Shown piece after piece: positions 1 through 41,904 of a DNA stretch of 41,904 bases. The position numbers and the translations under genes are program-made. Position 1 is the first letter of the stretch, and each line of letters starts with the position of its first letter. The notes beneath the pieces were generated by a model. It was not told the origin of the DNA. It ran no database searches and saw nothing but the letters and a program-made list of their open reading frames with translations. Origin of the DNA: Candidatus Thorarchaeota archaeon (lineage in GTDB: Archaea > Asgardarchaeota > Thorarchaeia > Thorarchaeales > Thorarchaeaceae); assembly GCA_004524565.1 (NCBI GenBank), contig SDNZ01000008.1, forward strand, positions 1 to 41,904. The letters run 5' to 3'.

Positions 1-528
1 AGTCCATAATCCTTCATGAATATATCTAAAGTAGCCATCACTGTCAATCAATACCAATGTCGGAACATATGCTACGCTGAAATAATTTGCAAACTTCGCT
101 CCGGTATCAAGACCGTGAGCCCAAGGCAGACCTCTATCACTTTTGTAGTCCGCCATCATTGCAACAGTCTCACTGCGATCAACTGTAAGAGATAGGATAA
201 CCAAAGGTCCCGCCATTGAATCATATACAGATTCAAGGTACGAGTTTTGTGTCGAACAGGTACTACACCAAGTAGCCATCAGATCCACCAGAACAATCTT
301 CCCTATCAAATCATTGAACGAAATGGTTGTGCCATCTGAAAGGTCAAATTCCCAGCTAGAAGGAACTTGAAGATCCAAGCTCAGCAAATCAGTATCGAAT
401 GTGATGTCACCAGTATGACTGCCTTCAGGATCAGGTGCTTGATACGCAAAAACTGAAACACCTATGACAAGACCTACTACTACTACTACCATAATTAGAC
501 CGGTTATTGCCATCTTCTCTGGTTCCAA
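1..528 (-). CDS. TlpA/ResA-like thioredoxin-fold protein with N-terminal membrane anchor (partial; runs off the window start)
   Basis: Manual minus-strand translation gives MAITGLIMVVVVVGLVIGVSVFAYQAPDPEG...GKIVLVDLMATWCSTCSTQNSYLESVYDSM...: a TM anchor plus a WCSTC active-site motif. ATG at 513 or in-frame TTG at 528. Confidence 0.75.
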   Translation of the reverse strand, partial: MEPEKMAITGLIMVVVVVGLVIGVSVFAYQAPDPEGSHTGDITFDTDLLSLDLQVPSSWEFDLSDGTTISFNDLIGKIVLVDLMATWCSTCSTQNSYLESVYDSMAGPLVILSLTVDRSETVAMMADYKSDRGLPWAHGLDTGAKFANYFSVAYVPTLVLIDSDGYFRYIHEGLWT

Positions 529-621
529 ATGTACACCTCAAGATATCTGACGATAGTGCAGTTTATTCGGTCAACCTTATAACGTTTGTGCAACGTTTAT
601 GCACAACCGCATAACCGTGCT

Positions 622-1296
622 CTACAATCGCTCTATCCTTTGTTCGTACTGTATTGGAGAAGGAGTTGTTTCTAATGTGCATTGAACTTCTGGTTCTGGA
701 GCGGACCAAGGAGTTGAAAGATAGATTACCTGATGAGGGCGAGATTTCTTATCGACATTGATGTGTCCTCGAACCACGAGTTCTTTCGTGTATTTTCTCA
801 CTTTTGCTTTAGACAGACCAGTGCATTCTGCAAGTTGATCAAATGTAGATCTTCTATTCTTCTGAATCACTTTTAGAAGACTGAATTCAGGAATTGTGGA
901 AAGAGCGTAACGAAGGGATTCGTTCTCTCTTCTAATTGAATTAGCATCACCAGATAGAGCACGAGAGAGTGATCTTCGTAGATCATTTATTTCCTCCTGT
1001 AAAGAGGCACGCTCAGCTTCATAGCGAGTGATGATTCCGTTTGAAGAATGAATGAGTTCTGAGCTTAGGTCATTACCAAGTCCATCGATAGCTTCCCGGG
1101 ATGCAAGACGTGCTTCTCGAATAATTCCAGTCAGATCTTGAGCATCTATCCAATCCCCGTCAGATAGTGATTCCAATTGATTGAAATAAGAATCGAGTCG
1201 TCGAACCCAGCTATCTCGTATCTCTTGAAAGACCCCTGCAATTCGAAGAGTCGTTCTGGCAGCTACAGTATCTTCTGGACTAGTCATTCCACTCAC
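622..1296 (-). CDS. Coiled-coil protein with C-terminal winged-helix/HTH domain
   Basis: ORF; heptad-like central region and C-terminal FDQLAECTGLSKAKVRKYTKELVVRGHI, typical of a winged HTH. Confidence 0.65.
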   Translation of the reverse strand: MSGMTSPEDTVAARTTLRIAGVFQEIRDSWVRRLDSYFNQLESLSDGDWIDAQDLTGIIREARLASREAIDGLGNDLSSELIHSSNGIITRYEAERASLQEEINDLRRSLSRALSGDANSIRRENESLRYALSTIPEFSLLKVIQKNRRSTFDQLAECTGLSKAKVRKYTKELVVRGHINVDKKSRPHQVIYLSTPWSAPEPEVQCTLETTPSPIQYEQRIERL

Positions 1297-1352
1297 TATG
1301 AATTCTCATCATCGACACCAAAAGAGAGCTAGTGTCACCTAGATATCACGCA

Positions 1353-2189
1353 CTAGGCACCAATCCAGAATACCCTATCATGCATTGCAGCAACTGCAGG
1401 ATTCCATTTCTTTTCGCGCAGAGCATCATCAGCCATCAACGGAACCTTATCATCAATCATGAATGATTCCAAGTCTTGACAGTGATAGAGTGCACTGATA
1501 TCAACAGTACTCATCTGGTTCTCACTTAGATCTAACCAAAGCAGGCTCGAGCACTCCTTCAAGGGTAGTAAATCTACACTAAGCAGACCTGAGTTTCGCA
1601 ACCACAAGCCTTCAATGCTGCGACAACGACTAATAGGTGATAGGTCAATGTTTTCAAAATTATTGTTCTCAAGGAAGAGTTCCTGTAAGTGAGTGCAATG
1701 ACTAAGAGAATCCAAATCCAATCTGATTATTTCATTGCTATCTAACCGCAAGAATCGTAGTAAAGTATTGTAGCTCAATGGGGTAAGATCCACTTCATGA
1801 AGTCTGTTTGATTGAAGATACAATTCCTCAAGTTGCGTGCACTGCGCCAATGGTCGCAGATCAATTCGACTAAGTTTGTTAATCTCAAGAGAGAGGTATG
1901 TCAAATTGGTGCAAGTCGATAACGGGCTAAGAAGAACTGATGATAGTAAATTGGACCCAAGTTTCAGCTTTTCAAGGCTGGGACATTCACCAAGAGGTGC
2001 GAGGTTGAGTGAGCGTAACCAATTACCTGTGAGATTTAAAAAACGCAAATTCTTACATTGTGCAAGTGGCAACAAGTCAATTTCAACAATACTGCGACCA
2101 CTCATATCAAGACCAGTGACAGCATCATTAGTCTCAACGTACATCTCAATGTTATTCTCAATTTTGTAATCGATTTGAATGTCAACCAT
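1353..2189 (-). CDS. Leucine-rich-repeat protein (about nine 23-aa repeats)
   Basis: Repeated [IV]DLxPLxxCxxLxxLxLxxNxLxx units across the ORF. Confidence 0.85.
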   Translation of the reverse strand: MVDIQIDYKIENNIEMYVETNDAVTGLDMSGRSIVEIDLLPLAQCKNLRFLNLTGNWLRSLNLAPLGECPSLEKLKLGSNLLSSVLLSPLSTCTNLTYLSLEINKLSRIDLRPLAQCTQLEELYLQSNRLHEVDLTPLSYNTLLRFLRLDSNEIIRLDLDSLSHCTHLQELFLENNNFENIDLSPISRCRSIEGLWLRNSGLLSVDLLPLKECSSLLWLDLSENQMSTVDISALYHCQDLESFMIDDKVPLMADDALREKKWNPAVAAMHDRVFWIGA

Positions 2190-2285
2190 TGAAGAAACCT
2201 GACCAATATGGAAAATTCGATTTTATTAGTAATTGTGTTATGAATCACTAGCTGAAAATGATGATAAGTTTGAAGTATTTCGCAC

Positions 2286-2984
2286 TTACTTTTCGTGAAT
2301 CCATTGCAATTTGTCTAGTCGTTCCTTCACAGGTTCAGGAAAGTAGGGTTGATGTTTGAGTTTGTAATTTGCTCGGAGTGAAACAGGAGAATCAATAACA
2401 AGTGATTCCAAGTGTTCACAATGGAAAAGAATCGAGATGTCAAGTTCAAAGAGTGAGTTCTCATTTAGGTGAAGATATCGCAAGTCACGTGATTGCTCAA
2501 GAGGAGCTAAGTCAATCTCTTCTAATTGATTTCCTGAAAGAACAATATATTGAAGGTTGGAATGCTCAGTAAATGGAGAGAGATCAATATCTTCGAGATT
2601 ATTATCCGCGATGTATAACCAACGCAGATTCTTGCACTTGCTCAGTGGAGATAAGTCAATGTAACTCAAATGATTATCTGAGAGTTCTAATGCCTGAAGT
2701 AGTCTGCAGTTACCTAAAGGATTCAAATCGATGTATTCTAGCTCATTAGAAGTTATACTAAAGATTTTCAACTTAGAACATCGAGATAAGGGAGTTAAAT
2801 CGAGATTAGAAATTAGATTAGTATCAAGAACAATTTTTTCCAACTGTGTACATTGCCCAATTGGTTCTAGGCTAATTTCCATAATTCCCAAATCTGATAG
2901 ATCGACTTCAGTATGATGATTATCTTTCTCAACTTGATATCGTTCGCCATCTTTGTCAATATACCGTATGGTGAATCTGCTCAC
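2286..2984 (-). CDS. Leucine-rich-repeat protein, tandem paralog of 1353..2189
   Basis: Same 23-aa repeat consensus and similar C-terminal cap (DISILFHCEHLESLVID vs DISALYHCQDLESFMID). Confidence 0.85.
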   Translation of the reverse strand: MSRFTIRYIDKDGERYQVEKDNHHTEVDLSDLGIMEISLEPIGQCTQLEKIVLDTNLISNLDLTPLSRCSKLKIFSITSNELEYIDLNPLGNCRLLQALELSDNHLSYIDLSPLSKCKNLRWLYIADNNLEDIDLSPFTEHSNLQYIVLSGNQLEEIDLAPLEQSRDLRYLHLNENSLFELDISILFHCEHLESLVIDSPVSLRANYKLKHQPYFPEPVKERLDKLQWIHEK

Positions 2985-3053
2985 TCACACATCTCCTTAA
3001 TTCTACCGATTAAATCCTGAGAATATTATCATCGAGCTATAAAGATTTGTTCA

Positions 3054-3602
3054 CTATACACTACCGCGGTCAATATGGTCCCAGTGAAGGGGATAAGGAA
3101 TTGTTTGCATGAATCGAGTGATGATTTCACGTACACCATCTGGATTTTCAACTTCTTCAAATACAATGGTCGGTCCATTCTTTATTTTGCTTGAACATAT
3201 TTCTACATCGCCCATTCCAATTCTCTTCTCTTGTGGATATATTGCAGTTCGACATTCTGAAATTTCGTCATAGAAGAGGCGAGTCGTTTTCCGGCGGAAT
3301 ATTCCTTTGCGAACCCTGACATTCCACGTAGTTATAATATACAGCGTATAGGACCGTTTCATCTCTGTTGTAGTAAAGATAAGTATCCCAATTATAATTG
3401 CACCACTTCCCATATTCCAAGCTAATTCACTTGGAGGGATGGCACCATACGCGGTGGCACTCATGAATCCCACTCCAGTAATAATCAGCACGACACTGAA
3501 AACATAGAGAAAAATCAGTGAAACTCGCTTAGGATGAAAAATGACTACTAGGCGTTCACGGTTTTCCTTAGGAAATGGAGTTTCAGGAGTATCCGAACTC
3601 AT
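3054..3602 (-). CDS. Membrane protein with bacterial-PH-like (YdbS-type) domain
   Basis: Two N-terminal TM segments followed by YTLYIITTWNVRVRKGIFRRKTTRLFYDEISECR, a bPH-like pattern. Confidence 0.5.
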   Translation of the reverse strand: MSSDTPETPFPKENRERLVVIFHPKRVSLIFLYVFSVVLIITGVGFMSATAYGAIPPSELAWNMGSGAIIIGILIFTTTEMKRSYTLYIITTWNVRVRKGIFRRKTTRLFYDEISECRTAIYPQEKRIGMGDVEICSSKIKNGPTIVFEEVENPDGVREIITRFMQTIPYPLHWDHIDRGSV

Positions 3603-3706
3603 TGTCTACACCAAGAACTACCCTTGGTACCGAACTTATCAAAGTGTCGAATACATGATGATTCGCCCGATGATAAATCACCAGGCGCTATCATCTAAAA
3701 ACTATA

Positions 3707-4135
3707 CTACTCGGGATAGATACCCCAGAGAGTATCACAGGCATGAACCACATGGCTCACGAGTGTCTTTACTTCATCAGCTGTTAGATCAGTATCGTTG
3801 GTCTCTGCAATAACAATGATATCATCATCGTCATCTATCGCAAATTTTACACCATTTGCTTTCCAGGATTCCTTCAGCATCTCATATGCTAGTTTCATCC
3901 TCTTGGTCTCTTCGACCTGGTAGAAGTTTGTAAATGGTGCAACAATATACGTCCACGATTCATCTTTGTTGGCGGCAATCTTGATTTTCAAATCATCAAA
4001 GTGATCTGTTTTCCATCTCATCATCAAGACATTTTCGTCACGTTCATACTTGATATCTACGTGATCAAGTAAAGAGGCAATATGGTCTATGATACCCAAT
4101 ACAAGCACCTTCATTTTCGATGTCCTATACCCCAT
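3707..4135 (-). CDS. Hypothetical protein, possibly YbjN/T3SS-chaperone-like fold
   Basis: ORF with amphipathic alternation resembling YbjN-like sensory domains; weak similarity by eye only. Confidence 0.4.
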   Translation of the reverse strand: MGYRTSKMKVLVLGIIDHIASLLDHVDIKYERDENVLMMRWKTDHFDDLKIKIAANKDESWTYIVAPFTNFYQVEETKRMKLAYEMLKESWKANGVKFAIDDDDDIIVIAETNDTDLTADEVKTLVSHVVHACDTLWGIYPE

Positions 4136-4171
4136 ATTAAGATGTTTGGGGCGAGTTCAACGTAAACGAAA

Positions 4172-4231
4172 GTTATAAAAGATATATCGTACCACATACT
4201 ATCGTGGTACGATATATATCGTACCACATAC
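4172..4231 (+). promoter_or_regulatory. TATA box (ttataaaa) plus triple half-site operator upstream of padR
   Basis: agttataaaa followed by gatatatcgtaccac (4181-4195) and a perfect 24-bp palindrome gtggtacgatatatatcgtaccac (4204-4227). Confidence 0.75.
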
Positions 4232-4265
4232 TAGCCCACACCACCCAACGAGGAGAAGGGGATGC

Positions 4266-4643
4266 ATGGTAAACGCCGAAGACACAACGGGTCCTGAGAG
4301 AGAGTATGAATATTGGTCTCTCGAGATTAGAAGGGGAGCTCTCTCAATGGCCATTATGGCAATAATCCTGAATGGTGAGTCTTACGGGTATGACATCATG
4401 AAGAAGCTAAACCAAGAGCCATACGAGAGTCTTCAGGTTGAGCCGAGTACAACATATCCTCTTCTCCGCCGACTAGAGAAGAGAGGGATGCTGGAAGGTC
4501 GTTGGTCAACGGGATCAGGAAAAAGGAAACGTCTGTACTATGTTACTCGAGATGGACGTAGAATTCTAAGGAGAATGGTCAAATCATGGCGAAACTTAAA
4601 CGAGCAGTTGACTCAACTTATTACGGAGGCAGGAATCAATTGA
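4266..4643 (+). CDS. PadR family transcriptional regulator
   Basis: ALSMAIMAIILNGESYGYDIMKKLNQEPYESLQVEPSTTYPLLRRLEKRGMLEGRW is the canonical PadR winged HTH; upstream aggagaagg SD-like sequence. Confidence 0.9.
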   Translation: MVNAEDTTGPEREYEYWSLEIRRGALSMAIMAIILNGESYGYDIMKKLNQEPYESLQVEPSTTYPLLRRLEKRGMLEGRWSTGSGKRKRLYYVTRDGRRILRRMVKSWRNLNEQLTQLITEAGIN

Positions 4644-6493
4644 GTGATGATCCTGTAGATATTATCAATCAGTACCTTGCACTTGTGCGGGAGAAATTAC
4701 CCAATTCGATTGCAGATGATGTGATCACAGAGCTTGAAACATATATGCTAGAGACTGCAAGCGACCTCGGGGATAATGGTCAGATTACCTTGGAGTCAGC
4801 AAAGAAGGTTGTTGCTCAGTTTGGAGCACCTAGGGAAGTCGCTGAGGAATATCGTTTCTCCATGCTACCAGAAACAATTTCAGAAGGGGATATCCCGCCA
4901 GAAATCAAACAAGAAATAATTGAAGAACCAGATATCGCCGAACCTGAAAAGCAGATTCCGAAAGTGCAAGGTGTCAATCCTACTACAAGTTATTCAATGT
5001 TCTTCATCAAATCACTTCTTCTCATAATATTCTGGGCATCACTAGCATCCATCATTCCCTTAGTGTTAACTCAATACTGGTTTCAAGGTACACTTTTGAT
5101 TTTTATAATCATACCAGTACTCTGCGTGACAACACTTCTTTTAGCTCAGACATTCTATTTGAAGAGGAAGAAGACCCTCCTCTGGAAACGATCGTATCCG
5201 GATTGGTCGATTTTTCAAACCCTTGTTACATTACCTGAGAACTCTATGCCAGAAGCGGGAACCAAAATTATCCGTCTTGATATTGTAATATCATCTATAG
5301 GGGCTCTTATTTTTGCATCCACAATCTTTCAAGGGAATCACCCATTCGGTTACATAATCGGAATTCCTGCTGCGATACTACTGATTGCACGAATTAAATT
5401 AGCAATCAGGAAATTTGATGAAGACAAAGACCCATATGAAAAATCAAAATTAGAATTTGGAGTCAATCTTTCATTGTTGGTCCTTCTGGATTGGTCAATC
5501 TTTTGGGTGTTTACTACATATGGTTCGTATTATTACTATTCCTTCATTTACATGATGGGGCCATTTATCGCAACATTCGTTGTAATTTTTACACCAGTGC
5601 TATTGTTCCAGTTATTAGTGGGGACCCAAAATCTTTGGTGGAAAACAGAAAAACCATTGATACCAGAGTTGGATGTTACAACTAAGGAAATGGATTCTCC
5701 CAAACGAGAGCTCAAGAAAAGCATCCCATCGAATGGACTGCGTATGTTTGTTGGTATTACAAGCAGATTATTCCTATTCATTTCAATACCTTTCTTAGTA
5801 CGATTATTTCTTCAACCAAATACCGGACGGTTTGATTGGGAGCCCTTACCTAGTTTTGTCTTCATTGCAGTAATTCTTACAGTGATTATAGTTATTGGAT
5901 ATTGTATAGGTCGAGTATTAATGATCCACTTCTATAATTCGTCAACTTTTATTGGTTCTCGAACAAGAGTAGAAGCTATTATTGACTTGGGTATCAGTGG
6001 CGCTCTGTTAGCAGGGATTGTAGCTTGGTCAACATCATTTCGCACGATAAGCATCCTTCAATATCTGACGTCATATACTTCGGAAATATTTGAAGTAAGT
6101 TACAATCTTGGTAGTATTGTTGTTGGATTCTATGTTACAGCAATACTTCTTGCATTCACCGGTTTACCAGTTCGAATAATTGGGAATATTCTTGAATTCT
6201 GGTCCGAACGAAAACACATCGCAGCAATGAGAATCCAAGACTCATCAATAATATTATTCGTATCATTAGCGCTTTTTGCTTCGAATACTTACATCGATTA
6301 CGCTGTTACGGGTAACGCGCATATGATTATTTTCTTCTTTACCATGTATTTTCTAATTGCAGTATACCTCACTTATCAGATGGTTGCTTCAGGGATGAAG
6401 CTCGAAGAGATATCAAAACGAAAAGAGAAATCGATATCAGAAAAGAGTCAGAGGGTTCACTCAATGAACAAAAACGCAACCATGGCGAATTAA
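4640..6493 (+). CDS. HAAS/DUF1700-like domain plus multi-TM membrane protein, translationally coupled to padR
   Basis: Track ORF begins 4586, but TTG at 4640 overlaps the padR stop (TTGA). N-term YLALVREKLPNSIADDVITELETYMLETASDL...AKKVVAQFGAPREVAEEY is HAAS-like, followed by many TM segments. Confidence 0.7.
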   Translation: MSDDPVDIINQYLALVREKLPNSIADDVITELETYMLETASDLGDNGQITLESAKKVVAQFGAPREVAEEYRFSMLPETISEGDIPPEIKQEIIEEPDIAEPEKQIPKVQGVNPTTSYSMFFIKSLLLIIFWASLASIIPLVLTQYWFQGTLLIFIIIPVLCVTTLLLAQTFYLKRKKTLLWKRSYPDWSIFQTLVTLPENSMPEAGTKIIRLDIVISSIGALIFASTIFQGNHPFGYIIGIPAAILLIARIKLAIRKFDEDKDPYEKSKLEFGVNLSLLVLLDWSIFWVFTTYGSYYYYSFIYMMGPFIATFVVIFTPVLLFQLLVGTQNLWWKTEKPLIPELDVTTKEMDSPKRELKKSIPSNGLRMFVGITSRLFLFISIPFLVRLFLQPNTGRFDWEPLPSFVFIAVILTVIIVIGYCIGRVLMIHFYNSSTFIGSRTRVEAIIDLGISGALLAGIVAWSTSFRTISILQYLTSYTSEIFEVSYNLGSIVVGFYVTAILLAFTGLPVRIIGNILEFWSERKHIAAMRIQDSSIILFVSLALFASNTYIDYAVTGNAHMIIFFFTMYFLIAVYLTYQMVASGMKLEEISKRKEKSISEKSQRVHSMNKNATMAN

Positions 6494-6617
6494 TCAGTTT
6501 ATCATGAGAAATGCTGAGCCAAATATCGCAACTCAAGTTTATTTGGCTTCGTGAGCATAGCTACATGAGTAGCCGTAAGTAGGACTCAATTCAACGAAGA
6601 CGGTAGGTCGGTAAAAA

Positions 6618-7541
6618 GTGCAAGACATCGTAGCTATTGCAGCTCTAATGCGAGAGATATCATTTGGTATTCTTCTTGCAGGTCTGTTCTATACATTCGG
6701 AATGTTCTTCTTAGGTAGACTGTTTTCTGCAATCTCTGAGCATGAACATGAAGTGGAACATGATGTCGACCACGACGTAGAGCATGACGTCGACCATGAT
6801 ATGGACCATGAGATCGAGCACTCAATAGAACATGAAGTAGAGCACGATATCGATCACGGAGTAGATCATGATTTTGACCACGAGGTTGAACATGATTATG
6901 AACATGACATTGAGCACGACTTAGACCATCATGTTGAATTGGACCACGATCTTGACCATGATGTTGAGCACGACGTAGAACACGAAGCTGAACATGACGT
7001 AGATCATCATGTCGAGAAAGATTTCGAACATCATGTCGAGGTTGACCATGATATCGAGAAGGACCATTCAGGCTTCTTCGAACTTGACCGTGGGGCTCCT
7101 TTAGGTGTCACTATTGGTACTAGCTTGGTCCTCTTCGGTTTTCTTGGTTCAGTCATTTACTATGAAGGAATTCTCGTACCATTCATTGCGAAGGTGATGT
7201 TCCAGTTTGGAGCAACTATTCTCTTAGTCTGGACCATGCGTACAATTCTCGGAAAAATATTTGTCGAGTCAGGATTCAATATCAAACCTCAACATCTAGT
7301 GGGAATGGAAGTTGAAGCAGTATCGACTATACGTGATGACTTTGGAGAGGTCCGGGCAGAAACAGAGATGGGACTTAGAAGATTCAATGCAAGACCGTTC
7401 CAGAAAGGAATTATCTTTCAACGAGGAACAGATCTCTTTGTTATTTCTGCAGATGAAAAATTCGTTTATGTCGACCCCCGTAAAGAAGCAGTGAAGTGGG
7501 TCCAGAAACAGAGTAAGAGTCCCGAGAAGACTGAAGAGTAA
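6618..7541 (+). CDS. NfeD-like membrane protein with His/Asp/Glu-rich tetrapeptide-repeat insertion
   Basis: TM1, then a 110-aa H-[DE]-x-[DE] repeat, then two TM segments and a C-terminal OB-fold-like domain (LVGMEVEAVSTIRDDFGEVRAE...FQRGTDLFVIS). Followed by an SPFH gene, the usual NfeD partner. GTG start. Confidence 0.75.
   Translation: MQDIVAIAALMREISFGILLAGLFYTFGMFFLGRLFSAISEHEHEVEHDVDHDVEHDVDHDMDHEIEHSIEHEVEHDIDHGVDHDFDHEVEHDYEHDIEHDLDHHVELDHDLDHDVEHDVEHEAEHDVDHHVEKDFEHHVEVDHDIEKDHSGFFELDRGAPLGVTIGTSLVLFGFLGSVIYYEGILVPFIAKVMFQFGATILLVWTMRTILGKIFVESGFNIKPQHLVGMEVEAVSTIRDDFGEVRAETEMGLRRFNARPFQKGIIFQRGTDLFVISADEKFVYVDPRKEAVKWVQKQSKSPEKTEE
6738..7067 (+). repeat. 12-nt-period repeat encoding H-[DE]-hydrophobic-[DE] tetrapeptides (residues 41-150)
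   Basis: HEVEHDVDHDVEHDVDHDMDHEIEHSIEHEVE...; 29 His in 110 residues, 16 of them at exact i,i+4 spacing (residues 44-104). Confidence 0.95.
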
Positions 7542-7558
7542 TCTCCAATCTCTGCGCA

Positions 7559-7569
7559 AGTTTATATCC
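7559..7569 (+). promoter_or_regulatory. TATA-like promoter element upstream of flotillin gene
   Basis: caagtttatat; a similar caagtttat motif lies at 6533-6541 upstream of the NfeD gene. Confidence 0.5.
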
Positions 7570-7788
7570 CCTCAATGTAAGTTATACACAGGTGCGTCTG
7601 ACACAGAACACGAATCGCTCTGAGAGATGCAAGCGTTGGAAGGTCATAAGTCAGGTATTCCGGGAGGGAAATGGTACCTGATGGAGGACTGCGGGTGGAG
7701 TGTACAAACCAAGCGCGAGTTTCTACAAGGAGGAAGAAGGAACTGAGAAAGGCGCTCAAAACACAGTAAAATGTGAGTAGAAAAAGAA

Positions 7789-9123
7789 ATGCAAGCGGAT
7801 ATATGGAACTGGTTCTCGCAAAATTTGGCGTTTACAGCAGCGCTCATAATCATACTATTCGTTCTGCTGTTATCCTTCTATGTCAAAAAGTACGTTCGTA
7901 TTTTCGATCCTAACATCTTCTATGTCCACCTTAGAAAAGGTAAGGCTAAGAAGCAAGGCGAAGGTGGTATGGTTATACGAATACCATTCCTCGATAGAAT
8001 TCTTGCAGTAGACAGAACTGTACAACAGTTGAACATTTCAGCAGAGTCAGTACTATCCAAGGAAAAGCAGAAAATTCGATTGAGTGCGGTCCTCCAGTGG
8101 CAAGCAGATAATGCTATAGCTACTATTAACAACGTGACCTGGAAGGAGATTCCAAACAGACTGACTGCGATTATTGAGTCAGTCATACGAACAGCATGTG
8201 CACAGCTCTCTGTTGAAGAGATTCTTGAAGAAAGACAACTAATTATTGAAGCTATCAAAAAAGAACTCATCGATATCGTTAGCGAGTGGGGACTTAAGGT
8301 AGTCACTGTTGAACTAGTCGATGTCGTTGTTGTAAATGAGTCATTCCTACGAGACATGTCAAAGCCCAGGGAGGCTGAGATGCATCGTCTTGCTCAGATT
8401 GCTCTAATCGAGGCGGACCAAGCTACTGGTACAAGGGATATCGAGAGAAGCAAAGTTTTGCGTCATCAAGAGATCGAACGTGACAAATTGGTTGGTGTGA
8501 AGGAGCAAGAGCAGCTCCGTCTGATCCAAGAAGCTGAAAAGGCACGTGAACAGAGCGTTCTAGAGATAGCTCTTCAGAAAGACCTGATGCAGAAGAAATA
8601 CGAAAAGCAACAGGCGGAGGTTGAAGCAGCAAAGGATCTTGAAGTTGCAAAGCTCGGAGCTGAGGCTGAAAAGCAACGTAAGATCAAAGAAGAGGTCGAA
8701 GTACAAGCTCAACGTATCCTGCAGGAAGCACAGGCGTCAGCTGAGAAGATCAGCATAACCGCTGAAGCCGAAGCAGGACAGATTCTGAAGGTTACCTCAG
8801 CGCAGGCTGAAGGTATCAAGAAGACTTTGGCTGCCGCAAAGGATTATTCACCTCAAGCGTTTGCACGAGACTTCTTACAGATACTCCCTGAAATCTACAA
8901 ACAGATAGACATCGGTGACGTCACTCTCTTCGGAGGAGCTGGTGGCGGAGGCATGGAAGGCGAAGAAGGTGCAGGTGGTGCTGGTGCATTCCAGGTCTTT
9001 GGTAATGTCTTACTCCCAATGATGCTAATGTCTAAGATGATGGGATTTGACTTCAAAGGACTCATGAAGGAAGCTTTAGGTGATATGGCAACCGAGGATG
9101 AGAAGAAGAAGAAATCTCAATAA
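7789..9123 (+). CDS. Flotillin-like SPFH/band 7 protein
   Basis: N-terminal TM, SPFH-like domain (VDRTVQQLNISAESVLSKEKQKIRLSAVLQWQ), long Ala/Glu coiled coil (EAEAGQILKVTSAQAEGIKKT), Gly-rich C-terminus. Confidence 0.9.
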   Translation: MQADIWNWFSQNLAFTAALIIILFVLLLSFYVKKYVRIFDPNIFYVHLRKGKAKKQGEGGMVIRIPFLDRILAVDRTVQQLNISAESVLSKEKQKIRLSAVLQWQADNAIATINNVTWKEIPNRLTAIIESVIRTACAQLSVEEILEERQLIIEAIKKELIDIVSEWGLKVVTVELVDVVVVNESFLRDMSKPREAEMHRLAQIALIEADQATGTRDIERSKVLRHQEIERDKLVGVKEQEQLRLIQEAEKAREQSVLEIALQKDLMQKKYEKQQAEVEAAKDLEVAKLGAEAEKQRKIKEEVEVQAQRILQEAQASAEKISITAEAEAGQILKVTSAQAEGIKKTLAAAKDYSPQAFARDFLQILPEIYKQIDIGDVTLFGGAGGGGMEGEEGAGGAGAFQVFGNVLLPMMLMSKMMGFDFKGLMKEALGDMATEDEKKKKSQ

Positions 9124-9204
9124 AGAAGTAAGAAGGGATAGATAGTTCCTCGCTCTGCTCTGTAGAGGTCGAGGGACTTCTTCCCACTATCTATTTTTAA
9201 AAAA

Positions 9205-9444
9205 TTATTTGACGCGTTTGATATACCAAATGAGCTTGTCGCCCTCTTCCACGAGTTCAAGTATCTCATTTCCAGTGCGCTCAGCCCAGGATGGAAAATC
9301 CTTCTTGGTTCCAATGTCTGTAGCAATCACACGAAGAATCTGCCCAATCTCAATTGATTGGACTTCTTTCTTTGTTTTCAAGATGGGCATTGGACATCTA
9401 AGTCCACTAGCATCGAACTCTTTCGCAACTTGATGTTCTGTCAT
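9205..9444 (-). CDS. tusA: TusA/SirA-family sulfur carrier protein
   Basis: FDASGLRCPMPILKTKKEVQSIEIGQILRVIATDIGTKKDFPSWAERTGNEIL is a canonical TusA/SirA motif. ORF track extends to 9474; MTEHQV at 9444 is the likelier start. Confidence 0.88.
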   Translation of the reverse strand: MTEHQVAKEFDASGLRCPMPILKTKKEVQSIEIGQILRVIATDIGTKKDFPSWAERTGNEILELVEEGDKLIWYIKRVK

Positions 9445-9626
9445 GGTTGAATCAATTTCTCCCGTTTGATGCACGGTTTTATGGTTTGTGGTTTCGCAAA
9501 TGCTCGAAATTAATCATTCACTACTGCATTTAGTTACAGGTTCTAACCAATCGTGCTGGAAATTGTTCCTTATTCGACATAGTTAAATATTGTTATTTGA
9601 CGTTTTTTATTAATAGGTGTATAATT

Positions 9627-10022
9627 ATGGCACTTTTTCAATTCATATTGTTCATTGTTCTTGCATTGAACATCAGCTCGATGTTCTCTGGCTTCATGCT
9701 AGCAAGGAGGATGGGCATGTACTTGATGAAACAGGTCATGGCACTGATGTTCGCAATGATGGTTGGAATGATTATTCTTGTTTTCGGATTATTCCTACCA
9801 CCTGTAGCACCAGCGCTGTTTGATTTGCTTCATATCTTCATTCTAGTAGACTTCGTACTAGTACTAATCGCAACCCTGATGCAGTTCGGACAGATTCTGC
9901 CCATTCTGCTCAAGACCATGCAAGGCGGTCCATTCCACAGTTCACATATGTCTAACCTCCTAGTTACACTATTTGCACTTCTTGGACTCGTCATCTACTA
10001 TGCCGAATTAGCAATCATGTAG
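9627..10022 (+). CDS. Small multi-TM membrane protein upstream of DsrE-like gene
   Basis: Hydrophobic ORF with about 4 TM segments; 14-nt gap to the next CDS. ORF track starts 9597; ATG 9627 (MALFQF) looks likelier. Confidence 0.6.
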   Translation: MALFQFILFIVLALNISSMFSGFMLARRMGMYLMKQVMALMFAMMVGMIILVFGLFLPPVAPALFDLLHIFILVDFVLVLIATLMQFGQILPILLKTMQGGPFHSSHMSNLLVTLFALLGLVIYYAELAIM

Positions 10023-10036
10023 GAGATGGATAATAA

Positions 10037-10399
10037 ATGGCTAGTCTATATATCGTAGGACAATGGGGTCCAGAAGCAGCTGAACGTTGCTATGGCCCAT
10101 TTGTAACCGGAACAACTGCACAGGCAATCGATGTTGATGTCACAATATTCCTTATGATGGACGCAGTCCAACTCATGAAGAAGGGAATGGCGGAGAAAAT
10201 CATCGCACCAGGGTTCCCACCCTTGCCTGAACTTATTGATTCATTCCTCGAAGCTGGTGGAAAACTTCAGGTTTGCTCCAACTCCGTTGAATTCCGCGGA
10301 ATCAAACAAGAAGACCTTAGAGATTCAAGGATCGAGATTGCTGGCGCAGCCACTATGGTGGATGACGTCCTAAAACACGATCGTACAATGTACTTTTAA
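10037..10399 (+). CDS. DsrE/DsrF-like protein
   Basis: ATIFLMMDAVQLMKKG-type pattern (VTIFLMMDAVQLMKKGMAEK), ...ELIDSFLEAGGKLQVCSNSVEFRGIKQEDL..., characteristic of the DsrE/F-like fold with a conserved Cys. Confidence 0.75.
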   Translation: MASLYIVGQWGPEAAERCYGPFVTGTTAQAIDVDVTIFLMMDAVQLMKKGMAEKIIAPGFPPLPELIDSFLEAGGKLQVCSNSVEFRGIKQEDLRDSRIEIAGAATMVDDVLKHDRTMYF

Positions 10400-10404
10400 A
10401 AAAC

Positions 10405-10437
10405 AGAGGGGGACTTCCCCTCTTTCTTCTTATTTTT
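10405..10437. terminator. Bidirectional intrinsic-type terminator between convergent genes
   Basis: agagggg-gactt-cccctct 7-bp perfect stem followed by ttcttcttattttt on +; T-rich tract (gttttttaaaag) on the minus strand side. Confidence 0.7.
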
Positions 10438-10451
10438 AAAAATTAGTATTT

Positions 10452-12230
10452 CTAGAGAAAATCAGGGTAGCACTCTTTCATAGCTAGATTTAGGACTGCG
10501 CTTCGAATAGCTTCATCAGAGATGAATCCCGTTAGTTCGATTTCGCAGATTTTAATAAAGGGTAGCATAGGCAATTCGCCTCGTTCAATTTCTGTAGAGG
10601 GATCATCTACATTTATTGATTCAACAATAGAGCGTGGTACTCCAAGCTCGTCCAGTACTGAGAGTAGAGTATCCATAGCAGGACCACAAAAAACGCAGTG
10701 ATTAGATTTGTAGAAAGTTATGCAAGTATGTCTTCCACAGGGTAGCTCTGCAAGCTCAACCCACATTGGTAACATGATGACGAATTTGGTACCTTGACTG
10801 TAATCATCTTTAATTCTATCCTCTACTTTAATCCGTCCACCAAGACTTCTTACGATTTGCTCAACTAAGGTGAGACCTAGGCCCCTACCAACAATTTGTT
10901 CATCTGGACTACCAGTTCTTCGGAAAATGAACTCCTTGGTTGTGTCAGGTACGCCGCATCCCTTGTCAATAAATTCTAACCGCACCATCTTGAGATTTTG
11001 GACTTGCTCAGCATTGACTTCAATCTCAACATTATCACGCTCGTCAAATGTCATAGAATTGTGAAGGATATTGAAACAGACTTGGTGGAGATATTCATGA
11101 CCGGCTACAAGGAATTTACCTTTCTTAATATTGGTGGAGAGGGACATTTTCTTCCAAGGAAAATCTTGTTCAACTGCAAATTTTGCTATCTGGATGTAAT
11201 CGTGTAAATCTACCTCCTCAATAAGTGGAGGAGTTTCGCGGAGTCGAAGCAATGCACGCATATTGGCAGTCATTCTTCCAGAACGTCTAATGAGCCAATT
11301 TGATTGCTGCATCATCGATTTAACGCGTTCAGGCAGTCCATCTAGTGTTTCAACAAGTCCCAAAGAGAAAAGCAGACTCTGATTGATGTTATTAAGATCG
11401 TGAGTCATCACTTCAAGGTAAAGATTAGCACGGTCTCGCTCATTGTGCTCTCTTGATTCTGCATTCTTTCTTCTATCAATATCTAGTGCCATAAGAGCGA
11501 TGGTTGAAGATTGATCAGGATATTCAAGCAAACTCGCTCTAACACTGACCCAAATAGGTCGTCCATCAGCCTTCTGAAATTGCATCTCGAAGGCTTCTAG
11601 GCTCTTGCCTTGTGAAACTTCAGAAACTACCATACGAACTATTTCACCCTTATTTTCACCTGAAATAAAAGTGGCAAGGTTGCGTCGCAGGATTGAATCT
11701 TCGCTATATCCGAGTAGACGTTCTGCAGCCTTGTTTATTTGCAGGATGTTCCCACTCATGCTCAATGTAAAGTATGCTATTGGTGAAGAATCGAATAAAG
11801 CTCTATATCGACTCTCAGAAAGATCTATAGCTTCCTCCAACTCAATTTGTGAAGTTATATCCCTTACAATACCTAGAGTTGCTGGCAATCCCTCTAAGAC
11901 AAAATAGGAAGTGCTTATCTCTACGTTCAATATTGAACCATTCTTTGTTAGCAGGCACGCACGAAAACTTGGATTCTGCAGTTCTCCCCAGTGAAGAGAT
12001 TCTTGTCCTTCTTCATAGTAGTGAGCTGTAGTTGTGTCAAGGATGACATCCACAGATTCTCCAAGTAAGTCATATGCATTATCGTAACCAAGCATCAGAA
12101 GGAGTGCAGGATTGACAAGAACCAAGTTATTTTCTTGAATGACCATGATACCATCATTTGCCATCATAATCATGTCTTGAAACCGATTATGCTCATCTGG
12201 TTCAGGTTTACTCTTTCTCTGGTCCTGCAA
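10452..12230 (-). CDS. PAS-PAS histidine kinase with C-terminal thioredoxin/glutaredoxin-like domain
   Basis: Two PAS domains; H-box MTHDLNNINQS (His codon 11400-11402); N-box NILHNS; G-boxes DKGCGVPD and GRGLGLTLVEQI; C-terminal 90 aa FYKSNHCVFCGPAMDTL...LPMLPFI with CxxC and cis-Pro-like motif. Confidence 0.85.
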   Translation of the reverse strand: MQDQRKSKPEPDEHNRFQDMIMMANDGIMVIQENNLVLVNPALLLMLGYDNAYDLLGESVDVILDTTTAHYYEEGQESLHWGELQNPSFRACLLTKNGSILNVEISTSYFVLEGLPATLGIVRDITSQIELEEAIDLSESRYRALFDSSPIAYFTLSMSGNILQINKAAERLLGYSEDSILRRNLATFISGENKGEIVRMVVSEVSQGKSLEAFEMQFQKADGRPIWVSVRASLLEYPDQSSTIALMALDIDRRKNAESREHNERDRANLYLEVMTHDLNNINQSLLFSLGLVETLDGLPERVKSMMQQSNWLIRRSGRMTANMRALLRLRETPPLIEEVDLHDYIQIAKFAVEQDFPWKKMSLSTNIKKGKFLVAGHEYLHQVCFNILHNSMTFDERDNVEIEVNAEQVQNLKMVRLEFIDKGCGVPDTTKEFIFRRTGSPDEQIVGRGLGLTLVEQIVRSLGGRIKVEDRIKDDYSQGTKFVIMLPMWVELAELPCGRHTCITFYKSNHCVFCGPAMDTLLSVLDELGVPRSIVESINVDDPSTEIERGELPMLPFIKICEIELTGFISDEAIRSAVLNLAMKECYPDFL

Positions 12231-12379
12231 GGCTCTCGCCGCCTACATCATTACAAATTTCGTTGGTATCTTGCGCTGTCTGTGTTCCCGGAGGATGATA
12301 CGATTTCGTATAATGCCTAGATAATACTTGCTTGTGCGAAATGATTCCTGAAACGCAATGCTTTTATCGTGTTCCGCAA

Positions 12380-12411
12380 ACATTCAAACAATCGTAAGAA
12401 CGTTTGAATGT
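12380..12411 (+). promoter_or_regulatory. ArsR/SmtB-type operator
   Basis: acattcaaac-aatcgtaagaac-gtttgaatgt perfect 10-bp arms with 12-nt spacer, downstream of a TATA-like ctttta (12361-12366). Confidence 0.75.
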
Positions 12412-12433
12412 GATGAATTGTATGAGGACACAG

Positions 12434-12748
12434 ATGAGTATAGCGCAAAGAAAGGTAAAATTCAGGAGAAATGAGATAGAGGATATAGTGACCATGTTCA
12501 AAGCGCTTGGAGACCCGTCAAGAGTCAAGATTATTGCAGTACTAACCAGGGAACCAAAACTTTGTGTATCAGACATTGGTGAACGATTAGACATGTCAAC
12601 GAGCAGAGTTAGTCATCACCTCAAATTGCTTGAGCACCTGGGATTTGTGAAGCATGAGCAGATAGGAAAGAAAGTCTATCATCGGATAGAAGACGATTGC
12701 ATCGTCGATATAATGACAAGGGCGCAAGAACATGTTAGAGGAAAGTGA
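12434..12748 (+). CDS. ArsR/SmtB-family metalloregulator
   Basis: MFKALGDPSRVKIIAVLTREPKLCVSDIGERLDMSTSRVSHHLKLLEHLGFVKHEQIGKKVYHRI. Track start 12404 (TTG) lies inside the operator; ATG 12434 or 12422 is likelier. Confidence 0.88.
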   Translation: MSIAQRKVKFRRNEIEDIVTMFKALGDPSRVKIIAVLTREPKLCVSDIGERLDMSTSRVSHHLKLLEHLGFVKHEQIGKKVYHRIEDDCIVDIMTRAQEHVRGK

Positions 12749-14642
12749 AGTTAACTGTGCCACTTGTGGATCGCCAGCTACGATCCAAAACGATACAGCA
12801 AGTCGTCTGAAACTTGCAACTGGAATCTTCTCAGGAATTATGCTCTCACTAGGTATAGTTTTAGAATTATTACAGGTAGGAGTAATCCTAGTCTATGTTG
12901 TATTCCTCTCATCTGCACTTTCTGCAGGAAGATATGTAATCCCGATGGGAGTACGGGGACTTCTACGCCGCAGGCTTGACCAACATTTCCTTATGGCGTC
13001 TGCCTCAATTGGAGCGATGATAATTGGTGCTCCTGCTGAAGGTGCCGCAGTTATGTTCCTCTTCTTCATTTCCATTCTTCTTGAAGAGAGAGCAGAAGAT
13101 AGAGTCAGAAAAGAGATTCAATCATTAATTGAGTTAGAACCCCCTTCTGTAGTGGTTAAAATCGATGGAGCAGAAGCTTGTGTGGCATCAACAGATGTTA
13201 GGATTGGTGATATCCTGGTTGTTCGACCAGGCACAAGAATCGGGCTTGATGGCATTATCCTTACTGGAGCAACTACGGTGAACCAAGCACCTATCACCGG
13301 TGAATCACTGCCAGTTCCAAAATCAGCAGGAGATGAAGTATTTGCAGGGACAATCAATCATGAAGGTTACATTGAAGTCGAAGTAACTAGCAAATCTGAT
13401 GAAACTGTTCTTTCGAAAATCATACACCTAGTAGAGGAATCACGAAAGAAACGAGCTCCCACCGAACTGGCTATATCAAAATTTTCTAGAGTATATACAC
13501 CGATTGTACTAACATTATCGATTCTCGTTGGTTTGGTATCACTACTCCTCAATATGACAATCAATGAAGCAGCCTACCGAGCACTTACTCTTCTTGTGGT
13601 GAGTTGTCCTTGTGCTTTTGCAGTGTCCATTCCTGTAACTATGGTTTCAGCAATAGCAGGCTCAGCTAGAACAGGAGTCCTTGTTAAGGGAGCTATCTAC
13701 TTAGAAAAGGCAAGCAAGACAGAAATTGTTGCATTTGATAAGACAGGGACATTGACACAAGGAGTCCTTTCTGTTAAAGAGGTCTGTCTTCACAATAATC
13801 ATACTCGAAGCGAGATTCTATCTGTTGCAGCTTCTTTGGAGACCATGTCTGAACATCCTATTGGACGTGCTCTTGTCGCAGCATCAAGTCAAGAGTCCTT
13901 GCTTGTTCCATCACCCTCTGACTTCACTGCGATTCCTGGAAGAGGTGTCACTGGTCAAATTGAAAATACAGAATATCTGGTTGGAAATCGCAGATTATTA
14001 ACAGAAAATCATGTACCACTTCAATCTACAGCAGATCATAGTTGTGGAGCAGGAACGATGGTGTATGTTGCTCAGGAAGATGAGCACTTCGGAACTATCA
14101 TTCTATCTGATACACTAAGAGAGAAGACCAAGCTTGCAATTTCAAAGCTCAGAATGATGGGTATTCGGACCGTAATGCTCACAGGAGACGATGATAATGT
14201 TGCAAGAGAGATTGCAGAAGAAATTTGTATTGACGAATATAGAGCAGAACTTCTCCCTCATGAAAAACAAGAAGTCGTTAGGGAATTGAAAGAATCTGGT
14301 GTTACCATCTTTGTAGGAGATGGTATCAATGATACTCCTGCTTTGGTTGAAGCAGATGTGGGCGTCTCCATGGGAGCAGCAGCATCAGATGTTGCACTTG
14401 AGTCCTCAGATATAGCTCTGATGAAACAGGACCTGACCAAAGTACCTGAGCTAATCTTGAAGGCAAGGAAGACAATGAGGGTAGTGCGCCAGAATGTAGC
14501 GGCTTCATTGATCGTCAAGGCGATTACTGGTGTATTAGCAGGTCTTGGATTCTTGACCCTATGGATGGCGATTGGAATCGGAGATATGGGTTTGACGTTT
14601 GCGGTGATTGCAAATGCCCTGAGACTAGCTCGAAAGATGTAA
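12732..14642 (+). CDS. P1B-type heavy-metal ATPase, probably Zn/Cd/Pb class (ZntA/CadA-like)
   Basis: CPC motif (VSCPCAFAVS), DKTGTLT, SEHPIG, GDGINDTPAL; C-terminal IGDMGLTFAVIANALRL resembles the ZntA-type DxG motif. N-term has CATC instead of a full HMA domain. Overlaps arsR by 17 nt. Confidence 0.9.
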   Translation: MLEESEVNCATCGSPATIQNDTASRLKLATGIFSGIMLSLGIVLELLQVGVILVYVVFLSSALSAGRYVIPMGVRGLLRRRLDQHFLMASASIGAMIIGAPAEGAAVMFLFFISILLEERAEDRVRKEIQSLIELEPPSVVVKIDGAEACVASTDVRIGDILVVRPGTRIGLDGIILTGATTVNQAPITGESLPVPKSAGDEVFAGTINHEGYIEVEVTSKSDETVLSKIIHLVEESRKKRAPTELAISKFSRVYTPIVLTLSILVGLVSLLLNMTINEAAYRALTLLVVSCPCAFAVSIPVTMVSAIAGSARTGVLVKGAIYLEKASKTEIVAFDKTGTLTQGVLSVKEVCLHNNHTRSEILSVAASLETMSEHPIGRALVAASSQESLLVPSPSDFTAIPGRGVTGQIENTEYLVGNRRLLTENHVPLQSTADHSCGAGTMVYVAQEDEHFGTIILSDTLREKTKLAISKLRMMGIRTVMLTGDDDNVAREIAEEICIDEYRAELLPHEKQEVVRELKESGVTIFVGDGINDTPALVEADVGVSMGAAASDVALESSDIALMKQDLTKVPELILKARKTMRVVRQNVAASLIVKAITGVLAGLGFLTLWMAIGIGDMGLTFAVIANALRLARKM

Positions 14643-14644
14643 GG

Positions 14645-16237
14645 TTATTTGTAGGAATTAAGAGCACGAACAGCAGACGCCAAAAAGAATAGAGTAAGTC
14701 CAAGCACATAAACGGGTAATGCGATAAGAACCAATAGACTATCAGCAAAAACTGCAACGACCAAGACCATTGCTGTTCCAAGGGATAGATTGATGATTGG
14801 ATATGAAAATGCAAGAGGAACAGGTAGTGTTTTTGGATCATTAGTCATGACGGGAACATACGCTCCTACAGCAACTCCAGTAGCTGTGAACAGAATTACA
14901 AGTGGTGCCGCAAGCGTAATCAACGCAAGGTATCCTTCAACCCGCATGATGTAGATAAGAAATCCACATGCTGGAATTGCGGCAATTCCAACCTCCATAA
15001 AACTCAGGAGGAATTTTGCCAGTACGATATCTTTTGATTTGAATGGACTTGCTTTCAGAAGATAGACATTGTCCTTTTCATCAACAAAGCTTAGCATAGA
15101 AGTAAGACTTGACATCTGCACCAAGAGAATCAGCATTAGCACAAACGCAGGAACAACTGCAAATGCAAGATCAGGCGGAACTACCAAGGGTCTAAACCAG
15201 ACTGGATGAAACAGGTTAAGGTAGAGTACGAAAATCATTCCTACAACTGCATAGATGTATTTCCATATTTGAAATGGTGAGCGCAATCGACTCCAAAAAT
15301 CTTTGAGCATTATCCAGACGGTGGGATCATTGAATCGTGAATTGGAGAAATCAATATTTCCACGTATGACTTTGCTAAATCGGCCTTCGATTTCTTCACT
15401 TCCTTTCGAAGCAGAGAAGACCTCATAATAATCGTAACCTGTGATGCTTGCTGTAAGCAGTAGGCAGATTATATACATCATCAACTGAAGACCTGCTCCG
15501 AGAAGAAAAGGAACATCTAGAGCGAAGACACCAGTCATCTCAGTAATCACTAATGCAAAAGCATTCGATGGGAATACATAGGCGACTGTAAATGTTGATG
15601 TGAATGATGGAATAGCTGGGATTAACATTACAAGTCCAATGAGAATAACTACAATATATCGTAGAGGACTCTTGTATCGCTGTCCAACATATAGACGAAT
15701 ATACGAACTCATTGCTCCAAGAAAATAGTTGGTCTCGAAGAATATGATCATACAAAATAGAATGAAGATTATTGAGAAGAACAGAATATTGGCTGATAAA
15801 AGAAGAGGAAAGATAGCCAATATACCTAGTATCGTAAAAGCCATTTTTCTAACGATCCGTCGTGTATACCGACCAAGAAAAATTTGGTAGGGTTTCACTG
15901 GAGCAGGAAGAAGTAGATTTTCATCTTCAGATGTTATAATTGCGGCAGGACCAAGTCCAAAATAACCTGTGATAACTGATGAAGCACTCAGGATTGCGAA
16001 CGCACCAAAAAACATTCCACGATCAATAGTAGTTTCCAGCAATGTACCAAGTTGTGATATTATAGGTGCAAAGGACAGCAGAGAGGAAACAACGAGACTG
16101 ACAAAGAAAACTCCTATCAGAGTTACACCATAGAAGAGAAGCATGGATGGGATTGTTATTGCTTGCTTGAACTGATTGTATAACATTTGTATTTCGTTTC
16201 GTATGATTCGAAATGTTGATGGTTTCATTCTATTCAC
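14645..16237 (-). CDS. ABC-2-type transporter permease
   Basis: Multi-TM ORF directly following an ABC ATPase gene (adjacent, same strand). Confidence 0.75.
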   Translation of the reverse strand: MNRMKPSTFRIIRNEIQMLYNQFKQAITIPSMLLFYGVTLIGVFFVSLVVSSLLSFAPIISQLGTLLETTIDRGMFFGAFAILSASSVITGYFGLGPAAIITSEDENLLLPAPVKPYQIFLGRYTRRIVRKMAFTILGILAIFPLLLSANILFFSIIFILFCMIIFFETNYFLGAMSSYIRLYVGQRYKSPLRYIVVILIGLVMLIPAIPSFTSTFTVAYVFPSNAFALVITEMTGVFALDVPFLLGAGLQLMMYIICLLLTASITGYDYYEVFSASKGSEEIEGRFSKVIRGNIDFSNSRFNDPTVWIMLKDFWSRLRSPFQIWKYIYAVVGMIFVLYLNLFHPVWFRPLVVPPDLAFAVVPAFVLMLILLVQMSSLTSMLSFVDEKDNVYLLKASPFKSKDIVLAKFLLSFMEVGIAAIPACGFLIYIMRVEGYLALITLAAPLVILFTATGVAVGAYVPVMTNDPKTLPVPLAFSYPIINLSLGTAMVLVVAVFADSLLVLIALPVYVLGLTLFFLASAVRALNSYK

Positions 16238-17149
16238 CTATTCGGGAATACCACCTGTTAAACTAAGAAATACTTCCTCCAATGAACGGGCTTCCTTTTG
16301 AGATGCCAGTAATTCTTCTAATGTCCCTCTACCAACTACAGAACCTTCATTCATGATTACGAATCTGTCACATAAATCAGAAGCCACTTCCAAAATATGC
16401 GTAGATATTAGTATAGCTGAACCTTCATCCCGAAGCTGTCGCAAATAGGCTTTCAGATTCCATGCACCTCGAGGATCAAGACCATATATTGGCTCATCCA
16501 AGGCAAGCACGTAAGGAGGGTCTCTAACGAAAATTCCTACAAGTAGAGCACGTTGCAAATTTCCTTTTGAAAGTGTACCAATATAAGAGTCAAGATATTC
16601 ATCTAGTTGAAACATATCGACGAACTGCCGCATACGAACTAGAGCAATTTCGTTTGGTACTTCATAGATACGTGCCATGAATGTGACATATTCTCGCACT
16701 GTGAGACTTGGATAACATGTTGGTTTTTCAGGAATGTAACCAATTGCACTCTTCGCAGGAATCGGATTATCCAACATGTCATAACCATCAACTTCTACAG
16801 ATCCTGAGGTGGGTTTAATGATTCCAGTAAGAATTCGAAGTGTTGTAGTTTTACCAGCCCCGTTCGGTCCGACGAGACCTACAATTTCACCAGGATTAAC
16901 TTTGAGATTGAGTCCCCAGACTGCAACTTTCTTTCCGAAGCGTTTGATTAGATTTTCAATCTTAATTGCAGGACTGTTTAATTTCATTTCAATAAATTCA
17001 CGCTTATTGCGAGCTTCGATTTCCACCATGATCTTATCAACTAGTGATTCCCGTGCAATCTTTCGGTCAAGGATTGGTAATTTGAGGACTCGAGCTAATC
17101 GTAGAAGCTCGCTGCTCTTCATCTGTTCAACATTAGCTCTCTGAATCAC
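16238..17149 (-). CDS. ABC transporter ATP-binding protein with N-terminal SAP/HeH-like extension
   Basis: Walker A GPNGAGKTT, signature LSKGNLQRALL, Walker B YVLALDEPIYGLDP; preceded by about 60 aa SSELLRLARVLKLPILDRKIARESLVDKIMVEIE. Confidence 0.9.
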   Translation of the reverse strand: MIQRANVEQMKSSELLRLARVLKLPILDRKIARESLVDKIMVEIEARNKREFIEMKLNSPAIKIENLIKRFGKKVAVWGLNLKVNPGEIVGLVGPNGAGKTTTLRILTGIIKPTSGSVEVDGYDMLDNPIPAKSAIGYIPEKPTCYPSLTVREYVTFMARIYEVPNEIALVRMRQFVDMFQLDEYLDSYIGTLSKGNLQRALLVGIFVRDPPYVLALDEPIYGLDPRGAWNLKAYLRQLRDEGSAILISTHILEVASDLCDRFVIMNEGSVVGRGTLEELLASQKEARSLEEVFLSLTGGIPE

Positions 17150-17235
17150 TGGTTGAATCTCTCCAAATCTATGTCGTACTTGAATTTGTACTAGATTTCA
17201 GGACATATGAAGTAAATGGTCAAAGTAGTATTGGA

Positions 17236-17976
17236 CTATTCGAAATGTATGTCTTTTATCGGACCTAAATCGTACGGTATTGTCTTCACGAATTCTAGAT
17301 TCCAATCAACGACATTAGTTAGAAGAGGGATGATCCGGACACCTTGTTTATGTGCTTCTCGAAGTGCATCACCGAACTTTGGGTCATTCCCATCATGAGG
17401 TGAAAATATGTCTGCATCAGGTCGTTGAATTACGAAGACGACAGCTGCATCATCTACATCCCCTGAAGTCAAGGCATGGGCTAGATGTTTCATGTGTCGT
17501 GCGCCTCGTAATGTTGGTGCATCGGGGAACAGTACCCTTCGTTTCACCACAAGTGTACATGACTTCACTTCTATGTAAGCCCGTTTAGACTCACCTTCCA
17601 GGAGAAAATCAAACCTTCCACCATATACTCTTGGTTCAGAGATGACCTTTGAGTAGCCTGTGAAAAAAGGGAGTTGATGAGACTCGAGAAGGTTCTTCAT
17701 AAATCGATTTGGAAGATTTGAATCGAGGGATATGAGAACACCATCATGACGGACACCAATCATGTCAAAGGATGTCTTTCTGTGCGGAGCAGGATTATCT
17801 CGGATGAAGACTTGTTTCCCAGGTATCATTAATTCATACATTCTACCGGGATTGGGGACAAAGACTTCTACGATTTCTCCATCAACGTCAACATATGCCA
17901 AGAACCTATTTGGACGTTCAACAAAGGTTCCAATTCTAATGCGTTGTTGTGATGACATGATTTTTCTACACACCAA
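17236..17976 (-). CDS. sfsA: SfsA family protein
   Basis: RFLAYVDVDGEIVEVFVPNPGRMYELMIPGKQVFIRDN...YIEVKSCTLV...FPDAPTLRGARHMKHL is the characteristic SfsA pattern. Confidence 0.88.
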   Translation of the reverse strand: MVCRKIMSSQQRIRIGTFVERPNRFLAYVDVDGEIVEVFVPNPGRMYELMIPGKQVFIRDNPAPHRKTSFDMIGVRHDGVLISLDSNLPNRFMKNLLESHQLPFFTGYSKVISEPRVYGGRFDFLLEGESKRAYIEVKSCTLVVKRRVLFPDAPTLRGARHMKHLAHALTSGDVDDAAVVFVIQRPDADIFSPHDGNDPKFGDALREAHKQGVRIIPLLTNVVDWNLEFVKTIPYDLGPIKDIHFE

Positions 17977-18092
17977 TTCGGTTTATGCAGCCGCACGCTC
18001 TAATAGAGATTCATATCCAAACCCAAAATATGAACTGAGCTGCAACACGAAAACCTAAATCTATACTGGTAGTCTATTAAAAGTGGATACTC

Positions 18093-18737
18093 TTGGAGGA
18101 GAATCTTACTGGGAGTGAGAGACTAGTGAATACTCGAGTGCTACTTGTTGATGATGATGTAGATTTGCTAGATATATCAAGGATACTTTTGCGCCAGACA
18201 GAGCCTACGTTGGAAATTATAGTAGCAGATTCTGTGAAGTGTGCTCTGCAAAAAATAGAACGTGAAGAATTTGATATCATTATAGCAGATTACCTGATGC
18301 CAGATTCGACAGGACTTGATTTATTGGAAGCACTACGGTCGGGTGGAGATGATACAGGGTTTATCATCTGGACAGGTCATTCAAGTGAAGATGTTGTGAT
18401 TAAAGCACTGAACTTAGGAGCAGATCATTACATCATTAAAGGACCAGACACCAAAGAACAATTCAAAACAATCCAAAGCACGATTACAAAGATACTTGCT
18501 CGTAAGGAATGTTCTCAAATGAAAATGATTCCTCAGAAAGTTGTAGGTGAATTCATACACAAACTATCTCATGATGTAATTGGAATTCTGCAAAACATAA
18601 TGGGGTACGCAACACTGTTGAGTGACGAATTCGATAAGTCATACATTGAAGGAATTGCTAGACTTACCACAAAATTGAATGCTCGAATGAAGACTGCAGT
18701 GTTAGATGTTGATAGTGGTGAGCTTACTAAGAAGTAG
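18093..18737 (+). CDS. Response-regulator receiver domain fused to a DHp/HisKA-like helical segment, no ATPase domain
   Basis: LLVDDDVDLLD...IIIADYLMPD...IIWTGHSSE...YIIKGPD (REC signature residues), then FIHKLSHDVIGILQNIMGYATLLSDE resembling an H-box helix. TTG start or GTG 18126. Confidence 0.8.
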   Translation: MEENLTGSERLVNTRVLLVDDDVDLLDISRILLRQTEPTLEIIVADSVKCALQKIEREEFDIIIADYLMPDSTGLDLLEALRSGGDDTGFIIWTGHSSEDVVIKALNLGADHYIIKGPDTKEQFKTIQSTITKILARKECSQMKMIPQKVVGEFIHKLSHDVIGILQNIMGYATLLSDEFDKSYIEGIARLTTKLNARMKTAVLDVDSGELTKK

Positions 18738-18744
18738 GGATATT

Positions 18745-19845
18745 TTACATGAACTCAGTGAGACATAACTGCTCTGAAACCTCAGTTAATTGAGATACCT
18801 TCACACCAATTAATCGCACTGATTTATTGTGGTTCCTTTTCTGCTCAAAAAGATCAATTGCTACTTTTTGTAATAATGAAGTGTCATCAGACTCCACAGG
18901 TATACTTCTACTTCGTTGAATGGTCGAATAATCGCTATAACGCACCTTTACGGTTACAGTTCTAAATCTGAGTGCTTTGTTTACTAATTTATCACCTATT
19001 CTTTTGCACATCTTTTCCAGAGATTCATGAAGATAGTTCACATTCTCAGGTTCAACATCTTCCATGAATGTTCTATCTTTGCTTATCGATTTCCGGATTC
19101 GAGGTCCATTGTCAATAATTGGTCGCTCATCAAAACCTCTTGCCCGACGGTGTATCCACACTGAACCACGACCCATCGCAGGCCATAGTTCAGGAATTGT
19201 CATTCGCTGAATTTGACCTAATGTTTCAATCCCGAATTTTTGAAGACGTTCAGTTGTCTTCCGTCCAACTCCATTCAATGCATCGACTGGGAGAGGTTCC
19301 AGGAATTTTTCTACATCAAGAGGATCGGGTCCTACTAGAGTAATACCTCGTGGCTTATTCATACCAGTGGCAATTTTAGCTACAGACATGTTAGGAGCAA
19401 TTCCAATTGAACAGGGCAATGAAGTTCGTACTCGAATCTCTTCTTGAATCTCAAGAGCCAGATCACGAGGACTGTCATAAAGCTGAACTGCTTCACTAAC
19501 ATCGATGTATGCTTCGTCGATACTTGCTCTTCTTACGCTTCCACCATCTGCAAATTCTCTAAGTATCTCCATAAATTCATCAGAAGCTATACTGTAATTC
19601 TCAAACGAACCACCAACAAATATGGCTTCAGGACATAATCGATAAGCTTGGGATACAGGCATCCCAGAATGGATACCTTTTGCCCGAGCTTCATATGATG
19701 CTGCTCTAACAACCCCGCGACCAGTTCCTTTCTTCGGATCATGACCTACACAAACAGCTTGACCCACTAGTTCAGGATGATTCCGGTATTGTTCCACAGA
19801 AGCAAAAAATGCGTCCATGTCTATATGCATAATCCAACGAAACAA
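18745..19845 (-). CDS. dinB: Y-family DNA polymerase IV (DinB/Dbh/Dpo4-like)
   Basis: MHIDMDAFFASVEQYRNHPELVGQAVCVG...RAASYEARAKGIHSGMP...RASIDEAYIDVS...PCSIGIAPNMSVAKIATGMNKP. Confidence 0.95.
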   Translation of the reverse strand: MFRWIMHIDMDAFFASVEQYRNHPELVGQAVCVGHDPKKGTGRGVVRAASYEARAKGIHSGMPVSQAYRLCPEAIFVGGSFENYSIASDEFMEILREFADGGSVRRASIDEAYIDVSEAVQLYDSPRDLALEIQEEIRVRTSLPCSIGIAPNMSVAKIATGMNKPRGITLVGPDPLDVEKFLEPLPVDALNGVGRKTTERLQKFGIETLGQIQRMTIPELWPAMGRGSVWIHRRARGFDERPIIDNGPRIRKSISKDRTFMEDVEPENVNYLHESLEKMCKRIGDKLVNKALRFRTVTVKVRYSDYSTIQRSRSIPVESDDTSLLQKVAIDLFEQKRNHNKSVRLIGVKVSQLTEVSEQLCLTEFM

Positions 19846-19995
19846 CTGGTCGACCTATTCTGTATACAGAGTGTTTTTACTTCTCGATTTCTGAATACCG
19901 ATATCCAAAGAAGCGTACAATAATGGTAGGGAGAGTTCACCGAATCTAATAGTTCTCTTGATTAAGAGATTGGTTTACATCCTAGAGAAGACTAT

Positions 19996-22350
19996 ATGGG
20001 TAAAATTCAAAGCGAGTACAATCTCAGCAAGAGATTGCGTTCACGAGTGATACTTCTGATGACAGACACGCCTCAAAATAACTCACACTCAGAACTCAGC
20101 AATGAGGAACAAGCTTTACGATACAGAGCTTTAGTTGAATCAATGAACGATGGATTTGGTGTCATTGATAATGACAAAATCTTCACTTATGTCAATGCAC
20201 GATTTGCAAGCATCTTAGGCTATACACCTAAGGATGTGATTGGGAAACATATCACTGATTTTCTTGACGAGAATAATAGGAAGATTCTGCGGGAAAATAT
20301 TCGAAGACGGTCAGAAGGTCAATCAACGCAATATGAGTTAGAGTGGACAAAGAAGAACGGTGAGGTAGTCCCAACGATTGTATCTGGAGCACCACTAATA
20401 GGTGAGGATGGTGAGATTCAGGGATCATTTGCAGTGATGACGGATATCACAGAAATCAGACAATCTCGAGTGGCATTAGAAGAAAGCTCTGAGATGATGA
20501 AGACTATTTTCGAAGAATCGCAGAGTGGTATCGAATTATTTGACGAGAACGGAATATTGATCACTGCAAATAAAGCGGCTCTGAATATTGGAGGTATATC
20601 CAATATTCAGGATATCATTGGATTCAGTCTTTTTGATGATCCCAATCTTCCAAGTGATATTAAGGCTCAACTCATCAGGGGCGAAAGAGTTTCGTTTGAG
20701 AGCGAGTTTGATTTTGATAAAGTGAAGGAAGCAGGATTGTATAAAACTAGTCGTTCAGGGAAAATCGTTCTTGATTCTTTTATCACACCTTTGAAAACTG
20801 AAAATGGAACCAGTGGGGGAATCAGAGGATACCTTAGTCAATTGTTCGAGAAAACAGAACATCGAAGAGTTCAGGAAGCACTAGTAGATACTGAAAAGCG
20901 ATACCAACTCCTTGCAGAAAATGTTAGTGACGTGATATTTACTTCAGATCTTGAGCTCAATCTAACATATCTGAGTACTTCAATCGAGCTTCTTCTGGGA
21001 TACACAAGTGATGAGTTACTGGGCATTTCTTTAATCGAGTTAATGGCTCCAGAGTCGGTATGGATTGCAATAGAAGCCATTCGCAATGCTCTGGAATCAG
21101 AAAAGAAGTCAGAGAAACCGCACTCAAGAGGAGAAGCACCGCCTTTAGAGCTTCGACTGAAGAAGAAAAATGGAGCTCTTGTATGGGTAGAAGTCACAAG
21201 AACATTCATGCGTGACGAGAATGATATACCAATTGGAGTACTAGGTGTTGCAAGAAACATAGAAGAGCGGAAACTCGCTCAAGTAACTCTGATTAATTCT
21301 GAGTTAAAGTATAGAACCCTTGTTGATCAATCTTTTCAGGGAATTATGATTGTTCAAGCACTACCACTGAAAATCCTTTATACTAATCCAGCCTTTGCAG
21401 GATTTCTTGAATACAGTGTAGAAGAAGTGTTAGTATTCTCACCATCAGAAATTCAAAACCTTATTCATCCTGAAGACCTTGATACAGTGATGAGTAGGCT
21501 TCAGAACCTTATGGCGGGAGATGAGCCTAAGAGAGACCCCATGCCAATACGAATTTTTCAAAAAGACGGAGATATGCAATGGTTGGAGATGTTTGGACGA
21601 AAAGTAGAATTTGATGGCAGGTCTGCAATTCAACTAGTTGCTATGAACGTCACAGACAGACTTAACGCTGAAAGAAGTATACGAACACAGAAAGAGCGTG
21701 CTATGCTTTACTTGGATCTCATGTCTCATGATTTCCGGAATCAACTCCAGATCATTCTAGGAAGTACAATGGTCATGGAAGCAAGACTTACAGACCCAGA
21801 TGATAGACGAATACTAGGTCAAGTAGTGTCTGCTGTAGAAAGATGTCAGCGAATGATATCTAAGGCAAAGGTCACGGAACCACTAATGTCAGTACCTCTG
21901 AGACCTACAAAACTTGCTCCAATACTTGAGTCTGTTGTGATGGCTCAGATGGATCTATACAAAGATGCTGACATTGCAATCACTCTGAAAGATGCAGATG
22001 CAATCATTGAAGCAGATGACTTCTTGGAACAACTCTTTTCAAACCTAATCGAAAATGCAATAGAGCACAATCCTAGAGCAGAAAGACAGGTTTGGGTACA
22101 ACTTCGCAAGAATGGTGAAGGATACGAGATTTCAATAGCGGACAATGGAGCAGGAATCTCAGAATCTCTCAAACGGGAGATATTTGATGTTTCTAGAAGA
22201 TATGGTGGTATTGGTCTACATCAGTCAAAACAAATCTGCGATAAATATGGTGGACGTATTAGTGTGCGAGACCGTGTCCCTGATCACCCAAATCAAGGTG
22301 TAGAATTCGTTGTTTGGATTCCAAGGCACCGGGGAATAAATTCTAATTAA
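19996..22350 (+). CDS. Multi-PAS sensor histidine kinase
   Basis: About four PAS/PAC repeats, H-box YLDLMSHDFRNQLQ, N-box NLIENAIEHN, DNGAGI, GGIGLHQSKQI. Confidence 0.9.
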   Translation: MGKIQSEYNLSKRLRSRVILLMTDTPQNNSHSELSNEEQALRYRALVESMNDGFGVIDNDKIFTYVNARFASILGYTPKDVIGKHITDFLDENNRKILRENIRRRSEGQSTQYELEWTKKNGEVVPTIVSGAPLIGEDGEIQGSFAVMTDITEIRQSRVALEESSEMMKTIFEESQSGIELFDENGILITANKAALNIGGISNIQDIIGFSLFDDPNLPSDIKAQLIRGERVSFESEFDFDKVKEAGLYKTSRSGKIVLDSFITPLKTENGTSGGIRGYLSQLFEKTEHRRVQEALVDTEKRYQLLAENVSDVIFTSDLELNLTYLSTSIELLLGYTSDELLGISLIELMAPESVWIAIEAIRNALESEKKSEKPHSRGEAPPLELRLKKKNGALVWVEVTRTFMRDENDIPIGVLGVARNIEERKLAQVTLINSELKYRTLVDQSFQGIMIVQALPLKILYTNPAFAGFLEYSVEEVLVFSPSEIQNLIHPEDLDTVMSRLQNLMAGDEPKRDPMPIRIFQKDGDMQWLEMFGRKVEFDGRSAIQLVAMNVTDRLNAERSIRTQKERAMLYLDLMSHDFRNQLQIILGSTMVMEARLTDPDDRRILGQVVSAVERCQRMISKAKVTEPLMSVPLRPTKLAPILESVVMAQMDLYKDADIAITLKDADAIIEADDFLEQLFSNLIENAIEHNPRAERQVWVQLRKNGEGYEISIADNGAGISESLKREIFDVSRRYGGIGLHQSKQICDKYGGRISVRDRVPDHPNQGVEFVVWIPRHRGINSN

Positions 22351-23302
22351 TCTGTTTTGAATATGAATCGAAGAAATCGGTCAAGTCTATGTTCCCGCCA
22401 CTTATGATTACTCCAACTATAGATCCCGAAAGACTCTTCCCCTTTTTTAAAAGGCCAGCAAGAGAAACCGCTCCGGATGGCTCCACTACTAATTTCATCC
22501 TTTCCCAGAATAGTCTCATAGCATCTACTATTTCCTGTTCGGACACTAAGATAATTTCATCAACGTGTTTCTTGATAGCTTCGAATGTCAGTTGCCCGAG
22601 TTGCGTTCGCAGTCCGTCAGCAATAGTATTGGGATATTCACTGGGGAAGATCTTGTTAGCTTTGAATGAGCGATATGCATCATCTGCATTTTGAGGTTCT
22701 ACTCCGATGACCTTTGAATCCGGAAAAAGCCCCTTTGTTGTGATTGCAGTACCGCTTAAGAGACCTCCTCCTCCGACTGGAGCAAAAACGTAATCGAGTT
22801 TGCCTACCTCCTCGATAAGTTCTAGGGCTGCAGTGCCAGCTCCTGCGATTATCCTGTGATCATTATAGGGATGAATCAAGGTATATCCATGTTTTTCTAC
22901 AAGTTCGCTTGCAACAGCAGCACGACTTTCAGTTGAGTTCTCGCAGAATACTATCTCAGCTCCATATTCTCTTGTAGCAGCAACTTTTACTTTTGGAGAG
23001 TTGTTTGGCATCACTATTGTTGCTTTCACCTCCAACATTCTTGCTGCTAATGCTAGTGCTTGAGCATGGTTACCTGAACTGTGAGCAACAACTCCCTTCT
23101 GTTTCTCTTCCTCGGTCAATTGAGAGACTGTGTTTAGAGCACCTCTAAATTTGAAAGCACCTACTCTCTGAAAATTCTCGCACTTGATGTATACTGTACA
23201 ATCAGTCATTCCATTAATTGTGGTTGAAGTCATAATTGGAGTCTTCACAATATGGTCCTTTATCCGATCATATGCTTGTCGAATATCAGAGAGTTCCATC
23301 AT
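22343..23302 (-). CDS. Threonine/serine dehydratase family (PLP-dependent, fold type II)
   Basis: QRVGAFKFRGALN (PLP Lys), SSGNHAQALALAARM, GGGGLLSG, VEPSGAVSLAG. Confidence 0.88.
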   Translation of the reverse strand: MMELSDIRQAYDRIKDHIVKTPIMTSTTINGMTDCTVYIKCENFQRVGAFKFRGALNTVSQLTEEEKQKGVVAHSSGNHAQALALAARMLEVKATIVMPNNSPKVKVAATREYGAEIVFCENSTESRAAVASELVEKHGYTLIHPYNDHRIIAGAGTAALELIEEVGKLDYVFAPVGGGGLLSGTAITTKGLFPDSKVIGVEPQNADDAYRSFKANKIFPSEYPNTIADGLRTQLGQLTFEAIKKHVDEIILVSEQEIVDAMRLFWERMKLVVEPSGAVSLAGLLKKGKSLSGSIVGVIISGGNIDLTDFFDSYSKQIN

Positions 23303-23411
23303 GTATAGGGATTGAGAAGAAGTCCAGAAAAGCCTTGCCTTGGGAATTCGAAACCCTTAACCCTCTGTTTGCAATTCGTTAAGAAAGTTAGTTCAAGTAG
23401 GTGAAAGTAAC

Positions 23412-24143
23412 GTGTTGGGAAAATATCTAAGATCAACGATAGATTACATTCGGTTGCTAGTTATCATCGTGATTCTATCACTTCTAGCCATCTTCGTATT
23501 TACTTCGAACTCAAATCCCTGGTTTCTGTCGTCATCAGGAATTATTGTAATTCTAGCTCTAATCAATTATATTGATCTAAGGGGTGGTAGCTGGGGTAAA
23601 TTCTCATTATTGATGTTCATTGGAATGATTTGTGGATTCATTGGAGATTTGCTAATGGCAGGTATCTTTTACATTACACCAATCGCTATCCTGAATGGAG
23701 TAATTCTGTTCGGTATTGGTCATGTCATATATCTAGTGGGACTCAAAGATAGGTCTCCATTGCTACGAAAGAAAGGTGAAGGACTCATCATTAGGAATCT
23801 GCTAATCTGGATTGTTTGCATTGTCCTTGTTTTGCTCCTCTTCTTCTTTACGGTCTTTAATCCTTCAGCGCTTGAATTAAGCATCGGTCTCTTAGGTTAT
23901 GGAATATTACTGGTTACAGTATTGGGATTTGCATTGACAAAATGGTTTGATGAATTTCCAATTGCATTTAGAATATTGATCTTTGTAGGATTCCTAATGT
24001 TCATCTTCTCAGATTGGTTGATTGGTGTTCATGAAATGACTGACCCCACCTTTCTAAGTGGTCCATGGGTAGGCATAACGTACATTTTCGCACAATTGCC
24101 AATTCATATCTCAGTATTTCTAGGTGCTAGAGCATCCGAGTAG
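23412..24143 (+). CDS. YhhN-family (lysoplasmalogenase-like) membrane protein
   Basis: Multi-TM ORF with CGFIGDLLM, GIGHVIYL and FSDWLIGV motifs at typical YhhN spacing. Confidence 0.55.
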   Translation: MLGKYLRSTIDYIRLLVIIVILSLLAIFVFTSNSNPWFLSSSGIIVILALINYIDLRGGSWGKFSLLMFIGMICGFIGDLLMAGIFYITPIAILNGVILFGIGHVIYLVGLKDRSPLLRKKGEGLIIRNLLIWIVCIVLVLLLFFFTVFNPSALELSIGLLGYGILLVTVLGFALTKWFDEFPIAFRILIFVGFLMFIFSDWLIGVHEMTDPTFLSGPWVGITYIFAQLPIHISVFLGARASE

Positions 24144-24151
24144 ACAGATTA

Positions 24152-24655
24152 TTGGTGAAAATTGTGAAGGAAATTAGAAGGAAGGAAAAAGCAATAGAAA
24201 GTAAAGAGGAAATGATATCGATTCTGGAGAAGGCAAAATACATCACGATTGCAATGTGTCAAGATGATGTTCCATATCTGGTGACTCTAAGTCACGGGTA
24301 TGATAGAGAAAAGAACTGCATCTATTTCCACTGTGCCCGTGAAGGAAAAAAAGTTGATATTCTTTCCGAGCATAATACTGTCTGGGGACAGGCAATCGAG
24401 GATTATGGGTATATAGAAGGAGCATGTGACCATCTCTATGCAACCACCCAATTCAAGGGTCAGGTAGTTTTCATCGAAGACACTCAAGAGAAGGAGCATG
24501 CTCTTCGAATCATGATTAATTCCCTTGAATCAAATCCTCAAGCAGTTATTGACAGTCAGATTACTGAGAAGTCCGTACAGCGTGTTCACATCGGGCGTAT
24601 CGATATCGCGTTTATGAGTGGGAAGAAAGCCAAGGAGATCATTATTCAACTATAG
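24152..24655 (+). CDS. Pyridoxamine 5'-phosphate oxidase-like flavin-nucleotide-binding protein
   Basis: YITIAMCQDDVPYLVTLSHGYDREKNCIYFHCAREGKKVDIL. Confidence 0.75.
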   Translation: MVKIVKEIRRKEKAIESKEEMISILEKAKYITIAMCQDDVPYLVTLSHGYDREKNCIYFHCAREGKKVDILSEHNTVWGQAIEDYGYIEGACDHLYATTQFKGQVVFIEDTQEKEHALRIMINSLESNPQAVIDSQITEKSVQRVHIGRIDIAFMSGKKAKEIIIQL

Positions 24656-25049
24656 AGTTTGAAAGGTTCTTGAGTATTATCAAAGCCTCTTGTACTCTCT
24701 GCTGTGGAACAAAGAGATGATCATGATAGTAAGCAGATACAACATTCGTAGTAATTCCTGCATCAGCCAATATACCTGTAACTTTAGCAAGAAGACCAAC
24801 TGCTTCCAAATCTGAGTGTACTGTGAGCGAGATTAGACTCCAGACACTCTCATAGGGAAGAGAGTGTGCTTCTGCTATTTCTTTCGTCAAAATCACTGTA
24901 ATAGCCTCAGCTTCTCTATAGACCAATATAGGAGATGAACCAAGGGTCTCCAAGGTCTCTCCCGATATTTTTGTAAAAATAAATGAACCAGGTACTTGAA
25001 CTGGTTCCATATTTTTGAGAAGAAAACTTAGATCTCGATATCCTGACAT
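24642..25049 (-). CDS. ACT-domain protein
   Basis: LISLTVHSDLEAVGLLAKVTGILADAGITTNVVSAYYHDHLFVP matches the ACT-type fold pattern. Confidence 0.7.
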   Translation of the reverse strand: MSGYRDLSFLLKNMEPVQVPGSFIFTKISGETLETLGSSPILVYREAEAITVILTKEIAEAHSLPYESVWSLISLTVHSDLEAVGLLAKVTGILADAGITTNVVSAYYHDHLFVPQQRVQEALIILKNLSNSIVE

Positions 25050-25055
25050 AATATC

Positions 25056-25571
25056 TCACTCTACCTTATTCCCATATATTTCCCACGATACGATATCTTC
25101 TAGAGGGAATCTGGAACTACTTCGCTCTTGATCACCATAGCCAACAGAGATTGAACATATCACCCTAAGTTCATCAGGAATCCCAAGAAGTTCCTTGAAC
25201 TTGGGTTCGATATCGGTGTCTCTGATACCCATCCAGCATGTATTAAGCCCCTCATAATGAGCTGCCAATAACATATTTTGAACCGCGTTGTGAGGATCAG
25301 CAAGATGGTATCTACTATGCTTTGCAGGGTCGCCAAGAACAACAATAACCACAGGAGATTCCGCCATGAATCGTCCATAATCATGAACCTCAGCGAATTT
25401 CTTTCTCATATTTTCATCTCGAACGACCACAAAATGCCAAGGCTGTTTATTGGAGGCTGAAGGAGCCCATCTTCCTGCTTGGAGAATCGTATGAATCTTC
25501 TCCATTTCTACTTCAGTCGATTTGTACTTTCGAATACTTCTCCGTTCTCGGATTGCTTTTATTACATCCAT
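25056..25571 (-). CDS. Nitroreductase family protein
   Basis: MDVIKAIRERRSIRKYKS...APSASNKQPWHFVVV...GLNTCWMGI. Confidence 0.9.
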   Translation of the reverse strand: MDVIKAIRERRSIRKYKSTEVEMEKIHTILQAGRWAPSASNKQPWHFVVVRDENMRKKFAEVHDYGRFMAESPVVIVVLGDPAKHSRYHLADPHNAVQNMLLAAHYEGLNTCWMGIRDTDIEPKFKELLGIPDELRVICSISVGYGDQERSSSRFPLEDIVSWEIYGNKVE

Positions 25572-25619
25572 GGTGATTCAATCATATAGTGCTAAACGGT
25601 AATTTGAAACCTATGGTTC

Positions 25620-27140
25620 ATGACAAAAAGTAGCCGAAATCACAAACCTAAAAGGCGCTACAAAGCTGCGCTCGCTATCAGACTTAGACTGGAGTGGTTA
25701 TTGATTCTTAAAACTCAGCGGAGAGAACTCACTAGTGTGGGGGTTGACATAGGCTCATCCACAAGTCATGTTGTTTTCAGCAAAATTGTTCTGGAAAAGA
25801 ATACAAAGGTTCCAACTGAGAAATTTGAGATTGTTGATAGAAAGATACTCCACTCCGGACCGATTCATCTTACTCCATTCAAAGATCAATACAATGTTGA
25901 TTTCCAAGCCCTTAAAGAACTCTTACTAGAGGATTACAGAGAAGCAGGAATTACTGTGTCCGATATTGATACGGGAGCAGTAATCATAACTGGAGAAACA
26001 GCCAAGAAAGAAAATGCTGAGTGGATCGTTAACGAACTAGCTGGAGAAACAGGGAAGTTTGTAGCAGCAACAGCAGGACCAAATTTTGAATCTGTACTAG
26101 CAGCATACGGATCAGGAGCAGTTACTAGATCTGCATTATCTGGAAAGACTATTATGAACATTGACGTTGGGGGAGGATCTTCCAACATTGCTGTTTGCAA
26201 GGAAGGAAGAGTTGCTGCCACAGCCGCTATTAATGTCGGTGGGCGATTGATTGCCACAGATGAGAACAATATCATAGTCAGATTAGAGGATACAGGAAAA
26301 GAGCTGGCAGCTCTGATTGGTATTCATCTCCAACTGGGTCAGATTCTCGATGATGATAGTAAACAACGAATTGCAGATGCCCTTGCTGAAGCACTTATAG
26401 AGAGCATACAAGGAAAGAATGAGTTAGAAACAACAAGACTGCTAATGATGACCCCACCTCTCGATTTCACTGAAGACCTTGATGAGATCACATTTTCCGG
26501 TGGTGTTGCAGAATTCATCTACGGGATTGAAGGAAGCAATTTCAATGACCTTGGTCTCATTCTTGCTCAGTCAATTAGTGTTCGAGCCCTAGCAGCTAAT
26601 CTGCAAATTGGAGAACCGGAACAGAGGATTCGTGCTACTGTAATCGGAGCAGGGCATTTTAGTCTTCAAGTGAGTGGCTCGACAACCTTCCTATCATCAG
26701 GTCTCGATTATCCGATACGAAACCTTCCAGTTGTTGTTCCTCACACACCAAAACGGAAAGCATCAGCTGAAAGCATCAAGAAAGCAATAACTGATGCGTT
26801 GAAGAGATTTGACCTTAAAGAAGGAGAAGACAAGATGATTCTCTCGTTCGTTGATGCAGTAAGACCCTCGTACGAAAACCTGATGGAATTCTCAAAGGGT
26901 GTTGTTGCAGCATTACCCAATATGGTTGCCAAGAAAGAGCCAATTATGATGTGCTTTGACACGGATATCGGTAACTCTGTCGGAAACATCATGAAACGTG
27001 AAACAGGAATTGAAAATGAGATTCTATCCATTGATGAGATCTCATTGAAGGAAGGCGACTTTGTAGATATTGGAGCACCTATAATCGAAGATGTTGTAGT
27101 TCCAGTTGTTGTAAAGACCTTGGTGTTTGATTCGGATTAG
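25620..27140 (+). CDS. eutA: EutA-like ethanolamine ammonia-lyase reactivating ATPase
   Basis: TSVGVDIGSSTSHVVFSKI...DTGAVIITGETAKKENA...VAATAGPNFESVLAAYGSGA...NIDVGGGSSNIAV; actin-like ATPase and EutA motifs. Confidence 0.85.
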   Translation: MTKSSRNHKPKRRYKAALAIRLRLEWLLILKTQRRELTSVGVDIGSSTSHVVFSKIVLEKNTKVPTEKFEIVDRKILHSGPIHLTPFKDQYNVDFQALKELLLEDYREAGITVSDIDTGAVIITGETAKKENAEWIVNELAGETGKFVAATAGPNFESVLAAYGSGAVTRSALSGKTIMNIDVGGGSSNIAVCKEGRVAATAAINVGGRLIATDENNIIVRLEDTGKELAALIGIHLQLGQILDDDSKQRIADALAEALIESIQGKNELETTRLLMMTPPLDFTEDLDEITFSGGVAEFIYGIEGSNFNDLGLILAQSISVRALAANLQIGEPEQRIRATVIGAGHFSLQVSGSTTFLSSGLDYPIRNLPVVVPHTPKRKASAESIKKAITDALKRFDLKEGEDKMILSFVDAVRPSYENLMEFSKGVVAALPNMVAKKEPIMMCFDTDIGNSVGNIMKRETGIENEILSIDEISLKEGDFVDIGAPIIEDVVVPVVVKTLVFDSD

Positions 27141-27160
27141 TTTCAATCGACCTAGTATCA

Positions 27161-28372
27161 CTATTTTCTCGATAACAGTTTTCGAACTTTAGAAACAAGT
27201 AGATAATCTACGGGAATAGTGATGACTTCATCGCGTTGCCGAATTGGTTTTTCAGGTGTTATCTGAATGGGTACTTCCTTCCTCTCTGTTTCCCACCACA
27301 TAAAAGACCTATCACCTTGCCAGACTCGCTCAGATTGAATGGTCTGCGGATGATGATATCTTACCATAAGTAATCCTATGATTTGTATAATCGGAATTGG
27401 GATTGGTAGAGCTATGGAAAAACCAAAAATGTAGAGTAGACCACCCGAACTCATCGAGATGAGTATCGGAAAGTAACTACTGAAAACAGCCATAGCTATC
27501 AGTCTTTGCTGCGTAATTGATTTCCTGAGGTATCTATAGACATCCCGCACAAAGGCAAAATGGAATGTCAAAAAAAAAGCAGCAAATGGAATATTACCGA
27601 ATATCGTGACCGTACAGCCAAGGTATGAAGTGTACAATTCAGGCAGGACCATTGAATAAATCCCCAGACCATAATCCATCATGAAACTAGAGTAATAGTA
27701 ACGACCCAACCAATCATAATAATCGAGTTGGATTATATACGGAGCAAAACAGAGAAACAACCAGAAAATAGTACTCAATAGTTTCTCCCTAGTCAGATTG
27801 AATTTCGATTCTAATTCGATATCCCTCGCGGAGTAATAATGCAGCTCGGGAGGTACAGATATTCTTGTAGCTTGTCGTAAGACCAGTGGGAGTACAATGA
27901 ACACACCGAATACTAATGTCGGATATAACAACAGATTATTGTATAAATTCCAGAAATCCTCATTAAAGACCCCAATCAGTTGAAAGCCAGATTGCATTAA
28001 ATTGATCAACATACCTAAAGCTATGAAATAGATTGCAGCTGAGAAACCGACTCCGCGTATCCAGTAGGATTTGCTCAACGGAGCTCTTGCGAGTTTATAG
28101 CTATAGAATACACCTGGAAATGCAATGACACAACCAAGAATGAAATTGCGAAGATAGACTCCAAGAATTGAAAAAACAGAGGAGAAATCCGTTAGGGCTA
28201 TTATTACATTTGATACGGGTGTGAATAGGAATCCACTTGTTGGAAGTAAAAGGATCTGTGATATATCACTACAGTTTATTCTAAGTGGGAAAATTAAGAC
28301 AAAGAGAACTTTCAGTAGATAGTTAGCCCATTCTGGAAGACCTCTACCTAGTTCTGGCATTATCCCCATCAA
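27161..28372 (-). CDS. Polytopic membrane protein of unknown function
   Basis: Long hydrophobic ORF with multiple TM segments. Confidence 0.6.
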   Translation of the reverse strand: MMGIMPELGRGLPEWANYLLKVLFVLIFPLRINCSDISQILLLPTSGFLFTPVSNVIIALTDFSSVFSILGVYLRNFILGCVIAFPGVFYSYKLARAPLSKSYWIRGVGFSAAIYFIALGMLINLMQSGFQLIGVFNEDFWNLYNNLLLYPTLVFGVFIVLPLVLRQATRISVPPELHYYSARDIELESKFNLTREKLLSTIFWLFLCFAPYIIQLDYYDWLGRYYYSSFMMDYGLGIYSMVLPELYTSYLGCTVTIFGNIPFAAFFLTFHFAFVRDVYRYLRKSITQQRLIAMAVFSSYFPILISMSSGGLLYIFGFSIALPIPIPIIQIIGLLMVRYHHPQTIQSERVWQGDRSFMWWETERKEVPIQITPEKPIRQRDEVITIPVDYLLVSKVRKLLSRK

Positions 28373-28634
28373 TCTTTAAGATTCAATAGGTAATAAAAAT
28401 GTCCAATGGAGAAATCATGCACAACAAACGACGAGATGTCTCTCATAATTCAAATAGGGGTATCAAAGGAATCGTGAAGAGGAATTACTTTTACAGACGA
28501 CTACTCTCTTGGAATTTTTTGTTGATCCAATTGCATGGATGCAAATTCACCGGGAAAAGATCTTACCCTATGTTATCGTTATGGTTTCCCTTGCATTTCT
28601 AGTGATCAACATTCTGAAAAGCGCATAGTCATAA

Positions 28635-29069
28635 TTACTTCGAGTACCGACTTTCAAGATTCTGAAACCATGGAGCAACCTGAGCGTTTTCAACCCTATC
28701 AGATGACGGTAGATATGGTTTGATATCAATCAATGGAGAACCATCATTCGCATCCATATGATCAATGAGAATTCTCTTTTTCTCACCCTCTAAACTGAGG
28801 ATCCTGACAATAGTATGACCAATCGGATTGGGTCTTGCAGGCGAGCGACAGGAGAAAACACCAGAGGGGACAGGACCTTTATTCTTAGGGGGATTTGCTA
28901 GGATAGTCTGACGGGTGGCTTGAGTATCCATACCATCAATCCACCAGAGTACGATGATGTGAGAGAACAAATCAAGATGTATAGCAGCATCCCAGTACTC
29001 TGGGAAAATCTCGAGAAAAATCTCAGATTCATTTTTCCTGACTGTGCCAATAGGATTGATCTTGTAAGA
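28635..29069 (-). CDS. TrmO/TsaA-like (UPF0066) tRNA methyltransferase-type protein
   Basis: NPIGTVRK...FSHIIVLWWIDG...GVFSCRSPARPNPIGHTIVRI...IDHMDANDGSPLIDIKPYLP. ORF track extends to 29087; MSYKINPIG start likelier. Confidence 0.88.
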   Translation of the reverse strand, partial: SYKINPIGTVRKNESEIFLEIFPEYWDAAIHLDLFSHIIVLWWIDGMDTQATRQTILANPPKNKGPVPSGVFSCRSPARPNPIGHTIVRILSLEGEKKRILIDHMDANDGSPLIDIKPYLPSSDRVENAQVAPWFQNLESRYSK

Positions 29070-29149
29070 CATTCGCTTCACCTTCACTATACTAATAGAT
29101 AAGACACAACAGATTAATTCAGCTATCTAGCTGTTATTCATAGAGGTGG

Positions 29150-29638
29150 ATGAAATTGGTCGAGAAAGAAGTTGCTGCATCAAGAACAATCATGACTCAG
29201 ACGGTATTCCCGAACGATGTCAATAATAATGATACTCTCTACGGTGGGAGGTTACTAGATTGGATTGATATGCTAGGAGGCATCGTTGCAAAGAAACATA
29301 GCAGAAGTGCAATCGTCACTGTTTCAATAGACTCATTGAATTTTTTAAATCCTATCAGGCAGCAAGATATTGTCACTCTCGAAGCATGGGTGAATTATGT
29401 CGGAACAACATCAATGGAGATTGAAGTAAGAGTGACCTCAGAAAATCCCTTTACTGCTGAATCTTCTAAGAACTGTAGAGCATTTCTTACCTATGTAGCT
29501 ATGGATGAAGAGGGACACCCAAAGGAAGTTCCCAGGCTCATTCTCTTGAATGAAGAAGAGAAAGAACGGTTTGAGAAAGCAAAAGAACGACGAGCGGAAC
29601 GACTTCGTCGACGAGACCTCACTGCAACAGAGTGGTAA
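29150..29638 (+). CDS. Acyl-CoA thioesterase, hotdog fold (YciA-like)
   Basis: TQTVFPNDVNNNDTLYGGRLLDWIDMLGGIVAKKHSRSAIVTVSIDSLNFLNPI. Confidence 0.88.
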   Translation: MKLVEKEVAASRTIMTQTVFPNDVNNNDTLYGGRLLDWIDMLGGIVAKKHSRSAIVTVSIDSLNFLNPIRQQDIVTLEAWVNYVGTTSMEIEVRVTSENPFTAESSKNCRAFLTYVAMDEEGHPKEVPRLILLNEEEKERFEKAKERRAERLRRRDLTATEW

Positions 29639-29648
29639 GCCTGTTCAC

Positions 29649-30335
29649 TCACATCCACAATGCTTTTTCGACGCTTTCTTTTATCTTAGATTCTAGACTA
29701 CTATAACCTAACAATTTATCTTTTGGAATTCCCCAGATATCATCAGCTTTGCAATCGAAGTGATGCCATTTGTAATTCAGGTGATCTTGAAAATAAGTTG
29801 GTTCACCCAATCGTAAATCACCCTTTTCGATATTGTGCCCACAAGTTTTGCAACTTGCGCGACTAGATTTTGCAGGTTCGATTTTCCAGTCATCTCCAGG
29901 TATGAATTTCTTTCTACCTGCCTTTCTGAGATTCATTAGAAATTCCTCAGGATCACTCCCAACAAGTGTTGAGGTCAACCGTATCTTGAACCTATCATAT
30001 TCAGAAGCTTTGTACAGCACATCTACATTTCCATTCTTGTAGGCTTTATCAAAAACGGTTCCGGGAGGATACTCATTATATTCCTTCATGTAACCGATGA
30101 GAAACTTAGCAAGAATCTCATTTGCAGCTCTCTTATCTTCTAAATCTACAACAGTATCTTCCTTTACAATCGAATATTCAGTATTCACAATTGTCATCCC
30201 TGTATCAAGGATTTCTTTCTGTTTCCTAAGGACTATAGAACCTACAGGAACTTTTCCTCTAACTTTTTTCATTTCAAAAGTACTAGGTGTGATATAGTAA
30301 GCCCAATCATGACTGAATTCAATCCAATCCGTCAT
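29649..30335 (-). CDS. Protein with C-terminal PARP-type zinc finger
   Basis: SSRASCKTCGHNIEKGDLRLGEPTYFQDHLNYKWHHFDC (C-x2-C-x26-H-x2-C) matches the zf-PARP pattern; novel N-terminal about 155 aa. Confidence 0.78.
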   Translation of the reverse strand: MTDWIEFSHDWAYYITPSTFEMKKVRGKVPVGSIVLRKQKEILDTGMTIVNTEYSIVKEDTVVDLEDKRAANEILAKFLIGYMKEYNEYPPGTVFDKAYKNGNVDVLYKASEYDRFKIRLTSTLVGSDPEEFLMNLRKAGRKKFIPGDDWKIEPAKSSRASCKTCGHNIEKGDLRLGEPTYFQDHLNYKWHHFDCKADDIWGIPKDKLLGYSSLESKIKESVEKALWM

Positions 30336-30420
30336 TCAAACATGCACCCCTAATCCTACATCTCTGATTCTCTATATAAGCACTCAGGAAAATTGATTTC
30401 ATGCAATCCTAGAAGCTAAT

Positions 30421-32154
30421 CTAACCTCCTGACATGAATATCATTTTGGAAACAGCTTCACGAAGATCATCCTCTGATAGGAATCCAGAGAGTTGGTCCA
30501 TTCCCATTTGGATTGTAGGTAATGCGGGTAGTTCTTCCTCTGCAATTATCGATTCGGGCTCATCTACATTAATGACATGAATTGCTGATGCTCCGATTCC
30601 AAGCTCATTCAGAACAGATTTGAGAGTAACAAGAACAGGACCACAGAAAATACAGTGGTCTGATTTATAGTACATGATTGGTGGTAGCTGAAGAGCTTCT
30701 TTCCAAAGTGGAAGCAAGATTACAAATTTGCTCCCCTTGGATGAATCATTGGAAACTCTATCTTCAACCCAGATTCGCCCACCCAAATCAGAGATATAGC
30801 GATCAGCAACTGTTAGACCTAGACCCTTACCTTCCAGTTTATCGTCAGCACTTCCTTCTCTCCTGAATATCTGAGATTTTTGATCATCAGGGATGCCTGG
30901 ACCGAAGTCTAAGAACTCTATCCGAAGCATATCATCAGTTTCGGTCATTTCAGCATTGATTTCTAGTCTGACTTTATCACTAACGTCTGAACGTCCACTA
31001 AAATGAATGATATTGAAGAAGATATACCACATAAAGGCATGACCGTTTACTTCGTAGGAAATATCAGCGATGTTAGATTTAACATCAAGAGTCTTCCATT
31101 CAAAGTCTCTAGTTGCTTCGCGAATCGCTTTGTTAAAATGGGGAAGCAACTTAGTCTGTGTCTTCACAGGTGGTTCATGGTGAAGGGACATTAAGACACC
31201 CATATTTGCAATCATTCTCGCTGCATTTCGAAGACTCCATGAAGCTTCACTTAGGAGAACTTGAAGGCGCTCAGGAAGTTCTAAGGATATACTTAGATCC
31301 TCTAAAGCAAAAATGACATTTTGGTTGGTCATATTCAAGTCACTTGTCATGACCTCCATGTACAAATTGGCACGTTCACTCTCAGCCATGAGCTTCTGTT
31401 CCATTGCACGTCGACGAGTTATGTCTATCGCAGTGAATCCGATGCTTACGGGTCTCTCAGGTCCGGAATCTAATGCCCTTGATGAAGCACTAATCCAGAT
31501 TGTCTTATTATTTCCACAAAACATCTCCATTTCGAGACCTTTTACACTCTTACCACGCAAGACTTCTCTAACAATCTCAGCAGCAGGATCGTATCCGGGT
31601 TTAGGCTCAGGAAGGAATTGAGAAATTGGTTTACCTATTAGTTCTTCAGCTTCAATACCTAGAAGCTCTTCTGCTGCAGCGTTTACCTGTTCTATAGAAC
31701 CGTTTTTACTAAGCATAAAGTACGCTACTGGAGACATATCGTAAAGCGTAGCAAATCTATTTTCGAGTTCAGTTACTGTGGTTTCCAGAGTTACTTGTGT
31801 GGATACATTTCGTACACACGCAAGAATTGCAGATGCTCCATCGAATGTCACTGAAGTTGGTTTAATCTCAACATGAACAATCTGTCCATTCTTCGATACA
31901 AGCCGGGTGGGAAACTGTGACATAATTTCACCGGAGTAGAGTTTTTCAAAGAGATCGCTGTCTCGTCTCCGGGTTTGAGGTTCAACAACATCCTCTAATG
32001 CAATATCAAGTACATCGTCAATTGGGTATCCAAGCATATCAGAAAATACTTCGTTAGCCATCACGATATCTTCGTCCTGAATAACAATCCTACCATCATG
32101 AACTACTTCCATAACTTTCTGAATCCACTGGGTATCTTGAGTTGCATCTGACAT
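30421..32154 (-). CDS. PAS-PAS HATPase protein with C-terminal thioredoxin-like domain; predicted pseudo-histidine-kinase
   Basis: Paralog of 10452..12230; H-box MTSDLNMTNQ (Ser at 31342-31344), N-box NIIHFS, DFGPGIPD and GKGLGLTVADRYI retained; C-term YYKSDHCIFCGP...LPALPTI. Confidence 0.85.
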   Translation of the reverse strand: MSDATQDTQWIQKVMEVVHDGRIVIQDEDIVMANEVFSDMLGYPIDDVLDIALEDVVEPQTRRRDSDLFEKLYSGEIMSQFPTRLVSKNGQIVHVEIKPTSVTFDGASAILACVRNVSTQVTLETTVTELENRFATLYDMSPVAYFMLSKNGSIEQVNAAAEELLGIEAEELIGKPISQFLPEPKPGYDPAAEIVREVLRGKSVKGLEMEMFCGNNKTIWISASSRALDSGPERPVSIGFTAIDITRRRAMEQKLMAESERANLYMEVMTSDLNMTNQNVIFALEDLSISLELPERLQVLLSEASWSLRNAARMIANMGVLMSLHHEPPVKTQTKLLPHFNKAIREATRDFEWKTLDVKSNIADISYEVNGHAFMWYIFFNIIHFSGRSDVSDKVRLEINAEMTETDDMLRIEFLDFGPGIPDDQKSQIFRREGSADDKLEGKGLGLTVADRYISDLGGRIWVEDRVSNDSSKGSKFVILLPLWKEALQLPPIMYYKSDHCIFCGPVLVTLKSVLNELGIGASAIHVINVDEPESIIAEEELPALPTIQMGMDQLSGFLSEDDLREAVSKMIFMSGG

Positions 32155-32347
32155 CGTCTACGCCTCGGATATTTTCAAGTACATGGTCATTGATAAAGAA
32201 ATGTAGCTAGTCATCAATATAAAAAAGAGAAGGTTCAATCCAGAAAGAGTTACACCAATCATGAATGGTATGAATCATTATTAGGTCAGATTTGATGAGC
32301 CAATAAAATTCAGAACCCTGTTCTCTGAAACAGGCGAGCTGCAATAA

Positions 32348-33607
32348 TTAGGTTTCTGCTCGATTCTTTGGCAATTTAATGTATACAAGAATTACAAAAA
32401 GCAATAACGAGTTTACGATTGCAATAGTACCAGCTAGACCGTAAACAAAACGAAGACTGTCTGTGACCTCCCAAATCATTGCACCAAATAACTGTGCAAC
32501 CATTCCTACTAATCCCATTAGCAAATCGTAAGTTCCCAGTGCACGACCTTTGGTTTCTTCTGACACAACTAAAACAATTATGCTTCTTTCAGCCCCAATA
32601 AACAACACAAATGGAATAGCCCAAACAAAGTTGAGAATATACATCATTAGTGCACCGGAACCAATACTGAACCATAGGAAAATAACTCCATTTCCAACAA
32701 TGCCCACTAACAGTGCAGCCTTCAGATTTCGATCAGCAAACGTACTAGCAGGATACATGACCATAGCTGCGGTCATTGAGAACAAGCTCCATGTCAAACC
32801 ATAGGTTATCCTGTCGACACCCCAAGGTCCTACACAGATATTTCCTACTAAGGGGATAGACATCATCCAAGAGAAGGTGAAACCAACCATACCAATTGCT
32901 ACTAACCAGTAATAGCGACCTAGATTTCGAATAGCAATCTTGGGTCCTGCTCGAGCTCGCTTAATAATTTCAGACCCTAACGATTCTTTGACCAACACAA
33001 TAGCTGCAACGAAAGTAAGGATAGCGCAAAAAGCTCCTATCAGGTGAAGGTCTCTCGATTCAAATCCAGCACCAAAGAGGATTGATCCAACGAGTGGACC
33101 TAATCCATCTACGAACCATAGAGGCATCATTACCATCATCAAACGTCTTGCAGGATTTGATCCTTCATCTGATGCAATCTCATCTGCTGGAATAGCTCTA
33201 GCCATCAATCTAGAAGTGCTCATTCCGAACCATACTAATCCATATTGGACAGGGATAAATGGCCAAACTGGAAAATATGCTAGCGAGAAGAGTCCTATTG
33301 AAACAGGAATGAAACCTAAAGCAATAGTCAGTCTACGTCCAATAAAATCTGCAATATATCCTGAGAAGATGCTCGCAACAAGACCAGTAAATGTTGCAGA
33401 GGAAAAGATCACACCCATCTGCCAAGGCTCTAGAAATCCCTCAAGGAAGACACTGAATTCCCATTTCCAGAGAGCTGTAGAAAACTGAGCAATCGCTAGC
33501 ACAGCAGCTAATCTCCAGAGATTGGAACTAAGACCTAGACGACCTGGCTTCTTTCTAGCCATTTCATCAGTGTTGTCCACAATTCCTGGATTATCCCTGT
33601 CGTCCAT
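32348..33607 (-). CDS. Major facilitator superfamily transporter
   Basis: About 12 TM ORF; FSGYIADFIGRRLTIALGF is the MFS motif A-like loop. Confidence 0.85.
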   Translation of the reverse strand: MDDRDNPGIVDNTDEMARKKPGRLGLSSNLWRLAAVLAIAQFSTALWKWEFSVFLEGFLEPWQMGVIFSSATFTGLVASIFSGYIADFIGRRLTIALGFIPVSIGLFSLAYFPVWPFIPVQYGLVWFGMSTSRLMARAIPADEIASDEGSNPARRLMMVMMPLWFVDGLGPLVGSILFGAGFESRDLHLIGAFCAILTFVAAIVLVKESLGSEIIKRARAGPKIAIRNLGRYYWLVAIGMVGFTFSWMMSIPLVGNICVGPWGVDRITYGLTWSLFSMTAAMVMYPASTFADRNLKAALLVGIVGNGVIFLWFSIGSGALMMYILNFVWAIPFVLFIGAERSIIVLVVSEETKGRALGTYDLLMGLVGMVAQLFGAMIWEVTDSLRFVYGLAGTIAIVNSLLLFVILVYIKLPKNRAET

Positions 33608-33732
33608 CGGGTGACCTCTAATTTTTCGATTTGGACAGATTCATGCTTATGTCACTGCCGATTTTAACAAACAATGCATTTACGAAGGGATAATAATAAA
33701 CAGGGCGGTGCACAGGCAAAACTCCTGATTTC

Positions 33733-34503
33733 ATGAGTGGATGCATAGACTTGACCGAAGCTAGTATTAAAGAAATATTCGACAGAATTTCAAAGATCAA
33801 ATCAGCTGGTGTCATTGAAAGATATGGATTCACTGAATTCCTAGCTTTTGCCAAAGAAGTACGAGATAGTGTTAGTGATGAGCTCTGGCTAGAGGTCGGT
33901 TGGGACATCCTAGAAGGAATGGGATTAGAGGAGTTTTATGGATGTGATTACGACATCTCAACAGCCTTAGAAAATATTCCTGAGAATTCTGATCTTGTGG
34001 ACATCCAGAGCTTCCTCAGACATACCTTGGTTGAAACACTCTTAGAACAATTCGATGCGGGAGGGACAACGGTGCTTCTAGATATTGGGAAGATGCTTGA
34101 AACTCCAGCAGCCATGCTCATACCTAGAATTGTAGAGCTTCGAAAGAAAGAGATAGAGAATCTAGTCGTTCCAATTGTAGGAAGGAAACTAGTTCTATAC
34201 GACGTGTACATGAATGAGATTGGCATGACAACAGAGCCACAGGACTCTGTGCATCTTGATGATCTTTGGATGACAGCTTATGGATTCCAAGTTTGTCTAT
34301 CTTTAGAAATGGGTCTTAGAACAACTCTAGATGGACTTCGAAAAATCGAGGTGGTTATGGAAAAGATTGGATTGCATCTTTCAGCGAAGATGGCTAATGA
34401 ACCTATTAGTAATCCAAAGCCACAGATGTCCAGAGCAATGTATTCCATCTTAATGAAAAGAGCAATGGGTACACGTAAGAAATCAGTAAAGAATATGTCA
34501 TAA
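33733..34503 (+). CDS. Hypothetical protein
   Basis: Long ORF with good codon texture; no recognised family. Confidence 0.55.
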   Translation: MSGCIDLTEASIKEIFDRISKIKSAGVIERYGFTEFLAFAKEVRDSVSDELWLEVGWDILEGMGLEEFYGCDYDISTALENIPENSDLVDIQSFLRHTLVETLLEQFDAGGTTVLLDIGKMLETPAAMLIPRIVELRKKEIENLVVPIVGRKLVLYDVYMNEIGMTTEPQDSVHLDDLWMTAYGFQVCLSLEMGLRTTLDGLRKIEVVMEKIGLHLSAKMANEPISNPKPQMSRAMYSILMKRAMGTRKKSVKNMS

Positions 34504-34512
34504 AGGCAGATA

Positions 34513-35706
34513 TCATTCAATTATGAGTTCTGAAATCTCTCGGGGATACTTTGTAGTAATCTCTATTCCATCTTCAGTCACAACAAATGTATCGCTATGT
34601 CGGAACCCTCCCAGCCCTTGTTCATAAATTCCAGGTTCACATGAGAAGATCATTCCAGGTTGAAGAACATCTTCAGACCCAATGTCTAGGAAGGGGCGTT
34701 CATGTCCTTCCATACCAAGAGCATGGCCTGTATGATGACGAACCAGATGAAAGACGTTCTTTGCATTGAAGGCATCTCTTGCAGCCTTATCAACATCAGC
34801 ACATCTAACACCTGGACCAGCAGCTCCAAGAGCGGCATCCTGTGCAGCTAACATAGCTTCAAACAGTTCTGTTTGCCTTGCTGAAGGTTCTCCCATGAAC
34901 ATAGTTCGTTCAAGTTCTGCATGAATGCCATATACATCAGAAGATGCTCCTGTTACTAGGGTATCACCTTTTTTGAACATAAGACCTCTTGAGAGAGCAT
35001 GCGGAAAGTAAGAGTTGGGTCCTATCTGGCCGCGATACAGAGCAATTGCTGGAAACATAGAAAATCCAGTAGGTCGATATGTATCTCCTAATTCTTGAAC
35101 CATATCATGAGACCCCTGTGTACTCGCGCGTATTGTCACATCAATCTCGTTCGCTCCTAACTCTGTGAAATTTTGAAGATACTTGTGCGCTCTAGCTGCC
35201 CATTTGGAGGATTCTCGCATCAGCTCAATTTCTTCAGGTTCCTTGATGACGCGCATATCCATTATCATATCAGGAAGCTGTTTGAATTTTAAACCAGTGA
35301 CATCTTCCAGACTTGGACCCTTGTATCCCCAATAACCAGATGCACCTGCTGCCTCTGAAGCTACCTTATTGGATTGAATCTTTAGTTCTTTCATAAGATT
35401 CTCAGCTAAATGATACATAGGATGCTTAACATCAGGATATTCAAAATATGAGAAAACCTGAGAGACAAATGGTACCTGATGTTCCACATGGTCAATCTCC
35501 AATGAAGGTACGAAGAAATTCACTTCACCCTTGTGAAGAATAAGAATGATGGGTCGTTCGGTCGGAATAAAAGAAAGACCTGTAAGATAGAAGATGTTCT
35601 TTGAATTGAACACAAGGAAGGTTTCTAGGCCATCATCGTTCAATAGATTTTGAACTCGTTCGATTCGCTTCCTATGAATCTCAGGAGTGAGATATGTACG
35701 AGCCAT
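34513..35706 (-). CDS. M24 family Xaa-Pro peptidase
   Basis: DVYGIHAELERTMFMGEPS...HLVRHHTGHALGMEGHERPFLDIGSEDVLQPGMIFSCEPGIYEQGLGGFRHSDTF; M24 metal-ligand layout. Confidence 0.85.
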   Translation of the reverse strand: MARTYLTPEIHRKRIERVQNLLNDDGLETFLVFNSKNIFYLTGLSFIPTERPIILILHKGEVNFFVPSLEIDHVEHQVPFVSQVFSYFEYPDVKHPMYHLAENLMKELKIQSNKVASEAAGASGYWGYKGPSLEDVTGLKFKQLPDMIMDMRVIKEPEEIELMRESSKWAARAHKYLQNFTELGANEIDVTIRASTQGSHDMVQELGDTYRPTGFSMFPAIALYRGQIGPNSYFPHALSRGLMFKKGDTLVTGASSDVYGIHAELERTMFMGEPSARQTELFEAMLAAQDAALGAAGPGVRCADVDKAARDAFNAKNVFHLVRHHTGHALGMEGHERPFLDIGSEDVLQPGMIFSCEPGIYEQGLGGFRHSDTFVVTEDGIEITTKYPREISELIIE

Positions 35707-35833
35707 CTAGACCACAGATCAGTCGTTGCGAATTCAGACTTAAAGATGCTTGTAAAAAAGAAAGAAAGTGACGGGCAATCCAGAGGACACCCGACACATC
35801 ATCTTGCAATAGTTGTGAAGTATTTTGTGCTAA

Positions 35834-36391
35834 CTAGTATCTACGACGTCTGTCGCCGCCACCACCGCGGTCTCTGCCACCGCCACCATAGCCACCGCCA
35901 CCACGGTCTCTGCCACCATAGCCACCGCCACCACCGTAGCCACCACCACCGCGGTCTCTACCGCCGCCACCATAGCCACCGCCACCGCCACCGTAACGTC
36001 GTCGGGGGCGATCATCTTCGTGCTCTTCAGCTGACATATCTACTTCCATGTTTACTTCTTCAATAGCTTCCTCAGCTTCAGCTAGCTCACCGTACTTACC
36101 TACATTCAAACGTAGATTCCCTCGAAAGAGACCTGTGTATCCGTTCTTCAAGAGGTATGTTGAACCTGCTGCGACTGCATCGATAGTATCATCCCAGAGA
36201 GGAACCTGTACAATTCCAGTTGAATCACCCACCGTGATATCTGCGACTCGGTGTGTGCTGCCATCTCCTCGGGAAGTAACTTCGCGTTCTTCGCCTATTT
36301 CGACTACTTTGAAGGTGATTGTAATATTCTTCATTCGTGGCTTAAGTTCTGCCACAGTTGCTTCTATTGGTTCTCGTTCTTGATAACCCAT
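35834..36391 (-). CDS. OB-fold single-stranded DNA-binding protein (archaeal SSB/SOSS-B-like) with RG/Y-rich tail
   Basis: N-terminal ITITFKVVEIGEEREVTSRGDGSTHRVADITVGDSTGIVQVPLWDDTI...YLLKNGYTGLFRGNLRLNVGKYGEL; C-terminal 58 aa of YGGGG/RDRGGGG repeats. Confidence 0.85.
   Translation of the reverse strand: MGYQEREPIEATVAELKPRMKNITITFKVVEIGEEREVTSRGDGSTHRVADITVGDSTGIVQVPLWDDTIDAVAAGSTYLLKNGYTGLFRGNLRLNVGKYGELAEAEEAIEEVNMEVDMSAEEHEDDRPRRRYGGGGGGYGGGGRDRGGGGYGGGGGYGGRDRGGGGYGGGGRDRGGGGDRRRRY
35837..36010 (-). repeat. Gly/Arg/Tyr-rich low-complexity tail repeats of SSB
   Basis: RPRRRYGGGGGGYGGGGRDRGGGGYGGGGGYGGRDRGGGGYGGGGRDRGGGGDRRRRY. Confidence 0.95.
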
Positions 36392-36667
36392 TGTAAATCT
36401 CTCGCTCTAGCGATTAACAGGCGATGTCTCAAAACTAGCGATGTTCTTCCTTGGATGTACGAAACGGGAATGTCCCCTCACGAAACCATATCTGAAAAGT
36501 GCTCGTTGTTATGTAGCCTGCACATCTTCGCTGGGTATGTTTCCTTATTATCTTGTTTATTTTGTAGTTTTTTAGCAACACTTACTTCACAATGTTAGCC
36601 TATGACACTGACTAGCCTTTCAAGCGGAATCTCTCTACTTTTGTTTACAATTGGCGTTGTTGGAATG

Positions 36668-36721
36668 GTTTATATATACAGAACGTAAGGGAATATCAGA
36701 ACGTTCCGTAATTACGGAACG
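36668..36721 (+). promoter_or_regulatory. TATA box (gtttatatatac) plus 20-bp perfect palindromic operator
   Basis: cgttccgtaattacggaacg (36702-36721) sits about 25-30 nt after the TATA-like element. Confidence 0.7.
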
Positions 36722-36728
36722 ATAAAAC

Positions 36729-37088
36729 GTGGAAAGTAAAATGTACAACGCACGGATTAGGAAAAAAGAGATTCCTCAAGGAGTTCAGTCATCGGAGTTG
36801 AATATCTCTGTAAGACGAACTCTGAATCACGGTGCCATTCGTATGATGGCTGCAGTTGTGGCTACAGGACTACTTGGATATGTAGTGTATCTGCTACCCA
36901 CACTAGCATTGTTTGTGATACCAGGAATGTTGGCTCTTGTTGAGAGAATCTACAATGAATCTAGATACGTTCAATATGTGAGATATCGCACACCCATCAA
37001 GAATGAACACTTGGATGATACAGAAAAATTAGCAGAGAGACTACGAATCCATTTAGCTGAGAATCATGGTCTCTCAATAATCGTTTAG
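36729..37088 (+). CDS. Small membrane protein
   Basis: ORF with hydrophobic central segment; GTG 36729 or ATG 36741 start; first gene after palindromic operator. Confidence 0.6.
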   Translation: MESKMYNARIRKKEIPQGVQSSELNISVRRTLNHGAIRMMAAVVATGLLGYVVYLLPTLALFVIPGMLALVERIYNESRYVQYVRYRTPIKNEHLDDTEKLAERLRIHLAENHGLSIIV

Positions 37089-37102
37089 GAGAGAGATACA
37101 GG

Positions 37103-38026
37103 ATGATGGCGTTTCTCGAATTCACTCTGGATCAAGCGACAATCATAGCAATATTGTTACCCATTGTAGCTGTGTGTGTGTCTATCATTGTTATTCCATG
37201 GATGAAGAACGGGTCAGGGAGTAAATTTCGAAGATATCTGTCTTACTTGATCAATCCTCCAGCAATAGGTACTAACCAAACAGACATTCCAGAAAGTGAA
37301 ACAGAACAAGCAGATACAACAGTGAGGCGAGAAGATAAAGTCAGACTTTACTTTTATTATCTGGCGATTGTATTGTTCTTGGTCAGTTTCATAATTGGTG
37401 AATTCTACGAAGTTATGATTGATCTTTCACTTCCTGTGAATCAAGGAAGCACTGGAGAATTTAGAACTGTTACCAGTATTATATTACAGAGTCCTTTCAA
37501 CGCAGGTTGGATTGGTGTATTGCCATGGGTTGGTTTCTCTTCATATCATGAGACTTGGAACTGGATATTATTCACAACTGCACTCACAGATAATCCCCAT
37601 TTTCTCTCAACACTTGTCACTGTATTGGTACCTATCTCAATTGTTGTTGGTTGTGTCTTTCTTGCACCTCTGACAATCAGGAGTATTCGTCATTCATTCC
37701 TCCCCTCCATGTTCTTCTTTATGACGGGAATGACCATATTCACAAAAGCAGCTTTAGGTTATTTTGCAGGAGCATTGAAACTGCTATTTTCAAGCATAGA
37801 GTACCAATACCTCAACGTAGCAGTCACGGGTAACATGATTCCCAATTTTAGTGGAGTGATGACAAGTTGCATTCTGTTGGTCTTACCAATGTATGTTCTT
37901 TTTGTTGTTCTTGGTCGTAAATTGTGGAACGTGTATTATACGGACTCCGAGTCAAAAACCTGGTTCACAGTGTATATCACTCTGAGCTTCTGGATTGGGC
38001 TTATTCTTATGGTCGTGGTGGTGTAA
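37103..38026 (+). CDS. Polytopic membrane protein of unknown function
   Basis: Several TM segments; closely spaced with flanking genes. Confidence 0.65.
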   Translation: MMAFLEFTLDQATIIAILLPIVAVCVSIIVIPWMKNGSGSKFRRYLSYLINPPAIGTNQTDIPESETEQADTTVRREDKVRLYFYYLAIVLFLVSFIIGEFYEVMIDLSLPVNQGSTGEFRTVTSIILQSPFNAGWIGVLPWVGFSSYHETWNWILFTTALTDNPHFLSTLVTVLVPISIVVGCVFLAPLTIRSIRHSFLPSMFFFMTGMTIFTKAALGYFAGALKLLFSSIEYQYLNVAVTGNMIPNFSGVMTSCILLVLPMYVLFVVLGRKLWNVYYTDSESKTWFTVYITLSFWIGLILMVVVV

Positions 38027-38029
38027 AAA

Positions 38030-39268
38030 ATGAACAAAGGAAAAATTGCACTTTCAATTATCTCAATCATTGCGATTCTACTATTGATGCCAATTACGCC
38101 AGCTCAGGGTTACACAGTAGCACAAACCGATGTGATACGTGATTATTGGCCCACTGATCAATGGTTGAACACAACTCCTGAAGAACAGGGTTTGAACTCA
38201 GCTCAACTTGACCGTATTGACGAAATCATTACCGAAAACGGAATAGAAATTGACTCCGTCATTGTAGTCAAGAACGGGTATATTGTCTATGAGAAATATT
38301 ACAATTACTGGTCTCAATATATGACCCATACAATTCAGTCTTGCACAAAGAGCTTTATGTCTGCGCTCATTGGAATAGCTATTGATAAAGGATACATCCA
38401 TAATGTGAGTCAACGAGTTATCGATTTCTTCCCAAATTATACGATTGATAATTGGGATTCTAGAAAGGAGAATATTACTCTATACCACCTACTTACTATG
38501 TCATCTGGACTCGAATTTCATGAAGTTGATATTCCATATGAGGAACCAGAAAATGATCTGTTTGCTATGTATCGATCTGACAACATGTGGCAATATGTAT
38601 TGGATAGACCGATGGAATACAATCCGGGCGAACATTGGTCATACAATTCCGGCGGAATAGAGCTCCTAGGAGGGATTATTGAGAAGACCACAGGATATAG
38701 TGTCCCGGATTTCGCTGAGGAATTCCTGTTCGATCCAATTGGGATTGACTACTTCACTTGGTGGCGAGTTCCAGCAAGTGGTCAATATGGATGCGGAGGA
38801 GGATTAAATCTAAGACCAAGAGATATGGCACGTTTCGGGTATCTCTATTTAAACAATGGAACCTGGAATGATATTCAGGTTGTTTCATCGGAATGGGTCA
38901 ATGTTTCAACCCCTGCAAGGTATGATACTGGCGGATATTACACCTATGGCTACACCTGGTGGTCAATACCTGGAACAACATTCTATGAGGCAACTGGGCA
39001 TTACGAACAGAAGATATTCATCCTTCCAGAACATGATATCGTAGTCACTTTCACTGGTGATATCCAAGATGAGGATTGGCACCCATCGGATTACTTTGTT
39101 ATGGAATACGTGATACCTTCAACAGAAGATGAAAGCAATTCAGTGAATCCAGTGTTCATCATCAATCTATCGATTTTGGCGATTCTAATCGCACCGATAC
39201 CATTGGTAATTGTTAGGCGACGAACGGTGGTATCTCAATCTCCATCTAGGAGGGAAAATCATGCTTAA
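38030..39268 (+). CDS. Beta-lactamase-related serine hydrolase (class C/PBP-like), signal peptide plus C-terminal TM anchor
   Basis: SCTKS (SxxK), WSYNSGGIELLGGIIEKTTG, C-terminal hydrophobic segment followed by RRR. Confidence 0.85.
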   Translation: MNKGKIALSIISIIAILLLMPITPAQGYTVAQTDVIRDYWPTDQWLNTTPEEQGLNSAQLDRIDEIITENGIEIDSVIVVKNGYIVYEKYYNYWSQYMTHTIQSCTKSFMSALIGIAIDKGYIHNVSQRVIDFFPNYTIDNWDSRKENITLYHLLTMSSGLEFHEVDIPYEEPENDLFAMYRSDNMWQYVLDRPMEYNPGEHWSYNSGGIELLGGIIEKTTGYSVPDFAEEFLFDPIGIDYFTWWRVPASGQYGCGGGLNLRPRDMARFGYLYLNNGTWNDIQVVSSEWVNVSTPARYDTGGYYTYGYTWWSIPGTTFYEATGHYEQKIFILPEHDIVVTFTGDIQDEDWHPSDYFVMEYVIPSTEDESNSVNPVFIINLSILAILIAPIPLVIVRRRTVVSQSPSRRENHA

Positions 39269-39326
39269 GCTGAGAACAGCGGTATTGTATACTCCACTTG
39301 GACTCCACAATGTTCTCACTATCTCC

Positions 39327-39367
39327 AAGGTGGCTGCGCCTCTCTCAAGCGGAGCCACCTTTTCTTT
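39327..39367 (+). terminator. Intrinsic-type terminator hairpin after serine hydrolase gene
   Basis: aaggtggct ... agccacctt 9-bp stem (39327-39335/39353-39361) followed by ttcttt. Confidence 0.6.
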
Positions 39368-39399
39368 AGATCCCAATTTACTTTCAAAGTGGTGATACT

Positions 39400-40377
39400 A
39401 TGAGTTGGTCGAAAAATAATAATGAACCTAAAAAACGAAAACCGAAGACACCTCAGGGAATTTCGGCAATGTCAAAGGATCTCTACTTGGGATTCAAATT
39501 TGCTGTGAATCATTTTCTATCATATTTCTTGGCTATGTTAGGAATTGTCATATTGACAGTGATCATGGTAATTGTGGTTCTTCTCTTCATTGTTGTCCCC
39601 TTGATTCTCTTTGTAGGATTACCTGCGATTATTGCATGGGTAACATCATTCAGTATTGAAGTAGGAACTCTTGAGGGCACTATGCTCATAGCGATAGTCC
39701 TTATGATTGTCATGCCGATTCTTGGACCGTTCTTCATAGCTTATGGATCCCTGTACGGTATGTCAAGGGAGATAATTGAGAGTGAATCTACATCTGCAGA
39801 GTCAGCTTTCTCATGGTACAGGAAGAGAGGTCTTTCACTTGCAGGTGGGGGAATAATCCATTTCATTGTTTCTCTCGCTCCTTTCTTGATTGCGATATAT
39901 GCGATTTTTGCTACACCGATTCCAGTTCCTACTAATGAATCATTGAGACTGATTCTTCCTGTAGGTTTCATCTGGGTCATTCTCTCAAATGGTATGTTAT
40001 CTTTGACATTTCCAGGTATCATTGATGGATTGTCAGCTGCAGGGGCAGCGAAACGTTCTGTTAGACTCTGCTGTAGATCTCCTGGCAGGGTGCTTGGATC
40101 ATGGTCGGTCTTCGTAGTATTGATTGGTGTTCCGATTATGTCATTTATTGATGACCCATTATTCGATTGGATTTCATTTATTCCGGATGGATTCTTGGAA
40201 CCCTACACACTTGTAATTGCCTTACTAATATTGTTCTTAGTTCTTCCAGCAATGTCAATCACATTCTCAAGAATATACTTGATTCTAACAGCTCAGGATG
40301 AGTCTGTTTATGATAATGACGATGATAACAACGAGGATTACACGATTAAGTTGGAGGTAGATTACGACGAATCCTAA
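39400..40377 (+). CDS. Polytopic membrane protein with acidic C-terminal tail
   Basis: Hydrophobic ORF, about 6 TM; ends DNDDDNNEDYTIKLEVDYDES. Confidence 0.65.
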   Translation: MSWSKNNNEPKKRKPKTPQGISAMSKDLYLGFKFAVNHFLSYFLAMLGIVILTVIMVIVVLLFIVVPLILFVGLPAIIAWVTSFSIEVGTLEGTMLIAIVLMIVMPILGPFFIAYGSLYGMSREIIESESTSAESAFSWYRKRGLSLAGGGIIHFIVSLAPFLIAIYAIFATPIPVPTNESLRLILPVGFIWVILSNGMLSLTFPGIIDGLSAAGAAKRSVRLCCRSPGRVLGSWSVFVVLIGVPIMSFIDDPLFDWISFIPDGFLEPYTLVIALLILFLVLPAMSITFSRIYLILTAQDESVYDNDDDNNEDYTIKLEVDYDES

Positions 40378-40999
40378 GACCACCCCTCCTGCAATCAAAG
40401 AGTATGTAGTCATATCTAACCTGAAAACTATCAAGCTTCTCCTTGATCGTACTCGAGCAGATATCGTCTTCAAATATTTGGTACATGACGAAATGACTGT
40501 GAAACAACTTTCAGATGCAATGGGCAAAAAACCCGGAACTGTTCTTCATCATGTGCAAAAACTCAACAGTGCGGGGATCATTGAGATGGTCAGGACTCAT
40601 GAAACAACTCGAGGGATTGTTGAACGGTACTACAGAGCAATAGCAAGGGAGTATCGATTGGGAATCACTGAGATGATGAGATCGCGTGTAAAAACCACAT
40701 CTCCTAGAAATCCTATCCAATCAACTGTTATAGGACTATCCTCTCTAGGAATTGTCATTTCAGAAGGAGATATGAAACGAGCAAGGGAATTACTGACAAG
40801 AATGACTGAGATCGAAGACAAGATTGAGAATGTCATCAACAGACCAGATAATACAGAATTTCAGAGTTTACCATCATCAATTAGAATTGATGTAATGAAA
40901 AACATGCAACGTTTCCTCTTGTCAAAGAATAGCACATACAACGAACTACTCAGCGAATGGCACGATTTGCTCTCTCAGTACCTCAATGGAAAGAGCTAG
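40361..40999 (+). CDS. ArsR-like winged-HTH regulator (5' end uncertain)
   Basis: TIKLLLDRTRADIVFKYLVHDEMTVKQLSDAMGKKPGTVLHHVQKLNSAGIIEMV; frame open from 40361 but first canonical start (TTG 40478) truncates the HTH. Confidence 0.75.
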   Translation: MTTNPKTTPPAIKEYVVISNLKTIKLLLDRTRADIVFKYLVHDEMTVKQLSDAMGKKPGTVLHHVQKLNSAGIIEMVRTHETTRGIVERYYRAIAREYRLGITEMMRSRVKTTSPRNPIQSTVIGLSSLGIVISEGDMKRARELLTRMTEIEDKIENVINRPDNTEFQSLPSSIRIDVMKNMQRFLLSKNSTYNELLSEWHDLLSQYLNGKS

Positions 41000-41246
41000 A
41001 GCAAACCGTGTTCTTTTCTTTTCTTCTAGAAATCTTAGAGCAAGTACTTCAAGCTATAAGCAAAAATACACTCTTCATAATTCCAGTCAAATTGATTGCC
41101 TCTCCAACATGGAGGATATTTCGCAAGTGGTTAAAATCTCAATATATCTCATTTTCTAAGAGTAACCTAAAAAATCGACACAATCCTTACAAGAGGAATT
41201 AAGCTGCTCTTGAACTCTCAGATAGAATGGAAGTGACCCATAGATA

Positions 41247-41624
41247 ATGAAGTGCATGAAGATCTATGTAGCAGGACCCTATACCGGAAATACATCCGAA
41301 CAGATTGAAGAAAATGTCCGGAATGCAATGGAAGCAGGATTGAAAATCTGGAAGAAGGGCCATTTCCCGTATATTCCACATCTGACTCACTGGCCTGATA
41401 TTTTATCAAGAGAACTTGGGATTGATATGGATTGGGCTGATTATATGAGATGGCATGCACCTTGGGTTGATGATTGCGATGCACTGTTTCTATTAGGTGA
41501 ATCCAAAGGATCACTTCTTGAACTCCAAAGAGCAATTGAGGAAAATAAATTGGTGTTCAGATCAATCGATGATATTCCTGAAGTATCAAGATCACTTACA
41601 TGGGCTGATACTCATTTAGAATAG
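41247..41624 (+). CDS. Nucleoside 2-deoxyribosyltransferase-like protein (DUF4406/DUF1937-type)
   Basis: MKIYVAGPYTGNTSEQIEENVRNAMEAGLKIWKKGHFPYIPHLTHW...DDCDALFLLGESKGSLLELQRA. Confidence 0.75.
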   Translation: MKCMKIYVAGPYTGNTSEQIEENVRNAMEAGLKIWKKGHFPYIPHLTHWPDILSRELGIDMDWADYMRWHAPWVDDCDALFLLGESKGSLLELQRAIEENKLVFRSIDDIPEVSRSLTWADTHLE

Positions 41625-41633
41625 AAGTCACTA

Positions 41634-41904
41634 CTACTCTCTTGCTGCAGGGAGAGTTACTTTGAAGATTTTCTGTAGGTATATTTCATCCTCTATTGTT
41701 TCATGAACCGAAAGTTCACCATTTAGAGACTCAACTATTGTCCTTGCAACAGTAATTCCTAATATCCCACTGCTGTATGATTTTTGATTCTCAACCTTTT
41801 TGCATGGTGTATTAATTGTGATTTCCCAGAGACCCTCACCATCTCGTTCAAACTCATTCAGATCAACAAAAACAGCACTACCCGTACGATAGCAGTCTAG
41901 AACG
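41634..41904 (-). CDS. C-terminal fragment of a HATPase-containing (histidine kinase-like) protein, runs off window end
   Basis: Manual minus translation: ...GEGLWEITINTPCKKVENQKSYSSGILGITVARTIVESLNGELSVHETIEDEIYLQKIFKVTLPAARE*; G2-box/ATPase-end-like. Confidence 0.55.
   Translation of the reverse strand, partial: VLDCYRTGSAVFVDLNEFERDGEGLWEITINTPCKKVENQKSYSSGILGITVARTIVESLNGELSVHETIEDEIYLQKIFKVTLPAARE

Follow-up and report, generated by a model that had tools for sequence, protein, structure and literature searches.

A histidine- and acid-rich repeat loop in an NfeD/YqiJ-like flotillin partner of Thorarchaeota

The window, by which we mean the whole 41,904-nt stretch of a Candidatus Thorarchaeota contig that was analysed, carries a gene for an NfeD-like membrane protein with a long run of histidine and acidic residues between its first and second transmembrane (TM) helices. 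The features of the locus are collected in Table 1. The assigned start agrees with that of the orthologues, which begin with M/V-Q at the same point, and the three hydrophobic segments N-terminal of the OB fold are conserved in 18 orthologues. The overall layout of the protein is TM1, variable loop, TM2, TM3 and OB fold, with TM2 carrying the family signature GAPLGVTIGTSLVxFGFxGSVxYY. Structure models were built with only one orthologue added to the input and reached mean pLDDT values of 45 and 53; in the C-terminal model, the TM2-TM3 helix is mostly at pLDDT 80-90.

Table 1. Features of the NfeD-like gene, its protein domains and the adjoining genes, with positions in the window
Feature	Position	Strand	Evidence
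Three-TM membrane protein, NfeD superfamily (YqiJ-type), 307 aa, GTG start	6618..7541	+	ORF, orthologue starts, profile matches
TM1, about residues 14-37	6657..6728	+	Hydrophobic stretch kept in orthologues; helix 2-48 in low-confidence model
His/acid repeat loop, residues 41-150	6738..7067	+	29 His, 50 acid, 2 Lys; H-[DE]-phi-[DE] units
TM2, about residues 160-182	7095..7163	+	Conserved columns; helix 14-69 of C-terminal model spans TM2 and TM3
TM3, about residues 187-210	7176..7247	+	Conserved columns; helix of C-terminal model
NfeD-type OB-fold domain, about residues 224-288	7287..7481	+	Asgard-wide profile A3 aligns to 3cp0 and to 2k14 (YuaF)
SPFH/flotillin-like protein, 444 aa	7789..9123	+	Band_7 PF01145, E 4.9e-24; constant downstream partner
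PadR-type regulator	4266..4643	+	PF03551, E 9e-17; possibly same gene cluster
HAAS-domain multi-TM protein	4586..6493	+	HAAS PF22564, E 6e-6, 26.9 bits vs cut-off 27; possibly same cluster

An Asgard-wide profile of the TM2-TM3-OB region (A3) matched the NfeD C-terminal domain (PDB 3cp0) at E 2.9e-6, which bears out the NfeD-like identity put forward in the original prediction, and YuaF (2k14) at E 0.017. The hhalign comparison with a YqiJ-type alignment gave a probability of 97.9 and E 5.4e-13 over 134 columns, a modest margin above the classical NfeDs (probability 96.9, E 1.7e-10). Pfam and NCBIfam scans of the window protein as a single sequence returned no meaningful domain match, no match was obtained at the gathering cut-offs of Pfam YqiJ_N and YqiJ_OB, and single-sequence hhalign against E. 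coli YqiJ reached a probability of 13. Pfam NfeD (PF01957) stayed under its cut-off, with 4 of 12 members matching weakly (best E 0.0037). A hit to the MSCRAMM SdrC/ClfA adhesin model of NCBIfam (24 bits vs a cut-off of 1700) matched the low-complexity repeat only and was discarded. By these profile comparisons, the window protein is a member of the NfeD superfamily, and the YqiJ (DUF1449) type is the one nearest to it. YuaF and YqiJ were treated as divergent NfeD homologues in a 2009 survey of SPFH operons (PMC2636767). YqiJ/DUF1449 proteins (PF21001 YqiJ_N plus PF07290 YqiJ_OB; partners of the flotillin YqiK) share the TM1-loop-TM2-TM3-OB layout, the TM2 signature and a flotillin gene directly downstream, whereas E. 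coli YqiJ is without the long acidic/His repeat. NfeD, YuaF and YbbJ (PF01957; partners of FloA, FloT and QmcA) likewise carry a C-terminal OB fold on two TM helices and adjoin an SPFH gene, but no acid/His loop was flagged in the 30 PF01957 loci scanned.

The proposed link to a flotillin also stood up: the SPFH gene lies directly downstream of the NfeD-like gene here and in the Asgard loci inspected. In 59 relatives searched for both genes, those without the NfeD gene were generally without the close flotillin too. Upstream, the PadR-type regulator overlaps the HAAS-domain protein (4266-6493 together); a PadR-type gene was observed upstream in seven orthologous loci and is missing from others. 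The HAAS-PadR pair has been described as a membrane-stress signalling dyad in a study that also covers YqiJ/YuaF-flotillin operons (PMC11237479).

Residues 41-150 of the ORF map exactly to 6738-7067, and the predicted 110-residue segment with 29 His between TM1 and TM2 was re-derived there, the remaining charged residues being 27 Asp, 23 Glu and 2 Lys, with 0 Arg. The count of 16 His at exact i,i+4 spacing was reproduced as the longest such run. From His44, 15 tetrapeptide units follow without interruption, as had been stated, but the further claim that all are H-[DE]-hydrophobic-[DE] does not hold: 13 of the 15 fit a strict H-[DE]-x-[DE], and HSIE and HGVD have no acid at position 2. Shuffled 5000 times with its composition preserved, the loop never regained the observed periodicity: it contains 20 H[DE]x[DE] units, whereas the shuffles average 5.8. 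A sharper regularity, not mentioned in the original prediction, is that every one of the 50 acidic residues sits on the same parity (i,i+2), for which the shuffle average is 54%; the non-acid positions have His alternating with Val/Ile/Leu. The repeat is thereby confirmed as real and beyond chance. Within its own genome, the triple-unit pattern is confined to this gene. With a net charge of about -0.4 per residue and a mean hydropathy of 0.31-0.36, well under the charge-hydropathy disorder boundary of ~0.56, the loops are predicted to be disordered, and a low-confidence model gives coil for residues 49-150 (pLDDT about 36-51).

To establish how widely the gene is kept, the C-terminal profile was searched against 232 whole genomes of the window's phylum. 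It was found in 37 of them, including 22 from the window's Thorarchaeota family, and in all 22 the repeat loop is retained. Homologues lacking the repeat, named in the original prediction as evidence that would count against it, were searched for, and none was found among the orthologues. Meanwhile, the repeat number drifts: loop length ranges from 61 to 133 aa and His content from 12 to 34 in the 19 family members measured. In the orthologues, 269 positions are flanked by His on both sides at a distance of four residues, and 244 of these are themselves His, encoded by CAT (159) or CAC (85). Replacements reachable by a single transition were two Tyr and no Arg. At His and acid positions across the loops, nonsynonymous change is far rarer than synonymous change, and His is retained by strong purifying selection in the Thorarchaeota family. 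Third-position identity between same-residue codons one unit apart, summed over orthologues, was 0.470 vs 0.507 after synonymous shuffling; since it is not above the shuffled value, the array is old and kept at the protein level, and recent DNA slippage was rejected. An assembly artefact was rejected as well, on the codon statistics and on conservation of the repeat in independently assembled genomes. As a separate observation, one genome (G020) carries, besides the repeat version, a paralogue without the repeat loop (L022:1294-1953) that is 37% identical over TM2-OB.

Loops at the same position were then found well outside the Thorarchaeota family. In one Asgard locus (L073) the position is occupied by HDFDHDLDHDVD, and in another (L074) by a mixed His/acid loop. 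Four loci (L021, L075, L078 and L079) have His-free DVDIDADVD loops there, and two (L076 and L077) have period-3 HIDHVDHLD loops, such that other Asgard families show 2-, 3- or 4-residue versions with or without His. The L077 genome encodes two tandem YqiJ/NfeD-like paralogues (positions 1084 and 2246, reverse-complement strand), one with a His-free DxDx loop and the other with HxD at period 3, which makes them a natural test pair for the contribution of His.

Bacterial YqiJ-type proteins with an acidic loop were first found in two loci (L232 and L233), and an alignment of YqiJ-type proteins (A6) was used to search bacterial genomes. Members were found in 34/151 genomes of Planctomycetota, 7/151 of Chloroflexota, 89/284 of Myxococcota and 2/150 of Bacillota. 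The bacterial loops are 27-115 aa long. At least 30% D/E/H was observed in 44 of 76 (some genes are entered twice, with different locus ids, which makes the independent number somewhat lower), and 22 of these 44 have at least three His. The D/E/H-rich loops together contain 712 acids vs 10 Lys/Arg, with 84% of the acid on one parity. Since the A6 profile includes loop columns and favours loop-bearing members, these proportions are biased, but the flotillin found within the fetched stretch in 64 of 67 newly fetched loci gives independent support. A planctomycetotal example (L275; GADVDHDVDHDIDHDADHDADHDAD...) has essentially the Thorarchaeota grammar of HDxD units, which also occur in L287 and L319. 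The acidic (phi-D)n loops of YqiJ-type proteins from Myxococcota, Planctomycetota and Chloroflexota resemble the window loop in position, alternating acid and flotillin neighbour, but are mostly 28-80 aa and often His-free, whereas the Thorarchaeota loop is His-rich; it is also longer and more His-rich than most YqiJ-type loops.

The novelty originally seen in the insert is therefore not upheld, since other Asgard families have comparable loops, as do many YqiJ-type partners of bacterial flotillins. What looked like an oddity of one archaeal contig recurs in several phyla. By sequence comparison, the window loop is the variable TM1-TM2 loop of the YqiJ-type class. What these loops have in common is acid at alternate residues and a near absence of Lys/Arg; His is optional. 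Searches of the open-access literature on NfeD, YqiJ, DUF1449 and Asgard flotillins turned up no description of the loop; the family is known, while the loop class and its His-rich form are apparently undescribed. In a GTDB-wide scan for (H[DE]x[DE])5, a pattern that does not require a hydrophobic third residue, most of the matches listed were poly(HD)/(HE) stretches, and the proteins that carry such H[DE]-rich runs look largely, as read by eye from sequence, like metal-handling proteins, for example of the CobW/G3E, ZnuA, HypB and CDF types.

These observations suggest that the loop is probably a charged, perhaps metal-binding, working part of the protein rather than an accident of sequence. 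The reading we prefer, to which we give about even credence, is a disordered, probably cytosolic, polyanionic cation-binding loop on a flotillin scaffold; where it is His-rich, the loop would be tuned to transition metals. Our confidence is high for the anatomy and conservation, moderate for cation binding and low for a detailed switch. The OB domain of NfeD is cytosolic (PMC11222466), and with three TM helices this would put the loop on the cytosolic side, together with the OB fold and the SPFH domain; the positive-inside signal for topology is weak. In the SPFH-NfeD complex QmcA-YbbJ there are 26 copies of QmcA (PMC12624060), so an oligomeric assembly of this kind may crowd tens of loop copies at the membrane. 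Held there, the loops would form a multivalent cation-binding brush in which divalent metals are loosely bound and buffered beside the membrane. The His-rich version would favour Zn, Ni, Co, Cu or Fe, and the Asp-only versions Ca, Mg or Mn. Bound metals could screen or condense the loops and in doing so alter the packing of the flotillin scaffold. Multivalent cation binding, with His added for transition metals, would be the most economical role, and the support for it is indirect: ligand composition, the selection on His, the apparent metal proteins of the H[DE] scan and parallels with metal proteins.

Among those parallels, Zn transporters have cytosolic His-rich loops to which Zn is recruited (PMC10932157). 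Like the loop described here, those of ZnT/CDF and COG0523/HypB proteins are flexible, variable in length and present or absent among homologues (PMC10932157, PMC2770081); they sit on transporters or GTPases, however, whereas the window loop sits on a scaffold partner with no known catalytic or transport function. A metal role would tie flotillin scaffolds to metal homeostasis, a connection for which there is one published knock-out phenotype: in Shewanella, deletion of the flotillin SO1377, whose gene shares an operon with that of a DUF1449 protein, lowered free iron threefold and left total iron unchanged (PMC1468410). Published phenotypes of DUF1449 proteins concern short members (Shewanella SO1376, of about 212 aa, and E. 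coli YqiJ), and the loss of free iron can thus not be put down to a loop of this kind.

The main rival is a generic polyanionic disordered brush of no metal specificity, which would space SPFH-NfeD subunits, keep the scaffold soluble, or hold unfolded basic or hydrophobic clients near the membrane. We regard it as possible, if on the whole unlikely. The universal feature of the homologues is alternating acid with almost no Lys/Arg rather than His, and several related loops are entirely His-free, which means that His cannot be essential to the common function of the family. FloA-NfeD stabilises unfolded proteins at microdomains in Staphylococcus (PMC11222466), and the nearby PadR-HAAS pair and the YqiJ-flotillin operons are tied to membrane-stress systems (PMC11237479). 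Charge alone, however, does not explain why purifying selection has so strongly preserved His in the Thorarchaeota family, or why in-register His recurs in distant lineages (L073, L275, L287 and L319). The composition of His and acid would also suit a pH sensor or proton buffer, in which ~29 His, once protonated near pH 6-7, would bring the loop from a net charge of about -48 to one of about -19, with a switch in conformation; an alternation of acid, His and hydrophobic residues would be expected to collapse or turn to beta structure once neutralised. We judge this improbable, as the Asp-only relatives have no groups titrating near neutral pH and pH-related gene context was not found. Still less probable is a functionless low-complexity expansion tolerated in a freely variable TM1-TM2 loop. 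Orthologue loop length does vary (61-133 aa), the period differs between families and the repeat-less paralogue exists, but the loop is kept in 22/22 orthologues, synonymous change greatly outnumbers nonsynonymous change at its His and acid positions, recent duplication of DNA has left no trace in the codons, and the same grammar recurs beside flotillins in other phyla; the codon pattern largely refutes it. The alpha-helical rod with a continuous His stripe that was originally pictured, for which i,i+4 His pairs as a known two-ligand motif on helices would speak, is scarcely credible: periods of 2 and 3 (L075-L079, L021) as well as 4 among related loops, with acid every second residue as the constant, argue against a fixed stripe, each 4-residue unit of an alpha helix would be turned by 40 degrees relative to the last, like-charged acids make up half of the residues and are separated by beta-branched Val/Ile, and the low-confidence model has coil in place of helix over most of the loop.

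Returning to the cation-binding loop, a broader version of that reading can be put forward tentatively, as something we think rather doubtful at present. The alternating-acid loops of many archaeal and bacterial YqiJ-type partners might sense or buffer divalent metals, with His, as in the Thorarchaeota, changing the metal preference; on binding metal, a self-repelling coil might collapse into a condensed, beta-like form, and this switch would govern the assembly of microdomains. The role of the NfeD/YqiJ protein is a long-standing gap in flotillin biology, and a charged, recurrent loop offers a concrete handle on it.

Other genes of the window were noticed as well. At 12404-14642, ~3.3 kb downstream of the flotillin gene, an ArsR/SmtB metalloregulator (83 bits) overlaps a heavy-metal P-type ATPase (TIGR01525, 548 bits), which is above the cut-off of the cadmium subfamily TIGR01512 too. 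Synteny of this pair is kept in many close relatives. It was set aside as support for a metal operon, being part of a larger conserved Thorarchaeota block that more distant loci lack. Two related PAS sensor kinases, at 10452-12230 (-) and 30421-32154 (-), share a C-terminal CxxC (CVFCGP/CIFCGP) thioredoxin-like segment, and one of them lies near TusA and DsrE-like sulfur-carrier genes (9205-9474 and 10037-10399). A 185-aa protein at 35834-36391 (-) combines an apparent OB fold (single-stranded nucleic-acid-binding type) with a long Gly-rich tail (RDRGGGGYGG), which accounts for the tandem repeats at 35854-35992. Finally, two leucine-rich-repeat proteins are encoded side by side at 1353-2984 (-); their repeat, xxIDLxPLxxCxxL, is very regular.
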